This document shows positions 1-64,000 of a stretch of DNA of 64,000 nt, in pieces. The notes under the pieces are model-generated. The model made no database searches and was not told the DNA's origin. It worked only from the letters and a program-made list of their open reading frames with translations. Numbering within the stretch: the stretch's first letter is position 1; the number at the start of each line of letters is the position of its first letter. The position numbers and the translations under genes were made by a program. This DNA is from Seleniivibrio woodruffii (lineage in GTDB: Bacteria > Chrysiogenota > Deferribacteres > Deferribacterales > Geovibrionaceae): contig NZ_JAJUIS010000001.1 of NCBI RefSeq assembly GCF_029267515.1, positions 62,001 to 126,000 on the forward strand, given 5' to 3'.

Positions 1-483
1 ATCCGCAAACATCTTTGACAGTTTCTCTCTCGCCTCTCTGTTTTTTGCAACGATAAGCAGTCCGGAAGTGTCCTTGTCCAGACGGTGCACTATACCGGGA
101 CGCACATCATTATCGTCCTTTATATCAAACATATGCAGCAGACCGTTTACTATCGTGTCGGTTCCTGTGCCGTGCGCGGGGTGCACAGTGACTCCGGCCG
201 GTTTATCGATAACCGCATAATTTTCACATTCATATACAATTTTCAGATCCATCTCAACGGGAGTGAGATCAGGCACTTTTTCCGGCGGTATAACGACTAT
301 TATATTATCTCCTGCCTTAACCTTATATTTCTTTTCGCGCAGGGAGCCGTTCACCGTGACGTCTCCCTGCTCTATGAGTTTTTCCGCATGGGAACGCGAG
401 ATATCCGTGTTTGAAGATATGTATGTGTCCAGCCTGACGGAGCTTTCCGAAGCTGTCAGGGCTATTGTTCTTTTATTTTCCAT
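1..483 (-). CDS. rluD: RluD-like large-subunit rRNA pseudouridine synthase (C-terminus beyond window)
   Basis: Reading the minus strand from the ATG at 483 gives 161 uninterrupted codons that run off the left edge. The first ~80 residues are an S4-type RNA-binding domain (RLDTYIS, VTVNGSL). The catalytic core of the RluA/RluD family then begins with VIDKPAGVTVHP and the signature HRLDKDTSGLL, whose Asp is the catalytic nucleophile in this family. The S4 plus RluA layout fits RluD, which modifies the helix 69 loop of 23S rRNA; RluC or another paralog cannot be excluded from the fragment. It is divergent from rpsF, and a palindromic repeat and the rpsF promoter fill the gap. Confidence 0.9.
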   Translation of the reverse strand, partial: MENKRTIALTASESSVRLDTYISSNTDISRSHAEKLIEQGDVTVNGSLREKKYKVKAGDNIIVVIPPEKVPDLTPVEMDLKIVYECENYAVIDKPAGVTVHPAHGTGTDTIVNGLLHMFDIKDDNDVRPGIVHRLDKDTSGLLIVAKNREAREKLSKMFAD

Positions 484-494
484 TTTCCTTAAAT

Positions 495-570
495 GAGACT
501 GCTTCGGGCAAGTGCCCCCGCAGAGACGGCAGTCGTCTTCGCGAGGAGCGCAGGCGACGCAGCGATCTGC
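495..570. repeat. Palindromic intergenic repeat, family A copy 1
   Basis: An imperfect palindrome starts GAGACTGCTTCGGGC and ends GACGCAGCGATCTGC. Its inner segments CGCAGAGAC and GTCTTCGCGAGGAGC recur in the other copies. It lies between rluD and the rpsF promoter. Related copies are at 32654, 41004, 46347 and 52719. Confidence 0.7.
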
Positions 571-593
571 TTTCCTTGTATTCAAACTATTTC

Positions 594-622
594 TTGACTT
601 ATATTACCTGAACGGATATAAG
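594..622 (+). promoter_or_regulatory. Sigma-70-type promoter of rpsF-ssb-rpsR
   Basis: TTGACT (594-599) and TATAAG (617-622) are separated by 17 bases, a near-consensus pair. Transcription would begin near 629, about 57 bases before the rpsF start codon. Confidence 0.6.
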
Positions 623-685
623 TTTCAACCACCTTTGTTGCGCATACTATAAGTGCGTGACTATTTAATCCACGAAGGAGGACAC

Positions 686-1138
686 ATGAACACTTACGAA
701 ACCGTATTCATCGTCCGCCCCGATCTCCAGCAGGACGAGATCGAAAAAGAGCTTGAGTTCTTTAAAGGGAACATCGAGCAGAACGGCGGCAAAATCATCA
801 AAGTTGAGCCATGGGGCAGAGTTACAATGGCATACGCCATCGAAAACTACGCTGAAGGCTACTACTTCCTTATCCAGTTTGAAGCTGACATCAACTATCC
901 CGACGAACTTACAAAACGTTTCCGCTACAACGAAAACGTACTCAGATTCGTCATCGTGGCGATCGATGATAAAAAGTTCAAACTCAACCCCAGAAAAGAC
1001 ACAGGCGCAAAGCGCTATGTGAAAAAGCCCGGCGCGAGAAAACCCCGTGAAGGCGAAGAGGGTGAGGAATTCGCTCAGACTGAGACAGAAGAGAGCGAAG
1101 AATCAGCAGCAACAACAGAAGACTCAGCGGCTGAATAA
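686..1138 (+). CDS. rpsF: 30S ribosomal protein bS6
   Basis: Primary rRNA-binding protein of the small-subunit platform, where it pairs with bS18. The protein begins MNTYETVFIVRPDLQQDEI, and the body shows the bS6 ferredoxin-like fold signatures (KVEPWGRVTMAYAI, YYFLIQFEAD). The start at 686 is preferred over an in-frame ATG at 653 because GGAGG lies just ahead of it. At 150 residues it is longer than a minimal ~95-residue bS6: after the core comes a basic stretch and then an acidic Glu/Ser/Thr tail. Glu-rich bS6 tails occur elsewhere (E. coli S6 is extended by RimK). It is first in the rpsF-ssb-rpsR operon. Confidence 0.97.
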   Translation: MNTYETVFIVRPDLQQDEIEKELEFFKGNIEQNGGKIIKVEPWGRVTMAYAIENYAEGYYFLIQFEADINYPDELTKRFRYNENVLRFVIVAIDDKKFKLNPRKDTGAKRYVKKPGARKPREGEEGEEFAQTETEESEESAATTEDSAAE

Positions 1139-1155
1139 GCCAGCAGGAGAATACT

Positions 1156-1551
1156 ATGGGTTTCCTTAATAAAGTCATGCTTCTCGGCAATGTTACACGC
1201 AACCCCGAAGTTCGGTTCATCCCTGGGCGTGACCTGCCTGTCGCCAAATTCGGTCTGGCAGTCACAAGGAAAACAAAAGACAGAGAAGAGACCTGTTTCA
1301 TCGATATCGTTACATTCGGCAAAACCGCCGAAATGTGCGGCGAATACGTCACAAAAGGTATGCCGCTGCTTATCGAGGGCAGGCTCAACTACAGCACATG
1401 GGAAGCCGACGGACAAAAACGTTCGAAGCACGAGGTGGTTGCAGAGAATATTCAGTTTGTCTCCAGAAGAGAGAAAGGTGAATATTCCGGTTCAAATGCT
1501 TTCGAAGAACCCATGCCCGGCTCCATGGACGAAGACGATATCCCATTTTAA
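1156..1551 (+). CDS. ssb: Single-stranded DNA-binding protein
   Basis: Binds and protects single-stranded DNA in replication, repair and recombination. The N-terminal OB fold covers about residues 1-105 (MGFLNKVMLLGNVTRNPEVRF, LLIEGRLNYSTWEADGQ). A short linker leads to the acidic tip DEDDIPF, the partner-recruiting tail of bacterial SSB. The length (131 aa) is slightly short because the linker is compact. It lies between rpsF and rpsR with 12-17 base gaps, the common rpsF-ssb-rpsR order. No second ssb is in the window. Confidence 0.97.
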   Translation: MGFLNKVMLLGNVTRNPEVRFIPGRDLPVAKFGLAVTRKTKDREETCFIDIVTFGKTAEMCGEYVTKGMPLLIEGRLNYSTWEADGQKRSKHEVVAENIQFVSRREKGEYSGSNAFEEPMPGSMDEDDIPF

Positions 1552-1563
1552 GGAGGAAAAGAA

Positions 1564-1794
1564 ATGGCTGTTGTAAGACGCAAATTTCAGCGCAGAAAAG
1601 TATGCAAATTCTGCACAGAAGCTATAGATATAGACTACAAAGATGTTAAACTGCTTCGCCAGTATGTCACAGAAAGAGGCAAAATAATGCCCCGCAGACT
1701 TACAGGCACATGTGCAAAACACCAGAGAGCACTCTCAACCGCTGTTAAGACTGCAAGAGTAATCGCTCTGCTGCCTTTCAGCCTCAACAGATAA
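1564..1794 (+). CDS. rpsR: 30S ribosomal protein bS18
   Basis: Small basic ribosomal protein that packs against bS6 on the 30S platform. Visible family features are [10 protein letters not shown] near the N-terminus, [19 protein letters not shown] in the middle and the C-terminal [15 protein letters not shown] followed by a helical RVIALLPF segment. The 76-residue length is normal. The cysteines at CKFC and TGTC suggest a zinc-type variant (inference). It is the last gene before an intrinsic terminator, and rplI, which often follows rpsR, is absent here. Confidence 0.97.
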
Positions 1795-1802
1795 TAAGGA
1801 AA

Positions 1803-1830
1803 GGGGAGGTCAAAAGCCTCCCCGTTTTTT
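1803..1830 (+). terminator. Intrinsic terminator after rpsR
   Basis: GGGGAGG (1803-1809) pairs with CCTCCCC (1817-1823) across a 7-base loop, followed by GTTTTTT. It ends only a few bases before the next start codon at 1832. Confidence 0.85.
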
Positions 1831-1831
1831 C

Positions 1832-2740
1832 ATGACACAGGCAATTTTATACCCTATAGCTTCAGTTCTTTTTTACGCACTCCTTGCATACTATCCCCAG
1901 TACGCGATAGTCGGCGCTATTTTCAGCCCTCTTCTGCTGCTGGTATATCTGGGCGCGGAAAAAAGAAACAGATACTCCGACCTTATGCTCGGTTCCGTAA
2001 TAGCGCTCACCGCCGGCATAAGCATTATAACCACAGGTCTTTATGTCATTTCTGTCGCTTTTACGGCAATCTTCATCTACAGATTTTTACAAAAGGGACA
2101 CAGAGACATATGGTTTCCGGTAACCGTTGCGCCGCTGTTGGTTTTCATAGTCATGGCGGCGGTGATATACGGTATACCCGATTACCGCAATACCCTGACA
2201 GACGTTGCGGAACAGGGAATAAAGACATTCATAGAGGCTGTCAGAACCTCTAAGAACCCCATGGCGGACGACCCGTATTTCCTGAATATTGAAAAACACA
2301 GCAGGCTCGCCGCACAGTCGGTGGTGCTTATCTTCCCTGCGGTAAACTACATAATGACCGCTTTCTGCACACACATAGCCTTCAGCCTTTATACCAAGCT
2401 GAAACGCATTGAGATTAAAAAATTCAGACTGCCCGACAACCTTGTTTGGGCGCTTATCCTCGGCTTCGCCCTTGTGTTTGTGAAACAGACTATGGCAAAG
2501 CACGCCGGACTGAACATAATTCTGATAATGATGACCCTGTACGCTTTTCAGGGTTTCGATATAGTTTCCTACTGGATGACGAGGTTAAAATTCATTCCCG
2601 TTATCAAGGCGATAATTTTCATCTTTATCTTTTCCGAACCCCCGTTTATAATCTTCATAGCCCTGCTGGGACTGTTCAGCGTATGGTTCAACCTGTACGG
2701 CAGGCAGGAGAATGACCGGGAGCAGACGCCATCAGACTGA
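1832..2740 (+). CDS. DUF2232 (YybS-like) integral membrane protein
   Basis: A 302-residue protein with about eight hydrophobic segments. Examples are residues 5-35 (ILYPIASVLFYALLAYYP onward), a cluster up to ~115, one near 165-190 and several between 205 and 290. The position after rpsR and the profile match the DUF2232/YybS family, often encoded beside ribosomal or replication genes; its biochemical function is not known to me. The start codon lies two bases beyond the terminator U-run, and no Shine-Dalgarno motif is free ahead of it. The only purine-rich stretch, GGGGAGG, is inside the terminator stem. Translation would need read-through transcripts or a leaderless start. The stop overlaps the probable start region of the next gene. 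Confidence 0.75.
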   Translation: MTQAILYPIASVLFYALLAYYPQYAIVGAIFSPLLLLVYLGAEKRNRYSDLMLGSVIALTAGISIITTGLYVISVAFTAIFIYRFLQKGHRDIWFPVTVAPLLVFIVMAAVIYGIPDYRNTLTDVAEQGIKTFIEAVRTSKNPMADDPYFLNIEKHSRLAAQSVVLIFPAVNYIMTAFCTHIAFSLYTKLKRIEIKKFRLPDNLVWALILGFALVFVKQTMAKHAGLNIILIMMTLYAFQGFDIVSYWMTRLKFIPVIKAIIFIFIFSEPPFIIFIALLGLFSVWFNLYGRQENDREQTPSD

Positions 2741-3663
2741 CAAAGCTGAATGCCACCAAGGTATCCATCGGTACTGCGGTTTTTCTTTCTGTTTTCAAAG
2801 CGGCAGTTGGAATATGGTCGGGTTCGCTGGCCGTGCTTTCATCCGCTTTCGACTCCATGCTGGATGTGATATCCTCCACAGTGAATTTTTATGCCATCAG
2901 GGTATCAATGACACCGCCGGACAAGAACCACCCATACGGTCATGCGAAATTCGAACCTCTGGCGGCACAGATTCAGTCATTTATAATATTATTTTCAGGA
3001 GCTTACATCCTTTACAAGGCATACGCAAATTTTCATTCCGAGGTACAGATAAAGGCGGTTGGCGTTAACATTGCCGTTATGACGGTGAGTATCGCCATCA
3101 CAGGCGCGCTGGTATATTTTCTTAAATATGCCGCTAATAAGCTAAAGTCTTCAGTGCTTTATGCCGACAGCCTCCATTACCGCACAGATCTTCTCAGCGG
3201 TACCGGAGTCCTTATCGCGCTGGTTGCAATTAAATTTACGGGTCTGCATGTAATAGACTCTATTGTCAGTGCCGTCATTGCAGTGTATATTATCGTTTCC
3301 GCTCTCCGGCTGAACTTTCAGGTGACAAGGGAACTCTTAGATGAAACCCTGCCGGAAGAGGATATGAAAACCGTTCAGGAGATTCTGGACAGGCATAAAT
3401 GTGAAATAGTTGATGTGCACAAGCTGCGCACCAGAAGTGCCGGCAACCAGAAGTTTATCGATATGCACCTTGTGCTTTACCACGGGCTGAGCCTTCAGGA
3501 CGGAAACGACATCCGCACTGATATTGAAAAGCGTATCAGAAAAGGCATCCATGGTGCCGACGTGAACATATATATAGAACCCTGCGACCCGGAGCACTGC
3601 GACACATGCTGTGTCTGCGGCGAACAGGAACAGGATAAAAATAAGAACTCAGGGAGTAACTAA
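2731..3663 (+). CDS. Cation diffusion facilitator (FieF-like) metal efflux transporter with unusual start
   Basis: Proton-coupled divalent metal exporter of the CDF family, inner membrane. The transporter metal site is visible as FDSMLD (D41, D45) and ADSLHYRTD (H149, D153), the DD-HD set of FieF (numbering from 2731), plus the NHPYGHAKFE loop. A cytoplasmic ferredoxin-like domain follows from ~residue 220. The usual first membrane helix is encoded from ~2740, but the first in-frame ATG/GTG/TTG is the GTG at 2833, which would delete it. The frame upstream is open to a stop at 2713, so initiation at ATC 2731 (GGGAG 8 bases ahead) or CTG 2737 (overlapping the upstream TGA) is inferred. The C-terminus is Cys-rich (CDPEHCDTCCVCG), a possible extra metal site. 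Confidence 0.75.
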   Translation: MRLTKLNATKVSIGTAVFLSVFKAAVGIWSGSLAVLSSAFDSMLDVISSTVNFYAIRVSMTPPDKNHPYGHAKFEPLAAQIQSFIILFSGAYILYKAYANFHSEVQIKAVGVNIAVMTVSIAITGALVYFLKYAANKLKSSVLYADSLHYRTDLLSGTGVLIALVAIKFTGLHVIDSIVSAVIAVYIIVSALRLNFQVTRELLDETLPEEDMKTVQEILDRHKCEIVDVHKLRTRSAGNQKFIDMHLVLYHGLSLQDGNDIRTDIEKRIRKGIHGADVNIYIEPCDPEHCDTCCVCGEQEQDKNKNSGSN

Positions 3664-4893
3664 ATGAGCTTATTCATGGAAAACTTAATTTCCGACAGAC
3701 TCGGCGGTAAGATGTTCGGCAAAGACACCACCATCTACAAGTTCGAGAAGATCAAACGCGCAAAAAGAGCCGCCATGAAAGACAACCCCGGTGTCGAGCT
3801 TATCGACATGGGCGTTGGCGAACCGGACGCAATGGCGCACGACGAAGTTGTCAAAGTTCTTCAGCTTGAGGCGACAAAAAAGGAGAACAGATTCTATTCC
3901 GACAACGGTATAGACGAGTTCAAACAGTCCGCAGCAAACTATATGAAAAAGCGTTTCGGCGTTGACCTTGACTTTGCGACTCAGGTTAACCACTGCATCG
4001 GTTCAAAACCCGCGCTCGCGCTTATTCCCATCGCGCTTATCAACCCCGGAGACGTCGCACTTATGACAGTTCCCGGTTATCCGGTTTCAGGCACGACAAC
4101 AAAATATCTCGGCGGCGAGGTATATAACCTCCCACTGCTCCACGAAAATAACTTCCTCCCCATACTTGAGGATATCCCCGCGGACATCCTTAAAAGAGCA
4201 AAATTCCTTTACCTTAACTACCCCAACAACCCTACGGGAGCCATCGCCACTAAGGAATTTTATGAAAAAGTGGTCAAATTCGCAAAAGCGAACGACATAG
4301 CTGTCATCTCCGATGCGGCTTATATAGAGCTGACATACGGCGAAGAACCCCTCTCATTCCTCAGCATCGACGGTGCTATGGAAGTCGGCATAGAAATCCA
4401 CTCACTCTCCAAGTCATACAACATGACAGGCTGGAGGCTGGGCTTCGTATGCGGAAACGAACACCTTGTAAAAGCGTTTGCAACTGTTAAGGACAACAAT
4501 GACTCAGGTCAGTTTATCCCGATACAGAAAGCGGGCTGCTACTGCCTCGACAACCCGAAACTCATCGAACACACTAAGGCAAAATACGCAAGAAGACTGA
4601 ACATGCTGGCAAAAGTGCTCCGCACTCACGGCTTCACCGTTAACGAGCCTAAAGGTTCTTTCTACCTCTATTTCGGCATCCCCAAAGCGACAGTTTCCGG
4701 ACGCAAGTTCGAGAACGCGGAACAGTTCTGTGACTTCCTCATCAGAGAGAAACTCATCTCCTCCGTTCCGTGGGACGATGCAGGCAACTTCCTGCGTTTC
4801 TCAGTAACCTTCGACGCACCTACTGTGGAAGCCGAAGAGCGCATAGCAAAGGTCATCGACGAAAGACTCGCGACAGAAAAATACATATTCTGA
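3664..4893 (+). CDS. dapL: PLP-dependent aminotransferase, probable LL-diaminopimelate aminotransferase
   Basis: Class I/II fold-type I aminotransferase, 409 aa. The PLP lysine is K250 in SLSKSYNMTGWRLGF. YPNNPTG (186-192) and the N-terminal IDMGVGEPDAM substrate loop are also present. The overall sequence resembles DapL enzymes, which make LL-diaminopimelate directly from tetrahydrodipicolinate and glutamate for lysine and peptidoglycan. Other aminotransferases of the family share these motifs, so the substrate is inferred. It starts one base after the CDF stop codon, behind GGGAG, and is followed by a strong terminator; it may be co-transcribed with DUF2232 and the CDF gene. Confidence 0.75.
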   Translation: MSLFMENLISDRLGGKMFGKDTTIYKFEKIKRAKRAAMKDNPGVELIDMGVGEPDAMAHDEVVKVLQLEATKKENRFYSDNGIDEFKQSAANYMKKRFGVDLDFATQVNHCIGSKPALALIPIALINPGDVALMTVPGYPVSGTTTKYLGGEVYNLPLLHENNFLPILEDIPADILKRAKFLYLNYPNNPTGAIATKEFYEKVVKFAKANDIAVISDAAYIELTYGEEPLSFLSIDGAMEVGIEIHSLSKSYNMTGWRLGFVCGNEHLVKAFATVKDNNDSGQFIPIQKAGCYCLDNPKLIEHTKAKYARRLNMLAKVLRTHGFTVNEPKGSFYLYFGIPKATVSGRKFENAEQFCDFLIREKLISSVPWDDAGNFLRFSVTFDAPTVEAEERIAKVIDERLATEKYIF

Positions 4894-4916
4894 TAATAAT
4901 TTCAGGTAACACACTG

Positions 4917-4945
4917 ATAAAGCCCTGTTTTCACAGGGCTTTATT
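4917..4945 (+). terminator. Intrinsic terminator after the aminotransferase
   Basis: ATAAAGCCCTG pairs with CAGGGCTTTAT across a 5-6 base loop, followed by TTTC. The stem is 11 bp. Confidence 0.8.
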
Positions 4946-5047
4946 TCATATTTCCATCACAATTATCTTAACCATCACTGACTTTGGCATAATATAATTT
5001 TCATATGTTCATGGTATCTGTTTAAATCATTATTATGGAGAGAAACC

Positions 5048-6859
5048 ATGAAAAAAACTTTTAGAGCGATTTTTGCGGCTCTGCTTCTGTCTGTTCTTGC
5101 TTTTGCAATGACCGGATGCAACGGCGATTCCGCCTCTGACACGGAATCGAAGATCAAAATTGTACACATCAACGACACACACTCCTATCTGGACGGTCAG
5201 TCCGTCAGCCTTGAGTTTGAAGGTGTTGCCGCTTTCACAGCCACTGCGGGGAGCATGGCAAAAGTTGCAACAGTTATAAACCAGCTTAAAACCGCAGACC
5301 CCTACGCGCTGACACTTCATGCCGGCGACGCAGTGCAGGGTACGGTATATTACAACCTGTTCAAAGGGCAGGCGGACGCCGACGTTCTCAACAACATCGG
5401 TTTCGATGCCATGGCGGTCGGTAATCACGAGTTTGACGACGGCGACAGCTTCCTGTCCGGTTTCATAGACAAACTCGGCTTCCCGGTGCTCAGCGCCAAC
5501 GTTGTTCCCGCAGAGGGAAATACGCTTTACGGCAAGATAAAACCATATATTATCAAGTCAGTAAACGGGACAAAGGTAGGCATCATAGGTCTCACTGTAG
5601 CAAAGAAAACAAAAGAATCCTCCAACCCCAGCGACGAGATAACTTTCAATGATGAAACGGAGAGCGTTCAGAAATACGTTAACGCGCTGAAAGATCAGGG
5701 TGTAAAAAAGATAATAGTGCTCAGCCACTACGGTTATGAAAACGACATAGCCCTTGCCGGCAAGGTCACTGACATCGACGTTATCGTCGGCGGCGACACC
5801 CATACCCTGCTTGGAGACTTCGCATACGCGGGGCTTGAAAGCTCCGGCGAGTACCCAACAAGAAAAGTTAACAAAGACGGCGACCCTGTGTGCATAGTTC
5901 AGGCATGGGAGCACAGCAAGGTTGTGGGAGAGCTTGACGTGACTTTTAAAGGTGACAGGATCGTCTCATGCTCCGGTACGCCTCACCTTCTGCTTGATGA
6001 AACGTCACTGGCAAGAAAAACCACAGCCAAAGACGCTCTGCCTTCAAACGAGAAAGAAGCCATAATGGCGGCAATAGCAGCGCATGGCAACAACATCAGC
6101 TTCCCCGCAAACGAGACCACTACGGCGGCTATAATGCAGGGATACACCGAACAGGTGACAGTCATGAAACAGACTGTCATCGGCACCGCTGCCACAGACA
6201 TCCAGCACAACAGAGTACCAGCACACGCATACAGCGGCGTAACACTTTCCCTCGGTTCGGACATTGCACCCATAGTTGCAAAATCTTTCTATGACCTCAG
6301 CAACAGAGCCGATGTGTGCATCCAGAACGCAGGCGGTGTAAGGATCAGCGTACCGGCGGGCAACATCACCATGGATACCGCATACACTCTGCTGCCATTC
6401 GACAACACCCTTTATGAGATAGAGATGTACGGTTCAGAAATAAAACAGGTGCTTGAAGACGCAATAGAGGGAATCGCACAGGGCGGCTCAGACGGCGGCT
6501 TCCCGTATGCTTATGCACTGAGGTATGATGTTGACGCGACAAAGGCTTTCGGAAGCCGTGTAAGCAATCTTGAAGTGAAAAACAGAACCACAGGCACATG
6601 GTCTGCTATAGACAACGCTAAGATGTATGTAGTAGTCACAAACTCATACACAGGCATGGGCAAAGACGGATATACAACCTTCGGAACCGTGCAGGAAGAG
6701 AGGGGAATGGGGGTTAACACCTACCTTCAGTACACCCTGTCTTTCATACGCTATGTCGAGGCACTGACTGCCGCAAATATGAGCGTGGAAAAACTGCCCG
6801 CTTCCGACCATCCCATAAAAAGCTACATATCCACACCTGCCGAAGACGACAAACTTTAA
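5048..6859 (+). CDS. UshA-family 5'-nucleotidase, lipoprotein form
   Basis: Exported nucleotidase/cyclic phosphodiesterase that releases nucleosides and phosphate from extracellular nucleotides. The signal peptide ends in lipobox MTGC (Cys 24), predicting a membrane-anchored lipoprotein. The metallophosphoesterase domain (~35-310) shows INDTHS (D43, H45), HAGD, GNHEFDDG (125 onward) and VGGDTHT, the dinuclear metal ligands. The C-terminal substrate-binding domain (~360-590) has NAGGVR, LPFDNTL and KDGYTTFG. At 603 aa it exceeds its tandem paralog, mainly through an extra ~80 residues between the domains and a longer N-terminus. GGAGAG precedes the ATG, and the gene ends in its own terminator. 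Confidence 0.9.
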   Translation: MKKTFRAIFAALLLSVLAFAMTGCNGDSASDTESKIKIVHINDTHSYLDGQSVSLEFEGVAAFTATAGSMAKVATVINQLKTADPYALTLHAGDAVQGTVYYNLFKGQADADVLNNIGFDAMAVGNHEFDDGDSFLSGFIDKLGFPVLSANVVPAEGNTLYGKIKPYIIKSVNGTKVGIIGLTVAKKTKESSNPSDEITFNDETESVQKYVNALKDQGVKKIIVLSHYGYENDIALAGKVTDIDVIVGGDTHTLLGDFAYAGLESSGEYPTRKVNKDGDPVCIVQAWEHSKVVGELDVTFKGDRIVSCSGTPHLLLDETSLARKTTAKDALPSNEKEAIMAAIAAHGNNISFPANETTTAAIMQGYTEQVTVMKQTVIGTAATDIQHNRVPAHAYSGVTLSLGSDIAPIVAKSFYDLSNRADVCIQNAGGVRISVPAGNITMDTAYTLLPFDNTLYEIEMYGSEIKQVLEDAIEGIAQGGSDGGFPYAYALRYDVDATKAFGSRVSNLEVKNRTTGTWSAIDNAKMYVVVTNSYTGMGKDGYTTFGTVQEERGMGVNTYLQYTLSFIRYVEALTAANMSVEKLPASDHPIKSYISTPAEDDKL

Positions 6860-6865
6860 CAGCCC

Positions 6866-6898
6866 AAAAGACCCCGCCCGCAAAGCGGGGTCTTTTTT
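6866..6898 (+). terminator. Intrinsic terminator after the first nucleotidase
   Basis: AAAAGACCCCGC (6866-6877) pairs with GCGGGGTCTTTT (6885-6896), followed by further T residues. The same GACCCCGC stem is reused in the terminator at 11382-11408. Confidence 0.9.
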
Positions 6899-6934
6899 CA
6901 CTTGATTCCCGCATAAAAAAAGCTAAACTCATTT

Positions 6935-8500
6935 ATGAAAAAGTTTATTATTATCCATGCCTTAGTTCTTTTAACATTATCAGCTCACGCCGAAACGGTC
7001 AAAATTATCCACATAAACGATTCCCACTCCCACCTTGAAAGCACGGTGACAAATAACGGGCCCACAGGCGGAATGGCGAAAGCGGCGGCAGTAATTAAAA
7101 CGCTCAAAAGCGAAAATCCGGATGCGTTTCTGCTCCACGGCGGTGACGCAGTGCAGGGCACCATATACTACAATCTGTTCAAAGGACGGGCGGATGCCGA
7201 CGTTCTGAACCCGCTCGGTTTTGATGCCATGGTCATGGGAAACCACGAATTTGACGACGGAAATGCGCATCTTGCGGATTTTATTAATATGCTCCGGTTT
7301 CCGGCTTTAAGCTCAAACGTCATACCGCCCGAAGGCAGCGCGCTTGAAGGGAAATTCAGACCATACATAATTAAGAACGGTATCGGCATCATAGGCGTAA
7401 CCGCAGCCAGAAAGACCCTCCATTCTTCCAGCCCCGACGCAGGAACGGTTTTCAGCGAAGAGGCGGAGAGTGTCCAGAAATATATAAACGAGTTGGAAGC
7501 TCTCGGTATAAAAAAGATAATCGTGCTTAGCCATTTCGGATATGAAAATGATATTGAGATGGCAAGAAAGCTCACCGGAGTTGATATCATTGTCGGCGGG
7601 GATTCACACACCCTTCTGGGCAATTTCGGCGGGGCGGCAGGCGCATACCCGACAGTTGCCGAAAACGGAAGCGGCGAAAAGGTCTGCATCGTTCAGGCAT
7701 GGGAACACGGAAAGATAGTCGGACTGCTCCTTGCTGATTTCGACGGGGACAGGATAGCATTCTGCGGCGGAAAACCTTATCTGACCACTGGTGCCGACGA
7801 CATTGAGACCGCGAAGATAATCGCGGGCTACACATCTCAGTTGTCAGAGCTTAAAAACAAAGTTATAGGTGAGGCTGCGGAAGAGCTTATCCACAGACGC
7901 AAACCAGGCGGAACAGGTGCTGATTCAGGCTCGGACGTGGTGCCCATTGTGGCGCAGGCGTTCTATGAAGCCAGCAGAAGGGCTGATTTCAGCATACAGA
8001 ACGCTGGCGGTGTCCGTAGCGACATCAGAAAAGGGGGCATTACAGTCAACGACGTATATACAATGCTTCCATTCTCCAACACCATCTATGAGATAGAACT
8101 ATTCGGCACTGAAATAAAAACCCTTCTGGAAGACCAGATGCAGTCCCTTATAAACAAAGGACCCAGAGGCGGGTTCCCCTATTCATATGCCCTGAAATAT
8201 TCAATCAACGCTAAAAACGCATATGGTGAAAGGGTATCAGACATTGAGATAAAAGACAAAACCACAGGCAGGTGGATGCCGGTTCAGCCGGACAAACTCT
8301 ATGTCGCAGCCACAAACTCATTTCTTGCCAAAGGCAAGGACGGATATATGTTATTTCCCCGTATAATAGCTGAACGCGGCGCGGGCACCGACACCGGACT
8401 CGGCTATGCGGAAACCTTCATAGAATTTATTGAGCGCCACAGAACCCTGAAAAAACTGCCTGAAAGCGAATATCCCATCAAAAGTTACGTCGCTCCCTGA
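6935..8500 (+). CDS. UshA-family 5'-nucleotidase, soluble periplasmic form
   Basis: Close tandem paralog of the gene at 5048, with the same two domains: HINDSHSH, HGGDAVQGT, GNHEFDDG and VGGDSHTLLG in the N-terminal metallophosphoesterase, then NAGGVRSD, LPFSNTIYEIEL and KDGYMLF in the C-terminal domain. The first 19 residues form a Sec signal peptide ending AHA with no lipobox Cys, so this copy should be soluble in the periplasm while its neighbour is lipid-anchored. At 521 aa it lacks the inter-domain insertion of the first copy. No clear Shine-Dalgarno sequence precedes the ATG. The strong terminator in between suggests separate transcription. Confidence 0.9.
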   Translation: MKKFIIIHALVLLTLSAHAETVKIIHINDSHSHLESTVTNNGPTGGMAKAAAVIKTLKSENPDAFLLHGGDAVQGTIYYNLFKGRADADVLNPLGFDAMVMGNHEFDDGNAHLADFINMLRFPALSSNVIPPEGSALEGKFRPYIIKNGIGIIGVTAARKTLHSSSPDAGTVFSEEAESVQKYINELEALGIKKIIVLSHFGYENDIEMARKLTGVDIIVGGDSHTLLGNFGGAAGAYPTVAENGSGEKVCIVQAWEHGKIVGLLLADFDGDRIAFCGGKPYLTTGADDIETAKIIAGYTSQLSELKNKVIGEAAEELIHRRKPGGTGADSGSDVVPIVAQAFYEASRRADFSIQNAGGVRSDIRKGGITVNDVYTMLPFSNTIYEIELFGTEIKTLLEDQMQSLINKGPRGGFPYSYALKYSINAKNAYGERVSDIEIKDKTTGRWMPVQPDKLYVAATNSFLAKGKDGYMLFPRIIAERGAGTDTGLGYAETFIEFIERHRTLKKLPESEYPIKSYVAP

Positions 8501-8587
8501 TATCTGACCGATTCGGCACAGTTTCTGAACCGGAGCGTACTTTTCACCGCCTTCATGCGTGCTATTATGCTTTAAAAGGAGGCGCAA

Positions 8588-9106
8588 ATGAAACATATCA
8601 CCATTATATTAATGGCTTTGTTCACATTTTCCGCTTATGCGGCGGATTTCAGCATCAGCGTACCATCTGCGAAAAATCGTGTGTTTGAACAGGAGCAGGT
8701 ACTCAACGGATTCGGATGCACCGGAGGCAACGTTTCACCTGAGATAGCATGGAAAAACCCGCCGAAAGGCACAAAGAGCTTTGCCCTGACCGTGTACGAC
8801 CCCGATGCACCAACAGGCTCCGGCTGGTGGCACTGGGTGATAACCGACATCCCCTCAGACGTTCGCAAAATTGAAAAGGGCAAAGTGCCCGTCGGTGCCG
8901 TTCAATCCGCAACGGATTACGGGCAACCCGGTTACGGCGGTCCCTGTCCGCCTCAAGGCACAAACCACAGATACGTCTTCACCGTGACCGCGCTCAAAAC
9001 CGAAAAACTTGGCATAACCCCCTCCGCATCGGGAGCACTCGCCGGATTTATGATAAACATGAACGCCATAGGCAAAGCGAGCACCATAGTCCGTTACGGC
9101 AGATAA
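8588..9106 (+). CDS. YbhB/YbcL-type PEBP (Raf kinase inhibitor-like) protein, exported
   Basis: Phosphatidylethanolamine-binding protein fold, 172 aa. Family signatures are DPDAPTGSGWWHWVITDIP (about residues 74-92), SPEIAWKNPP ahead of it and GYGGPCPPQGTNHRY after it. The N-terminus is a Sec signal peptide ending AYA, so the protein should be periplasmic, like several bacterial YbcL proteins. The ligand and role of bacterial members are poorly defined. AGGAGG lies just ahead of the ATG. It follows the second nucleotidase after 87 bases without a clear terminator, so co-transcription is possible. Confidence 0.9.
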   Translation: MKHITIILMALFTFSAYAADFSISVPSAKNRVFEQEQVLNGFGCTGGNVSPEIAWKNPPKGTKSFALTVYDPDAPTGSGWWHWVITDIPSDVRKIEKGKVPVGAVQSATDYGQPGYGGPCPPQGTNHRYVFTVTALKTEKLGITPSASGALAGFMINMNAIGKASTIVRYGR

Positions 9107-9112
9107 ATTTCA

Positions 9113-9133
9113 GGGTGCGGGAAATCTGCACCC
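9113..9133 (+). terminator. Weak hairpin after the PEBP gene
   Basis: GGGTGC pairs with GCACCC, and a T-run follows only nine bases later. This is a weak terminator at best; the spacer TATTATACT could instead be part of a promoter for the AraC gene. Confidence 0.35.
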
Positions 9134-9161
9134 GTATTATACTTTTTTGAATAGGTGATTA

Positions 9162-9965
9162 ATGAGCAGAGAGATTCGTTCCAGACAGGGCATAGGCGCA
9201 GTGGGCACGATAGTTCAGGCGTGCGAGGAAACACTTTACAACCTCGCCATAGCCGACCCATGCGTGATAATGGTTGAGCTTGGCACAAAAAAGATGACAG
9301 CCCGCGAAAGCGGTTTTGAAATCCGTTCGTCACAGGCGCTCGCCATCTGGAACACCGTATACATAGACGTGACCAACCTTAAAGCGGATGCCGGGTTTTA
9401 TCAGGCAGCATGGATAGCGTGGGACAGGGAAATAATCTCTAAGTACGTCCTCCTTCAGGCAGCGAAGAAAAACGACAGCAGAAGGGATGTGGTGCATATC
9501 CCGAAAACGGACAGGATGCTGAAAGAGGCATTCGCAAGGGCTTCGGAGGGAATATCAGACGAAACAGTTCCTGCTGATATTGCCGCCCACCGGATGCTTG
9601 AGCTTCTGATGGTTCTGGACGCGAATGGTTCATTCTCCCCGCCCGGCGCGGATGTCCCACTTTCATGGAGGCTGCGCAAAATGCTCAACAGCGACCCGTC
9701 CCGAAAGTGGCGCATAGCCGACATGACAAGAGCTGTGGGAATGAGCGAATCGACCATTAGACGCAGACTCGCTGAAGAAAACATAAACGTCGGGGAGCTT
9801 ATCACCGACGTGCGGATGTCATATGCTCTCGCGCTTCTGCAATCCACCGACATGACCGTTACACGCATCGCATCCGAAGCAGGATACGACTGCGTTTCAC
9901 GCTTTACGGCGCGTTTCCGCAGCCGTTTCGGGTTCACCCCGTCGTCAGTCAGAGGGCAGAGATGA
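9162..9965 (+). CDS. AraC/XylS-family transcriptional regulator
   Basis: 267-residue regulator. The C-terminal ~100 residues carry the two helix-turn-helix units of AraC proteins: WRIADMTRAVGMSESTIRRR, then the second unit ending TRIASEAGYDCVSRFTARFR, SRFGFTPSSVR. The N-terminal ~160 residues show no cupin pattern I can recognise, so the effector is unknown. AGGTG sits upstream of the ATG. Its 3' end overlaps by 21 bases the 3' end of the convergent radical SAM gene. The target is not evident; the neighbouring exported proteins or the radical SAM gene are candidates by position only. Confidence 0.88.
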   Translation: MSREIRSRQGIGAVGTIVQACEETLYNLAIADPCVIMVELGTKKMTARESGFEIRSSQALAIWNTVYIDVTNLKADAGFYQAAWIAWDREIISKYVLLQAAKKNDSRRDVVHIPKTDRMLKEAFARASEGISDETVPADIAAHRMLELLMVLDANGSFSPPGADVPLSWRLRKMLNSDPSRKWRIADMTRAVGMSESTIRRRLAEENINVGELITDVRMSYALALLQSTDMTVTRIASEAGYDCVSRFTARFRSRFGFTPSSVRGQR

Positions 9966-11291
9966 TATGTTCATTATCCGCTCGTCTGCGGCAGTGAGGT
10001 TCCTGCGCATACTCTCGCGGATATAATCCATTCCGTTGTAAAAACATTTCAGCATAACTGACAGCAGAAACATCCCCTTTGGGGTAATAACCGCGTTTTT
10101 GCCGCTCCCTTTGACAGCCCCCAGCAGTCTGAGAGCATTATATTCTATAAACGGTTTATGAGCAGGATTACCCTGTAAACCGAACATTTCAACCATCATG
10201 CGGTAGCGGTTGATTGCGGACGGAGCGAAGGTTACGCTCTTTGTGGCAGAGGTCTGTCCGGCAGAAATCCTGTCAGCGTAGGTTTTGAGAGAGAAAGAGT
10301 TCGCATACAGAGTACCGTCCAGAAAGCTGAACGCACCGGAACCAAGCCCGACGTATTCCTGATGTTCCACGACGTATTCGTCAATATTCGTACCTGCCTT
10401 GTGTGCGTATGCCCATGAAGTACGCTGGATATACGGGTCACCCATCATCTGCGTTATGAGCTTATAGTGCCCCGCCTCGCTCTCATACCCTGCTCTGCCA
10501 AGTCTTTTGCCGAATTTATGTCCGGCAAAGGGAGCATACATAAGCGGATAAAAAGTGACCTGCTGGGGATTCAGTTTAAGAACCGTAAAGATGTCCTCGC
10601 CCAGTTCCTGTGCGGTCTGTTCCGGAAAATTATACATCATGTCAACGTTAACCACCGGGAACAGTTTCAGAATCTCCTCAACCTTGCGGTACTGTTCCTC
10701 GCCGCTGCCGAATTTCAGCTTGCGCCCGATACGCTCCAGATATTTGTCGTTAAAGGTCTGTATGCCCACGGAAAGTCTGTCCACACGCCCGACTGTGTAT
10801 TCAAGATTTTCAGGATCTATATGGTTCGGGTCTGTCTCAATGGACACGTCCTTCACATCGAAAAGTTCTTTTGCAAGATCTATGGTTTTCGCCAGTTCCT
10901 GCGGGATGACGGTTGTCGTTCCGCCGCCGAAACATACGGAATCAAATCTATAGCCCAGCGCCGCCGTCATACGCATCTCTTCGCGGAGAAAACGGAAATA
11001 GTTTGCCGCTGTTTCCTGATGAAATTTGAATCTGTGGAACGAGCAATAGGGACAGAGGGTAATACAGAACGGGATGTGGACATAAAGCATGTAGGATCTG
11101 CCCGCTATAGGTTCCGGCAGAGAGGTTATCTCAGTTCCATCGTTGAACCGCAGATAATATTTCACCGCCTGCTTCATAACTGAGCGTACAAGTTTTGCCG
11201 ACCAGTCCCATTCAATAGAGTCTTCGCCGGATGAAGAATCAAAATGCGATACGCCTTTGGAAAATGATGTCTCTCTGGGAAATCCGCTCAA
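9945..11291 (-). CDS. HemW/HutW-like radical SAM protein (coproporphyrinogen oxidase-like family)
   Basis: 448-residue radical SAM enzyme with the cluster motif CITLCPYC (C76, C80, C83) followed by SFHRFKF, then CFGGGTTT, SIETDPNHI and LSVGIQTFND. This is the layout of the HemN/HemW/HutW group. HemW is a heme chaperone and HutW/ChuW opens heme anaerobically; I cannot assign either, and a ~65-residue N-terminal extension and a long C-terminal region leave room for another role. A TTG start is preferred because GAGGG lies seven bases ahead of it; an ATG 38 codons later is the alternative. Heme use would fit the metal-chelate uptake operon at 35-41 kb, but they are not adjacent. Confidence 0.75.
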   Translation of the reverse strand: MSGFPRETSFSKGVSHFDSSSGEDSIEWDWSAKLVRSVMKQAVKYYLRFNDGTEITSLPEPIAGRSYMLYVHIPFCITLCPYCSFHRFKFHQETAANYFRFLREEMRMTAALGYRFDSVCFGGGTTTVIPQELAKTIDLAKELFDVKDVSIETDPNHIDPENLEYTVGRVDRLSVGIQTFNDKYLERIGRKLKFGSGEEQYRKVEEILKLFPVVNVDMMYNFPEQTAQELGEDIFTVLKLNPQQVTFYPLMYAPFAGHKFGKRLGRAGYESEAGHYKLITQMMGDPYIQRTSWAYAHKAGTNIDEYVVEHQEYVGLGSGAFSFLDGTLYANSFSLKTYADRISAGQTSATKSVTFAPSAINRYRMMVEMFGLQGNPAHKPFIEYNALRLLGAVKGSGKNAVITPKGMFLLSVMLKCFYNGMDYIRESMRRNLTAADERIMNISSLPSD

Positions 11292-11381
11292 GAGTGTACC
11301 CTCAATAAATTGTTTTTAATCGCTTGTTTTATACTAATGTCTGTCTATGAATAAATAAAGAGAAATCGTTCACGAGCTAAC

Positions 11382-11408
11382 AAAAAGACCCCGCCGTTAA
11401 GCGGGGTC
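11382..11408 (-). terminator. Intrinsic terminator after the first 961-residue lipoprotein gene
   Basis: Read on the minus strand, GACCCCGC and GCGGGGTC form an 8-bp stem followed by TTTTTG. It has the same stem sequence as the terminator at 6866. Confidence 0.85.
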
Positions 11409-11419
11409 CCAAGTATTTG

Positions 11420-14305
11420 TCAGTAGTTGAACATCTTAACGCCGACAGGCACAAGAGCCGCTCCGGTGTATTCCCTGATATCGGTGATGTCCGGCGAAAC
11501 AGACGGAGTGAAGGAAGAAAAAGTTGTCCTCGCCGACATAGAATTTGTTTCCGCTGCTGTTGCCCCGGCACCGGAAACGTTTTCATCTATCACAACCCCG
11601 CTCATTTCAAGGTCGGAGGTCATGGCTGCTATCCTGTTGCCAGCGATTGCCGGACCATAACCTGAGGCTGCGATGACGTTTGTTCCGTTGAAAGCCGGAA
11701 GCCTCACCGCCCCTGTCTGTAAAAGGTCGCTGTTCAGTTTAAACATCATAAAGTCGCCCTGTTGTGCGAAAACATCGTAACTAAGATATTTTTTCATACC
11801 CAGCAGAACGTATACGCTGCCGTCGGTATCCACCGCAAGGGAACTGTCATAGTCGAAGCCCATGGGCGTATCGAACTCAGGCACAGCGTTTATCTGCACA
11901 AAGGAACAGCTTCCTATGGAATAACCGGCACCCGTGACAGAACCATTCAGCTTCATTACACGCACGGCGTACCAGCCCTGCGAGCTGTCATACAGCTTGT
12001 ACTTAAAGTATATATTACCGCCGCTGTCTGTCTGTATATCCTCAAGGGGCAGGATATCCACGTTGCTGTCCGTTCTGAAAAATCCTTTGTCAAAGTTCAT
12101 GTCATAGTCATAAACAATGGCTCCGTAATAGAAAGTTGAGCCGCTTGATGTTCCCACAAGTGCTATTCTGTTTGCCGAAGGGATGTTGACTATACCGTAT
12201 GGCGTCATAGGCATCTGGTTGTTCAAATCATCCAGAAAAACAAGCTGCTTACTGGAGACAGCCGCACCCGATACCGCGCTTAGTTTCGCCAGCGACCAGC
12301 TCCCGTTGCTGAAATCTTTCAGTGTCAGAACAAGATAGTCCGTTCCGCTCTGGTTAATAACAACACCGCCGACTGTCTCCGTGGGCGAACCAGAGTTCAG
12401 AGTGTATTTCTTGAACCACTCTATGGCGCTCAGATCGTTTTTAACCTTCATAACGGTGACAAAAGAGCTTCCCGCAGTGTAATCCGCTATCAGATATATG
12501 TTTCCTGAGGAATCCTTTATAATCTTGCTGAACGATGGTATGGCTCCGTCGGAAAAGTTTGTGAAGGTCAGTTTTTTCGTGACCGGAGCGGAGTCTTCGG
12601 TCAGTCTGGTGACTATCGGAGTTCCTGGCAGACTGCCGTATGTTATTTTACCGGCGCCGGAATAATAAGCGAGCGTGTACAGGCTGTCGCCGTTCACAAG
12701 CCCCGAAAGAGTTTCGACATAGGTGCCGTATTCGTTGTTGTCCACTCCGAAAGCATATTCTAAGAATGAGTAGAATCCGCCATCGGCAAAGCCTTTAAAC
12801 GATCCCTCCTCGGCTTCGGAATATACCATGCCGTCGTTATCCAGTGACATAAGATAATCAAAAGTGTAGTAAACGGTATAGTCGCGCATGTTGCTGTCTG
12901 TTGCTGTAAGCGCCACCACAAAATAGTTCCCCGAATAGTCCATCAGATCCATCGCATCGTCATATCTGAAGGAGGGGTACTCTTTTGAAAGTTTCGATTC
13001 TATATGATATCCGGTAATTCCGTTATTTGCATCGATAGCAATCCGCAGACCGGACGGAGTGTAACCTGCGGGTCCGCTTACATTGAACTCAAAATAGGGT
13101 CCGTTGACATCCTCTCTGATTCTCATAGTGAGGGAAGGAAACATATCCGCGTACTGTTCTGTGCTGAGATTGCCCCCACGCACGGTGTACGACTCTTCCG
13201 TGGAATTGCCGTACTCAACGTTAACAGTTTCATACATGTCCATCGGCGATCCGTTATAAGGCACTATGTTGTATGACGGCTGGCTGAAATAATACGGCAG
13301 ACTGCCGTATTCCAGAGCCATCTTATTGTTAGCGGTTGTTAAACCGTACCATGTAGTAGCTGCCATGCTCAGACTGAATGCCGCGGAGGATACCCCCTGT
13401 GCAGTTACTGTGAAATTATTAAAACCTGCGGAACCGTTTATATTATAGTTCACATTCAGACCCGACAGGACATAAGGCACAGTCTGCCCCGGGTACTGGT
13501 ACATCCTGACAGATGTGTTGCGAAGCTCAAGGTCGTGACTGAGCCCGTTCCCCTTTATCTTCCATTCGCCGTTCTCGTTTGCAAAGCCCACTGTGGAATA
13601 TTCGAAAGAGCCATCGGAATATGAGAGCTTAATGTCAAAAAGTCCGCCCTCCTGAGAATCTTTCTTCTCCCTTTCACTGACATCGGTGAGCACAACTCCC
13701 GAAAGCACCACGTCGTTATTGAAAAGAAATCCGGCAGTCTGGGTCATAACATGGTTGATAAATTCGTCTCTGCCCATGCCATCCATAACACCGAAATCAT
13801 CAGCGACATATTTCTCTATATCGTCGTATGAGGCACCTCCGGCATATGCCGTTTCAAGCATATGCAGTGCCGCAAGCTCCATGGAAGCCACGCCTCCGAA
13901 CGTGCAGGCAAGCTCCGCCTCCGTTGCGCTGTTGGGAACTATCTCAATGTCGGTGCTGCCTGTACAGACAACTTCGTCGTTTTCGCCGTTCGCCGAGATG
14001 ATAAAGCTATAGGTATTTCCTGCTATCAGGTCTCCGATCTCAACAGAGGTACCGTTTTTTGCGGCTTCAGTTGCGTCCACCTCTTCTGTGCCGCCACCCG
14101 CCGTGCTGTACGAAATGCTGACAGCGGTTACCAGCGTGTTGCCAACCATAAAGCCGGAATCGCCGTTTCTTCCGCTCTTACCGGAATTTTCAAAATCCAT
14201 TTTCAAAAGAACCGAATTCTTAGATTTTGATGTTGTTGTGCCCCCACCGCAGGATACCAGAATAAAAGATAAAATCACTGCGGCAAGATATTGAATCATT
14301 CTCAT
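11420..14305 (-). CDS. Large lipoprotein of unknown function, paralog 1 (961 aa)
   Basis: The signal peptide ends LVSCGGG, a lipobox, so this is an exported lipid-anchored protein. I do not recognise the whole. After a Gly/Thr/Ser linker comes an Ig/fibronectin-like stretch with GNTYSFIISANGENDE. A compact segment around 165-260 contains DEFINHVM, FDIKLSYSDGSFEYS and NGEWKIKGNGL and resembles an NTF2/SnoaL-like fold. The last ~400 residues have spaced DSSGNIYLIAD, DSGGNIYFKY and DGSVYVLLG motifs, like propeller blades of the SBBP type. AGGAG precedes the ATG and a terminator follows. The adjacent gene encodes a paralog of identical length. Confidence 0.8.
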   Translation of the reverse strand: MRMIQYLAAVILSFILVSCGGGTTTSKSKNSVLLKMDFENSGKSGRNGDSGFMVGNTLVTAVSISYSTAGGGTEEVDATEAAKNGTSVEIGDLIAGNTYSFIISANGENDEVVCTGSTDIEIVPNSATEAELACTFGGVASMELAALHMLETAYAGGASYDDIEKYVADDFGVMDGMGRDEFINHVMTQTAGFLFNNDVVLSGVVLTDVSEREKKDSQEGGLFDIKLSYSDGSFEYSTVGFANENGEWKIKGNGLSHDLELRNTSVRMYQYPGQTVPYVLSGLNVNYNINGSAGFNNFTVTAQGVSSAAFSLSMAATTWYGLTTANNKMALEYGSLPYYFSQPSYNIVPYNGSPMDMYETVNVEYGNSTEESYTVRGGNLSTEQYADMFPSLTMRIREDVNGPYFEFNVSGPAGYTPSGLRIAIDANNGITGYHIESKLSKEYPSFRYDDAMDLMDYSGNYFVVALTATDSNMRDYTVYYTFDYLMSLDNDGMVYSEAEEGSFKGFADGGFYSFLEYAFGVDNNEYGTYVETLSGLVNGDSLYTLAYYSGAGKITYGSLPGTPIVTRLTEDSAPVTKKLTFTNFSDGAIPSFSKIIKDSSGNIYLIADYTAGSSFVTVMKVKNDLSAIEWFKKYTLNSGSPTETVGGVVINQSGTDYLVLTLKDFSNGSWSLAKLSAVSGAAVSSKQLVFLDDLNNQMPMTPYGIVNIPSANRIALVGTSSGSTFYYGAIVYDYDMNFDKGFFRTDSNVDILPLEDIQTDSGGNIYFKYKLYDSSQGWYAVRVMKLNGSVTGAGYSIGSCSFVQINAVPEFDTPMGFDYDSSLAVDTDGSVYVLLGMKKYLSYDVFAQQGDFMMFKLNSDLLQTGAVRLPAFNGTNVIAASGYGPAIAGNRIAAMTSDLEMSGVVIDENVSGAGATAAETNSMSARTTFSSFTPSVSPDITDIREYTGAALVPVGVKMFNY

Positions 14306-14407
14306 GGTTCACTCCTTGCTCACACAGTATATACATATGATTTTTACAAAATCAACGTTATGTCGAACAATAAAACTTATAAACAGATGTCTGTCTTTTT
14401 ACCTCAA

Positions 14408-17293
14408 TCAGTCGGCAACAAGATTGTAAAGGTTCGCAACCACCGCAGAAAGCACAGCATCAGTTGCCGGATGAGCAGTGACTATCGGAGCCGCCTCCGA
14501 GGTGTAAAATGACGACGGACTGTAAAATGACGTGTCAAGAGATACGCTCCCCTGAGCCATCGTCACTTTTGATCCCGCTGACGTGAGCGACCTTCCGCCC
14601 ACGGTCATATCCGGCATGACATCTATTACGGTTTTCCCCATAAGAACGACCGAACCGTTGGCGCCTTCAATCATGACCTGTATATATGAGACACTTGGAA
14701 GGACAACTGCCGATTCCATAGTGAAATCGTCGTCCAGCTTTAACAGCACATTGGACACCTTGTATGTGTTCATCACACTTTTGTATTCGCTGATTCTGTA
14801 AAGAACGTATGCCTTATCCTGAGAAACAGCAACACTGCCGCTTACTGAAGGTTCATCCGGAAACGACGCCGCATCAAAAGATAAGTTCTGAACCGACACT
14901 GAGGTTATGGAATACGTCTGTGCTCCTGTATCCGCCGCCGCGTTGAATCTGAAAAGTTTTTCCACACCAGAAAAGCTGCTTTCCACATATATGTTTCCGC
15001 TGCTGTCGGACGCAATAGAATTTATCTGAGGAAATGCAGTCAGGGGTTCAGTAAACGCCGAAGAATGGAAAGTAAAATCTGAATTGAGCGTTATCAGGCA
15101 TATCCTGTTACGGTAACTGCCACTCTCAGGCTCCTGCAGATTTCCGACCAGTACAAATTTTCCTACTTGCGGAATGTAAAGGATACGCGGTGCGAAAAGC
15201 ATATTGGAGGAACCGGAATCCGGAAGATACAGATTTCTGGACTCCGCAACGCTGCCTGAGGCTGTGTTTAACCGCATTATGGTGTTGATATACTCATCGC
15301 TTCTGAGAACCAGTATAAGCTCGTCCGTTCCGGCATTGTTAACTATGACAGCCCCGCCGAGCATGGATCTTGGATAGATGAATTCCAGATGATAATCTTT
15401 CATCCAATGCACCTGATCCATATCGGAACTGAGCTTCAAAACCGTGATTATGCCCGGATTTTCCGGAGTTATTCCGTCAAGACTCGATATAATATATGCG
15501 GAGCCGTCCGTTCCTTTCAGAAACATGCTGATATTCTGCATTTCCACATACGACTCGTAACCTGAATATGTAAGCGAGGAGGCATACAGATTTTCTCCCT
15601 GACGCATCATATTTATATTAAAAAAATTATTACTGCCATCAGCGGAGTGTCTCCCGAAGCTGTACACTGTGTTCACGCTGAAGAGCGACTGACCGGATAC
15701 CGCACCGGCAGTCGTATAGATAGATGTATTGAATTTATTTGTGTCAAACCCCAACAGAATCTCAGGATATGCTATAAAACCGCCGTTTCCAATACCTTTG
15801 AAGGTTCCTTCGAACGGAATATACCCGTTCAAACCGCACTCCGCCTGATCTTCGAGATCATCAAAAGTGTAGTAGGAGGTGAACTCCCTCATGTCCCCGT
15901 CTACAGCGGTGACCCCTATGATGAATGATGTCGGGTTGTTGGCGAGAATATCGTTAAGCCCCGATATTGTAAAAGACGGAGCCGCAAGCGACAGCTTCGA
16001 TTCCGTGTGATAGCTTCCCCCGTCCCACGACGCGTCTATGGTCATTTTGACGCCGCTCACGGCGAAAACCGAAGGAAGCGCTATATTAAAATTATAGTTT
16101 TCGCTTCCGGACGCCTCCATCCATACGAAGGGGAAATTATAAACTGTCTGTTCGATTTCAAGCCCGCCGCCGCGGACAGTATACTGCTCTTCAGTGCTGT
16201 CGGAATATTCAGCAGTCAGCACTGTGTCCACGCCCATACCCGACCCCTGTACAGGTACGATTTCGTAAGCCATCTTCCATGAAGGCAAAAGGATGCTCAT
16301 ATTGTTCATTTCGGAATACAGGTTTGGCGATGTCAGACCGAAACTGCCGCCGGAGAATTTTGTGAATCCTGTATCGGCTATGCCATTTCCGGACAGAGTG
16401 AAATCCGTTACAGTGTCGGACTCCGAAACTGCGCTCATTCTGACATCCACGCCGGTAATCATCAGCCCGTCCATCTCCTGCATAGAAGAGTTGTATCTGG
16501 CTGCGGCGTGTCTTATCTCCATGTCGTGCGCCAGCCCGTTCCCTTTTATTTTCCATTCACCGTCCTCTTCTGCAAATCCCGCCGAGACATATTCATATGA
16601 CCCGTCCGAATAGATTATCTTTATATCGTAAACATTATCTTCAATATCGGAAGTCTTTCCTGTCAATCCTGTTTCAGAAATAACCACATTAACGGGTTTT
16701 ATATTGTCGTCAAAAAGGTATTCGTCAGCATCATCGGTCAGAGAAGTTATGAACTGCTCCCTGTTCATACCGTTCATAACGCCGAAATCCGATGCAACAT
16801 AATCTGAAAGTTTTTCGTATGAGGCGTTTTCCTGAAAGGAGGTCTTTATAAGGTTGAGCACGGCAAGCTCAAGGGACTGCACCCCGCTGAACCGACATTC
16901 AAGCTCCGCTTCGGTTGTGTCGTTCGGCACTATCTCCACTTCCGTACTTCCTGAGCAGACAATGGTTTCGTCCTCACCCTCCGCCGAAATATTGAAAGTA
17001 TAGGTTTCGCCTGCCAGAAGATCCGGAATTATTACCTCGGAAGAATCCCTTGCGGCGGACGTTACGTCCAGTTCCTGATATTCAGAGCCTTCCGTTCCGT
17101 ATGATATCTTTACACCTGAAATGTACTCACTGCCGACCATAAAACCGCCATCGCTGTCTCTTCCCTTGCTGCTGCTTTCGAAATCCATTTTGATAGACAC
17201 CGAGTTTTTCGATTTGGAAACGGTTGTCCCGCCTCCGCAAGAGACCGACAATAAGGAAATAAGAATAAGGATGAAATACAGCGGCATTTTCAT
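14408..17293 (-). CDS. Large lipoprotein of unknown function, paralog 2 (961 aa)
   Basis: Lipoprotein with lipobox LSVSCGGG at the end of a signal peptide starting MKMPLYFILILIS. The start at 17293 is chosen over an in-frame ATG at 17341 because GAGG precedes it and the signal peptide then begins cleanly. The resulting length equals that of the neighbour. Shared landmarks in the same order are SKSKNSV near the N-terminus, GETYTFNISAEGEDE, DYVASDFGVMNGM, YDIKIIYSDGSYEY, GEWKIKGNGLAHDMEI and repeated DSSGNIYVESS/DGSAYIISS blade motifs. No strong terminator separates the pair, so they may form one transcript. The function is unknown; a cell-surface binding or sensory role is only a guess. Confidence 0.8.
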   Translation of the reverse strand: MKMPLYFILILISLLSVSCGGGTTVSKSKNSVSIKMDFESSSKGRDSDGGFMVGSEYISGVKISYGTEGSEYQELDVTSAARDSSEVIIPDLLAGETYTFNISAEGEDETIVCSGSTEVEIVPNDTTEAELECRFSGVQSLELAVLNLIKTSFQENASYEKLSDYVASDFGVMNGMNREQFITSLTDDADEYLFDDNIKPVNVVISETGLTGKTSDIEDNVYDIKIIYSDGSYEYVSAGFAEEDGEWKIKGNGLAHDMEIRHAAARYNSSMQEMDGLMITGVDVRMSAVSESDTVTDFTLSGNGIADTGFTKFSGGSFGLTSPNLYSEMNNMSILLPSWKMAYEIVPVQGSGMGVDTVLTAEYSDSTEEQYTVRGGGLEIEQTVYNFPFVWMEASGSENYNFNIALPSVFAVSGVKMTIDASWDGGSYHTESKLSLAAPSFTISGLNDILANNPTSFIIGVTAVDGDMREFTSYYTFDDLEDQAECGLNGYIPFEGTFKGIGNGGFIAYPEILLGFDTNKFNTSIYTTAGAVSGQSLFSVNTVYSFGRHSADGSNNFFNINMMRQGENLYASSLTYSGYESYVEMQNISMFLKGTDGSAYIISSLDGITPENPGIITVLKLSSDMDQVHWMKDYHLEFIYPRSMLGGAVIVNNAGTDELILVLRSDEYINTIMRLNTASGSVAESRNLYLPDSGSSNMLFAPRILYIPQVGKFVLVGNLQEPESGSYRNRICLITLNSDFTFHSSAFTEPLTAFPQINSIASDSSGNIYVESSFSGVEKLFRFNAAADTGAQTYSITSVSVQNLSFDAASFPDEPSVSGSVAVSQDKAYVLYRISEYKSVMNTYKVSNVLLKLDDDFTMESAVVLPSVSYIQVMIEGANGSVVLMGKTVIDVMPDMTVGGRSLTSAGSKVTMAQGSVSLDTSFYSPSSFYTSEAAPIVTAHPATDAVLSAVVANLYNLVAD

Positions 17294-17360
17294 GGCATAA
17301 CCTCGTATGAAATTATATCCACAAAAGAACTGCAAAATCAACCTACGCTAACGGGGGGTA

Positions 17361-18695
17361 TCAGGAATAGAGTTCGCGCTCGATGGTTGTGATGATAAGC
17401 TGAACCTCGCGGCTCTCTTTATACTTATCTGCGACTGAGTTAACCGCGTGGAGCACAGTGGAGTGGTCTCTTCCGCCGAACATCGAGCCGACCTCCTGCA
17501 ATGAGAGATTCAGCTTCTCCCGCAGAAGATACATCGCCACCTGACGGGGCATGGAGATACTTTTTGTGCGCTTTTTGGACTTCATATCAGTGAGTTTAAC
17601 GTTGAAATAAGAACAGACCGCATCGATAATGTTTTCAGACGTCACCACCCTGTCCTTTTTCACAAGGAATTTTTCCAGCGCCTGACGGGCGAGGTCTATG
17701 GTCACTTTGCGCTTATGGAAGCTGGAAAACGCGCTGAGGCGCACCAGAGCGCCGATAAGCTCACGGATATTCTCAGTAACGAGGTTTTCCGCCATAAAGA
17801 ACGCTACCTCCTGAGGCATGGGAAGCCCCATGAACTCCGCACGTTTGATGAGAATTGCGGTCTTCTCCTCAACGCTGGGAGGCTGGATGTCTGCTATCAG
17901 TCCCCAGGAGAAACGGCTCTTGAGCCTGTCCTCCATTTCGGGTATCTCTGCGGGTGTCTTATCGCTGGTGATGATTATCTGTTTCTGGTTGTCATAAAGC
18001 GCGTTGAAGGTGTTGAAAAACTCCTCTGTGCTGCGCTGTTTGCCGGAAAGGAACTGAACGTCGTCGAAAAGGATAAGGTCTATATTGCGGTATTTATTCT
18101 GAAACTCATCCATCTTTTTCATTCGGATGGCGTTTATCATTTCGTTTGTAAAAGTCTCACTGGTGCAGTAAAGCACTTTCATCTTAGGGAATTTTTCAAG
18201 GATACGGTTCCCGACAGCCTGCATCATGTGGGTTTTTCCGAGACCAACCCCGCCGTATATGAAAAGCGGATTATACTGCATGAACTGCCCTTCGGAAACA
18301 GCCTGACATGCGCTGTAAGCAAACTCGTTGGAGCTTCCGGCGACAAAGTTTTCAAAGATATATTCCCTGTTGAGGTTGTTACCGTTTTTCGGCTGCTGAA
18401 CAACGGTTCCGGACGGAACGCTGTTGCTCTCCGTCTGCGTCTGACGTTTTTCCGCACCCACAGTGATTGAAACGTCCGCCTCAACGGCGAGATTCTCTTT
18501 AAAAACCTTCTTTATCTGAGGAAGATACCTGTCTTCCGCCCATTTTTTATAAAATTTGTTCGGTGCAGACAGTGTTATAAGGTCGCCGCGCAGCTCCGCC
18601 ACAGACATAGGCTCCAGCCACACCTTGACCTCCTGCTCGGATATTTCCTTACGCAGGTATTTCAGCACCTCTTCCCAGATTCCGCTTTCGTCCAT
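17361..18695 (-). CDS. dnaA: Chromosomal replication initiator DnaA
   Basis: AAA+ ATPase that opens the replication origin. Domain I is at 1-80 (WEEVLKYLRKEISEQE), a short linker follows, the AAA+ core has Walker A GGVGLGKT (148-155) and Walker B LILFDDVQF, and domain IV carries the DnaA signature GGRDHSTVLHAVNSV that reads DnaA boxes. The length (444 aa) is normal. The genomic setting is not: there is no dnaN, recF or gyrB beside it. The flanks are a purine operon with an M16-like gene and a lipoprotein gene, and I see no cluster of DnaA boxes nearby, so oriC is probably elsewhere. AGGG lies ahead of the ATG and a promoter-like pair lies upstream. Confidence 0.97.
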   Translation of the reverse strand: MDESGIWEEVLKYLRKEISEQEVKVWLEPMSVAELRGDLITLSAPNKFYKKWAEDRYLPQIKKVFKENLAVEADVSITVGAEKRQTQTESNSVPSGTVVQQPKNGNNLNREYIFENFVAGSSNEFAYSACQAVSEGQFMQYNPLFIYGGVGLGKTHMMQAVGNRILEKFPKMKVLYCTSETFTNEMINAIRMKKMDEFQNKYRNIDLILFDDVQFLSGKQRSTEEFFNTFNALYDNQKQIIITSDKTPAEIPEMEDRLKSRFSWGLIADIQPPSVEEKTAILIKRAEFMGLPMPQEVAFFMAENLVTENIRELIGALVRLSAFSSFHKRKVTIDLARQALEKFLVKKDRVVTSENIIDAVCSYFNVKLTDMKSKKRTKSISMPRQVAMYLLREKLNLSLQEVGSMFGGRDHSTVLHAVNSVADKYKESREVQLIITTIERELYS

Positions 18696-18727
18696 ACTTA
18701 CCCTGAAAAAAAATTGAATGAAAAAAT

Positions 18728-18756
18728 ATTATATCAGAACCGCGCTAAAATGTATA
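18728..18756 (-). promoter_or_regulatory. Candidate dnaA promoter
   Basis: On the minus strand TATACA (18756-18751) and TATAAT (18733-18728) are separated by 17 bases. This places a start site about 25 bases ahead of the dnaA ATG. Confidence 0.5.
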
Positions 18757-18776
18757 CTCTTACCGAAGTGAATTTG

Positions 18777-20024
18777 TCAGTTCAGAATATAGACGGTCTT
18801 TGGTCCTTCAAAAATCTTCGCAGCTCTCTTCACATCATCTTTTGTAATATGCCTGAGAACGTCGATGTAATTTTCGAAATAAGAGCTGGAAAGTCCTACG
18901 TTTTCGAAGAAACAGGCATACCACGCCTGTTTGGAGTTGGTCTGGGATTCAGAGAGTATCTTGCCCAGCATATAGTTTTTCACCGCCTCAAGCTCTTCGT
19001 CCGTGAGGGTTTCGGTGAATGTTCTGTTGATCCTGTCTATTGAGTCTATTGCATCCGGCACGTTCTCTCCGTTAAGCCCTATGAAGGACATAAATCTGGA
19101 TTTGCACAGCTTTGAAGCATACGCGGAACCCACTGAATAGGCATAGCCTTTGTCTTTGCGCAGTTCGTTGAAATATCTGCTGCTCATGCCGCCGCCAAGG
19201 ATGTCTGTAACTACTTTCAGTGCCGGATAGTCCTTGTCCGCCGCATCCGGTGCCGTGTATCCTATATAAAGTTTCGCCTGTTCGGCGTTCTTATCCTTCT
19301 CTTCGATGCGCGAGTCCTTCCCGATGCCGCTTCCCTCGCACGATGGTACGTATGCCTTTCCGGCAGGAAGTGCCGCGAAGATGGCGCGGATGCGTCCCAT
19401 CTGATCCTCAGTGAAATTGCCCGCCACCGCCAGAGTGATGTTCCTGCCTGTCAGCATCTCTTTTGCATAGCTCTTCATATCCCCTTCGGTGAGGGATTCC
19501 ACACTTTCAAGCGAACCTTCCGCAGGCAGTCCGTAAGGGTGCGCACCGTAGGTAGCCTTTGAAAAATTTTTAAACGCTTTTGACGAAGGGTTGTCCTCGG
19601 TGGATATTATAGCCTCTTTCAGCAGATTCTTTTCCCGTTTGAAAACCTCTGCGTCAACGGCAGGGTTCGTAAGCATCAACGAATAAAAACCTATCAGTTT
19701 ATCGAATTTGTCCGACGGTATAGAGAACGAAACTTCCATAAAATCGGAGCTGACGGATGCGGATATGCCTCCGCCGTAAAACTCAACCTGTTTCAGAAGC
19801 TCGCTGCTCTTAACCCACGAAGCGGTGAACAGCTCACCTATGCCGTTGTTTTTTTCGGTCTCCCGTATGGTTCCGCCTTTAACAAAAAACACGATGGACA
19901 TTGTGTTCGTATAGGGGCGGTTTATTTCAATAACTTTAACACCGTTTTCCATAACAGGTTTTCCTCCGGCAAAAACATACAGCGAACTGAATACTGTAAG
20001 CAGACAAATCAGAAAGAATTTCAT
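18777..20024 (-). CDS. M16-family peptidase-like protein lacking the zinc motif, exported
   Basis: 415 residues with a Sec signal peptide (MKFFLICLLTVFSSLYVFA). The fold signatures of M16 proteins are present: VKGGTIRETEKNNGIGELF near the N-terminus, EAIISTEDNPSSKAF and GAHPYGLPAEGSLESV in the middle, and LGGGMSSRYFNELRKDKGYAYSV in the C-terminal half. The position of the HxxEH zinc site is occupied by ELFTA (64-68), so none of the metal ligands remain. Such inactive members usually pair with an active M16 partner, and none is encoded here. Its ATG overlaps the purN stop (ATGA), so it is probably expressed with purM-purN. Confidence 0.85.
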   Translation of the reverse strand: MKFFLICLLTVFSSLYVFAGGKPVMENGVKVIEINRPYTNTMSIVFFVKGGTIRETEKNNGIGELFTASWVKSSELLKQVEFYGGGISASVSSDFMEVSFSIPSDKFDKLIGFYSLMLTNPAVDAEVFKREKNLLKEAIISTEDNPSSKAFKNFSKATYGAHPYGLPAEGSLESVESLTEGDMKSYAKEMLTGRNITLAVAGNFTEDQMGRIRAIFAALPAGKAYVPSCEGSGIGKDSRIEEKDKNAEQAKLYIGYTAPDAADKDYPALKVVTDILGGGMSSRYFNELRKDKGYAYSVGSAYASKLCKSRFMSFIGLNGENVPDAIDSIDRINRTFTETLTDEELEAVKNYMLGKILSESQTNSKQAWYACFFENVGLSSSYFENYIDVLRHITKDDVKRAAKIFEGPKTVYILN

Positions 20025-20623
20025 ATCACAAAAACCTTGCGTCCTTCAACCTTCAGCCTGTCCCCGCAGAACAGCGCAACGGCCTCAGGATATATTCTGT
20101 GTTCCTCTTTAAGAATACGCTCGGAAAGCGAATGGTCGTCGTCGTCCTGCATAACAGGCACCACAGCCTGAAGAATTATGCTACCGTGATCCATCTCCTC
20201 ATCAACGAAATGTACTGTGCAGCCGGCGAATTTCACGCCGTATTCGAACGCCTGCTTCTGAGCATCAAGCCCTTTGAAAGAGGGCAGAAGGGACGGATGT
20301 ATATTAAGTATCCTGTTGCGGAACTCGCTTACGAAATAGGGAGAGATTATGCGCATGAAACCCGCCAGACAGACCAGTTCGACACCGTTCTCTCTGAGTA
20401 TGCGGACAAGTTCCCTGTCATAAGCCTCGCGCCCGTCGAACTCTTTGGGGTTGACGAACACAGTGTTCAATCCCTGTTCCCGCGCGAACTCAAGCCCTTT
20501 TGCGTCCGCCTTGTTGCTTATGACCACGGCTATCTCGCCGTTTATTCCGCCTTCGTCTATTTTCTTTTTGATTGATATAAAGTTACTGCCGCGACCGGAC
20601 AGAAGCACCGCTATTTTTTTCAA
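20021..20623 (-). CDS. purN: Phosphoribosylglycinamide formyltransferase
   Basis: Transfers a formyl group from 10-formyl-tetrahydrofolate to GAR in purine synthesis. MKKIAVLLSGRGSNF opens the protein. The folate-site region LAGFMRIISPYFV, the catalytic HPSLLPSFKG and HFVDEEMDHGSIILQ are all present. At 200 aa it is a complete single-domain PurN. Both ends overlap neighbours by four bases: purM stop/purN start and purN stop/M16 start are ATGA junctions, indicating translational coupling. Confidence 0.96.
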   Translation of the reverse strand: MKKIAVLLSGRGSNFISIKKKIDEGGINGEIAVVISNKADAKGLEFAREQGLNTVFVNPKEFDGREAYDRELVRILRENGVELVCLAGFMRIISPYFVSEFRNRILNIHPSLLPSFKGLDAQKQAFEYGVKFAGCTVHFVDEEMDHGSIILQAVVPVMQDDDDHSLSERILKEEHRIYPEAVALFCGDRLKVEGRKVFVI

Positions 20624-21645
20624 TTCACACCCTCAATTTCCACTTCTCCGGTGGATGTTACAGAACCTATGACAACCGCATCGTCCAGAAGTTTTATAAT
20701 TTTGTCCGCCTCTTCCTTTTCAACGGCGATAATAAAACCCACGCCCATGTTGAAAACCCTGTAAAGCTCTTTGGGCGCCACACCGGATTTGTCGAGGATA
20801 AATCTATATATTTCAGGCAGTTTGAAACTCTTAGGATCAATTTTGCACCCCGTTCCTTCGGGAAGAACTCTTGGTATGTTGTCGTAGAAGCCGCCCCCCG
20901 TGATGTGCACCATGCCTTTGATATCGATGCCTTCGGCGAGGAGTTTCATGATATGGGGAACGTATATCTTTGTGGGGACGAGGAGTGCATTTTTAAGTTT
21001 CGTGTCGCCGTAGACCACGTCGTCCGGCTTCATGCCCAGACTGTCGAAGAACAGCTTGCGCGCCAGAGAGAAACCATTGCTGTGCAGGCCGCTGGATGAT
21101 ATACCCACCAGCACGTCGCCCGCTTTGATACGTTCGCCAGTAATTGCTTTCGGTTTGTCCAGTATGCCCACGGCAAAGCCTGCAAGGTCAAAATCCTCTC
21201 CTGCGTACATGCCCGGCATCTCAGCAGTTTCACCGCCGACCAGAGGACAGTCGGAGATGCGGCAGCCCTCGGCTATGCCTTTAACCACTTCCGCCATCTT
21301 CTCCGCAGAGAGTTTTCCTGTCGCCATATAGTCCAGAAAGAACAGAGGTTTAGCACCTGTTACAATGATATCGTTAACACACATCGCCACAAGGTCAACG
21401 CCCACAGTGTCCAGAATATTCGTATCTATCGCAACTTTCAGTTTCGTGCCGACACCGTCCGTGCCTGAAACCAGAACGGGATGCTCCATCCCCTTCATGG
21501 CAGACACGTCAAAAAATCCGGCGAACCCGCCGATGCTTCCCAGCACGTTTTTATTGTATGTGGATTCCACGGTCTTTTTTATAACCGATACAAAACGGTT
21601 CCCTTCGTCGATGTCCACTCCGCTTGATTTGTAATCCAGAGACAC
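20620..21645 (-). CDS. purM: Phosphoribosylformylglycinamidine cyclo-ligase (AIR synthetase)
   Basis: ATP-dependent ring closure giving aminoimidazole ribonucleotide. 341 aa with the PurM landmarks YKSSGVDIDEGN at the N-terminus, SGTDGVGTKLKVA, CVNDI, GGETAEMPGMY, DVLVGISSSGLHSNGFSLAR and HITGGGFYDNIPRVLP. It starts nine bases after the stop of the response-regulator gene and overlaps purN by ATGA. Other pur genes are not in the window. Confidence 0.97.
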   Translation of the reverse strand: MSLDYKSSGVDIDEGNRFVSVIKKTVESTYNKNVLGSIGGFAGFFDVSAMKGMEHPVLVSGTDGVGTKLKVAIDTNILDTVGVDLVAMCVNDIIVTGAKPLFFLDYMATGKLSAEKMAEVVKGIAEGCRISDCPLVGGETAEMPGMYAGEDFDLAGFAVGILDKPKAITGERIKAGDVLVGISSSGLHSNGFSLARKLFFDSLGMKPDDVVYGDTKLKNALLVPTKIYVPHIMKLLAEGIDIKGMVHITGGGFYDNIPRVLPEGTGCKIDPKSFKLPEIYRFILDKSGVAPKELYRVFNMGVGFIIAVEKEEADKIIKLLDDAVVIGSVTSTGEVEIEGVN

Positions 21646-21654
21646 AATCTCCCC

Positions 21655-23202
21655 CTATTTTCCTTTTACAAGTCTTTCTATCTCTTTTCTGATGGCGCGT
21701 TCCACAAGAACGGGAAGCTCCTCCTCCAGAATACGGGTTATCTTATCCGTCAGAACCTCTTTAATGGCAAACTTCAGCGTATCTTCGTCGATGGCTTCGT
21801 ATACCGCCTCAACAAGTTTCTCCTCGCTGATGCGCACAAGTGGTTCAGGGTCTATATCCTTAACGTCAGGCGTCTTTCTTTCCTCCGGCTCATGCGGGAC
21901 ATAATCTTCCGGTTCCGGCAGAACGTCCTCCTCCGGTTCATCCGTTAAAGATTCCGCCATCTGCTCTTCCATAACGTCGCTGAGCGAAAGATCAGCCTGA
22001 ATATCGGTCAGCACCGTTTCAACGGTTTCATCCAGCGCCTCTTCCGCGTTGTTAAGGGTTTCGTCGGCATGGGTCACGTCCTCTGCAACATGCTCCCCGT
22101 TTATATCATCAAGTATATTGTCAAGCTCGTCCCCTTCCGCTTCCCCAAGCTCACTGAACAGGTTATTCTGTTCATCCTCACTAAGTTCATCTTCCTGCTC
22201 AAGTGTAACTTTCACAGGTTTTTCGGCTTCCGCCTCTCTGTTTTGAAGCTGTTCCTCGTCAACCTCTACCAGCCCGTCAAATGAATCATCCGCAGCAGCG
22301 ACAGGCTGTTCCGGCTCAGGTTCGGTCACTGGTTCATGTTCGGGAATTGCAGCGGCAAGCTCCGCGGCAAGGCGCGCTTCGTCTTTCCTGCGCTCCTCTT
22401 CAGCCATAAGCTGTTCTTCGTCAATCTCTATCAAACCGTCGAAAGCTCCGACGGAAGGTGACGCAGCGTCTGTAAAGTCCGCAAAAGCGTCCTCCGCAAC
22501 GGAGGGGATATTTATCTCTGTGACAGGATGTGCCTGTACAGGTTCTGCTTTCAAAAAGTTCTCCGGAGCAACGGCAGGATCCTCTTCTGTCACAGGCTCA
22601 TACACGGCAGCGGGTTCATCTGCGACGATAATCTCCTGTACCGAGGGTTCCTCCTGAACGGATTCCTCTTCGGAAAAATCTTCGGGCAGGCTGACATCCT
22701 CAACAGCGGCGGGAAGTTCATCCGGCTCCGGTTTCTCCTCCGTGAGCATCATCTCCATCTCCTGCGGAACATCGGTCATTGCCGCAGCAAGTTCTTCGTC
22801 AGTAGGAGTCTCCGAAGGATCGATGGTTTCTTTATGCACAGCGCCGCTGAGACCGTTCACTATTTTTTCATCAAGTGTCTTGGCATCGAAAGGTTTGTAG
22901 ATGAAATCGTCTGCACCCAGAATCATGCAGAGATTGCTGTCGAACTGGTCAAAAGCGCCTGCCAGAAGGATTATGACAACTTTTCCGGCAGCGTTTCTTA
23001 TGGTCTGTATCATTTCCTGAGACTGAACGTCTCCGAGTTTATTGTCCAGAAGTATAAGGTCGGGTTTTTCTGTTTTTATGTGGCTAAGCGCCTCTTCTTT
23101 AGTGAATACTTTGACGACGTCGTATTTTTCTTTGTCAATGCACAGGTCTATTACCCTGTGGATGGTGACGCTGTCGTCTATAAGCATTATCCGTTTTTTC
23201 AT
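21655..23202 (-). CDS. Response regulator with long Glu-rich region and conserved C-terminal helix
   Basis: The N-terminal receiver domain (1-125) has MKKRIMLIDDS (D9, D10), phosphoacceptor D53 in LILLDNKLG and K103 in YKPF. It is followed by ~320 residues rich in Glu, Asp, Pro and Ala with no predicted fold. Inside these a 12-residue block recurs: FDGLIEIDEEQL (254-265) and FDGLVEVDEEQL (308-319). The last ~60 residues form an amphipathic helical module (EELPVLVERAIRKEIERL). This resembles RomR-type polarity or motility regulators with acidic outputs, but the assignment is tentative. The start at 23202 (AGGGG ahead) is preferred over a codon 11 residues upstream. No kinase adjoins it. Confidence 0.8.
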   Translation of the reverse strand: MKKRIMLIDDSVTIHRVIDLCIDKEKYDVVKVFTKEEALSHIKTEKPDLILLDNKLGDVQSQEMIQTIRNAAGKVVIILLAGAFDQFDSNLCMILGADDFIYKPFDAKTLDEKIVNGLSGAVHKETIDPSETPTDEELAAAMTDVPQEMEMMLTEEKPEPDELPAAVEDVSLPEDFSEEESVQEEPSVQEIIVADEPAAVYEPVTEEDPAVAPENFLKAEPVQAHPVTEINIPSVAEDAFADFTDAASPSVGAFDGLIEIDEEQLMAEEERRKDEARLAAELAAAIPEHEPVTEPEPEQPVAAADDSFDGLVEVDEEQLQNREAEAEKPVKVTLEQEDELSEDEQNNLFSELGEAEGDELDNILDDINGEHVAEDVTHADETLNNAEEALDETVETVLTDIQADLSLSDVMEEQMAESLTDEPEEDVLPEPEDYVPHEPEERKTPDVKDIDPEPLVRISEEKLVEAVYEAIDEDTLKFAIKEVLTDKITRILEEELPVLVERAIRKEIERLVKGK

Positions 23203-23298
23203 AAAACACCCCTGACCTGTTGATTCACAATTCACCGCTTCAGAAAACCTGACAAATCATATTACCATCATAATGCTGATTAATCAACGGATTAAGGC

Positions 23299-23793
23299 TT
23301 ATCTGCACTCCATCTCCGGCTTGCCGAAGCGCTCCACAATCCTTCTGTTCACACATTCGGGAACAAACTGGGCAACGTCGCCCGCGTGCATAGCAACTTC
23401 GCGTATTGTACTGGAGCTTAAAAAGATGTGTTTTTCGGTGGGCATAAGAAAGACGCTTTCACAATCGGGATCCATGTTTCTGTTCATCAGCGCAAGCTGG
23501 AATTCGAACTCGAAATCGCTCACCGCCCGCAGTCCCCGCACAACGACGTTAGCCTTGTTCTTTTTCAGGAAATTCACCAGCAGACAGGTGAAAGGTACAA
23601 CATTAACGCCCTGCATCTTTGCTGTCGCCTCTTTCGCCATCTCAACCCTTTCGTCAAGAGTGAACGCGGTTCCCTTCTTGCTGTTTTCGGACACTGCGAG
23701 GATAACGTTTCCGAACAGCTTAACCGCCCGCTCCACAATATCCATATGTCCGTTTGTCATAGGGTCGAATGTTCCGGGATAGACTGCAATCAT
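23299..23793 (-). CDS. coaD: Phosphopantetheine adenylyltransferase
   Basis: Penultimate step of coenzyme A synthesis: adenylyl transfer from ATP to 4'-phosphopantetheine. It opens with MIAVYPGTFDPMTNGHMDIV, the nucleotidyltransferase T/HxGH motif. RGLRAVSDFEFEFQLALMN and the SSSTIREVA motif binding ATP phosphates follow. The 164-aa length is typical. Its ATG overlaps the rsmD stop by four bases, the common rsmD-coaD pairing. Confidence 0.97.
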   Translation of the reverse strand: MIAVYPGTFDPMTNGHMDIVERAVKLFGNVILAVSENSKKGTAFTLDERVEMAKEATAKMQGVNVVPFTCLLVNFLKKNKANVVVRGLRAVSDFEFEFQLALMNRNMDPDCESVFLMPTEKHIFLSSSTIREVAMHAGDVAQFVPECVNRRIVERFGKPEMECR

Positions 23794-24329
23794 TTGTCAC
23801 CGCCGCCGGCTTTTATGAAGAATATCTTCGTGTCGCCGTATTTTTTTTCATTTTCTATAAAAAAGTCTGTATTTGCAATATCAAATGGTGAGCGAAAGCT
23901 CTCTTCGAAAACTATGGTTCCGTCAACAGCCAGCAGTTCGCCGGACGAAATGATATTAAGCAGTTTTTCAGGCGGATATTCCCCATATGGCGGATCAATA
24001 AAAATTATATCGAACTTACCTGTCAGCACTGGCAGTATCTTCGTAACGTCGCCCTTTATGGTCTCTGTAAAATCTTCCATATCTTTCAGATTCTTTTTTA
24101 CAAATGTCACATCAGTATCAACAAACACGGCTTTGCCCGCACCACGGCTTATCGCCTCTATACCGTATGAACCTGTGCCGCAAAAAAGATCCAGCACATT
24201 TGCGCCGTCAACAGCGTCGAAAAGCACGGAAAAAACCGCATTGCGCACCTTATCCGTTGTCGGACGCACCGACAAGTCTTTGGGCGTGAAAAGCTGCCTG
24301 CCTTTGTATATACCGCTTATAACTCTCAA
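23790..24329 (-). CDS. rsmD: 16S rRNA (guanine-966-N2)-methyltransferase
   Basis: SAM-dependent modification of G966 in 16S rRNA. The sequence shows MRVISGIYKGRQL, RPTTDKVRNAVFSVL, the SAM loop VLDLFCGTGSYGIEA and the catalytic IDPPYGEYP (NPPY-type) motif. 179 aa, full length. The N-terminal 80 bases overlap the 3' end of the upstream radical SAM gene in another frame, while the 3' end overlaps coaD by ATGA. Confidence 0.95.
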   Translation of the reverse strand: MRVISGIYKGRQLFTPKDLSVRPTTDKVRNAVFSVLFDAVDGANVLDLFCGTGSYGIEAISRGAGKAVFVDTDVTFVKKNLKDMEDFTETIKGDVTKILPVLTGKFDIIFIDPPYGEYPPEKLLNIISSGELLAVDGTIVFEESFRSPFDIANTDFFIENEKKYGDTKIFFIKAGGGDK

Positions 24330-25275
24330 CTTCCGTTATCCTCTTGCATACCGTTCTTAGATCCGGCTTTACACCGTCCTTCATCTCTAACCTGCCTTCG
24401 CAGGCACTTCTGTTATATCCATTATAACCGTATGCAGTGTTTATATATTTTTTATCCAGAACAGGATTATGCCCCAAACCCAGATAGATGGCAACGGCTA
24501 TTGTTTTCACAATATCCCCTGTGGCGGGGTGATATTCTCCTGCTGCTATCTGCTCTTTCATACTTTCCGCGTCCTGAAGACCGATGCGTATGACCTCTAT
24601 GCCTGCCGCCTCAAAAAGGATGAACGCATAGGCGCATCTTGCCAGAGTCTCCGTCAGCGGCAAAGGAATATGGTCGCCTGAAAGCCACAGGGAATAAAGC
24701 TCCGTATCTTTAAGCACCACACACGGATAAATGCGTACATAGTCTGGTTTCACATCAAGCAAAGCATTAACTGTGGCATCGAAGCTGTGAAAATTTTCGC
24801 CGTACATGCCGGTCATAATCTGTGCCGACAGCTTCCCCACATGTTTTTTCACGGTTTTCATGGCTTCAATGGTTTCCTCTGCACCGCACGGACGCTTATT
24901 CAGCCGAAGCACCTCGCCGTCGAGGCTCTGCACGCCTATCTCGACAGTATCAACGCCGTTTTCCGCCGCCTCTGCCATGTTCTCATGGGTAACGCAGTCG
25001 GGGCTGGTGGAAAACCGCAGTTTTCTGAAACCATACCTGTGCGCCAGAGAATAAAGTTTCAGGCGCAGAGCTCCCGGCAGACATGTAAAACTGCCGCCGT
25101 AATAGGCAAGCTCGTCCCAGTTAGACGATATGCCCAAATAATCTTTTATCTGTCGTTCAGCCGATGAAACTATTTCCGTGGAGGTATGACCTGTGATTGA
25201 GTTCTGACTGCAATAGACGCATCTTTGTCTGCATCCTGCGAATGGAATGAATACGGGCAGTATCCTATTTTTCAT
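24250..25275 (-). CDS. Elp3-like radical SAM protein
   Basis: 341 aa radical SAM protein. The cluster motif is CRQRCVYC (C15, C19, C22), immediately after a FIPFAG strand. YYGGSFTCLP, STSPDCVTHENM, TVEIGVQSLDGEVLRLNKR and YVRIYPCVVLKDTEL follow, as in the Elp3-type subgroup often found beside rnc in bacteria. There is no C-terminal acetyltransferase domain, unlike eukaryal or archaeal Elp3. The substrate is unknown. It overlaps rnc by 11 bases and rsmD by 80 bases, the latter unusually long. Confidence 0.85.
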   Translation of the reverse strand: MKNRILPVFIPFAGCRQRCVYCSQNSITGHTSTEIVSSAERQIKDYLGISSNWDELAYYGGSFTCLPGALRLKLYSLAHRYGFRKLRFSTSPDCVTHENMAEAAENGVDTVEIGVQSLDGEVLRLNKRPCGAEETIEAMKTVKKHVGKLSAQIMTGMYGENFHSFDATVNALLDVKPDYVRIYPCVVLKDTELYSLWLSGDHIPLPLTETLARCAYAFILFEAAGIEVIRIGLQDAESMKEQIAAGEYHPATGDIVKTIAVAIYLGLGHNPVLDKKYINTAYGYNGYNRSACEGRLEMKDGVKPDLRTVCKRITEVESYKRYIQRQAAFHAQRLVGASDNG

Positions 25276-25969
25276 TACCCAGTTTCTTTAGCGCCTTCGC
25301 TGCGGCCGCCTTTTCAGCGCTTTTTTTCGTCTTGCCGGAGCCTTCTTCCGTAACAAGTCCCTCAACGTGCACCCGCACCCGGAATATCTTGTCGTGTTCG
25401 GGTCCTGATTCCTCAAGAACTATATATTCCGGCAAAGTGCCGAACTGCCGCTGTGTTATTTTCTGGAGTTCGCTTTTCGAATCAATGAAGGTGCTGTTGG
25501 AGATATCTTCGTCGATCTTTGAACCGAAATGGTCAATAATTATCTTCCGCGCCTCGTCATAGCCGCCGTCCAGATAGATAGCTGCCACAACGGATTCAAA
25601 TATGTCGCAGAGGAGTGATTCCTTATATTTGCCGCCGGACGCTTTTTCACCTTTGCCAAGGAGGATATGTTCCCCAAGTTCCATCTCTGTGGCAACTTTG
25701 CTGAGGAAGCCTTCGCTGACGAAAAAGCCCCGAAGTTTTGAAAGAAGTCCCTCGTCATAGTCTTTGTATCTGTCCAGCAGATACTCCGTGACTATAAGCT
25801 GAAGAACTGCATCGCCCAAAAATTCGAGCCGTTCATAGTTTTTGTTGTTCTTCTTCTCATGGGCGTAGGATCTGTGGGTCAGAGCTTCCAACACCACAGA
25901 TCTGTCGCCAAAGCTGTAACCTAGCTTATGTTCGAGAGTCTCGATATCCGAACTCAGCTTTTTATTCAT
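25265..25969 (-). CDS. rnc: Ribonuclease III
   Basis: Double-strand-specific endoribonuclease for rRNA maturation and mRNA processing. Residues 1-150 are the catalytic domain with signature [15 protein letters not shown] and the second acidic pair in [18 protein letters not shown]. Residues ~160-232 are the dsRNA-binding domain ([32 protein letters not shown]). At 234 aa it is a standard bacterial RNase III. It overlaps the fabF stop region by eight bases, consistent with the frequent fab-rnc arrangement. Confidence 0.97.
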
Positions 25970-27209
25970 ACTTCTTAAATATCAGTGTCCCGTTTGTTCC
26001 GCCGAAACCGAAAGAGTTGCTGAGCGCGTATTTGAAATCGCATTTCTCAGGCTTGTTGGGAACGTAGTAAAGGTCGCAGTCGGGGTCGGGGGTGGTATAG
26101 TTTATTGTGGGGGGCAGTATGCCCTTTTCAAGCGCCATCGCACAGTAAATAGCCTCAACGGAACCTGCCGCACCGAGAAGGTGACCGGTCATGGATTTTG
26201 TTGAGCTGATTTTAAGCTGCTTTGCATAGTCGCCGAAAACTTTTTTAATGGCAAGTGTTTCAATCTTATCGTTGAAAGGCGTTGATGTTCCGTGTGCATT
26301 GACATAGCCGATGTCTTCAGGTTTAAGACCTGCATCCGCAAGCGCCGCCTGCATACATCTCATAGCGCCGTCGCCTGTTTCGTCCGGTGCCGTCATGTGA
26401 TATGCGTCCGCTGAAGCTCCGTAGCCCGCAAATTCAGCGTAAATTTTCGCACCTCTGGCAACTGCGTGCTCGTATGATTCAAGGAGCATGATCCCGCATC
26501 CCTCGCCCATAACAAACCCGTCGCGGTCGGCATCGAAGGGACGTGAAGCCTTTTCAGGATCGTCATTTCTGCGTGAAAGAGCCTTCATATTCGCAAAACC
26601 GCCGATGGAAAGTGATGTGACGGCACTCTCTGTGCCTCCCGCAAGCATAACATCGGCATACCCGTGCTGAATGAGCCTTGCAGCTTCACCTACAGAGTGC
26701 GTTCCGGTTGTACATGCAGTGACGAGACTGTAGTTTGGTCCTTTGAAACCGAACTCAATTGAAACCGCACCGCTCGCCATATTTATAATTGAGGTGGGGA
26801 TGAAGAAGGGTGAAATCTTTTTAACGCCCTTTGCGTCGAAATCCCTTGTGGTGTCTTCAATGGCTTTGAAACCGCCGATACCCGAACCGATGTGTGTTCC
26901 GCATCTGCTGAGGTCGGCCTTTTCCAAATCGAAGTTCGCCATTTTTACAGCTATGGCGGAAGCGGCTATGGAAAAAATAACGAACTGTTCGTGTCTTTTG
27001 ACAGCTTTCGGGTCTCTTACATATTCAGCGGCATCGAAATCGTCAACTATACCGGCAAACTTAACAGGCAGTTCCTCTGTGTTCAGTCTTTCCGCAGGAA
27101 TATATTTGATTCCGCTCTTGCCGTTCATAAGAGCTTCCCAGTTCTTTTCGTTTCCGCAGCCGAGGGGAGTTATAAGCCCGTAGCCTGTTACAACTACTCT
27201 TCTCTTCAC
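25962..27209 (-). CDS. fabF: 3-oxoacyl-ACP synthase II
   Basis: Elongating condensing enzyme of type II fatty acid synthesis. The Cys-His-His triad is visible in [11 protein letters not shown] (active Cys), [11 protein letters not shown] and TGHLLGAAG, with the C-terminal [12 protein letters not shown]. The GTG at 27209 is chosen because GGAGG stands five bases ahead and gives the usual [12 protein letters not shown]-terminus; an ATG four codons earlier is the alternative. It sits in the fabD-fabG-acpP-fabF order, 75 bases downstream of acpP. Confidence 0.96.
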
Positions 27210-27284
27210 AAGATCCTCCATTTAGAAAAGGTCGGGGGGACAACCTGAACGGAAATCCCCCCTCGTTTCGAATTATGATAAAAA

Positions 27285-27521
27285 TTAAGCTTTTGCTTTT
27301 TCGATGTGAGAAATGGCATCGCCGACAGTTTTGATCTTTTCAGCTTCCTCGTCCGGAATCTCAAGGTCAAACTCTTCCTCGAAAGCCATGATAAGCTCAA
27401 CTGTGTCAAGAGAGTCTGCGTCAAGGTCGTCTATGAAAGATGCGTCCTCAGTAACTGCGTCTGCATCAACATTAAGCTGCTCAACTATGATCTCTTTTAC
27501 TTTTGCTGCGATATCTGACAT
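27285..27521 (-). CDS. acpP: Acyl carrier protein
   Basis: Carries acyl chains on a phosphopantetheine arm attached to the Ser of [10 protein letters not shown]. 78 residues, strongly acidic, with [18 protein letters not shown] typical of helices II-III. AGGAGG lies just ahead of the start. It is placed between fabG and fabF as in many bacteria. The 134-base gap to fabG holds a small hairpin after the fabG stop, which may allow separate control of acpP level. Confidence 0.97.
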
Positions 27522-27655
27522 TTTCTGTCCTCCTATAATCTCTTTAAAGAATTATCTTCTTCTCGTCACATTGCATGTGTTATTTACTAAAAATTGCGGC
27601 AGAAATCCACTGTTTTTAATAAAATCTTTATACATAAACCTCTTACGAGGCTTTA

Positions 27656-28408
27656 TCACATATACATTCCGCCGTTGACGTGGATTGTCTGACCTGTGAT
27701 ATAGTCGGATGCGGATGAAGCAAGAAACATTACTGCGTTTGCAACGTCCTCAGCCTCGCCCAGTTCGCCGAGTGATATCTTGGCGAGCATCGCGTCCACA
27801 ACCTCTTTGGGCAGAACATCCGTCATAGCGGTGCGGATGAAACCGGGGGCAACTGCGTTAACTCTGATGCCGCGGCTTGCAAGTTCCTGTGCGGAAGTCT
27901 TTGTGAGACCAACCAGACCCGCCTTGCTTGCGGAATAGTTCGCCTGTCCTGCGTTTCCTGAAAAACCGACAACGGAAGCGATGTTGACAATTTTTCCGTA
28001 TCTCTTCTTCATCATGCCTTTAAGAGCAGCTTTGGTGCAGATGAACGCACCTTTAAGGTTAACGTCCAGAACCTTTTCCCACTGCTCAACCTTCATACGC
28101 ATGATGAGTCCGTCCTGTGTTATCCCTGCATTGTTCACAAGGATATCAACAGTGCCGAGCTTCTCCTCGATCTCTTTCATCATAGCCTCAACGCTGTCCT
28201 CTCTGGACACGTCGGCAGCAACAGCCGCGGCAACGCCGCCCTTGTCTGTTATCTCTTTAACGACAGCTTCGGCATCAGCTTTGATGTTCGCGATATCTAT
28301 ATAGTTCACCGCAACTTTGGCGCCCTCTGCTGCCATTTTAAGAGCGATGATACGGCCAATGCCGCTGGAAGCGCCTGTAACCAGCGCCACTTTTCCTTCA
28401 AGTGTCAT
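27656..28408 (-). CDS. fabG: 3-oxoacyl-ACP reductase
   Basis: NADPH-dependent reduction of 3-oxoacyl-ACP. Short-chain dehydrogenase fold with the cofactor loop TGASSGIGR, the NNAG motif (LVNNAGITQDGL), catalytic Ser in NIASVVGFSGN and YSASK (Tyr-Lys pair), and the C-terminal GQTIHVNGGMYM. 250 aa. The start is three bases after the fabD stop, so it is probably translated from the same message. Confidence 0.97.
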   Translation of the reverse strand: MTLEGKVALVTGASSGIGRIIALKMAAEGAKVAVNYIDIANIKADAEAVVKEITDKGGVAAAVAADVSREDSVEAMMKEIEEKLGTVDILVNNAGITQDGLIMRMKVEQWEKVLDVNLKGAFICTKAALKGMMKKRYGKIVNIASVVGFSGNAGQANYSASKAGLVGLTKTSAQELASRGIRVNAVAPGFIRTAMTDVLPKEVVDAMLAKISLGELGEAEDVANAVMFLASSASDYITGQTIHVNGGMYM

Positions 28409-28410
28409 GT

Positions 28411-29325
28411 TTACTCCGGTAAATCCGCAACCTTTGAAACGTTTTCAACGGTCACGTTTTTGTCTATTTTTTTGATGAGTCCGGCAAGAACCTGTCCTGC
28501 GCCCACCTCTATGAATCTGTCCACCCCTGAGTTTACCATATTTTTTATCAGGGTTGTCCATAAAACTGCACCGTCAACCTGTCTGCACAGCGCATCGTAA
28601 ACGTCGGCGGCAGAGGTTTCCTCTTTTGCATCAACGTTATTGAATACAGGAGTGCTGAGGTCTTTAATGACTATGTTATTTTTGAGGTAATCCGCCATTT
28701 TCTCTCTGGCAGGTTTCATAAGCGAACAGTGGAAGGGTGCGGAAACGGGGAGCAGAAGTGCTCTTTTTGCCCCTTTCGCCTTAATCTTCTCGGAAAATTC
28801 CTCAACAGCCTCTTTGTGTCCGGCGACAACTATCTGTCCGGGGCAGTTGAAATTTGCGGGTTCAACGACCTTCACGCCGGAAACCTCTCTGCATGTTTCA
28901 ACAACAGCCTCGTCGTCGATGCCCATGACAGCCGCCATGGCGCCAACACCGACAGGAACCGCATCCTGCATAAACTTTCCGCGGTTATGCACGGCAAGAA
29001 CGCCCTCTTCAAATGTGAAACCGCCTGCGGCAACCACTGCTGAATATTCACCGAGGGAGTGTCCTGCGAAACAGTCCGCCTTCACTCTGTTTTTAAGCAC
29101 TTCCCAGATACCGACGCTCATGGTGAGCAGCGCGGGCTGGGTGTTGTATGTGGTTTTAAGCTCCTCTTCGGAGCCTTCGAACATTATTTTTGTCAGGCTG
29201 TAGCCCAGAGCCGAATCAGCCTTGTCGAAAATCGCTTTAACTTCCGGCATGGTGTCGTAAAAATCTTTTCCCATGCCGACAAATTGTGACCCCTGTCCGG
29301 GGAAAACAACCGCTGTCTTGCCCAT
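28411..29325 (-). CDS. fabD: Malonyl-CoA:ACP transacylase
   Basis: Loads malonyl groups onto ACP. Signature motifs are VFPGQGSQFVGMGKD at the N-terminus, the nucleophile elbow GHSLGEYSA and VSAPFHCSLM, whose His completes the dyad. 304 aa. It is preceded on the transcript by a 106-base gap containing a C/G-rich palindromic element (29347-29426) that separates it from fabH. Confidence 0.97.
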   Translation of the reverse strand: MGKTAVVFPGQGSQFVGMGKDFYDTMPEVKAIFDKADSALGYSLTKIMFEGSEEELKTTYNTQPALLTMSVGIWEVLKNRVKADCFAGHSLGEYSAVVAAGGFTFEEGVLAVHNRGKFMQDAVPVGVGAMAAVMGIDDEAVVETCREVSGVKVVEPANFNCPGQIVVAGHKEAVEEFSEKIKAKGAKRALLLPVSAPFHCSLMKPAREKMADYLKNNIVIKDLSTPVFNNVDAKEETSAADVYDALCRQVDGAVLWTTLIKNMVNSGVDRFIEVGAGQVLAGLIKKIDKNVTVENVSKVADLPE

Positions 29326-29346
29326 CGTATATGTCTCCTTTTGTCT

Positions 29347-29426
29347 CCCCCTTTATAAAAGGGGGACTAAGGGGGATTTAAATTAAGAAAATCCACCCCG
29401 ACCCTCCTTTGTCAAAGAAGGGAGGG
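29347..29426. repeat. C/G-rich triple-hairpin intergenic element (family B)
   Basis: Three consecutive hairpins: CCCCCTTT/AAAGGGGG at 29347-29365, GGGGGATTT with AAATCCACCCC at 29371-29399, and CCCTCCTTT with AAGGGAGGG to 29426. It lies between fabH and fabD. Elements of this CCCCCTTT...GGGGGATTT type are familiar as dispersed repeats in many bacterial genomes; only one copy is in the window. Confidence 0.6.
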
Positions 29427-29431
29427 AAAAA

Positions 29432-30409
29432 TCAGAACGTAAACGCCATGCTTCCCCATGTAAGTCCGCCGCCGAAAGCCGCGGAAACAACGTTGTGCCC
29501 GCGCTGTATGCGTCCGTCGCGCACAGCCTGATCAAGGGCGGTGGGAATCGTGGCAGCCGAAGTATTACCGTAGTTTGTAAGGTTAATTATTACCTTCTCT
29601 TTGTCAAGTCCCAGTCTTTTTGCAGCTGCGTCTATAATGCGCAGGTTCGCCTGATGGGGAATCATCCAGTCTATCTGGTCGGATGAAAATCCGGCAGCGT
29701 CTGCCGCTTCCTGTGCTGCGTCCGCCATGGCGCGCACAGCTATTTTAAACACGTCGTTGCCCTTCATCTGTATCATGTGGTCAACTGCGGGTTCGTTTAT
29801 CATCTTTTTAAGGTATTGAGAGCCCAGATTATCCTGCTTCAGCAACTCACCGTATTCCCCGTCGGCATAATTGAATATGCTTTTGATGCCGGGCGCTGTA
29901 TCCGCTGAAACAACAGCCGCACCCGCTCCGTCGCCGAAGAGGATGCAGGTTGATCTGTCACGCCAGTCAACACATGCGGTAAGGTGTTCCGCACCGATAA
30001 CAAGTATATTCTTCGCGCTGCCGGAACGTATCATTCCGTCGGCAACACGCACACCGTAAAGGAAGCCTGAACATGCCGCGGCAATGTCAAAAGCCATGCA
30101 AGTCTTTGCGCCCAGCTTATATTGAACACGGCAAGCCGTTGATGGCATTATAGTATCCGGCGAAAGCGTAGCAACTATAATAGCGTCCAGCTGGTTTGAC
30201 TGAAGCCCTGCCATCTCAAGTGCCTTTTTGCCTGCCTCAGCCGCCATATCGCTGCACGATTCGTCCTCCGCAACGTGTCTCTGTTTGATTCCCGTGCGGG
30301 TCACTATCCATTCATCTGAAGTGTCAAGAAATTTTGCGATATCGTCATTGGTCATTATTTTAGGAGGGAAATAGGAACCTGTTCCTGTGAATCTTGAATA
30401 TATACTCAT
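29432..30409 (-). CDS. fabH: 3-oxoacyl-ACP synthase III
   Basis: Initiating condensing enzyme that joins acetyl-CoA (or a branched primer) to malonyl-ACP. 325 aa, opening with YSRFTGTGSYFPPKIMTND. It has DEWIVTRTGIKQRH, the active Cys in FDIAAACSGFLYG, IPHQANLRIID (His) and NLTNYGNTSAATIP (Asn), with the glycine-rich end SAAFGGGLTWG. It follows plsX after 83 bases that contain a perfect palindrome, a possible operator. Confidence 0.97.
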   Translation of the reverse strand: MSIYSRFTGTGSYFPPKIMTNDDIAKFLDTSDEWIVTRTGIKQRHVAEDESCSDMAAEAGKKALEMAGLQSNQLDAIIVATLSPDTIMPSTACRVQYKLGAKTCMAFDIAAACSGFLYGVRVADGMIRSGSAKNILVIGAEHLTACVDWRDRSTCILFGDGAGAAVVSADTAPGIKSIFNYADGEYGELLKQDNLGSQYLKKMINEPAVDHMIQMKGNDVFKIAVRAMADAAQEAADAAGFSSDQIDWMIPHQANLRIIDAAAKRLGLDKEKVIINLTNYGNTSAATIPTALDQAVRDGRIQRGHNVVSAAFGGGLTWGSMAFTF

Positions 30410-30458
30410 GCGCCACCTGAAAGTTCAGCAAAAATTAATTAGTTACCAAGTCGAACTT

Positions 30459-30479
30459 TTCGGGAACATTGTTCCAGAA
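30459..30479. promoter_or_regulatory. Palindrome between plsX and fabH, possible operator
   Basis: GGAACATTGTTCC is an exact inverted repeat around a central T, and flanking TTC/GAA extend the symmetry to 21 bases with one mismatched pair. There is no T-run, so it is not a terminator. Its position ahead of fabH suggests a protein-binding site. Confidence 0.4.
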
Positions 30480-30492
30480 ACGAACATTTTTG

Positions 30493-31515
30493 TCAACTTG
30501 TAATACCCGCATCAGCTCTGGGAACGGCTTTCTCTATCTGGTCATTGAGTTTTTGCTTCGCAAGTTCATGCGCCATTTTGATACTGTATTTCACAGCGGT
30601 GGAATTTGAACTGCCATGACCGATGATGCATACGCCGTTGACACCCAGAAGAGGTGCGCCGCCGTATGACGAATGGTCGGCTTTCTTTTTGATTCTTTTC
30701 AGCGCAGGTATCATGAAAAGCGCGCCTATTTTTGAAAGTGTGGAAGAGCGTATCTCATCCTTTAGCATTTTGGAAATATACCAGCCCGCTGATTCGGAAA
30801 CCTTGAGCGCAACATTTCCTGCAAAGCCGTCAACAACGATAACGTCGGACGTGCCCCTGAAAAGATCCTTTCCCTCAACGTTGCCGTAGAAGTTGATAAC
30901 GCCTCTGTTCCCCAGTTCGGAAAGCTGCTTGAACACGGTCTTTGTGGTTTCGTTACCTTTAACGTCCTCTTCGCCGACAGACATAAGACCCACAGAGGGT
31001 TTCTCTTTGCTCATGACGATAGACGCGTAAGCGCTCGCCATGATAGCGAACTGAATGTAATTCTCAACCTTACAGTCAACGTTCGCACCCACGTCGCACA
31101 TAACCGTGTGCCCCTTGACAGTGGGCATAACGGCAGCTATGGCGGGACGGTCTATTCCCGGCAGGGTTTTCAGTATCATCTTGGCGACAGCCATTACAGC
31201 GCCCGTGTTTCCGGCACTGTAAAATGCGGCTCCGCTCCCGTCTTTGACAAGACGCAGACCTTCATGGATAGAGGAGTTCCTCTTTGCCCTGATAATCTGT
31301 GAAGGGAGGTCGTCCATTGTGACAACCTGTTCGGCGTGAACAATTTCGATATTTTTCGAGGCTTTCGGACCGCAGGCATCAAGCTCTGCTTTCACCTGTT
31401 TTTCATCCCCTACGAGGATAAGCTCAGTCCCGAACTCCTGAACAGCTATAACGGCACCCTTGACAATCTCATGCGGGGCGTAGTCTCCCCCCATGGCATC
31501 AACGACGACTTTCAT
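30493..31515 (-). CDS. plsX: Phosphate acyltransferase PlsX
   Basis: Converts acyl-ACP to acyl-phosphate, feeding PlsY for phospholipid synthesis. Family landmarks are MKVVVDAMGGDYAPHEIVKG, SAGNTGAVMA, DVGANVDCK, GDEKQ-type loop and GFAGNVALK, followed by YGGAPLLGVNG. 340 aa. It starts one base after the rpmF stop codon, the classic rpmF-plsX-fabH arrangement. Confidence 0.97.
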   Translation of the reverse strand: MKVVVDAMGGDYAPHEIVKGAVIAVQEFGTELILVGDEKQVKAELDACGPKASKNIEIVHAEQVVTMDDLPSQIIRAKRNSSIHEGLRLVKDGSGAAFYSAGNTGAVMAVAKMILKTLPGIDRPAIAAVMPTVKGHTVMCDVGANVDCKVENYIQFAIMASAYASIVMSKEKPSVGLMSVGEEDVKGNETTKTVFKQLSELGNRGVINFYGNVEGKDLFRGTSDVIVVDGFAGNVALKVSESAGWYISKMLKDEIRSSTLSKIGALFMIPALKRIKKKADHSSYGGAPLLGVNGVCIIGHGSSNSTAVKYSIKMAHELAKQKLNDQIEKAVPRADAGITS

Positions 31516-31516
31516 G

Positions 31517-31699
31517 TTATATCTCTTCTTTCGCCACTACCTGTTTCTTGTTGTAATACCCGCAAGAAGGGCACACTCTGTGGTTAAGTTTCAGCTCACC
31601 GCAGTTTGAGCACTTGCTGTAAGCCAGTGTTGCTGCATGATGGTGGCTTCTTCTGTTGCCCTTTTTCATTCTGGAAGTTTTACCCTTAGGTACACCCAT
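31517..31699 (-). CDS. rpmF: 50S ribosomal protein bL32
   Basis: 60-residue large-subunit protein beginning MGVPKGKTSRMKKGNRRSHH. It has a zinc ribbon CSNC...CPSC (CSNCGELKLNHRVCPSCGYY), the zinc-binding form of L32. It sits between yceD and plsX as in many bacteria. Confidence 0.97.
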   Translation of the reverse strand: MGVPKGKTSRMKKGNRRSHHHAATLAYSKCSNCGELKLNHRVCPSCGYYNKKQVVAKEEI

Positions 31700-31742
31700 T
31701 TCAATACTCCTGTATCAGAGTAGCTGCATCCTGTGCGCAGCC

Positions 31743-32258
31743 TCAGTTATTTTTTAATTTATCCAGTCCCGACCACCTGGGGTCGCCAGTCTCTTTGCAT
31801 TTACACTTGCCGAGATTAAGGTTCTCTCCGCACATGGGGCAGAGTCCTTTGCAGTCGTCGCCGCAAAGCATCCGAACGGGGAGATGGAAAACGACCTCCT
31901 GCCGCACTATCTCGTGCAGATCAATCTCGTCGTCCTCAACCCAGCAGACGCCCATATCGTCGTCAGTCAGCTCGGCTTCCTCTTTGACATCCTCAAGACT
32001 CTGGCTCATAAGCTGTATACCCGCCGTCTGCCTTCCGAACCCTTTTGTGGGTTCAAGACATCTGGCGCAGGGAGCCTCAAAGCTGTAGCTGAACTCAACG
32101 TCCAGAAACAGTCCTGAGTCGGTGGGGATGAAATCCGCGGAGAAGCTCTCCACGTTAACCTTCATATCTTCTTCTGTGAAGGCGAAGTCTCCTTCGAAAT
32201 GTCCGCCTTCCGCAAGAAGTTCTTCAAAAGACAGCTTCACGATATCAACTCCTGACAC
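31743..32258 (-). CDS. yceD: YceD/DUF177 family protein
   Basis: 171 aa. The family core is CARCLEPT with downstream acidic strands, and this member also carries a C-terminal zinc-ribbon-like stretch (CGDDCKGLCPMCGENL, then GKCKCKE). YceD-family proteins are encoded directly ahead of rpmF across bacteria and have been linked to 23S rRNA accumulation; the exact activity is not settled. It is first in the yceD-rpmF-plsX-fab operon, behind a near-consensus promoter. Confidence 0.9.
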   Translation of the reverse strand: MSGVDIVKLSFEELLAEGGHFEGDFAFTEEDMKVNVESFSADFIPTDSGLFLDVEFSYSFEAPCARCLEPTKGFGRQTAGIQLMSQSLEDVKEEAELTDDDMGVCWVEDDEIDLHEIVRQEVVFHLPVRMLCGDDCKGLCPMCGENLNLGKCKCKETGDPRWSGLDKLKNN

Positions 32259-32287
32259 TCTGACCGTTTAAGGGTCAAAGAGCAACA

Positions 32288-32316
32288 ATACTAGTCATAC
32301 AAATCCCGAAAGTCAA
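32288..32316 (-). promoter_or_regulatory. Sigma-70-type promoter of yceD-rpmF-plsX-fab operon
   Basis: On the minus strand TTGACT (32316-32311) and TAGTAT (32293-32288) are spaced by 17 bases. The start site would be near 32281, some 23 bases ahead of the yceD ATG. Confidence 0.6.
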
Positions 32317-32334
32317 GTTTTTTTATGACAACCT

Positions 32335-32637
32335 TTATTTACGGATGCCGGAATGTCCGAAACGTTCAGTAAGCACCGCAGTTACTTCCTCGAAAGCCAC
32401 TCCTCGCATTTCAAGAGCTACTATCATATGATATAAATAGTCCGCAGCTTCTCCGGCAACGTCTCTGTCGGTTTCGACAAGGATAGCTTTTATGAGTTCC
32501 GCGTTCTCTTCGCCCAGTTTTTTTATTATCTTGTTCGTACCGCCCTGTAAAAGTTTGCAGGTGTACGATGCATCCGAAGGGTTCGCTTTGCGCTCCCTTA
32601 CAACATCAACCAGTTTTCCGATTATTGATACGTCCAT
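32335..32637 (-). CDS. hisE: Phosphoribosyl-ATP pyrophosphatase
   Basis: Second step of histidine synthesis, releasing pyrophosphate from phosphoribosyl-ATP. 100 aa all-alpha MazG-like fold. SYTCKLLQGGTNKIIKKLGEENAELIKA carries the acidic metal ligands, and EAADYLYHMIVAL completes the site. It is a stand-alone HisE, not fused to HisI. It lies 95 bases downstream of hisF, with a palindromic repeat in the gap. Confidence 0.95.
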   Translation of the reverse strand: MDVSIIGKLVDVVRERKANPSDASYTCKLLQGGTNKIIKKLGEENAELIKAILVETDRDVAGEAADYLYHMIVALEMRGVAFEEVTAVLTERFGHSGIRK

Positions 32638-32653
32638 TTATTCCTCTGGAAAA

Positions 32654-32722
32654 AGACTGCGTCGTCACGCTGTTCCTCGCAGTGACCGTTTTCTGTCATT
32701 GCGAGCGCCAGCGCGGCAATCT
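32654..32722. repeat. Palindromic intergenic repeat, family A copy 2
   Basis: AGACTGCGTCGTCACGC at one end is mirrored by GCGCGGCAATCT at the other, and CCTCGCAGTGAC pairs with GTCATTGCGAG in the inner part. It occupies most of the hisF-hisE gap. Confidence 0.7.
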
Positions 32723-32732
32723 CATTCTTAAT

Positions 32733-33500
32733 TTATTCAGTTATCCTTACGGGAACGTTGCGTTCCGCCAAAAACTTCTTCACTTCACCGACGGAATATT
32801 CCCGAAAGTGAAAGATGCTCGCCGCAAGAGCCGCATCAGCTTTCCCTTCCGTCAGTCCGTCGTATATATGCTGCGGGTTTCCCACGCCGCCGCTGGCTAT
32901 GACGGGGATACCCACCGCCTCTGCCACCGCACGGTTAAGCCCGTTGTCGTATCCGTCCTTTGTCCCGTCGCAGTCCATGCTGGTGAGCAGTATCTCGCCG
33001 GAACCGAAACTCTCCATCTTCGCCGCCCACTCCAGAACGTCTATCCCCGTTGCGTTGCGTCCGCCGTGGGTGTAAACCTCCCAACCTGCGCCATCCTTCC
33101 TGCGCTTCGCATCTATCGCCACTACGATGCACTGGGAACCGAACCGGAGCGCTGCCTCCTGAACAAATTCTGGACGGTGCACTGCCGCAGTATTTATAGA
33201 AACCTTGTCCGCACCTGAGTTCAGCAGATTTCTGATATCCTTTATCTCGCGCACGCCGCCGCCCACCGTTACAGGCATAAATACCCGCTCCGCTGTGCGC
33301 GCGACAACGTCAAGAATTATGCCTCTGTTGTCAGAACTGGCTGTAATATCAAGAAATGTCAGTTCATCTGCACCCTGTGCGTCATATATTTCAGCAACCT
33401 CAACAGGGTCGCCGGCGTCTCTTAAATTAACGAAATTCGTACCCTTAACAACCCGTCCGTCCTTAACGTCCAGACAGGGGATTATGCGTTTTGCGAGCAT
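32733..33500 (-). CDS. hisF: Imidazole glycerol phosphate synthase cyclase subunit
   Basis: TIM-barrel synthase that makes imidazole glycerol phosphate and AICAR using ammonia from HisH. 255 aa. Catalytic D11 lies in [20 protein letters not shown] and D130-type Asp in [33 protein letters not shown] and [15 protein letters not shown] line the phosphate sites. hisH and the other his genes are not in the window; only hisE follows. Confidence 0.97.
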
Positions 33501-33679
33501 GATGTACCTTTACTGATTAGTAGATGAAAAAATAATGTACTAATTAAAGTGAACGGTCAAGGGGTTTAGTCTTTCTATGTATTACATGCAATGAATTTTC
33601 ACTTAACGACAATATCCATATTGATTGATCCCGTTATATGATATAGTTGCATCATTATTATGTTTCAAGGAGAATATGA

Positions 33680-34501
33680 ATGGCAGATTTCCAGAAAAAA
33701 ATCGATTCGGGTGCATTCGGAGCGGTGACTGTGGTGGCGGTTGTGGTGATAGTTTTCCTGGCTTTCACATCTTTCACAACCATAAGCGCGGGCTCAAGGG
33801 GTGTACTGCTCACATTCGGCAAGCCTTCCGATAAAGTTTTAGGAGAAGGTATTCACTTTAAGATACCCATGGTACAGACAATCGTGAAAATCGACACCAA
33901 AATCAAAAAAGGCGAAATAGACACCGGAGCGGCATCAAAAGACCTTCAGGATGTCACGGCAACCATCGCGGTCAACTTTCATGCAGATCCGGAACGCGTT
34001 AATACGCTCTACCAGACTATCGGGCTTGACTACGCATCGAGAGTTATTGACCCTTCTGTCCGCGAGGTCATGAAAGCCGTCATCGCACGTTACACAGCAG
34101 GCGAACTCATTACCCAGCGAGAGGATGTCAAAAACAACATCAAAGCCCAGCTTAGGGAACGTCTGATTGCTTTTAACGTGATTCTGGATGATTTCTCGAT
34201 AGTAAATTTCAGCTTCTCAAAAGGCTTCACAGATGCCATCGAAGCGAAACAGACAGCAGAACAGCTCGCCATAAAAGCTCAAAGAGATCTTGAAAGAATT
34301 AAGATTGAAGCTGAGCAGAAGATAGCTCAGGCGCAGGCTGAAGCTGAATCACTGAGACTTCAGAAGACAAACGTCACTCAGGAGCTTATCAAGCTGAGAG
34401 AGATTGAGATGCAAACCAAGGCTATTGAAAAGTGGAACGGTCAGCTCCCCACATACACAGGCGGGGCAATGCCATTTCTGAATCTTTCCGCACCCAAATA
34501 A
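33680..34501 (+). CDS. Prohibitin/SPFH-domain membrane protein
   Basis: 273 aa: a short cytoplasmic N-terminus, one membrane helix (about residues 14-35), then the SPFH/band 7 domain (GSRGVLLTFGKPSDKVLGEG, VTATIAVNFHADPERV, VIDPSVREVMKAVIARY) and a coiled-coil with alternating Glu/Ala/Gln (~200-255). Prohibitin-like proteins form large membrane-associated assemblies that influence FtsH-type proteolysis or membrane organisation; which applies here is unknown. AAGGAG precedes the ATG. It is a single-gene unit followed by a hairpin. Confidence 0.9.
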   Translation: MADFQKKIDSGAFGAVTVVAVVVIVFLAFTSFTTISAGSRGVLLTFGKPSDKVLGEGIHFKIPMVQTIVKIDTKIKKGEIDTGAASKDLQDVTATIAVNFHADPERVNTLYQTIGLDYASRVIDPSVREVMKAVIARYTAGELITQREDVKNNIKAQLRERLIAFNVILDDFSIVNFSFSKGFTDAIEAKQTAEQLAIKAQRDLERIKIEAEQKIAQAQAEAESLRLQKTNVTQELIKLREIEMQTKAIEKWNGQLPTYTGGAMPFLNLSAPK

Positions 34502-34511
34502 TACCCACAGC

Positions 34512-34541
34512 GCCGCCGGACGGCAGCAACTTTCCGGCGGC
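34512..34541 (+). terminator. GC-rich hairpin between the SPFH and Crp/Fnr genes
   Basis: GCCGCCGGA (34512-34520) pairs with TCCGGCGGC (34533-34541). The following sequence has only short T runs, so termination strength is doubtful. Confidence 0.5.
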
Positions 34542-34546
34542 TCACT

Positions 34547-35218
34547 TTAATAAAAAAGCTGAACCTCGCGCCCCTTTATAGTGAGACACCCCTCCTTCGT
34601 CATCTGCTTTATGACCCGTGAAAGGTTCTCCGGCGTACTGCCGAGAAGCACCGCCAGCTCACACCTTGGCACAGGCAGTCTGAAATTTTTTCTGTGCTCT
34701 CTTCCCGCATACTGCTCCAGGTACGCGCAAAGCCTCTCCCGCGTGCCGTTGAGGGCATGGGATTCTATCAGCCCCACGAGGTGAATCATATCCGTTGCGC
34801 ACCTCTGCAACTGTGTTTCCAGAAGCTCGCTGTCAGCCATAATCAGCCGCTTTATGCACTCGCGTTCCACAACAAGAAGCTCCGAGCGTTCCAGCGTCAT
34901 AGCACCGAACAGGCTTTTTGTCACCACCACGGCAGAATCGGTAAGTTCGCCGGGGAATATATATTTAATGGTTATCTCCTTGCCGTCCTCGCGCACCCTG
35001 TTCAGACGAACAAGCCCGCTCACGAGATAACAGCAGTGCGCCGAAGGTTCCCCCTGAGCAAAAAGCACCTCCTGCCTGCCGCAGCGCACAAGACTGCTGC
35101 CGCCCATGACAGCGTCTGCAAGTGATTTTGAATATTTCCTGAACCGGAGCTTCACAAAATCGTCAACCGCATCTTTTTTTCCGGAAATCTTAACACCTGT
35201 CAATGAATCCCACCTCAT
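34547..35218 (-). CDS. Crp/Fnr-family transcriptional regulator
   Basis: 223 aa: a cyclic-nucleotide-binding-like beta roll (~35-125), the dimer helix, and a C-terminal winged helix with RCELAVLLGSTPENLSRVIKQM, the DNA-recognition segment. The cysteines (46, 62, 63, 121, 140, 164, 186, 211) do not form the N-terminal spacing of FNR, so an oxygen-sensing Fe-S cluster of that type is not predicted. It is divergent from the TonB receptor operon with a shared 85-base control region, which makes that operon its likely target. Confidence 0.88.
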   Translation of the reverse strand: MRWDSLTGVKISGKKDAVDDFVKLRFRKYSKSLADAVMGGSSLVRCGRQEVLFAQGEPSAHCCYLVSGLVRLNRVREDGKEITIKYIFPGELTDSAVVVTKSLFGAMTLERSELLVVERECIKRLIMADSELLETQLQRCATDMIHLVGLIESHALNGTRERLCAYLEQYAGREHRKNFRLPVPRCELAVLLGSTPENLSRVIKQMTKEGCLTIKGREVQLFY

Positions 35219-35222
35219 TAAA

Positions 35223-35243
35223 TGATACTAAAAATCAATATCA
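35223..35243. promoter_or_regulatory. Possible Fur-type operator
   Basis: TGATACT and AATATCA bracket a 21-base imperfect dyad; the outer TGATA/TATCA are perfectly symmetric. It resembles the A/T-rich GATAAT-type Fur box and lies between the divergent Crp/Fnr and TonB receptor genes. Confidence 0.4.
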
Positions 35244-35272
35244 ACTAAACCCGATTTTTTGTCAATATAAAA

Positions 35273-35288
35273 CATACTAATAAGTATG
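35273..35288. promoter_or_regulatory. Palindromic operator candidate at the TonB receptor start
   Basis: CATACTAATAAGTATG is a perfect 6-4-6 inverted repeat directly ahead of the Shine-Dalgarno sequence of the TonB receptor gene. A regulator bound here would block transcription; the divergent Crp/Fnr protein is one candidate. Confidence 0.4.
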
Positions 35289-35303
35289 ATTATGGAGGTC
35301 ATG

Positions 35304-37403
35304 ATGAAGAGACTGCTGCCGGCGGCAATGGTGCTGCTAATGGCATCAACGGCATCCGCTGACAAGGACAGCATGATGCAGGACACTATCTATTTCGACA
35401 CTGTTAAGGTGACGGACAGCGCCGTTTCAGAGGGACAGAATATGAAAACCTCAAGCGCAACGGTTCAGGAGAAGCGGAAAAGCAACAACGTTGCGGATTT
35501 CATCGCAAAGGATCCTGAGATAAGCCTTAAAAGGAGAACCGCGTTCGGCGACAGCGGTGATATCCTCACCATCAGGGGGCAGAGCGGTCAGCGTATAATG
35601 CTTAACCTTGACGGTCGTAACCTCAACTCCACCGGGGTTAACGGCGGAAACTTTATCGATTTTAACACCATCCCGCTGGACAACATCGAAAAGATTGAGA
35701 TAATCAAAGGCGGGAGCAGCGCCGAATACGGTAACAATGCCATCGGCGGCGTCATAAACGCCTACACAAAACGCCCCTCAGCCGACCCCTCACTCTCCTT
35801 TTACGGCACAATGGGCGGATGGAACGCCAATGACGATTTCATGAACATCAGAGGCAGCTATTCCCAGAAATTCGGCAATCTTGGTATCAGCCTCGGAGTG
35901 AGCCGTCAGGAAGCTGACGAATACCTCTGGAACAGTGACTATCGCTCAACCCACGTCGCGCCGAAAATTTACCTTACAACTCCGTGGAAGGGTGAACTTA
36001 TCGCCGGATACGACTACACCAAGACGCGCAGAGGTCTTATAAAAAACAACCGCGTTTCGCAGGATCCCGATTCAGACGGATGGAACCAGACAATTAATCC
36101 CGACGCACCCCTCTCACTCGGCGAGGTATTCTCAGGCGGCGCGGGCGGCAAAGCCATGTCAAACATAGGCGAAGGCGCGCACTATAACGTTGAGAAAAAA
36201 CTCTACAGCGCTTCGTATACCCAGCCGATAGGCAACAGTATGATGTTTGAACTGTCCGCTTATAAAAACCACGAGGACAGATTGGACACCAACTACTCCG
36301 ACGGCACAGGCGGCGTGGCAAAGGGGGAAGTTGTTCTGGACAGAGAGGTCGAGGTTGACAGAAGCTACGGCTATAAAGCGAAAATGGACGCTGAGTTCGG
36401 CGACCACACCCTCATATTCGGCGCGGAACAGAAGAACCTGCGCGGCGGCGAGATAGACGTTAAATACGTTGCCGCAAGCTGGAAAGGCAGCATAGCAAGC
36501 TCCGATTCCGACCATAAAATAGACAACACGGGCGTTTTCCTGTCAGATTCGTGGAAATTCAGCGACAGGCTGACATTCGACATAGGTATGCGCTTCGACG
36601 ACTATGAAGCAAGCCAGATGAAAAGCGGAAGCAGAGTCAAATACGACGACAGCAAACTCACGCCAAAGCTGGGCGCAACCTATGCGGTCACTCAGTCCGA
36701 CAAGGTTGCGATGTACGTTTACCAAAGCTACAGAACACCTGTTGCAAACGAGATGAACCACTATATCGACGGGCTCAGCTATTCCGTACTCGCGGACAAA
36801 GACCTCAAGGCTGAAACAGCCAACGCAATAGACCTTGTGTACAAACACGCCATCGGTTCAAAGGGTTTTGCCAGAGTGTCCGCATTCTACTATGACATAG
36901 ACGACTACATCCTCTTCGGCAGCAAACCGGACGGCACAAGCGGACGCATAGCCTACAACATCGACAACGCCAAATTCACAGGCGTCAGCACCGACGGAAG
37001 ATACGATATCACCTCAAAACTCAGCCTCAACGCAGGACTCGCATGGCAGAAGACTGAAAAAGAGGGCGACCCTGTTTCGGGCGAATACGCAGACTATTCC
37101 GACGACAAAGTTGACTATATCCCCGACTGGAAAGGCGTTGCAGGTGCAAGCTGGAAATTTTCCGATAAATTCACGCTGGATGCTTCTCTGAACTATGTCG
37201 GAGAGCGCTCGTATTTCTATTACGGGAAATCCCGCGAGCTTGACCCCTACACAACAGTTGACGCGGGACTTTCATACGCAATGAACGAACACGCAACACT
37301 TGAAGTTTACGCGGAAAACCTGCTGAACAGAACCATTGAAGAACAGTACGGCTACCCCACCGCCGGACTTATACTCGGCGCAAGCGTAAAGCTGGTGTTC
37401 TGA
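35304..37403 (+). CDS. TonB-dependent outer-membrane receptor
   Basis: Energy-coupled outer-membrane channel for a metal chelate, heme or corrinoid. The signal peptide MKRLLPAAMVLLMASTASA is followed by a plug domain (VADFIAKDPEISLKRR, ILTIRGQSGQRIMLNLDGR, NIEKIEIIKGGSSAEYGNNAIGG split over ~45-160). A 22-strand-type barrel then ends in an aromatic residue (GASVKLVF). The ATG at 35304 is preferred, five bases after GGAGG; an upstream in-frame ATG at 35286 lies inside the palindrome. It leads an operon whose next ATG overlaps its stop (TGATG). The ligand cannot be read from sequence; the Fur-like site favours iron. Confidence 0.93.
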   Translation: MKRLLPAAMVLLMASTASADKDSMMQDTIYFDTVKVTDSAVSEGQNMKTSSATVQEKRKSNNVADFIAKDPEISLKRRTAFGDSGDILTIRGQSGQRIMLNLDGRNLNSTGVNGGNFIDFNTIPLDNIEKIEIIKGGSSAEYGNNAIGGVINAYTKRPSADPSLSFYGTMGGWNANDDFMNIRGSYSQKFGNLGISLGVSRQEADEYLWNSDYRSTHVAPKIYLTTPWKGELIAGYDYTKTRRGLIKNNRVSQDPDSDGWNQTINPDAPLSLGEVFSGGAGGKAMSNIGEGAHYNVEKKLYSASYTQPIGNSMMFELSAYKNHEDRLDTNYSDGTGGVAKGEVVLDREVEVDRSYGYKAKMDAEFGDHTLIFGAEQKNLRGGEIDVKYVAASWKGSIASSDSDHKIDNTGVFLSDSWKFSDRLTFDIGMRFDDYEASQMKSGSRVKYDDSKLTPKLGATYAVTQSDKVAMYVYQSYRTPVANEMNHYIDGLSYSVLADKDLKAETANAIDLVYKHAIGSKGFARVSAFYYDIDDYILFGSKPDGTSGRIAYNIDNAKFTGVSTDGRYDITSKLSLNAGLAWQKTEKEGDPVSGEYADYSDDKVDYIPDWKGVAGASWKFSDKFTLDASLNYVGERSYFYYGKSRELDPYTTVDAGLSYAMNEHATLEVYAENLLNRTIEEQYGYPTAGLILGASVKLVF

Positions 37404-38149
37404 TGAAAAATATGCAAAATTCCGAACAGCAGTGGGACAAAAAGGCTCTCACATACCCCAGATATAACCCTTCGGAAGATACTTTCGAAGCAAGAACAAT
37501 CCGCACCCTCGAAAAGGAGGGTGTGGATTTCACAGGAAAAAGAGTGCTCGATATCGGATGCGGAAGCGGCAAATTCACACTCGTAACCGCTAAAAAAGCG
37601 GCGTCGGTTTTAGGAACAGACATTTCCTCCCAAATGCTCCGTATTCTCCATGAAGACGCCGAAAAAGAGGGGGCGGATAATCTCCGCTCTCTCAAATGCA
37701 CCTTCGACGAGTTCCCCGATACGGGTGAAAGGTTTGATATCGCTTTCGCATCCGTGACGCCCGCAGTTCGCACTGAAGAACATTTCAGAAAAGTTACGGA
37801 TATTGCGGACAGAGTGGTGTACATAGGCTGGGCGGGCAGAAAGGAATCGGAAATGCTTTATGCCCTGCACAGGGAATGTGGTTCCACCCCGAAAGAGTTC
37901 AACGACGTTCCCGTGCTGAAAGAGTGGCTTGAAGGAGAGGGCATCGCATATAAGGTTATCCCCGTTGAGGAGACGTGGATCCGTACCTATCCAAGAGGGC
38001 GCGCGGAAGCGCTCTGCATGGAGATATTCCACGGTGAACCCTCTCAGACCTGCATAAACGCCGTCTCGAAACTGCTTGACAGCATAGCGGACGAAGACGG
38101 CAGAATAACCGACAGGATGCACGTCAGAATGGAGATAATAATATGGTAA
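37403..38149 (+). CDS. Class I SAM-dependent methyltransferase in a metal-uptake operon
   Basis: 248 aa Rossmann-type methyltransferase: SAM loop VLDIGCGSGKFTL (~48-60), acidic end of strand 2 in VLGTDISSQML and FDIAFASVTPAV as motif post II. The acceptor substrate is unknown. Its start overlaps the TonB receptor stop and its end overlaps the binding-protein start by seven bases, so it belongs to the transport operon. A role in modifying or dismantling the imported chelate, or in making a metallophore, is inferred from position only. Confidence 0.85.
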   Translation: MKNMQNSEQQWDKKALTYPRYNPSEDTFEARTIRTLEKEGVDFTGKRVLDIGCGSGKFTLVTAKKAASVLGTDISSQMLRILHEDAEKEGADNLRSLKCTFDEFPDTGERFDIAFASVTPAVRTEEHFRKVTDIADRVVYIGWAGRKESEMLYALHRECGSTPKEFNDVPVLKEWLEGEGIAYKVIPVEETWIRTYPRGRAEALCMEIFHGEPSQTCINAVSKLLDSIADEDGRITDRMHVRMEIIIW

Positions 38150-39219
38150 GGCTGCTGACTATACTTGCCCTGTCCGTGTGTTTCGCAACTGCGCACGCGG
38201 ACGTGACCATAACCGACATGATAGGCAGGAAGGTAAAACTTCCTGCCAAAAAAATTGAACGCATCATACCCCTCGCCAGCAGTATGAGCTTCGTTTCGTT
38301 TCTCAATGCGCAGAACCTTGTCGTCGGCGTTGAAAAAACCGACAGGATGAACCACGTCAAACGCACCTACGTCTATGTCAATAAGCCTGTGACCGATAAG
38401 CTCCCCGTCATAGGCGAAGGCGGCGCGGCGCGCAGACCTAACATGGAAGCGATGATAGCCCTGAAACCGGACATCGTCTTCACCATCACAGCGGACGCCT
38501 CCGAAGCCGACCTGCTCCAGCGCAAACTGCGCGTGCCGGTGGTGGTTCTCAGCTACGGCTACACCGGAGTTGAGCTTGAGACCGTTTACAAATCTCTGCG
38601 CCTCACAGGACAGATACTCGGAAAGACCGATCGCGCACAGCAGCTCATTTCTTATGTTGAAGGACTGAAAAAAGAGCTGTCCTACAGACCGGAAAAGCCC
38701 GCCAAGGCATACATAGGTGCAGTTTCCTATAAAGGCATACGCGGCATAGACAGTACGGAGGCTAACTTTCTTCCGTTCCGTCTGGCTGGCATAGCAAACT
38801 CCGCGGATGCCGCAGGACGCAAGGGACACCTGTTTCTTGAAAAGGAATTCGTCGTGATGCTCAATCCGCCGCTGGTGTTCATAGACAGCGCGGGATTTGC
38901 AACGGCTTCACAGCAGGCGGCAAAAAATCCTGAGCTTTATAAGCGCCTCTCCGCGTTTAAAACCGGAAACGCGTACCTTATTCCTGCAAATACATTCTAT
39001 TATATAAACATAGATCTGATGCTGTCCAATGCCTTCTTCATGGCGAAAACCGCATATCCTGAACGCTATAAAACCCTCGACCCGGAAAAAAAGGCGGGCG
39101 AGATAGTTAAGGCGTTCACAGGGCAGAACGTTTTCGATGTGATAAAAAAGGATTCCGGCGGATACAAGCGCATCTCACTTGCGCCTGACGGATTCCGAAC
39201 TGAGGATATAAAATGGTAA
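38143..39219 (+). CDS. Periplasmic metal-chelate binding protein (BtuF/FepB-like)
   Basis: Class III substrate-binding protein of a FecBCD-type ABC importer, 358 aa. Sec signal peptide ending TAHA, then ITDMIGRKVKLPAKKIERIIPL, EAMIALKPDIVFTIT and a long inter-lobe helix region typical of BtuF/FhuD proteins. GGAG precedes the ATG. It overlaps both the methyltransferase and the permease genes, implying coupled expression. Ligand unassigned: heme, siderophore or cobalamin are all possible; no cobalamin riboswitch is visible upstream of the operon. Confidence 0.88.
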   Translation: MVRLLTILALSVCFATAHADVTITDMIGRKVKLPAKKIERIIPLASSMSFVSFLNAQNLVVGVEKTDRMNHVKRTYVYVNKPVTDKLPVIGEGGAARRPNMEAMIALKPDIVFTITADASEADLLQRKLRVPVVVLSYGYTGVELETVYKSLRLTGQILGKTDRAQQLISYVEGLKKELSYRPEKPAKAYIGAVSYKGIRGIDSTEANFLPFRLAGIANSADAAGRKGHLFLEKEFVVMLNPPLVFIDSAGFATASQQAAKNPELYKRLSAFKTGNAYLIPANTFYYINIDLMLSNAFFMAKTAYPERYKTLDPEKKAGEIVKAFTGQNVFDVIKKDSGGYKRISLAPDGFRTEDIKW

Positions 39220-40229
39220 GCCGGCTTATTTTCTGGACGGTGCTCTGTGCTCTGCTCGTTATTTTTACACTTTCGGGACTCAAACACGGAGCGGTCGAGC
39301 ACACATGGGCTGAGACCGCCTCTGCTCTTTTCGGCGGCGGGAACGACGAAGACCTTAAATATTTCATATGGCATCTGCGCCTGCCCCGCATAGCCGCCGC
39401 GCTGGCTGTGGGCGGCGCTCTGTCCGTCAGCGGCGTGATTTTGCAGAACATACTGAATAACCCCCTCGCGTCCTCCTTCACCCTTGGACTTTCGCAGGGT
39501 GCTGCGTTCGGTGCAACCTTTTCAATCATAATGCTGGGTGCTGGTTCCACCATATTTACAGGGCTGGGCAGCGTTGCCCTCGGCGCGTTCGCAGGCTCTG
39601 TTATTTCCGCACTTATTATCCTGCTCTTCTCTTTCGTGCGCGGTATGACGCCGCAGGGGCTTATCCTTGCGGGCGTGGCTATGTCCGCGTTTTTCAGTGC
39701 CTGCACGATGCTGATGCAGTTCTTTTCCACCGACACACAGCTTGCGGCGGCAGTATTCTGGACGTTCGGCGACCTAGGAAAGGGCGGCTGGAGCGAAGCG
39801 ATAACCGTGATATGTGTCACCGTCGCCGGATTGCTGTTCTCTCTTAGGCTTAGCTGGAGCTATAACGCTATACAATGGGGCGAACTCTCCGCATCGGGGC
39901 TGGGTGTAGAGGTGAAAAAGATACGCATAGCCTCCCTTGCGGCAACATCCGTAATGGCGGCGTTCGCAACTGCATATTACGGGGTGATAGGTTTCGTCGG
40001 ACTCATCGCACCCCACATGGTGCGGCTCATCTTCCGCCATTCAGGGCACGGGTTTCTGATTCCGGCTTCCGCAGTTCTGGGCGGAGTATTCCTTTTGGGC
40101 GCAGACCTCATGGGTCAGCTCATGTTCTATCCCGTATCGCTCCCCGTCGGCGTCATAACCGCCTTTGCAGGTGTGCCGATGTTCCTTTTTCTGCTTCTCA
40201 GGAGGTCTATGAAACATGCTAACCGCTGA
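39213..40229 (+). CDS. FecCD-family ABC transporter permease
   Basis: 338 aa inner-membrane protein with about nine to ten hydrophobic helices. Family motifs are RLPRIAAALAVGGALSVSG, LNNPLASSFTLGLSQGAAFG and, near the C-terminus, GFVGLIAPHMVRLIF, the segment that docks the ATPase. It would form a homodimer with the ATPase of the next gene. It overlaps the binding-protein gene by 7 bases and the ATPase gene by 14. Confidence 0.94.
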   Translation: MVSRLIFWTVLCALLVIFTLSGLKHGAVEHTWAETASALFGGGNDEDLKYFIWHLRLPRIAAALAVGGALSVSGVILQNILNNPLASSFTLGLSQGAAFGATFSIIMLGAGSTIFTGLGSVALGAFAGSVISALIILLFSFVRGMTPQGLILAGVAMSAFFSACTMLMQFFSTDTQLAAAVFWTFGDLGKGGWSEAITVICVTVAGLLFSLRLSWSYNAIQWGELSASGLGVEVKKIRIASLAATSVMAAFATAYYGVIGFVGLIAPHMVRLIFRHSGHGFLIPASAVLGGVFLLGADLMGQLMFYPVSLPVGVITAFAGVPMFLFLLLRRSMKHANR

Positions 40230-40965
40230 AAATCTTACGTTTCAACTTAAAAACGGCAGAAAGATACTTGAAGAGGTGTCATTCACCCTTGGCGCAGGGG
40301 AACTCTGCGCTGTAATAGGTCCCAACGGCGCAGGTAAATCCACACTGATGAAGATAACCTGCGGCATACACAAACCCACAGCGGGAGAGGTAACGGTCAG
40401 AAACAAAAAGATATCCGGCATGAAACGTCCTGAAATAGCGAGACACATAGCCTACCTCCCGCAGTTCACCCACGCGGTGCCTTGCAGTGTGTATGATTCA
40501 GTGCTTCTTGGTCGCAAGCCCCACATAAGCTGGCACCCCGCACAGCACGACAGGGATATAACCGACAGCGTCATGGAGGATATGGGTATCGCCTGTATGC
40601 GTGAAAAATGTGTTACGGAACTTTCGGGCGGCGAGTTTCAGAAAACGCTCATTGCCCGCGCTCTGGTTCAGCAGGCGGAGATACTTATGCTGGACGAACC
40701 TATCAACCATCTTGATGTCAAAAATCAGTTGGATATCATGGATACGGTTTCAGAGATAACAAAACGCGGAAGGCTCGCGACGCTGGTTGTGATGCACGAC
40801 CTGAATCTTGCCATGCGGTATGCCGACACTGTGATGCTGATGAACGACGGAAAGATAATCTACCACGGGTGCAGGGACGGGCTTACAGACGAGGCTCTCA
40901 CCGAGGCATACAGAACAGATATAAGCATCCGTCAGGTGGAGGGAAAATACGCCGTAATATTTTAG
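40216..40965 (+). CDS. FecE-type ABC transporter ATP-binding protein
   Basis: 249 aa ATPase energising the FecCD-like permease. Walker A GPNGAGKST (~36-44), Q-loop LPQFTHAVP, signature LSGGEFQKTLIARAL, Walker B ILMLDEPINHLD and the switch His in VVMHDLNLAM are all intact. It is the last gene of the uptake operon. A palindromic repeat begins 38 bases after its stop and no separate terminator is obvious. Confidence 0.95.
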   Translation: MLTAENLTFQLKNGRKILEEVSFTLGAGELCAVIGPNGAGKSTLMKITCGIHKPTAGEVTVRNKKISGMKRPEIARHIAYLPQFTHAVPCSVYDSVLLGRKPHISWHPAQHDRDITDSVMEDMGIACMREKCVTELSGGEFQKTLIARALVQQAEILMLDEPINHLDVKNQLDIMDTVSEITKRGRLATLVVMHDLNLAMRYADTVMLMNDGKIIYHGCRDGLTDEALTEAYRTDISIRQVEGKYAVIF

Positions 40966-41003
40966 AGCACTTAACGAAATTAATGACGTAGTTTAAAGAG
41001 TAT

Positions 41004-41130
41004 GAGATCGCTTCGGGCATTATTCGACAACTAAATTGAATATGGACTCATACAGCCTTCGGCTAGTTAGCCCTCGCGAAGACGGAGAAAGATTACGTCT
41101 CTGCGAACCCTTTAAGGGTGAAGCAGTCTC
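41004..41130. repeat. Palindromic intergenic repeat, family A copy 3 (extended)
   Basis: The ends GAGATCGCTTCGGGC and GAAGCAGTCTC are inverted, and internal CCTCGCGAAGACG and CGTCTCTGCGA match other copies. At 127 bases it is the longest copy, with an extra hairpin-rich insert (AGCCTTCGGCT). It lies between two convergent transcription units. Confidence 0.65.
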
Positions 41131-41131
41131 G

Positions 41132-41254
41132 TTACTTATCAGTTTTTTTCGGTTTGCAGAGCTTCTCTTTTTTATTGGACTGCGCACCGCATTTTGAACA
41201 TTCAAAGTCTTTGTCTTTATCTTTTTTCGGCTTCTCGCCGCATTTTTTGCTCAT
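41132..41254 (-). CDS. 40-residue Cys/Lys-rich small protein coupled to ppk
   Basis: Translation from the ATG at 41254 gives 40 residues: MSKKCGEKPKKDKDKDFEC, then SKCG and a tail ending LCKPKKTDK. It contains a CxxC pair (C19, C22) with C5 and C33 as possible further zinc ligands, and 14 lysines. Its ATG overlaps the ppk stop codon as ATGA, so it would be translated by coupling. Similar tiny Lys/Cys proteins occur in other anaerobic bacteria to my recollection, but I know no function. A lysine-rich zinc-ribbon-like peptide next to polyphosphate kinase suggests polyphosphate binding (inference). Confidence 0.65.
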   Translation of the reverse strand: MSKKCGEKPKKDKDKDFECSKCGAQSNKKEKLCKPKKTDK

Positions 41255-43278
41255 AGCTTCGCCTTCAGGGAATAAAGTTTGTCGTTATTTTCTATAAGAT
41301 AGTCCTGATAGTTCAGTTTGTCTTTAGTTCCTTTCACTTTTACATACTCAGAACCTTTCTGCATCCAGACCTTCTGGTTGTCACGCATGTTAAGGTCAAG
41401 GATATTGAACAGAAAATTCCTGCCCTCTTTCTTTGTAACCTCGAAAAACAGCTCAACCCGTCTGTCCATGTTGCGTTCCATCCAGTCCGCAGTGCTGAAA
41501 AACACCCTCTTTTTTCCGCCGGCATGGAAATAAATTATTCTGGGGTGTTCAAGAAACCTGCCTACAATGCTGCGAACCCTGATATTCTCCGTAACGCCCT
41601 TTATGCCCGCCATTATGCCGCAGATACCCCGTACGATAAGTTCTATCTTAACACCTGCGCACGAGGCCTCTATCAGCTTATCCATGAGAGTTCTGTCGAT
41701 GATGGCATTGACCTTTACTATCATCCTTGCCTCTTTGCCCGCTTTGGCAAAAGCAATCTCTTCGTCGATAAGTTCCATAACCTTGGGTTTTATGTATTTC
41801 GGCGCGAGATAAAATCTGTTCCATGTGCCTATGTCAGTGTAACCCATAAGGAAATTAAACATTGCCGCGCTGTCTTTGCCCACGTCGTCATCCGCGGTGA
41901 TATAGTCGATATCGGTATAGATGCCCGCAGTGAACTCGTTGAAGTTGCCGGTTGACATGTGGGAATAGCGCACAACGTGCCCGCTCTCCCTGCGCACTAT
42001 CATAAGGTTTTTCGCATGTATTTTCAGCCCGGCTATGCCGTATGTGACGATGCAGCCAGCCTCTTCCAGCATATTCGCCCAGTCAACGTTCCGCTCCTCA
42101 TCAAAGCGCGCCTTCAGCTCTATAACCACACTGACGTGTTTTCCGTTCTTGACAGCTTTTATCAGGCTTTCAAGGATAGTCGAGTTTTTGTTCGCCCTGT
42201 AGAGGGTCATTTTTATAGCCATTACATCCGGATCGGCAGCGGCGGCGGCAACCATACGGGACACCAGACCAAAATCATGAAACGGGCGGTACATTATGAT
42301 ATCCTGCTTCTTTATCTGCTCGAAAATGTTTGCCGTGCCGTCGATGTGCTCCGGCAGAACAGGCTTGAACGGCGGATAGCACAGATCCGGGCGCTCCCCT
42401 GTTACAGAAAACAGGGAGGTCATATCTATTATTTCGTCAATGATATATACGTCGTTATGTGAAAAGTGCAGATGCGCCGCCATGTGGTCAAGTATCTCCT
42501 GCGGCAGACGGCTGTCCGTCTCCACGCGGCAGATACCGCCTTTTTTTCTCGATTTCAGAAAGTTCTGAATTGAGATGAGCAGGTCGTCCGATTCCTCTTC
42601 GTCCAGAGTGAGGTCGGCATTCCTTGTCACCCGCAGAAGGTAGCTGTCCAGCACCTCATAGTCGGGGTAAACGATATTTAGATATTTCGTAAGTATATCT
42701 TCCGTAAAAAGAAAATAGGTCTTATCCAGCTTGACGCGGAATATCCTGCGCAGGTTTTCCGGCAGAATTATTATGGAGTGGTGCACAACGCCTTCCTTTT
42801 TGATAAGCACATAAAGACACAGGCGCAGGTTATGTATGAACGGCATGGGATTATTCGAAGAAAGGGTAACTGGGGAGATAACGGGATAAATCTCCTCGTT
42901 GAATATCGCCTCAGTGATATCGTCCAGGTTTGCCGTAAGGGTGGGGGCAATCATAATGCCCTCTTTTTCGAGGTCTTTTTTCAGCCCGCCGAATATCTCC
43001 TGCCGCAGACTGGTCAGTTCGTGCGCCTTCGCGCTGATGTGTTCAAGCTGTTCTTCCGGTGTGCTGCCGGACGCATCCAGCTTTGTATAGCCCGCCTCTA
43101 TCTGGTCGCGCAGACCTCCCACGCGTATCATGAAAAATTCGTCGAGGTTGGATGAGAAAATGGCAAGAAATTTAAGCCTTTCCAGAAGCGGAACGGACGA
43201 GTCCACCGCCTCCATCATCACCCGCCTGTTAAATTCAAGCCAGCTAAGTTCTCTGTTTATATACGGACTGACACTCAT
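41251..43278 (-). CDS. ppk1: Polyphosphate kinase 1
   Basis: Reversibly polymerises the gamma-phosphate of ATP into polyphosphate. 675 aa with the four PPK1 regions: N-terminal YINRELSWLEFNRRV, the head domain, and the two PLD-like C domains. These contain the phosphohistidine region GLKIHAKNLMIVRR and SHMSTGNFNEFTAGIYTD, then FFSTADWMERNMDRRVELF. It starts 12 bases after the stop of the Ppx-like gene and its stop overlaps the small Cys/Lys gene, so synthesis and hydrolysis enzymes share a transcript. Confidence 0.97.
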   Translation of the reverse strand: MSVSPYINRELSWLEFNRRVMMEAVDSSVPLLERLKFLAIFSSNLDEFFMIRVGGLRDQIEAGYTKLDASGSTPEEQLEHISAKAHELTSLRQEIFGGLKKDLEKEGIMIAPTLTANLDDITEAIFNEEIYPVISPVTLSSNNPMPFIHNLRLCLYVLIKKEGVVHHSIIILPENLRRIFRVKLDKTYFLFTEDILTKYLNIVYPDYEVLDSYLLRVTRNADLTLDEEESDDLLISIQNFLKSRKKGGICRVETDSRLPQEILDHMAAHLHFSHNDVYIIDEIIDMTSLFSVTGERPDLCYPPFKPVLPEHIDGTANIFEQIKKQDIIMYRPFHDFGLVSRMVAAAAADPDVMAIKMTLYRANKNSTILESLIKAVKNGKHVSVVIELKARFDEERNVDWANMLEEAGCIVTYGIAGLKIHAKNLMIVRRESGHVVRYSHMSTGNFNEFTAGIYTDIDYITADDDVGKDSAAMFNFLMGYTDIGTWNRFYLAPKYIKPKVMELIDEEIAFAKAGKEARMIVKVNAIIDRTLMDKLIEASCAGVKIELIVRGICGIMAGIKGVTENIRVRSIVGRFLEHPRIIYFHAGGKKRVFFSTADWMERNMDRRVELFFEVTKKEGRNFLFNILDLNMRDNQKVWMQKGSEYVKVKGTKDKLNYQDYLIENNDKLYSLKAKL

Positions 43279-43290
43279 TTTACACCTTAT

Positions 43291-44808
43291 CTATTCGTAA
43301 AGTATTCTTGTTTCAAGTTCTATGGGTATACCGAACGTGTCGGTGAATATTTTGCTCTTTTCGCTGAACGCATGTTTCTCAAGGAATGCCATGCTTCTGC
43401 ATTTCGCCTTTATAACAACCTTCCCTGTCTGGATGTCCACATCGAAATCCTGAACAATGTTCATGTGGGACGCGTCCATTGAATCGGCTATTCTGAGGAT
43501 GCTCACCAGTTTCTTTATGAGGAGCTGTTTTTCTATGGGAAAATAGTGATATTTCTGCTCGAACCATTTATCCACGTCGCCGTTGTGCATCAGCACAAGG
43601 TAGGAAACCAGCTTTACCCTGTCCCGTGGAAGCCCCGGTATCTGCAGCGACTGCACCAGATAGTATGAGTGCTGATTATGCTTCACCGAATCGATGTAAT
43701 ACCCCACGTCGGAAAGCACCGCAGCCGCCTCAAGGATAAATTTCTCCGTCCTGCCCAGCGAGTGCAGAGGTTTCAGCGCATCAAACAGTTTCATTGAGAA
43801 CCGGACAGTGGTGTCTGCATGATCCCTGTCCATATTGAACCGCTCGCCCAGAGCATACACGGTGTTGCGAACACGGTTGAAAAATCCCCTGTCGCGCACT
43901 GTCTTGGTATAGAAAAGACTTAGCATGTGAGGGAACGACAGCCTTGAAAACCGCACATGGTCTGTCCCGATGAAGTCCATCAGTTTCAGATAGGTCACGA
44001 GGGTTGGCACAAGCACACTCGCTTCGTCTTTTCGGATGTTCATCACGGACTGTATGTTGTCACGCGGAAGCTGTTTGACACGGTCGTAAAGCTCCTCAAG
44101 CTGTTTTCTGGAAAGCATGTTTCTTTTCGGATGAAATATGTTCAGAAGAACGTTGAGCGACGAACCGGCACTGACAAAATATTTCAGTTTGCAGCCGGCA
44201 GGCAGGGCGCTCTTCATTGAATAGCACATTTTTTCAACGTACTGCTCATACGCCTTGTACCTTATACGGGCGGGAATGTCGCCGAAGATTCGGCGCAGTC
44301 TCAGCGAACCGTAGGGCAGAGCACCTGAATAAACGTTCTGCTCGTCTTTCAGAATAGCCATGGCAATGTTTCCGCTGGATATGTTTGCCAGCAGAACACC
44401 CGCCTTCTCATAGTCGTCAAAATCTTCTATGTCATTTTTAACGCTTACAAATTTTATATATATTTCGTCAGAAGGCTGTATAACCTCAAGCTCAAGCCCG
44501 GTCTCCTGCCGTATGTGGTTTATGAAGAACGCCTGATTGCCCGCCTCCCGCACGCCGCTGGTGCACACGGCAACGTAGTTCTTCTTAACGCCGTATTCGT
44601 CCATCTTGGTTTTGAACTTTTTCAGTATGTCCGTGGCTGCATACACGCTTTCCAGCGATATATAGCCTTTTGTAAAGGTGTCGCGTCCCAGCCTGAACGG
44701 TTTTATCAGGTATTCCAGAGTCCGTTCCTCGCCGTTCAGATATTCGCTAATGTGCATTCGAAAGGCGCTGGCGCCTATGTTGATGGCAGCAAAGATTCCG
44801 TTCTTCAT
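43291..44808 (-). CDS. Degenerate Ppx/GppA-family protein
   Basis: 505 aa, same architecture as its neighbour: two actin-like ASKHA domains (1-300) and a C-terminal HD-type helical domain (VGYYIDSVKHNQHSYYLV). The nucleotide/phosphate loops are altered: NIGASAFRMHI replaces the usual DxGSNSxR loop (Asp to Asn), and ANISSGNIAM replaces the DIGGGSxE loop, losing both the Asp and the Glu. This predicts weak or no phosphatase activity and perhaps a regulatory or partner role. It overlaps the active-looking paralog by four bases. Confidence 0.88.
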   Translation of the reverse strand: MKNGIFAAINIGASAFRMHISEYLNGEERTLEYLIKPFRLGRDTFTKGYISLESVYAATDILKKFKTKMDEYGVKKNYVAVCTSGVREAGNQAFFINHIRQETGLELEVIQPSDEIYIKFVSVKNDIEDFDDYEKAGVLLANISSGNIAMAILKDEQNVYSGALPYGSLRLRRIFGDIPARIRYKAYEQYVEKMCYSMKSALPAGCKLKYFVSAGSSLNVLLNIFHPKRNMLSRKQLEELYDRVKQLPRDNIQSVMNIRKDEASVLVPTLVTYLKLMDFIGTDHVRFSRLSFPHMLSLFYTKTVRDRGFFNRVRNTVYALGERFNMDRDHADTTVRFSMKLFDALKPLHSLGRTEKFILEAAAVLSDVGYYIDSVKHNQHSYYLVQSLQIPGLPRDRVKLVSYLVLMHNGDVDKWFEQKYHYFPIEKQLLIKKLVSILRIADSMDASHMNIVQDFDVDIQTGKVVIKAKCRSMAFLEKHAFSEKSKIFTDTFGIPIELETRILYE

Positions 44809-46331
44809 ACCAGCCTTACGGGGAGTTTAAGCAGCTTAACAAGCATATCCCGGTTTCGTTCAAAGTCTTTTATCTCAAGCGTTATATCCTTGTCGGATAT
44901 CGGTTTTATGTCTATAGATGCAGCCGTAACTGTCACTTCTATCCTGTCTATAAGACCTTTATGGGTTCTGTCCAGTGCGATGGCAAGTCTGAGCAGTGCC
45001 GCAAGTTTTTCAACCCTGAGCTGCATCTCAGGCGAAAGGAAGATGAACTCGTCATGGGCTGTTTTCGGCATACTCTTTCTGTGGTATCTGGCTATACTGG
45101 CGATAGCTTCTATCTCGTCGTGGGTGTACCCCACAAGTTCCGAATGCTTTATCATATAGTAAGAGTGCTTATGATGTTTCGAATAGGCTATATGCTTGCC
45201 TATATCCCGCAGCAGAGCCGCCGCCTCAAGGAGCGCCCAGTCACGCTCGGCAAGACCCATACGGTCTTTCAGTCCCTCAAAAAGCATTTTCGCCAGCTTT
45301 TCAACCTGAAAGGCGCCCGCCTCGTCAAAATCGAACTTGTTGCCTATCTCAATGAGCCGCGAATACCGCACCCCGTCCATGCTGTTCTGGAAAGGAAGTT
45401 CTATGCCCATTTTGTTTATGGTATCTATCGTAAGCCCCGCGCGCAATCCGCCCGTCAGGGTGTAAAATCCGTCTATCCCCGTCTCCTCAAGTATCATGTC
45501 CGTCTGAACCGCTGCGGCAAGGATAATATCCGCCCTTTTCTCCTCCATGCCCTCAATCTTTATGCGCTCCTCCGTGGTCTTAACACGTATGTCGCTGATA
45601 AATTTTTTCAGATATTTCCGCTCTACGTATTTTACAAAGCTGTCGCGCAGGGTTTTATCCTTATAATGACAGATGTAACCTACGTTGTTCATTGAACCGC
45701 CGGTGCATATGACCATCTCAAGTCCTTTGCCCAGCTTCATTTTATCAATATAGTCCGCAATGTGCGCCTTCATGGCGAGTATCTGCGCCGAAGTCGGCGG
45801 GTCGCCCTCAAGAAACTCGCGGGTAAGCCTGTTGCACCCCAAAGGAAGACTTTTCGCTTTTTCAACGCTACCGTTCTTCACCACTGTATATTCAGCGCTT
45901 CCGCCGCCGATGTCCGTTATGAGGGCATGGCGGTCCTTCAGCTCAAAGTTGGCACTCGCTGCGAGATATGTCAGCCGCGCTTCCTCCTGCCCGCTGATAA
46001 CCTCTATTTTGATGCCGCACTCCTGCTCTATAATGTTAAGTGTCTCCCCCAGATTATCCGCCTCGCGGAATGCCGCCGTGGCGATGGCGCGGATGGTTCT
46101 GCACCCTTTGCTCTCGGCAAGACGCCTCACATTATTCAGTGTATCCACAAGGGTTTCTATGGTTTCTTTCGGGAAATAGCCAAGTGTATAGATGGCGTCG
46201 CCGAGGCGTATCATCTCTTTGTAATCTTCAAGGACTCGGTAGCTTTTGTCCTTTACCTCAGAAATCTGGAGGCGGAGCGAGTTGCTGCCTATATCGGCAA
46301 CAGCCACCCTTACGCTGTCATTTGATGCCAT
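44805..46331 (-). CDS. Exopolyphosphatase/pppGpp phosphohydrolase (Ppx/GppA)
   Basis: Releases phosphate from polyphosphate and/or converts pppGpp to ppGpp. 508 aa with intact motifs: VADIGSNSLRLQISE, the catalytic Glu region ISGQEEARLTYLA, TDIGGGSAEYTV and ICTGGSMNN, and the C-terminal HD-like domain (RDIGKHIAYSKHHKHSYYMI, IARYHRKSMP). Ppx and GppA cannot be separated by sequence alone. It is followed by a degenerate paralog and ppk1. A repeat separates it from the CHAD gene. Confidence 0.93.
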   Translation of the reverse strand: MASNDSVRVAVADIGSNSLRLQISEVKDKSYRVLEDYKEMIRLGDAIYTLGYFPKETIETLVDTLNNVRRLAESKGCRTIRAIATAAFREADNLGETLNIIEQECGIKIEVISGQEEARLTYLAASANFELKDRHALITDIGGGSAEYTVVKNGSVEKAKSLPLGCNRLTREFLEGDPPTSAQILAMKAHIADYIDKMKLGKGLEMVICTGGSMNNVGYICHYKDKTLRDSFVKYVERKYLKKFISDIRVKTTEERIKIEGMEEKRADIILAAAVQTDMILEETGIDGFYTLTGGLRAGLTIDTINKMGIELPFQNSMDGVRYSRLIEIGNKFDFDEAGAFQVEKLAKMLFEGLKDRMGLAERDWALLEAAALLRDIGKHIAYSKHHKHSYYMIKHSELVGYTHDEIEAIASIARYHRKSMPKTAHDEFIFLSPEMQLRVEKLAALLRLAIALDRTHKGLIDRIEVTVTAASIDIKPISDKDITLEIKDFERNRDMLVKLLKLPVRLV

Positions 46332-46346
46332 CAGTGCTCCTAGGTA

Positions 46347-46420
46347 AGACTGCTTCGGGCATATGCCCGCGCAGAGACCGATATGGGTTTCGTCTTCGCG
46401 AGCATATGCCCGAAGCGATC
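46347..46420. repeat. Palindromic intergenic repeat, family A copy 4
   Basis: GCTTCGGGCATATGC and GCATATGCCCGAAGC are perfectly inverted 15-base arms, with CGCAGAGACC and CGTCTTCGCGAG between them. It is the most symmetric copy, between the CHAD and Ppx/GppA genes. Confidence 0.75.
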
Positions 46421-46441
46421 CCGCATTTTATTACAAGTATA

Positions 46442-47785
46442 TCAAATTCCGAGGGATTTTTTAACCCGTTTCCTGTCTTTGCGGAATATTCTGATAAGTT
46501 CCGCTGCGGTCTCCCGTTCCTGCGCCTTTTTAAGCGTCAGCACGGCAAGGATATATCCGCAGGCGGTGAGCACCTTTGCATCCTCTTCGGTGTTCAGCCG
46601 CTCCTGCATGTGAGCGCACTGCACGGAAAGGTCGTTGTATCTGCCAAGACTGTCCTGAAGCGCACGCAAACGTGTCAGAACGTCCGCCGTATTATCCTCT
46701 TTTATAAACAACGAAAAGAACTCTATACAGTAGCGCAGCTTTTTAAAAGCTATCCTCACCGCATGTATCTTTTCATCGGAAGTTTCCGCGTCCACTCCTT
46801 CCGTTATTCCGTCCGCAAGACAGAATATCTTCGTAAGCGCCCTTTTGCCAGCCCGTTTTGTATTCACAAAACCCCTGCGCCCGATGTGTGCGCGGGAGTT
46901 TATCAGCCTTTCCCAGACGGAAAGCCCTTCAGCATACTCCTCAGATGTCAGAAAGTTCCTAAGTTTTTCATAGCTTTCGTCCCGCTCCCGTCTGAAATGC
47001 TCCATAACAGGATTAAGCGAGCTCTTCATTTCTTCGGGCAGTATCTCACCGTAACCCTCAAGCTCTTCAAGATACACGTCCATATCCCTCGCCCTTCCGG
47101 TGTAGCCGCCGAGTGTGCGGAAAAAGTTTTTGCACTTCGCCTCTTCCGTATCCTCATACACGCCTTTCAGCATGGACATCGCCGAACGGGTTCTGCGCAC
47201 GGAAACGCGGAAATCGTGAAGGAACTCAGCATCATATCCGTTTATTATGCCGTCGGTGTTCAGCCGCATGATTTTTATCAGCTCGCCGTAAACAGTGCCC
47301 ATGGAATCAAAAAGCACCGCACTGCCGTCAGCCGGACACTGTACCCGCGTGGTGTAGTTTATCATCGGGTCGCCAAGGCGTTTGGCATAAGACATCAGCC
47401 CCTCGCCGAAACTTTTCAGTTCATCCATACAGAAATGAAACACGAAATCGTCCTGCGGTTCGTCTGTGTGTATAATATATGAATCAGGCAGCGCGTATAT
47501 GTGTCCCTTTATGCCGTCGGCATCGAACGAGTGAACAGGAACAGACAGCGACATTTTTTCGAACAGTCTGCGCTTTTCCCGATATTCCCCGCTGTCTCCG
47601 GACACATCAGAGCTTCCGTCGAAGAATACTGTTCCGCCGCCGCAGTCATAAAGCACCCGTCCGCCGCGCACCAGAAGCCATTCGAAAGTATCGTACACAT
47701 TGACTGTCAGCTCTTTATTTTTTCTGTATCTGAGTCTGTATTTTCTGTCAGAGGCAGGTTTAACATCAGAGGTATAATAAGGCAT
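46442..47785 (-). CDS. CHAD-domain protein
   Basis: 447 aa. The second half is a CHAD domain: HDFRVSVRRTRSAMSML, FFRTLGGYTGRARDMDVYL, IHAVRIAFKKLRYCIEFF. These conserved basic and His-containing helices bind polyphosphate in characterised CHAD proteins. The first ~190 residues may be a diverged CYTH (triphosphate tunnel) domain but lack a clear ExExK motif. Its position in a ppk1-ppx cluster supports a polyphosphate-associated role. It begins two bases after the SixA-like gene. Confidence 0.9.
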   Translation of the reverse strand: MPYYTSDVKPASDRKYRLRYRKNKELTVNVYDTFEWLLVRGGRVLYDCGGGTVFFDGSSDVSGDSGEYREKRRLFEKMSLSVPVHSFDADGIKGHIYALPDSYIIHTDEPQDDFVFHFCMDELKSFGEGLMSYAKRLGDPMINYTTRVQCPADGSAVLFDSMGTVYGELIKIMRLNTDGIINGYDAEFLHDFRVSVRRTRSAMSMLKGVYEDTEEAKCKNFFRTLGGYTGRARDMDVYLEELEGYGEILPEEMKSSLNPVMEHFRRERDESYEKLRNFLTSEEYAEGLSVWERLINSRAHIGRRGFVNTKRAGKRALTKIFCLADGITEGVDAETSDEKIHAVRIAFKKLRYCIEFFSLFIKEDNTADVLTRLRALQDSLGRYNDLSVQCAHMQERLNTEEDAKVLTACGYILAVLTLKKAQERETAAELIRIFRKDRKRVKKSLGI

Positions 47786-47787
47786 GA

Positions 47788-48243
47788 TTAAAGCAGAGCC
47801 TTCTGCTGTATGAGGTTAACTAGAACGCTGTCGTCTATGTGAGCTATGGAACCTTTTTTAAGCTCAAGCCGGAGAGCCTTTCCGCCTGTTATGAATGAAA
47901 TTACCTCGGAAAGATCCGGCTCGTGCCCGACAACGGCAAGGGGCGAGGCGTGTCGCCAGTCGGATATGGTTTCCAGATAGTCCTTAATCTTAGCACCGGG
48001 GTTAAGCCGTTCCCGGATGTCATATTTCACCCCGCATATCTCGGAAACTATGGATGCCGTCTCCACTGAGCGCACAGCGGCAGAGGTTATCACAGCCGCA
48101 GGCTTATCGTATATATTAAAGAAACGGGTAAAAGCGCGTTTTGCCCTTACCTTTCCTTTTTCCGTGAGCGGACGGTCGAGGTCTCTGCCTTTGAAAGCCT
48201 CTCTCTCCTCCGCGTGTCCGTGGCGTATCAGATAAACTATCAT
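47788..48243 (-). CDS. SixA-like histidine phosphatase
   Basis: 151 aa member of the phosphoglycerate-mutase-like superfamily. MIVYLIRHGHAEERE carries the RHG catalytic motif (His 8), RPLTEKGKVRAKRAF follows, and AVVGHEPDLSEVISF has the second catalytic His. SixA removes phosphate from phosphohistidine; members beside CHAD genes are common and might act on related substrates. It is upstream of CHAD and probably co-transcribed. Confidence 0.9.
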   Translation of the reverse strand: MIVYLIRHGHAEEREAFKGRDLDRPLTEKGKVRAKRAFTRFFNIYDKPAAVITSAAVRSVETASIVSEICGVKYDIRERLNPGAKIKDYLETISDWRHASPLAVVGHEPDLSEVISFITGGKALRLELKKGSIAHIDDSVLVNLIQQKALL

Positions 48244-48340
48244 ATGAAGCCCCGCATTATCTTAATAATACAAGGATACCAGAGGGGAACGCGTTTCACA
48301 AGGACATGGGTGCGTATAAATGTCAGATAAGTGTAAAAGA

Positions 48341-48568
48341 TTAAGCCTGACAGGAAAGTCCGTAGCGGACGTAGCTTCTGAGAGCGATGAGGGCAAGGTC
48401 GGCAAATTTTCCGTCGCCGCTGGTCAGCGTTATCTGCTCCATGCTGTTCACGGTGAATTCGGCAACAACGGAGCCTTCCGCATCCTTAACGATGCCTCTT
48501 CCGCCTGTGATGCGCACTTTCCAGCCCGCAAATTCAATGTCGCCAGTTTCCAAATTTGAAAAATCCAT
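48341..48568 (-). CDS. Small protein of unknown function (75 aa)
   Basis: A complete 75-residue frame with GGAG seven bases ahead of its ATG. The sequence (FAGWKVRITGGRGIVKD, EFTVNSMEQITLTSG, DLALIALRSYVRYGL) suggests a mainly beta protein ending in a helix, without signal peptide or membrane segment. I do not recognise a family. It lies between the acetate carrier and the SixA-like gene on the same strand. The opposite-strand frames here are less convincing because they lack ribosome-binding sites. Confidence 0.6.
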   Translation of the reverse strand: MDFSNLETGDIEFAGWKVRITGGRGIVKDAEGSVVAEFTVNSMEQITLTSGDGKFADLALIALRSYVRYGLSCQA

Positions 48569-48587
48569 CCGTCAGCTCCGTGCAATA

Positions 48588-48615
48588 AACAGAAACGGCG
48601 GTCACAAAGACCGCC
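48588..48615 (-). terminator. Intrinsic terminator after the acetate carrier gene
   Basis: On the minus strand GGCGGTC pairs with GACCGCC across five bases, followed by GTTTCTGTTT. Confidence 0.7.
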
Positions 48616-48649
48616 ATTACCGCTTTGCTTTAACACCTTTGCAAAATTC

Positions 48650-49264
48650 TTACCCGATGGGCAGAACTGTTTTTTTGTATACTTCGTTGAGAACCTGTGC
48701 AGCGCCCACATACATTGCAGACAGACCGCAGAGAACGCCTTCAAATCCGGCAAATTTCTTAATGGATGCACTTTCAAACATATCGCCGATGGCAAGCAGC
48801 ATGAAAAGGATTACAAGCAGGAAGAAAACAACCTGAAGACCTTTGTTCAGCTTGAATGTACCGATGAAGAGAATAAGAGAGAAAAATCCCCACAGGAAAA
48901 GGTATGCAGACATAGCCACTGTGTCGGGTTTTTCAAATCCCATCTTGGGCAGGACGATTATGCCCACGAGAGTAAGCCAGAAAAGTCCGTATGATGTAAA
49001 GGCAACTGTGCCGAATGTGTTTTTCTTTTTCCACTCCATCATGCCCACTATGATCTGCCCGAGACCGCCGTAGAAGATGCCCATTGCAAGGATACCGCTG
49101 TCCAGCGCAAAAAGACCGATGTTGTGCAGGTTAAGAAGAATGGTTGTAAGACCGAATCCCATAAGTCCGAGAGGAGCAGGATTTGCGGTTGTATCTGCGA
49201 GAACTGTTTCCGCAATCTGTCCGAGAGCTGCGTCAGTATTCACAGCTTCAACTTTGTTGCTCAT
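48650..49264 (-). CDS. GPR1/FUN34/YaaH-family (SatP-like) acetate/succinate carrier
   Basis: 204 aa with six hydrophobic helices and the family motif [11 protein letters not shown] at the start of helix 1, then [28 protein letters not shown]. SatP-type proteins move acetate or succinate with protons. GGAGGT precedes the ATG and a terminator follows. Acetate and acyl-CoA-derived acids would be natural products or substrates next to the aromatic amino acid degradation genes on the other side of the AT-rich region. Confidence 0.93.
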
Positions 49265-50191
49265 ATTCTACCTCCAAAGTTATAATGACCGAATCATCAA
49301 TAAACTCGTATATCTTCCAGTTTATCAACCTTTGCTGATTTCTATATACAAATGCTTTTATAACAATGCAATAAGAATTTATCCTATGTAAACAAGGTTA
49401 ATTAATTCCACATCATTTAAGAACATAGTTATATTATATTATCATATGCTCTAATATAATTTATATAGGTCATTTAATATATTGTTCAGCATACATTCAT
49501 CTTTTATGAACCGGAAATATCCTATTAAAATTACATTGTGTTCTATTTTAATTTTTTTATGCTTGATGAACAATTTTAGCCTACTGCTGACAAAATTTGT
49601 TATCTACACCCTATATTAAAGGTATTTTACGCATATAATAAATCTGTAAACACTAATGGTTAATAGACACGAACGCGACACTGACAGAAAGCTGTTTCAG
49701 CATTAATTCATATGAAATGAGCGGCACATCATACCGTATAAAGCTATTAATAAAAAAATACCAAACTTTGTTTCTTTTATATTAATTTTATAATGACAGG
49801 CATGCTCAGTTCTTCACTATAAATGCTATATTTTAAGCGGTTATACAACACATTTATTGTTTATAACAGATTACTATTTATGATTACTTAAAAACCAAAT
49901 AACATAAGCCGGCTGACTTTTCACGATGAAAAGAGGCATTATTGTTCACCATTTATTACTCACACATGAACGTATGGAGGTAATAAACAGACAAAAAACC
50001 GGTTAATGATACTATTAACCTTTATGCAACAAAATACTATATTGATTAAATAGACTGTATTACCAGCTTATTATGCGCTTCCAACAATCATTTTAAATTT
50101 AATGATATTTTTCTGAAATAAAAATATTCATTCATTCCAACTATTTCTAAACTTAAACACACAATAGTTAGTTCATGAAACATTATTTATA
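49265..50191. other. AT-rich stretch without recognisable genes
   Basis: About 0.9 kb of markedly A/T-rich sequence between satP-like and the attenuator promoter. No reading frame with a plausible ribosome-binding site, no tRNA and no repeat copy was found. One short hairpin (CTTTTCA CGA TGAAAAG near 49917-49933) has no T-run. Confidence 0.5.
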
Positions 50192-50220
50192 TTGACACCA
50201 AAATTAATTTACGAAATAAT
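50192..50220 (+). promoter_or_regulatory. Near-consensus sigma-70 promoter of the Phe-rich leader
   Basis: TTGACA (50192-50197), an exact -35 hexamer, and AATAAT (50215-50220) are separated by 17 bases. Transcription should start about 50226-50228, at or just ahead of the leader ATG (50227). Confidence 0.7.
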
Positions 50221-50226
50221 CTATCC

Positions 50227-50301
50227 ATGAAAACAAACAGAACTTCCGCAGAAACCTCTTTTTTCTTTTTTGGTTTCTTTTGGTGCTCAGCCTCTGAGTA
50301 A
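50227..50301 (+). CDS. Phe-rich leader peptide of a putative attenuator
   Basis: A 24-codon frame from ATG 50227 to TAA 50299: MKTNRTSAETS, then FFFFGFFW, then CSASE. Six Phe and one Trp codons lie in a block of eight, as in the E. coli pheA leader peptide. The start codon is within a base or two of the predicted transcription start, so translation would be leaderless; no Shine-Dalgarno sequence exists. It ends 29 bases before a strong terminator. The chance element is that a T-rich run will read as Phe; promoter, stop position, RNA folding and genomic context argue for a real leader. Confidence 0.5.
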   Translation: MKTNRTSAETSFFFFGFFWCSASE

Positions 50302-50342
50302 ACCGTGGAGTTCTGCACGACAGGCTTATAAAGGGCTGTGAG
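50238..50342 (+). ncRNA. Foldable leader RNA with alternative antiterminator pairing
   Basis: CAGAACTTC (50238-50246) pairs with GGAGTTCTG (50307-50315), enclosing two hairpins: GAAACC/GGTTTC (50251-50277) and CTCAG/CTGAG (50286-50298). Alternatively CTCA-GCCT (50286-50293) can pair with GGGC-TG-TGAG (50333-50342), the 5' arm of the terminator, giving an antiterminator. A ribosome stalled on the Phe codons would disrupt the first fold and free 50286-50293. This is manual pairing, not a computed fold. Confidence 0.45.
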
Positions 50343-50366
50343 GACGAACTCACGGCCCTTTTTTTT
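50331..50366 (+). terminator. Strong intrinsic terminator ahead of the first binding-protein gene
   Basis: AAGGGCTGTGAG (50331-50342) and CTCACGGCCCTT (50349-50360) form a 12-bp stem with one G-T pair and a GACGAA loop, followed by a run of eight T residues. No conventional gene lies upstream on this strand, so it terminates the leader transcript. Confidence 0.9.
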
Positions 50367-50409
50367 GGCTCTAAATCAGTTCGGAAACATATATCGGAGG
50401 TATTTTACG

Positions 50410-51522
50410 ATGAAGAAAACGGTAATTACGGTTCTCATGCTTCTTGTCTCGGTATGCGCCTACGCCGAGATAAAGATCGGTGCACTGCTGGCGCTTTCAG
50501 GTCCCATATCGAACCTTGGCAAGCCGGGTCAGGAGATCATCGACAGTGTTGTAGCCGAGGCAAACAAAGCAAACATGCTGGGCGACAAGATAACTGTCGT
50601 ATCATACGACACCCAGTCCATGCCCGACAGAGCGCAGACCTATGCGAAAAAGCTCATCGCCAAGGACAGGGTTGACGTCATAGTCGGTCCAAACGGAACC
50701 GGCGAAGCACTGTCTGTCATAGGCGAGGCGATGTCCTCCAAAACGCCGATGATGGCATTCGCCGGAGGAACCTCAGTCGTTACACCCGTCCGCCCCTTCG
50801 TTTTCAAATCACCCCAGACAACAACAACAGCTATAGAAAAAGCATTCAATTATCTCAGGAAAAAAGGAATAACCAAAATTGCCGTAGCTGCTGACGCAAC
50901 AGGTTTCGGTCAGGACGGTCTCGACCAGATTAACAAATTCTCCAAAGGTTTTACTATTACAGGTATAGAGAAATTCAACGCGACAGACAACGACGTCACC
51001 ACACAGATGTCCAAACTGCTCACAGCGAAGCCTCAGGCAGTTGTAATATGGACAGTGGGCAGAGCCGGAGCAATCGCGGCAAAAAGCCTCCGCGCACTCG
51101 ACCCCAACATACTTATGGTACAGTCGCACGGTATAGCCGACAATTCATACCTTAAACTGGCAGGTCCCGCCGCAGAAAACACTATCATGCCATCAGTAAA
51201 GCTGACAGTGGCATCAAGCATCCCCGCGAAAGATCCGCAGAAAAAAGCAATAGACCTGTTCGTTAAAAAATACGGTAAACTTATTGACGAAACTTCAGTC
51301 CACGCAAGCTATGCCTATGACGGCATAAACATAGTTCTCGCCGCGCTGAAAAAATCCAAAGCTGAAAAGATACCCCTTCAGCAGGCAATGGAAAAGATAA
51401 CCAGATTTGTCGGCGTTACAGGCGTTTACAACATGAGCAAAACCGACCACTGCGGTCTTGACCTCTCTTCAATGGTGATTGTAAGAGTTAAGGACGGCAA
51501 ATTCGTTCTGGAAGAGATGTAA
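50410..51522 (+). CDS. LivK-like periplasmic amino acid binding protein, paralog 1
   Basis: 370 aa type I periplasmic binding protein (LivK/AmiC fold). Signal peptide MKKTVITVLMLLVSVCAYA, then EIKIGALLALSGPISNLGKP, VDVIVGPNGTGEAL, AFAGGTSVV and DATGFGQDGLDQINKF. The ATG at 50410 has GGAGG nine bases ahead; a GTG at 50338 in the terminator is not credible. LivK-like proteins bind branched-chain or aromatic amino acids or related acids. The Phe-rich leader upstream and the aryl-pyruvate/aryl-acetate genes downstream favour an aromatic ligand. No permease or ATPase gene accompanies it. Confidence 0.9.
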   Translation: MKKTVITVLMLLVSVCAYAEIKIGALLALSGPISNLGKPGQEIIDSVVAEANKANMLGDKITVVSYDTQSMPDRAQTYAKKLIAKDRVDVIVGPNGTGEALSVIGEAMSSKTPMMAFAGGTSVVTPVRPFVFKSPQTTTTAIEKAFNYLRKKGITKIAVAADATGFGQDGLDQINKFSKGFTITGIEKFNATDNDVTTQMSKLLTAKPQAVVIWTVGRAGAIAAKSLRALDPNILMVQSHGIADNSYLKLAGPAAENTIMPSVKLTVASSIPAKDPQKKAIDLFVKKYGKLIDETSVHASYAYDGINIVLAALKKSKAEKIPLQQAMEKITRFVGVTGVYNMSKTDHCGLDLSSMVIVRVKDGKFVLEEM

Positions 51523-51555
51523 TTTAACTGGAATAACATTACTTAACATATTATA

Positions 51556-51588
51556 AAAGGTTACGGCTTCCCGCCGTAACCTTTATTT
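51556..51588 (+). terminator. Intrinsic terminator between the two binding-protein genes
   Basis: AAAGGTTACGGC (51556-51567) pairs with GCCGTAACCTTT (51573-51584) around TTCCC, followed by ATTT. The next Shine-Dalgarno sequence begins at 51590, immediately after it. Confidence 0.8.
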
Positions 51589-51599
51589 CGGAGGAAGGT

Positions 51600-52712
51600 A
51601 TGAAGAAAGTTTTAATAGCCGCATCTGTGCTTCTTCTCAGCATATCTGCATATGCAGAGGTGAAGATAGGTGCGCTGCTTGCGCTTACAGGTCCCATTTC
51701 CAACATCGGCAAGCCCTCTCAGGAAATTCTTGAAGGAGTGATAGCCGATGCAAACAAGGCAAATTTCATGGGCGAACCCATCACCCTTGTCACATACGAC
51801 ACACAGGGTATGCCCGACAAAACAATGATGTACGCCAAAAAGCTCATTAACAAGGACAAAGTTGACGTCATAGTGGGTCCCACATCCACAGGCGAGGCAA
51901 TGTCTGTCATCGGATCCATAATGGAGGCGCAGACCCCCACCATGGGCTTTGTAGGCGGCACCCCCCCTGTTGAGCCTGTCCGTCAGTACATGTTCAAATC
52001 ACCCCAGAAAACATCCACCGCAGTTGAAAAAACTTTCGGCTACCTGAAAAAAAAGGGATGGACAAGGATAGGCGTTGTTGTTGACGCCACCGGATTCGGT
52101 CAGGACGGTCTGGATCAGATAAACAAATACGCATCGGGATTCACCATCACAGGTGTTGAGAAATTCAACATGACCGACACCGATATGACAACACAAATGA
52201 AAAAGATCCTGAATACCAAGCCGCAGGCTGTGGTTGTGTGGACAGTCGGCAAGGCGGGTGCAGTAGCCGCCAAGAGCCTCCGTTCTCTGGACAAAAATAT
52301 TCCGCTCATCCAGTCCCACGGAATTGCAGACTTCGCCTATACGAATCTGGCAGGTACCGCTGCGGAAGGATCTATAATGCCGGCACTTAAAATAGTTGTC
52401 GCAAAGCAGCTCCCCGCGACAGACCCCCAGAAAAAGGCGATTGATCTTTTCAACAAACGCTACGGCAAACTCATCAACGAAACATCCGTCCACGCAATCT
52501 ATGCCTACGACGGCGTTAACCTTATGCTGAACGCCCTGAAACGCGCGAAAAACGAAAAAATAAGCGTTATTCAGGCGCTTGAGACCACAAAGAATTTTGC
52601 CGGAGCAACAGGCGTTTACAACATCACAAAAACAGACCACTGCGGACTGGATATGTCGTCGCTGGTCATGGTCAGAATAAAGAACGGTCAGTTTGTTCTG
52701 GAAGATATGTAA
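51600..52712 (+). CDS. LivK-like periplasmic amino acid binding protein, paralog 2
   Basis: Exactly as long as paralog 1 (370 aa) and highly similar throughout: MKKVLIAASVLLLSISAYA signal peptide, EVKIGALLALTGPISNIGKP, VDVIVGPTSTGEAM, DATGFGQDGLDQINKYASG and the same C-terminal TGVYNITKTDHCGLDMSS block. Differences concentrate in the ligand cleft region (for example AFAGGTSVVTPVRP versus GFVGGTPPVEPVRQ), suggesting a changed ligand preference. GGAGG precedes the ATG directly after a terminator. Expression may depend on read-through or its own promoter, which I cannot identify. Confidence 0.9.
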   Translation: MKKVLIAASVLLLSISAYAEVKIGALLALTGPISNIGKPSQEILEGVIADANKANFMGEPITLVTYDTQGMPDKTMMYAKKLINKDKVDVIVGPTSTGEAMSVIGSIMEAQTPTMGFVGGTPPVEPVRQYMFKSPQKTSTAVEKTFGYLKKKGWTRIGVVVDATGFGQDGLDQINKYASGFTITGVEKFNMTDTDMTTQMKKILNTKPQAVVVWTVGKAGAVAAKSLRSLDKNIPLIQSHGIADFAYTNLAGTAAEGSIMPALKIVVAKQLPATDPQKKAIDLFNKRYGKLINETSVHAIYAYDGVNLMLNALKRAKNEKISVIQALETTKNFAGATGVYNITKTDHCGLDMSSLVMVRIKNGQFVLEDM

Positions 52713-52718
52713 TTAACT

Positions 52719-52802
52719 GAGACTGCCGCGTCAGCCGTTAACGGCTTCCTCGCAGAGAGTTCCATACGTCTTCGTGAGGAGCATGAGCGACGCGGCGATC
52801 TC
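52719..52802. repeat. Palindromic intergenic repeat, family A copy 5
   Basis: GAGACTGCCGCGTC at the left is mirrored by GACGCGGCGATCTC at the right. CCTCGCAGAGAG and CGTCTTCGTGAGGAGC form the inner arms, with CCGTTAACGG as a small extra hairpin. It lies between the second binding protein and iorA. Confidence 0.75.
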
Positions 52803-52883
52803 AATAAAAGCTCCATTTTTTCTTTAAATTCTCATATCATTGGTGTAGTATCTCAATCTGTCATTAATTTTACGGTGATTCAG

Positions 52884-54641
52884 ATGGTAAACGGTTTTTT
52901 TCTCGGCAACGAGCTTATCGCTCTCGCCGCTGTTAATTCGGGAGTCAAAAGCGCATACGCATATCCCGGCACCCCTTCAAGCGAAATACTTTCAGCTTTT
53001 CAGAAATTCGCACCTGAACGCTATGCCCAGTGGTCGCTGAACGAAAAGATAGCCCTTGAGCTTGCCTCGGGGGAAGCCATATCCGGTTCGTCCACACTCT
53101 GCTGCATGAAGATGGTGGGACTGAACGTCGCCGCCGACCCGCTTTTCAGTGTTGCCTACACAGGCGTTGACGGTGCTATGGTGCTTGTTTCGGCAGACGA
53201 CCCCGGACCCTACAGCAGTCAGACCGAGCAGGACAGCCGCATGTATGCCGTCAGTGCAAGAGTGCCGGTGCTTGACCCCTGCAACCCGCAGGACGCGTAC
53301 CGCCTCACTATGCTTGCATATCAGATATCAGAAAAATACCGTCTGCCCGTGATGGTCAGACCCGTTATGCGCGTCTGCCACTCCCGCCAGAACTTTATGG
53401 CTGACGACTTTTCGGCGATACCGATTCGTGAAACGATTCTCAGCGGAACTTTCCGTAAAGACATGCCGCGCTGGGCGGCGACACCTAAATTCCGCCGCAT
53501 ACTCCACGAAAAGCTGAATAAAAACCTCGATTTTCTCGCTGCGGAAATGGCGCCCAAAATACCTGAAAAACGATACGACATGGCAGTGGTCGCCTCCGGT
53601 TATGCCTATGCCATGGCAAAAGACGTAATAGATGAAATGAATCTTCCGTTCGACATAATAAAGGTGGACATGCCCTTCCCTCTGGACAGACAGTTCGTTA
53701 TAGAGGCGGAGATGGTTTACGATCGCATCGTGGTTCTTGAAGAGACATTTCCCGTTATTGAACATAACTTTACCATAAAGACCGAGGGCAGGCTCACGGG
53801 ACTTGTTCCCTCCGAAGGGGAACTGACCGCGGATATAATCGCCGACATACTGCTCAAGACAGCGGGCATAACACGCGAAACGGCGAAAGCCGGGATAACC
53901 GTCAACGAATCACCCGTCAATCTCAAACCGCGCCTCTGCGCAGGCTGCGGCCACAGACCCGCCTTTTATGCGATGAAGCTGGCGGCTCCCAACGGCATCT
54001 TCCCCGGCGACATAGGCTGCTACACCCTCGGCGTTAATCTGAACGCCGTCGATACCTGCATCTGCATGGGAGCATCCATCACCTTTGCAGAAGCCATGAA
54101 GCGCTCCAATCCGGACAGACCCGTGATATGCACCATAGGTGATTCCACGTTTTTCCATACCGGCGTTGCGGGACTAACAAACGCAGTTGTGAACAGCGCG
54201 CCGATAGTGGTTGCCATACTGGACAATGAAACGACAGCCATGACAGGCTTTCAGCCTGTACCCCACAAGACCGGAAAACTCACAATAGAGCAGGCTTGCG
54301 CGGGAGCAGGTGTTAAGCACATAGTAAATGCAGACCCGTACAACATGAAAAAAGGAGTGGAGGCGCTGAAACAGGCGCTGGCATACGCCCACACTGACAA
54401 CGCACCTGCCGTAGTGATATTCACTAAGGAGTGCGTCACCAAGACCAGATACAAAAACAAAAAGACTGCCGAAATAACCGATGCCTGCACGGACTGCACC
54501 ATCTGCTATGAAAAGTTTGAGTGTCCGGCGATATACAGGGACAAAGCAAAACGCATGGCAAAAATTGACGAGTCCGCGTGCATTGGCTGCATGGTCTGCA
54601 TACAGGTCTGTCCGCAGAAGGCCATAGGGGTGAAGAAATGA
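52884..54641 (+). CDS. iorA: Indolepyruvate ferredoxin oxidoreductase, alpha subunit
   Basis: Oxidative decarboxylation of aryl-pyruvates (from Trp, Phe, Tyr) to aryl-acetyl-CoA, reducing ferredoxin. About 585 aa: pyruvate:ferredoxin-type domain (YPGTPSSEIL, DPGPYSSQTEQDSR), LCAGCGHRPAFYA and TPP-binding GDSTFFHTGVAGLTNAVVN, ending in two 4Fe-4S motifs (CTDCTICYEKFECP and CIGCMVCIQVCP). The ATG at 52884 is preferred over a GTG three codons earlier. Its stop overlaps iorB as ATGA. The iorAB-paaK order defines a fermentative aromatic amino acid degradation route. Confidence 0.94.
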   Translation: MVNGFFLGNELIALAAVNSGVKSAYAYPGTPSSEILSAFQKFAPERYAQWSLNEKIALELASGEAISGSSTLCCMKMVGLNVAADPLFSVAYTGVDGAMVLVSADDPGPYSSQTEQDSRMYAVSARVPVLDPCNPQDAYRLTMLAYQISEKYRLPVMVRPVMRVCHSRQNFMADDFSAIPIRETILSGTFRKDMPRWAATPKFRRILHEKLNKNLDFLAAEMAPKIPEKRYDMAVVASGYAYAMAKDVIDEMNLPFDIIKVDMPFPLDRQFVIEAEMVYDRIVVLEETFPVIEHNFTIKTEGRLTGLVPSEGELTADIIADILLKTAGITRETAKAGITVNESPVNLKPRLCAGCGHRPAFYAMKLAAPNGIFPGDIGCYTLGVNLNAVDTCICMGASITFAEAMKRSNPDRPVICTIGDSTFFHTGVAGLTNAVVNSAPIVVAILDNETTAMTGFQPVPHKTGKLTIEQACAGAGVKHIVNADPYNMKKGVEALKQALAYAHTDNAPAVVIFTKECVTKTRYKNKKTAEITDACTDCTICYEKFECPAIYRDKAKRMAKIDESACIGCMVCIQVCPQKAIGVKK

Positions 54642-55147
54642 TTCAGGGCGTAATATGCGGAAAAGGCGGACAGGGGGTCATAACCCTTAACGCCATGATA
54701 GGCACTCTGGCGGCTAACATGGGAATACCCGCGGTTTCGGCGGAAACACACGGCATGGCAATGCGCGGCGGTTCCGTCGCCACATATATAAAGATTGGCG
54801 AATGTCTCAGCGCCGCTGTTGCAGAGGGTGCTGCGGACTTCATCATCAGCCTCACAAAAGACGAGGCGCTTCGAAACATAAACTTCATAAAAAAGGACGG
54901 GGTGCTCATTGTTGACACCGACCAGCCCTTCGACTTAACCGGAGTAAAAATATTTTCCCTGCCCGCTTCAGATATAGCTGAAAGGGAGTTCGGCGGCAGA
55001 ATTTACGGAGGACAGGTGCTTTTAGGCATTTTCCTTGGCTGCTTCGACGGTATTGATACCGCAAAAGCACTTGAGATACTGAAAACCGCACCGAAAATCA
55101 GCATCGCCGCCATAGAATACGGAGTCAAATATGCACAAACTCACTGA
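54638..55147 (+). CDS. iorB: Indolepyruvate ferredoxin oxidoreductase, beta subunit
   Basis: Gamma-type subunit of 2-oxoacid oxidoreductases, 189 aa. The opening IQGVICGKGGQGVITLN and AETHGMAMRGGSVATYIKIG are the family signatures for the CoA-side domain. It pairs with IorA. It overlaps iorA by four bases and paaK by 17, indicating equimolar, coupled synthesis. Confidence 0.94.
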   Translation: MIQGVICGKGGQGVITLNAMIGTLAANMGIPAVSAETHGMAMRGGSVATYIKIGECLSAAVAEGAADFIISLTKDEALRNINFIKKDGVLIVDTDQPFDLTGVKIFSLPASDIAEREFGGRIYGGQVLLGIFLGCFDGIDTAKALEILKTAPKISIAAIEYGVKYAQTH

Positions 55148-56354
55148 TATACAGCTCCTCAAGCTCGGAACAACTCTACACCACATAAAGAAGGCAAACC
55201 CCTTCTATTTTCAGAGATATGAAACGGACCGCGTTACATCATACGAAGACCTTACAAAAATGCCTTTCATTACAAAAGACATACTCCGTCAGGGCTACCC
55301 CTTTGCATATGCCTGTGCAGACACTAAAAACTGTATGCGGATGCATATGTCAAGCGGCACCACCGGAAAACCTATCATAAACCCCATGACCGAAGGGGAC
55401 GTTAACCAGTGGGGCGAGATAATGGCGCGCTGCTACACCACAGCTGGTGTGACCAGCGAAGACACCGTACAGATCACCCCATCTTTCGGGCTTTTCAACG
55501 GCGGATTCGGGTTCCATTACGGCGCGGAACGTCTTAAAAGTTTCATAATCCCCATGGGCGCCGGACGCTCAATGCTCCAACTCCAGTTCATTAAAGATCT
55601 TGAAACAACGTGCATCTGTGCAATAGCCTCGTATCCTCTTAGGCTTATGGAGGTTGCAAAACAGGAAGGCTTTAACTTTAAAGAGACTAAGCTCCGAGTG
55701 GGCATCTTCGGTGCGGAAACATGGACGGACGGTATCCGCAGACGCATCGAACGCGAGATGGGAATTGAGACGTTCGACATCATCGGCATGACGGAGACAG
55801 GCGGCGTTGGTCTCGGCATAGACTGTAAGGATCACAGCGGCATACACGTATGGGACGACCACTACATAGTGGAGATTGTTGATCCGGAAACGGGTGAACC
55901 CCTCCCGGACGGCGTGGAAGGTGAGATGGTTGTGACAACTCTAACCCGCGAAGGTCTGCCTCTGATACGTTACCGCACGCGCGACATCACAAAAATCATA
56001 AGCCGCGAACCCTGTAAATGCGGACTGCACACGGTTAAGATAGCCAGACTCAAAGGCAGAACCGATGACATGCTGAAAGTGAAGGGCGTAAACTTCTACC
56101 CCGCACAGATAGAATCCATCCTCATGGAGTTCACAGAAATAGGCGAAGAATACCGCATCATCCTTGACAAGAAAAAGGGCAAGGGCGACGTTACACTCGC
56201 TGTTGAGACAAATAAGATAAGCGACGATGCAAAGGACAGGCTGGACACAACTCTGTACGATTTTCTTGGCTTCCGCGTGGACGTGCAGTACCTGAAACCG
56301 GGCACTCTGGAGCGCTCCGCAGGCAAGGCCATCAGGGTTGTAGACAACAGATAG
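55131..56354 (+). CDS. paaK: Phenylacetate-CoA ligase
   Basis: Adenylate-forming enzyme joining aryl-acetates to CoA, or run in reverse to recover ATP from aryl-acetyl-CoA. 407 aa, ANL superfamily. AMP motif MSSGTTGKPIINP (~71-83), FGAETWTDGIRRRIE, IGMTETGGVG, LIRYRTRDIT and the C-terminal GRTDDMLKVKGVNFYPAQIE hinge with catalytic Lys region. GGAG lies seven bases before the ATG inside iorB. With IorAB it would turn phenylpyruvate into phenylacetate plus ATP, the known archaeal-type strategy; direction here is inferred. Confidence 0.93.
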   Translation: MHKLTDIQLLKLGTTLHHIKKANPFYFQRYETDRVTSYEDLTKMPFITKDILRQGYPFAYACADTKNCMRMHMSSGTTGKPIINPMTEGDVNQWGEIMARCYTTAGVTSEDTVQITPSFGLFNGGFGFHYGAERLKSFIIPMGAGRSMLQLQFIKDLETTCICAIASYPLRLMEVAKQEGFNFKETKLRVGIFGAETWTDGIRRRIEREMGIETFDIIGMTETGGVGLGIDCKDHSGIHVWDDHYIVEIVDPETGEPLPDGVEGEMVVTTLTREGLPLIRYRTRDITKIISREPCKCGLHTVKIARLKGRTDDMLKVKGVNFYPAQIESILMEFTEIGEEYRIILDKKKGKGDVTLAVETNKISDDAKDRLDTTLYDFLGFRVDVQYLKPGTLERSAGKAIRVVDNR

Positions 56355-56960
56355 TTATTTGTAGGCGCGGGGCAGGTGATATCCGAACCGCAGGGTTATC
56401 ATCCGTATGCCGAACACCAGAAGTGCGCTTACAGTGGCGTTGACTGAGGAATCTATCCCAATATGGTGCAGAATACAGTAAAGAGCACCGCCGACTATGC
56501 AGGCGGAAGCATAGACCTCCCGCGTGAGAACGAACGGAGTTGCGTTGATAAGAACGTCCCGTATCATCCCCCCAAGCGTTCCGGTCATAACACCGAATAT
56601 CATACTTCCAAGATACCCGACTCCGGCGTGAAGGGCTATGTTTATGCCTATGACGTTGAACACTCCGAGTCCGAGAGCATCCATCCACACAAGCAGATTG
56701 TAGGTTTTTTTAACATGGCTGTGGAAAAGAAAAACAACCAGCGCCCCCGCGATGGACAGGAACAGGTAGTTCATATCCTTGAAAAGAAAAGGAGGCACCC
56801 TGCCAAGCATGGTATCGCGGATAGTCCCGCCTCCAACTGCCGTAACCACGGCAAGAAAACTCACACCGTACAGGTCGAGATTTTTGCGCACACCCGCCAG
56901 AGCACCGCTGACAGCAAATGCAAAAGTTCCCAGAAGGTCCAGAGCGTATAAAAGCGTCAT
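56355..56960 (-). CDS. TRIC/YadS-type (UPF0126) membrane protein
   Basis: 201 aa with seven hydrophobic helices arranged as two repeats, each with the family motif: VGGGTIRDTMLG and LGGMIRDVLIN. Bacterial TRIC proteins form trimeric cation channels; some UPF0126 members are linked to glycine uptake. The start overlaps the fetB stop (ATGA). The 3' end abuts the paaK stop with no spacer, so transcripts converge. Confidence 0.9.
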   Translation of the reverse strand: MTLLYALDLLGTFAFAVSGALAGVRKNLDLYGVSFLAVVTAVGGGTIRDTMLGRVPPFLFKDMNYLFLSIAGALVVFLFHSHVKKTYNLLVWMDALGLGVFNVIGINIALHAGVGYLGSMIFGVMTGTLGGMIRDVLINATPFVLTREVYASACIVGGALYCILHHIGIDSSVNATVSALLVFGIRMITLRFGYHLPRAYK

Positions 56961-57703
56961 TCATGATCTCCGGTTGCCGCCGCCATAACCATATCGTTTC
57001 TGAACATGCGGCAGGCGAGATATGAGGTCAGAATATTGACCGCAAAGATCATATACATTACAACGAGCTGATACACAATAGCTTTCATAGGCGACACACC
57101 TGCCATCAGAAGTCCGGCCGCAAGCCCCGGCAGAAGCACTACGCCCAGCGATGCGATATTATTCATAACAGGTGTAACCCCTGCACGCACAGCCGCGACT
57201 ACAGAATCCTTGGCGGCTGTATCCATAGTCAGCCCCAGAGCGAGCATCCCCTGAATTGAGGACAGGTTAGCCTTACATTCCGCGCGAAGTCTGTCCACGC
57301 TGATGCTGTGCGCATTCATGCAGTTGCCCACCACCATTCCGGCAACGGGCAGAACCGCATTCATCTGAACCGGAACAGCACCGCTGAATATCACCGGCAG
57401 AAGCCCCAGCATTGAAGGAATATAAATTGAGAGAAAGCCCCGCACAATATGTCCGCTTTCGGTGCGGGAGCGCCCCTTTGCAGTATAGGCAGCAAAAAAA
57501 GACATGAACGCCGCAAAATAAATAACGTGCCAGACGTTTTCCAGCCTGAAGATATATTCCAGCACAAGCCCCATAAGAAACATCTGCACAACCGAACGGA
57601 GCGCGGCAAAACTTATGCTTCTGTTCATATTCAGCTCAAGTCTGGATGCCGCGAAAACCGTAAAGAGGAAAAAACCCGCAATAGCTATATATGACCCTGT
57701 CAT
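56957..57703 (-). CDS. fetB: FetB-like (UPF0014) ABC transporter permease
   Basis: About 248 aa with six to seven membrane segments. LELNMNRSISFAALRSVVQM, PVAGMVVGNCMNAHSISVDRL and GVVLLPGLAAGLLMAGVSP are typical of FetB, the membrane part of an iron-exporting ABC system. An ATG at 57703 preceded by GGAAGG is preferred to one at 57715. The partner ATPase (fetA) is not adjacent; a TRIC-type gene takes its place. Confidence 0.85.
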   Translation of the reverse strand: MTGSYIAIAGFFLFTVFAASRLELNMNRSISFAALRSVVQMFLMGLVLEYIFRLENVWHVIYFAAFMSFFAAYTAKGRSRTESGHIVRGFLSIYIPSMLGLLPVIFSGAVPVQMNAVLPVAGMVVGNCMNAHSISVDRLRAECKANLSSIQGMLALGLTMDTAAKDSVVAAVRAGVTPVMNNIASLGVVLLPGLAAGLLMAGVSPMKAIVYQLVVMYMIFAVNILTSYLACRMFRNDMVMAAATGDHE

Positions 57704-57866
57704 AATGCCTTCCATTTGTTAAATTAGTTCACAGATGACAAAATTTCAATATTTGACGAATCTTCAAAACTATGTGTTGAAATTACACAAGATGCACCAT
57801 ATTATTATAGCATATACATTCATTTTTTATCGTGAACCATAATTTCACGCTGATTGGGGCATAAAT

Positions 57867-60578
57867 ATGAGTCCTTTTGCACAAAAAACACCGGGGCAAA
57901 GGCTTCCGGAAATTTTAATGCTCATACTTCTCTCCGCCGCCGGATATTTCGGCAATATCCTGAGATTCGAAGCGTTCTACAATATCGACTTTCTCTTCGG
58001 CAGCATCGCCGCAATATACGCAATAAAACGTTACGGTAAAACCGGTATAATCGTCGCGTTCGTCGCGTCTCTTTACACCTATACTCTCTGGAACCACCCC
58101 TACGCAATAATAATATTTACAGCAGAAGCAGCATTTATCGTATTCGCGCGCAGGCACGAAGAAGACGTGATAGTTCTTGATCTTATATTCTGGCTCACTG
58201 TCGGAGCTGTGCTTGCGTTCATACTTTACCATTTTGTCATGCAGGTGCCTGTCAAAGCGACTCAGATAATTATTCTCAAACAGAGTGTCAACGGTGTTGC
58301 AAACACCCTCTGCGGCTCTCTGTTATACCACGGAACAAACTACTGCCGGAAACTTTTAGGCATCAGTTTCATACGCATTTCCTTCCGTCAGACTTTTTTT
58401 AAGATTCTGATTCTTATTGCCGCCATACCCGCACTGCTTTACGTCATAATCGGAGTAAAGATTCAGACCCTTAACCTCACTCAGGAGATGAAAAATAATC
58501 TGAATACCATTTATAATACAACGTCAATCGCTCTCAGTTCTCTCACTCAGGACGCGGAAAACAAACTGTCCCTCCTTGCCACAATTGCGGAAAACTCAAC
58601 GGATAAGCGTATCAACGATGCTATGAAAAGTGTTCTCGTCTCTTCGGAAACATTTATGGGAGTGGGATATCTCGACAACAACGCAATGTCTGTCGCTGTT
58701 TTTGTCAAAGACGGTAAAAACGTCATATCATATCCGCCAAAAGATTTCAGCAGCAGAAACATTTATGCGGAAGCAACCGATCCGGACAAAGAGTATGTTT
58801 CCGGTCTGCTGCCGAGTAAACTTCAAAACAGACAGAAAAATCTTATTCTGCTTGTAAAACATTTAAAGGATAAGGGCGGATTCGTACAGGGAAGCATCGA
58901 TTTTAAAGCTGTGGAAAGCGTGATGAATTCGGTATCGAGGGACTCAGGTGTACTTCTCACCCTTACGGACAGAAACGACAATATAATAATAAGCACCGCA
59001 TCTGAAAATATCAGCGGGAATAAATTCACACTGCCTCCCGCGTATGATGCTTATGATTATGACAAAAGAGGGATTTTCCTTCTCACGCCATGTCCGGCAA
59101 AAAACGTTTCCATCATTACCAAATGGAGAAACGCTTTTTACATAAAAAAGGGAACTCTTGGCAATTCGGGGCTTAATCTTACAGCGCAGTTACCCCTTTC
59201 AGATCACATAGAAAGGATAAACAACACCGGACTGAACGCGCTGAAAATCATATATATCGTAATGATACTCTGCATACTGGTTGCGCTTCTTATCAGCAGA
59301 CAGGTTTCCTTTCATCTTGAAAAACTGCGCAAATACTCAAATGAGCTTCCGTTTCTGATACAGTCCGGCAAAAGCCCGCTGGTCGTAAATTCGGTATTCT
59401 CGGAAGTCACCGAGCTTTCGGAAAACTTTTCGCATATGGCGTCTATGCTTGCCGCAAAATTCAGTCAGCTTGCCAGACAAAAGTCTGAACTGAATCTTAT
59501 TCTCGATTCATTGCCGCTGATAATATTTATGAAAGACGTGAACAATAATATTATCACAGGCAACAGGGAGGCAGTCGAAAAGACGGGACTTCCATACCAC
59601 CTGCTCATAAACAAGAATGTCAAAGACCTGTTTCCGGATCTTGCCGTTGAGGTTTACGAAAACGACGAAAAAGTTATATCCACTAAAAAGCCGCTGCTCG
59701 GCGTAATACAGAACTATAAGCTGAAAGATAAAATAATCACCGTTAAGAGCGACAAAATACCAATTCTCGACGAAGCAGGAAACGTTACATCCATCCTTGT
59801 CATTTCTCAGGACATAACAGAAGACCTGAAAGCGCACGCCGAAAAACAGAGGATGCTGGAAACCCTTTATCAGCAGGCAAAAATGGCAGAAATGGGCGCA
59901 ATGACAGCCGCTATAGCCCACCAGTGGAAGCAGCCGCTGAACACCATAGCGCTGATAACACAGCTCATGCAGTCGGATGTTGAAGAGGGACATGTGAATG
60001 TGGATTCAATACGCACCTCAACGGATATGATTATGAAAAACGTGGAGTTCATGGCAAACACTGCTTTCGACTTCACAGAGTTTTTTAAAACCGCAAAAGA
60101 AAAACAAATGTTCCGCGCCTGCGAAACAATCTCGGACATATACGCACTCATCGAGCCGCAGTTCCGCAAATACAATATCAGCGTCGTCGTGCACAAACAC
60201 GATCACTTTCTGATATACGGTCTGAAAAACGAGTTTAAGCAGGTATGCCTCAATATCCTTAATAATGCAAAAGACGCACTCATCGAACGTGTTCAGGGTG
60301 AAAAACGGATAGACGTTTATTATGAGAATGATCAAAATTACCGGAAAATAATCGTTGAAGACAACGCTGGAGGAATTGCCGAAGATCTCCTGCCAGACAG
60401 ACTTTTCAATCTTTTCCAAAGCACGAAAGGCGAAAAGGGAACCGGACTGGGACTGTATATCTCAAAATCAATTATCGAAGAACATATGGGCGGCAAGATA
60501 ACCGCTGAAAACACTGATCATGGAGCAAAATTCACCATATTTCTCCCTATAGATCAGACAATTACAAAGGAGAGATGA
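57867..60578 (+). CDS. Membrane sensor histidine kinase with PAS domain, paralog 1
   Basis: 903 aa: an N-terminal multi-helix membrane module (~15-200), a ~260-residue extracytoplasmic Cache-like sensor (ALSSLTQDAENKL, SSETFMGVGYLD, GGFVQGSIDFKAV), a second membrane helix (~465-490), a PAS domain (LILDSLPLIIFMKD, DITEDLKAHAEK) and a kinase core. The core has H-box AIAHQWKQPLN (His 685), N-box EFKQVCLNILNNAKDAL, and G boxes EDNAGGI and GEKGTGLGLYISKSIIEEH. GGGGC precedes the ATG. No response regulator adjoins it. The next gene is a close paralog of nearly the same length. Confidence 0.9.
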   Translation: MSPFAQKTPGQRLPEILMLILLSAAGYFGNILRFEAFYNIDFLFGSIAAIYAIKRYGKTGIIVAFVASLYTYTLWNHPYAIIIFTAEAAFIVFARRHEEDVIVLDLIFWLTVGAVLAFILYHFVMQVPVKATQIIILKQSVNGVANTLCGSLLYHGTNYCRKLLGISFIRISFRQTFFKILILIAAIPALLYVIIGVKIQTLNLTQEMKNNLNTIYNTTSIALSSLTQDAENKLSLLATIAENSTDKRINDAMKSVLVSSETFMGVGYLDNNAMSVAVFVKDGKNVISYPPKDFSSRNIYAEATDPDKEYVSGLLPSKLQNRQKNLILLVKHLKDKGGFVQGSIDFKAVESVMNSVSRDSGVLLTLTDRNDNIIISTASENISGNKFTLPPAYDAYDYDKRGIFLLTPCPAKNVSIITKWRNAFYIKKGTLGNSGLNLTAQLPLSDHIERINNTGLNALKIIYIVMILCILVALLISRQVSFHLEKLRKYSNELPFLIQSGKSPLVVNSVFSEVTELSENFSHMASMLAAKFSQLARQKSELNLILDSLPLIIFMKDVNNNIITGNREAVEKTGLPYHLLINKNVKDLFPDLAVEVYENDEKVISTKKPLLGVIQNYKLKDKIITVKSDKIPILDEAGNVTSILVISQDITEDLKAHAEKQRMLETLYQQAKMAEMGAMTAAIAHQWKQPLNTIALITQLMQSDVEEGHVNVDSIRTSTDMIMKNVEFMANTAFDFTEFFKTAKEKQMFRACETISDIYALIEPQFRKYNISVVVHKHDHFLIYGLKNEFKQVCLNILNNAKDALIERVQGEKRIDVYYENDQNYRKIIVEDNAGGIAEDLLPDRLFNLFQSTKGEKGTGLGLYISKSIIEEHMGGKITAENTDHGAKFTIFLPIDQTITKER

Positions 60579-60626
60579 TATTTTATTATTTGATAAAACC
60601 TATATCATCTGCTATAAATACATTGT

Positions 60627-60655
60627 CTTACCTGTTAAGACTTATTTTATTTATT
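60627..60655 (+). terminator. Weak hairpin between the histidine kinase genes
   Basis: GTCTTA and TAAGAC form a 6-bp stem followed by a T-rich stretch (TTATTTTATTTATTT). It could attenuate transcription into the second kinase gene. Confidence 0.4.
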
Positions 60656-60671
60656 TATTGGGAGCACAGCC

Positions 60672-63386
60672 TTGATAGGAACAGTCCGCAGCAATGCTTT
60701 TGCGGTTTTTGTCATAGCCACGCTTGGAATACTGGGTTATGTATTTAACAGCAACAAGTTAGAAATATTTTTCAACGTTGACTTCCTTTTCGGAGGATTC
60801 TTCACCGTTATAGCTGTCAAACGATACGGCGCAGCAGGCGTCATAGCAGCAGCAATCGCATCGGTGAGCACGTATTTTCTATGGAACCACCCTTACGCAA
60901 TAATAATTTTCATAGCTGAAGCAGCGGTTCTCGCATATTTCAGCGAAAGAAACGAAGATCTAGTGCTCATAGACATGGCATACTGGCTTACGGCCGGGCT
61001 ATTTTTCGTCTTTTTCTTTTATTCGGGCATAATGGGTGTCGGACTGAAAAATTCAGCCGTGGTTTACCTGAAACAGAGTATAAACGGTATATTCAACACA
61101 CTTTTCGCGGTAACTGCAATAAACGTATGGAATCTTGTCTGCAAGGAGATGGGATTAAAGTATGCAAAGGTATCTCTGAAATCCATCATTTTCAGTACAA
61201 TTCTTTTCATAACGGCGGTTCCGGCTCTTTTTTATATAATAACAAACGTACGCTCCCAGACAGAAGAGATGTCGCACAATATGCAGCTTGAACTGAACGC
61301 AATGACAAACGCTGCGGAGCTTTCAACAAACAACGTCCTGAAAAACAGCATTACAAGCATTGAAATGCTTTCCGAAACACTCAAAGACTGCATTAACGAC
61401 TCAGGGATAAACAGCACGGGTGAAGAACGTATCCTGACTCTTCTCCATTCATCCGATTCTTTTCTGGGACTGGGATTTATAAACAAAGACCGTTTTTCCG
61501 CTCCCATTTACACTCTGAACAACGGTGAACTTAAAAGATATTACGGAAGGGACTACAGAGACAGAACCTATTACTCAAAAGCGGAAGAAACTGACAAAAC
61601 GGTTATTTCCGAGGCAAGAAAAAGTAATCTGCTTAACCTGAACAGCTCTATTCTTATAATCGTAAAGGCTGTCAGAAACGAGCAGGGAGAAATTCTCGGT
61701 TATGTGCAGGGCGGAATACAGTTCCGCTCGGTTTACGACCTTTTGTATACCGTAACCAAAGATTCCGGCATATATTTCACTCTTGCCGACAGGAACAGCA
61801 AACCGCTGGTCACAACCAATCCCGAATATCAGGGACAATCCGACATACCTATCAAAAGCTCCGACGGAATCATAGAAGATTTCGGCAACGGAATACTGCA
61901 GTGGACATCCTCTCCCAGAAACAACACGTCGATCATGACAAGATGGCAGAAGTCATATTACATCAAAACCGTTCAGCTGGATTCCGAAAAATCGCTTTCT
62001 CTGACCGCAGAGCTACCCCTTGCCAAATATATCGCTGGTATCGTCAGAATAGGACTCAACGCCCTACTTATCATATACGCAACCATCTTCCTTTCAGTGC
62101 TTCTCGCATGGTTCGTAAGCCGGAGAACGGCATTCCACCTCAATAAGCTCTCCGAAAGAACCGCACATATACACGAAAATCTGGAAACTCAAAAATCGGA
62201 GGGGTGGCCGAACTCCGTTTTCAGCGAAATAACAGGACTTTCAGAGAATTTCAGGAAAATGGAAGAGGAGCTTACCGGATATTTCAGACAACTGAGCATA
62301 CAGAAGCAGGAACTTGAGGTTATTCTGGATGCACTGCCGGCAATCATCTTTCTTAAAGACACCAAAAACCATATCACATTCGCAAACAAAACAGCTCTCC
62401 GCTTCATTTCGCTCGGAAGAGTGGAAAAAATTCATGTCAGCGACGTTTTCAGATTCGACCACGCAAGATTTTATGCTGATGACAAAAAAGTTATTGAAAC
62501 AAGAAAACCAGTTCTTAAAATCATTCAGACCTACCCCTTCGAATCAGCCTCCATCACTGTTATTACAGACAAAATACCGCTCTTTAACGAGGACGGCAGC
62601 GTTAAGGATATTCTTGTTATCTCAAGGGATATCACAGAAGAACTTAAAGCGCAGGAAGATAAGCAGAAAACTCTGGAAATACTTTATCAGCAGTCAAAAA
62701 TGGCGGAAATGGGAGCTATGATAGGCGCAATTGCCCACCAGTGGAAACAGCCGCTGAACTCTATAGCCATTATGACCCAGCTCATAGAAGCAGACGCGGA
62801 GGACAACACCCTTACACAGGAATCACTGCTTAAAAACACTTCAATGATAATGAACAGCATAAACTTTATGTCCCAGACGGTTAACGACTTCATAGGTTTT
62901 TTCAAACAGAACAGAACGAAAGAGCATTTCTTCGCCTGCGAAACCGTACAGGAGGTTTACAGCCTTCTGGACAGACAGTTCACAAAAAACAATATTGAGG
63001 TGGTTTTCCACGATCACAGACATTTCGAGGTCTACGGCATAAAAAACGAATTTAAACAGGTATGCCTAAACATTCTGAACAACGCAAAAGAAGCGCTCGC
63101 AAACAGCCGTACAGAAAATAAACGCATAGACATTTTCTACGAATTTGACGACCTTATGAACAGGGTGATTATAGAGGATAATGCCGGCGGGATACCGGAA
63201 GACCTCCTGCCCGACAAACTCTTCGATATGTTCCAGAGCACAAAAGGGGAAAACGGCACGGGGCTTGGGCTTTACATCTGCAAATCCATAGTCGAACAGC
63301 ACATGGGCGGGCGCATTGCGGCAGAGAACACTCTCACCGGAGCCAGGTTCACAATCATGCTTCCGAACAATGAAATTACACCCTGA
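60672..63386 (+). CDS. Membrane sensor histidine kinase with PAS domain, paralog 2
   Basis: 904 aa with the same domain order as paralog 1. Membrane modules align (LFGGFFTVIAVKRYGAAGVI), the Cache-like region shows SSDSFLGLGFINKD and YVQGGIQFRSV, then PAS (VILDALPAIIFLKD) and the kinase core with H-box AIAHQWKQPLN (His 689), EFKQVCLNILNNAKEAL and GENGTGLGLYICKSIVEQH. Initiation is at TTG with GGGAG seven bases ahead. Divergence is greatest in the extracytoplasmic part, suggesting a different signal feeding a similar output. No cognate regulator is in view. Confidence 0.9.
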   Translation: MIGTVRSNAFAVFVIATLGILGYVFNSNKLEIFFNVDFLFGGFFTVIAVKRYGAAGVIAAAIASVSTYFLWNHPYAIIIFIAEAAVLAYFSERNEDLVLIDMAYWLTAGLFFVFFFYSGIMGVGLKNSAVVYLKQSINGIFNTLFAVTAINVWNLVCKEMGLKYAKVSLKSIIFSTILFITAVPALFYIITNVRSQTEEMSHNMQLELNAMTNAAELSTNNVLKNSITSIEMLSETLKDCINDSGINSTGEERILTLLHSSDSFLGLGFINKDRFSAPIYTLNNGELKRYYGRDYRDRTYYSKAEETDKTVISEARKSNLLNLNSSILIIVKAVRNEQGEILGYVQGGIQFRSVYDLLYTVTKDSGIYFTLADRNSKPLVTTNPEYQGQSDIPIKSSDGIIEDFGNGILQWTSSPRNNTSIMTRWQKSYYIKTVQLDSEKSLSLTAELPLAKYIAGIVRIGLNALLIIYATIFLSVLLAWFVSRRTAFHLNKLSERTAHIHENLETQKSEGWPNSVFSEITGLSENFRKMEEELTGYFRQLSIQKQELEVILDALPAIIFLKDTKNHITFANKTALRFISLGRVEKIHVSDVFRFDHARFYADDKKVIETRKPVLKIIQTYPFESASITVITDKIPLFNEDGSVKDILVISRDITEELKAQEDKQKTLEILYQQSKMAEMGAMIGAIAHQWKQPLNSIAIMTQLIEADAEDNTLTQESLLKNTSMIMNSINFMSQTVNDFIGFFKQNRTKEHFFACETVQEVYSLLDRQFTKNNIEVVFHDHRHFEVYGIKNEFKQVCLNILNNAKEALANSRTENKRIDIFYEFDDLMNRVIIEDNAGGIPEDLLPDKLFDMFQSTKGENGTGLGLYICKSIVEQHMGGRIAAENTLTGARFTIMLPNNEITP

Positions 63387-63482
63387 CACATACCATTTCC
63401 GGCAGTTCATCCATATAAACGCGTAATTTTCCCATTGCGGGTGTATAGTTATACCATACATCCATAATGCCGGAGGGCACAC

Positions 63483-64000
63483 ATGCTCGAAAGTTTCGAA
63501 AAAACCGAAATAATATCAAAATCACAGTACACCGAAGAGCTTAATAAGCTCCGTACACAACTTATCGACGCCCAATACGAGTTTAAGAAATACAGACGCC
63601 CCATGATAGTCATTCTCACAGGATTGGACGGCGCGGGCAAAGGGGAACTCGTAAACTTTATGGCTGACATAATGGATACGCGGCTTATCGAAACTTCAAC
63701 CTTCTGGCAGGAAACCGACGAAGAGAGGGAAAGACCTTACTATTTCCGCTTCTGGAACGCTATGCCCACTGGCGGAAAGCTCGGCATTTACTTCAACGGA
63801 TGGTATGAAAAAACCATAAGGCGCGCTCTGGACAACAACGACGATCCGGTTGCTTTTGCAAAAGGACTTGAGGAAGCGGCGGATTTTGAAAAGATGCTGG
63901 CGCTGGACGGCACTGTAATCGTTAAGATATGGGCTCACATAACCAAAAAAGAACAGAAAAAACGCCACGAAAAGCTGATAAAAAAGGAAAAACACTCGGA
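63483..64000 (+). CDS. pap: PPK2-class polyphosphate:AMP phosphotransferase (C-terminus beyond window)
   Basis: The frame from ATG 63483 (GGAGGG six bases ahead) is open to the right edge, 172 codons. It begins MLESFEKTEIISKSQY and has Walker A-like TGLDGAGKGELV, WQETDEERERPYYFRFW and LGIYFNGWYEKTI. These match the N-terminal domain of two-domain PAP enzymes, which phosphorylate AMP with polyphosphate. The second domain should lie beyond the window; a one-domain PPK2 cannot yet be excluded. Together with ppk1/ppx at 41-46 kb it gives the organism both routes of polyphosphate use. Confidence 0.85.
   Translation, partial: MLESFEKTEIISKSQYTEELNKLRTQLIDAQYEFKKYRRPMIVILTGLDGAGKGELVNFMADIMDTRLIETSTFWQETDEERERPYYFRFWNAMPTGGKLGIYFNGWYEKTIRRALDNNDDPVAFAKGLEEAADFEKMLALDGTVIVKIWAHITKKEQKKRHEKLIKKEKHS

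Follow-up and report, generated by a model that had tools for sequence, protein, structure and literature searches.

Upstream of a periplasmic binding-protein gene, pbp1, of Seleniivibrio woodruffii lies a leader that is very probably a ribosome-mediated transcription attenuator of the phenylalanine type. The signal read by such an attenuator would be the charging of tRNA-Phe, and perhaps that of tRNA-Trp too. The mechanism is well known; the lineage, which we place in Deferribacterota, and the target gene are unusual. The window, i.e. the whole stretch of 64,000 nucleotides under analysis, had been read from its letters alone as carrying an attenuator that responds to Phe shortage. Comparison of five Seleniivibrio genomes (G000, to which the window belongs, G025, G026, G027 and G028) sustains the core of this sequence-only reading, Phe-type ribosome-mediated attenuation, through conservation of the leader and a counterpart ahead of trpE, but the named antiterminator is a weak candidate and a different strand takes its place in G025. 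The closest named relatives of the window's genome are two MAGs, one of Seleniivibrio and one of Deferribacteraceae, with 95-97% identity over the binding protein.

Architecture and conservation of the leader

The leader consists of the following features of the window:

50192-50220, + strand: sigma-70 type promoter, TTGACA-17-AATAAT (11 of 12 consensus positions matched)
50227-50301, + strand: leader-peptide frame of 24 codons with FFFFGFFW (open reading frame; start, stop, frame and Phe/Trp run kept in all five genomes)
50238-50249, + strand: strand 1 of the closing helix (MFE fold; paired with 50305-50315 it outscores shuffles in each of the five genomes)
50250-50278, + strand: hairpin AGAAACC/GGUUUCU around four Phe codons (MFE fold; not kept in G028)
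50282-50304, + strand: hairpin at the end of the frame, holding the proposed antiterminator strand 50286-50293 (folds)
50305-50315, + strand: strand X of the closing helix, directly after the stop codon (MFE fold, shuffle test)
50330-50366, + strand: intrinsic terminator with a 13-bp hairpin, a 6-nt loop and eight T (fold; conserved in all five genomes)

The promoter is present just as the sequence-only reading described it, with TTGACA at 50192-50197, a 17-nt spacer and AATAAT at 50215-50220. It ranks top of eight promoter-like hits in the region, and TTGACA, the 17-nt spacer and (A/G)ATAAT are preserved in all five genomes. The leader ATG at 50227 lies 6 nt past the -10 hexamer and lacks a Shine-Dalgarno sequence. 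The same holds for all ten Phe and Trp leaders of the five genomes, in which the ATG stands 5-7 nt past the -10 hexamer with no Shine-Dalgarno-like motif ahead. Thus, the start codon is expected to coincide with the first transcribed base or to adjoin it, and leaders of both types look leaderless. A precedent for a leaderless leader peptide is the trpL RNA of Sinorhizobium meliloti, which begins at the ATG of the leader frame (PMC7298713).

The 24-codon frame with its FFFFGFFW run was likewise found at 50227-50301, where it translates in G000 to MKTNRTSAETSFFFFGFFWCSASE followed by the stop. The pattern TTYTTYTTYTTYNNNTTYTTY, i.e. (Phe)4-X-(Phe)2, has a single occurrence in the 2.83-Mb genome, at the leader, in a genome-wide count of Phe-rich frames that covered this one pattern. 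All five genomes carry the same arrangement ahead of the same gene (promoter, ATG, in-frame stop, Phe run, closing helix and terminator), and the leader peptides of the other four are MKINRISAETSFFFFGFFWCSASE (G026), MKMNRTFTETSFFFFGFFWCSASE (G027), MNMNRFFAAASFFFFGFFWCSSPE (G028) and MIENNVNTLFSGFFFSFFFCFWHSDCHE (G025). Among the features whose conservation upstream of orthologous genes had been suggested as a check, the Phe codons, the closing helix and the terminator are therefore kept throughout the set, and none of the five genomes retains the terminator with the Phe codons or the frame lost. Since four of the leaders resemble one another closely, independent comparisons are few; the most distant leader is that of G025, which retains eight Phe codons and the Trp codon while the remaining peptide is mostly different. 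That little else is kept there points to selection on the codons rather than on the peptide. Across the set, the number of Phe codons is six (G000 and G026), seven (G027) or eight (G028 and G025), always with one Trp. The in-frame Phe count is above that of dinucleotide shuffles of the same frame in G027 (0.042), G028 (0.007) and G025 (0.003), and is ordinary in G000 (0.17) and G026 (0.18), the stretch being T-rich. Taken over the five genomes, these results suggest that T-richness alone poorly explains the Phe run.

Competing folds and proposed switching

The RNA from 50227 to 50372 has an MFE fold of -57.1 kcal/mol (z = -6.0), and none of 200 shuffles is as good. The closing stem around two hairpins, put at 9 bp in the sequence-only reading, is present in this fold but has 11 bp with one bulge. 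Similarly, the terminator hairpin (50330-50361) and its eight T (TTTTTTTT at 50359-50366) are there as described, but with 13 bp instead of 12. Shuffles rarely match the closing helix in any of the five genomes (fraction 0.001-0.027), with strand 1 shifted in register in G028 and both strands of new sequence in G025.

The proposed pairing of 50286-50293 with the 5' arm of the terminator can form, but in G000 it is no better than in shuffles (0.25), and the energy of this duplex exceeds chance in G028 alone (0.013), with a borderline value in G027 (0.06). Constrained folds were calculated with a ribosome placed on the Phe codons, so that the bases beneath it could not pair, and with the last terminator strand not yet made. 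Under these constraints, the 5' arm of the terminator pairs with the equivalent of 50286-50293 in G027 and G028; in G025 the partner of this arm is instead the strand that follows the stop codon. For most stall positions in G000 and G026, the MFE structure has local hairpins; the antiterminator appears in the MFE only with the ribosome at codon 17, and partially in the ensemble. The complete terminator, once made, is thermodynamically favoured in every case, so antitermination must be kinetic, as it is in known attenuators. An antiterminator is plausible from these folds, with 50286-50293 as a weakly supported candidate for the strand. The restriction of above-chance pairing to G028 and the change of strand in G025 count against Phe attenuation.

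Leaders of pheA, pheST and trp rely on ribosomes stalled at the cognate codons. In the leader of pbp1, transcription would begin at or beside the ATG, and the first ribosome would load onto a leaderless mRNA. With ample Phe, the ribosome would reach the stop codon and depart, or 50238-50249 would pair with 50305-50315, and by either route the 13-bp terminator would fold and transcription would halt. When Phe is scarce, the ribosome would wait at codons 12-18 and keep the 5' strand from the closing helix, the freed downstream RNA would hold the 5' arm of the terminator, and RNA polymerase would enter pbp1, then pbp2 by read-through and possibly iorAB-paaK.

Putative target genes, their probable ligand and the proposed direction of the pathway

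Downstream of the leader, the window contains:

50410-51522, + strand: pbp1, Peripla_BP_6 binding protein that the attenuator would control directly (Shine-Dalgarno GGAGG at 50396-50400)
51558-51582, + strand: stem-loop separating pbp1 from pbp2, with a terminator-like form in relatives (perhaps a partial stop or a stabiliser of the 3' end)
51600-52712, + strand: pbp2, Peripla_BP_6 paralogue of pbp1, 67% identical (family match, alignment)
52884-54641, + strand: iorA-like, divergent indolepyruvate ferredoxin oxidoreductase alpha subunit (570 bits, equivalog cutoff 651 bits)
54638-55147, + strand: iorB-like, beta subunit (under the equivalog cutoff)
55131-56354, + strand: paaK-like phenylacetate-CoA ligase (under the equivalog cutoff)

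The binding-protein gene expected after the terminator is pbp1, starting at 50410; the genes behind it, pbp2-iorA-iorB-paaK, had gone unseen in the sequence-only reading and suggest aryl-acid metabolism. The order of pbp1, pbp2, iorA and paaK is identical in all five genomes. IorA, IorB and PaaK all score under their equivalog cutoffs, so these names are approximate. IorA and IorB (52884-55147) appear to form a divergent subfamily below the NCBIfam cutoffs, and a second iorA elsewhere in the genome (G000:C29) is 38% identical to that of the window.

Terminator-like stems follow pbp2 in G025, G027 and G028, and a weak conserved promoter-like sequence lies upstream of iorA in four genomes. Given the intergenic terminator-like stems and this promoter-like sequence, position indicates direct control only for pbp1; control of pbp2 would need read-through, and iorAB-paaK may have a start of its own. 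The stem-loop between pbp1 and pbp2 is fully terminator-like in G028 and G025 (L100 9010-9065; L097 9690-9755), and that of G025 resembles the leader terminator. In addition, a palindromic repeat of about 90 bp lies between pbp2 and iorA (52715-52806) and has 18 matches in G000; sequence of similar appearance precedes trpE in G027 and pheS in G000.

The target had been taken for a periplasmic amino acid binding protein. It does belong to Peripla_BP_6, but an amino acid is a doubtful ligand: the protein scores 26 bits with the branched-chain amino-acid model, whose cutoff is 477, and in both binding proteins the alignment places Thr and His at the positions of LivJ Asp121 and Glu226, which we take to be the ligands of the ammonium group. 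At positions 79 and 102, a hydroxyl residue is retained in both proteins. Among solved structures, 3sg0, 7ylt, 4dqd and 3uk0 are their best relatives, and several of these are presumably aromatic-acid complexes, including those with benzoylformate and phenylpyruvate. The missing acidic residues, together with these relatives, make an aryl acid the better guess, and the target probably binds something other than an amino acid.

Two such binding-protein genes stand inside a paaK-ACT-pbp-pbp-liv-paaK cluster in G006, another member of Deferribacterota (L135; genes recognised by sequence, not by family search). The matching cluster of G000 (L130 5730-12251, G000:C26; genes again recognised by sequence) reads paaK-ACT-livHMGF-paaK, without binding-protein genes. 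Their presence in one cluster and absence from the other suggests that the window's pair may be the binding proteins of that separate Liv permease, relocated under Phe control.

By family matches, solved relatives and residue alignment, the binding proteins, IorAB and PaaK fit a salvage of aryl acids to Phe, and the binding-protein genes most likely serve aryl-acid uptake that would feed Phe synthesis at Phe shortage. Tentatively, we propose that the Phe-starvation attenuator drives an anabolic route in which phenylacetate and other aryl acids would pass through the binding proteins and the separately encoded Liv permease to PaaK, and then, through reductive carboxylation by IorAB, to phenylpyruvate and Phe. 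Genes that Phe shortage turns on would make better sense in salvage than in degradation. Class I benzoyl-CoA reductase requires two PF06050 proteins; the genome has only one, and the aerobic phenylacetate genes PaaA/PaaC were not found in it. A complete ring-degradation route is thus not evident in a search that covered PaaA/PaaC and, through PF06050, benzoyl-CoA reductase of class I. Methanococcus maripaludis is known to make aromatic amino acids from aryl acids via IOR (cited in PMC4162585).

One may argue, along the lines of the sequence-only reading, that the same attenuator controls proteins that bind phenylalanine or some other amino acid, in a simple uptake response to shortage. This is possible but somewhat unlikely: the sensed codon is Phe, Peripla_BP_6 is a LivK-like Pfam family, and the annotation of E. 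coli LivJ/LivK names branched-chain/Leu and Phe binding, but Thr and His replace the two LivJ residues taken to hold the ammonium group, the closest solved structures presumably include several aromatic-acid complexes, and the neighbours are iorAB-paaK, while the liv permease cluster is flanked by two paaK genes. It is improbable that the leader is instead a tnaC-like sensor of high aromatics, in which free Phe/Trp or the nascent peptide would arrest the ribosome, block termination and turn on IorAB catabolism. IorAB is able to run oxidatively, in the catabolic direction, and a Trp codon is conserved after the Phe run, but the G025 peptide shares only the Phe/Trp codons with the rest, the leader peptide presumably lacks a TnaC-like ending, and the absence of PaaA/PaaC and the single PF06050 protein leave a catabolic reading with no ring-degradation route found.

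The Trp counterpart and known attenuators

In all five genomes, trpE is preceded by a frame with NVKNWWWR, pairing strands of its own and two tandem terminators (L121 1195-1400 on G000:C35 in the window's genome; L119, L120, L122 and L123 in the others). This leader serves as an internal positive control, since it suggests that the lineage uses leader-peptide attenuation. Like the Phe leader, it has a short frame with a run of cognate codons, termination ahead of the gene, and an ATG close to the -10 hexamer with no Shine-Dalgarno; unlike it, it has a WWW run, tandem terminators, a biosynthetic target and strand 1 over the Trp codons. In G027 (L119), extra repeat-like sequence lies between the Trp-leader terminators and trpE.

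It is very unlikely that the Phe frame merely reflects a T-rich stretch, with the terminator acting alone or with some other factor: the Phe count is unexceptional for the base composition in G000 and G026, but frame, start, stop and Phe run are kept even in the diverged G025, and the Trp counterpart shares the same geometry. There is a similarly slim chance that the terminated leader RNA or peptide acts in trans, like rnTrpL/peTrpL, besides or instead of control in cis, since the layout, short and leaderless with a stable hairpin at the 3' end, matches that of S. meliloti rnTrpL (PMC7298713), but the peptide sequence is poorly preserved in G025.

No Phe leader was found upstream of pheA or pheS (two of the five genomes examined for pheA, three for pheS). 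The ior-paaK orthologues of G010, G011 and G038 have none either, which counts against Phe attenuation, and the binding-protein pair of G018, also apart from its permease cluster, has no leader. A scan of the other Deferribacterota loci fetched, for an aromatic-rich frame plus terminator, detected no leader outside the genus; it is not exhaustive, for the long terminator loop of G025 made it miss that genome's own leader. Given the loci searched, the Phe leader seems to be a genus-level feature. Rfam scans of the window, the leader, two relatives and the trp leaders gave nothing credible, with no match to the T-box model and none to Phe_leader (RF01859) at the leader even at E = 10.

Among known systems, the enterobacterial pheA/pheST leaders (RF01859) are alike in their short Phe-rich frame, competing stems, intrinsic terminator ahead of the gene and expected response to uncharged tRNA-Phe; here, in contrast, the target is a binding-protein gene beside ior-paaK, and the ATG stands at the predicted transcription start. 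The RNA of S. meliloti trpL (rnTrpL) starts at the leader-frame ATG, as is predicted here, but it concerns Trp and a biosynthetic target in Alphaproteobacteria, and roles in trans have been shown there (PMC7298713). ABC-leaders (Naville and Gautheret 2010) are also premature terminators upstream of ABC transporter genes, but the examples in the available text are other elements, mostly from Firmicutes, and include no Phe leader peptide and no Deferribacterota (PMC2965389). That 2010 survey gives leader-peptide attenuation as known only in Proteobacteria and Actinobacteria, and adds Bacilli (PMC2965389). Within the literature searched, no paper turned up that combines attenuation and leader peptide with Deferribacter or describes a Phe attenuator for transporter or aryl-acid genes.

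In summary, the Phe and Trp leaders provide strong sequence evidence of leader-peptide attenuation within Deferribacterota, and the leaderless layout of both types suggests a simple rule for the genus Seleniivibrio that is open to testing. The Phe sensor is tied here to genes of aryl-acid type, and not to pheA or pheST, which makes the direction of IorAB-PaaK in anaerobic bacteria answerable by experiment. If the salvage of aryl acids to Phe is true, the regulator would show which way a reversible pathway runs that commonly carries a catabolic annotation.
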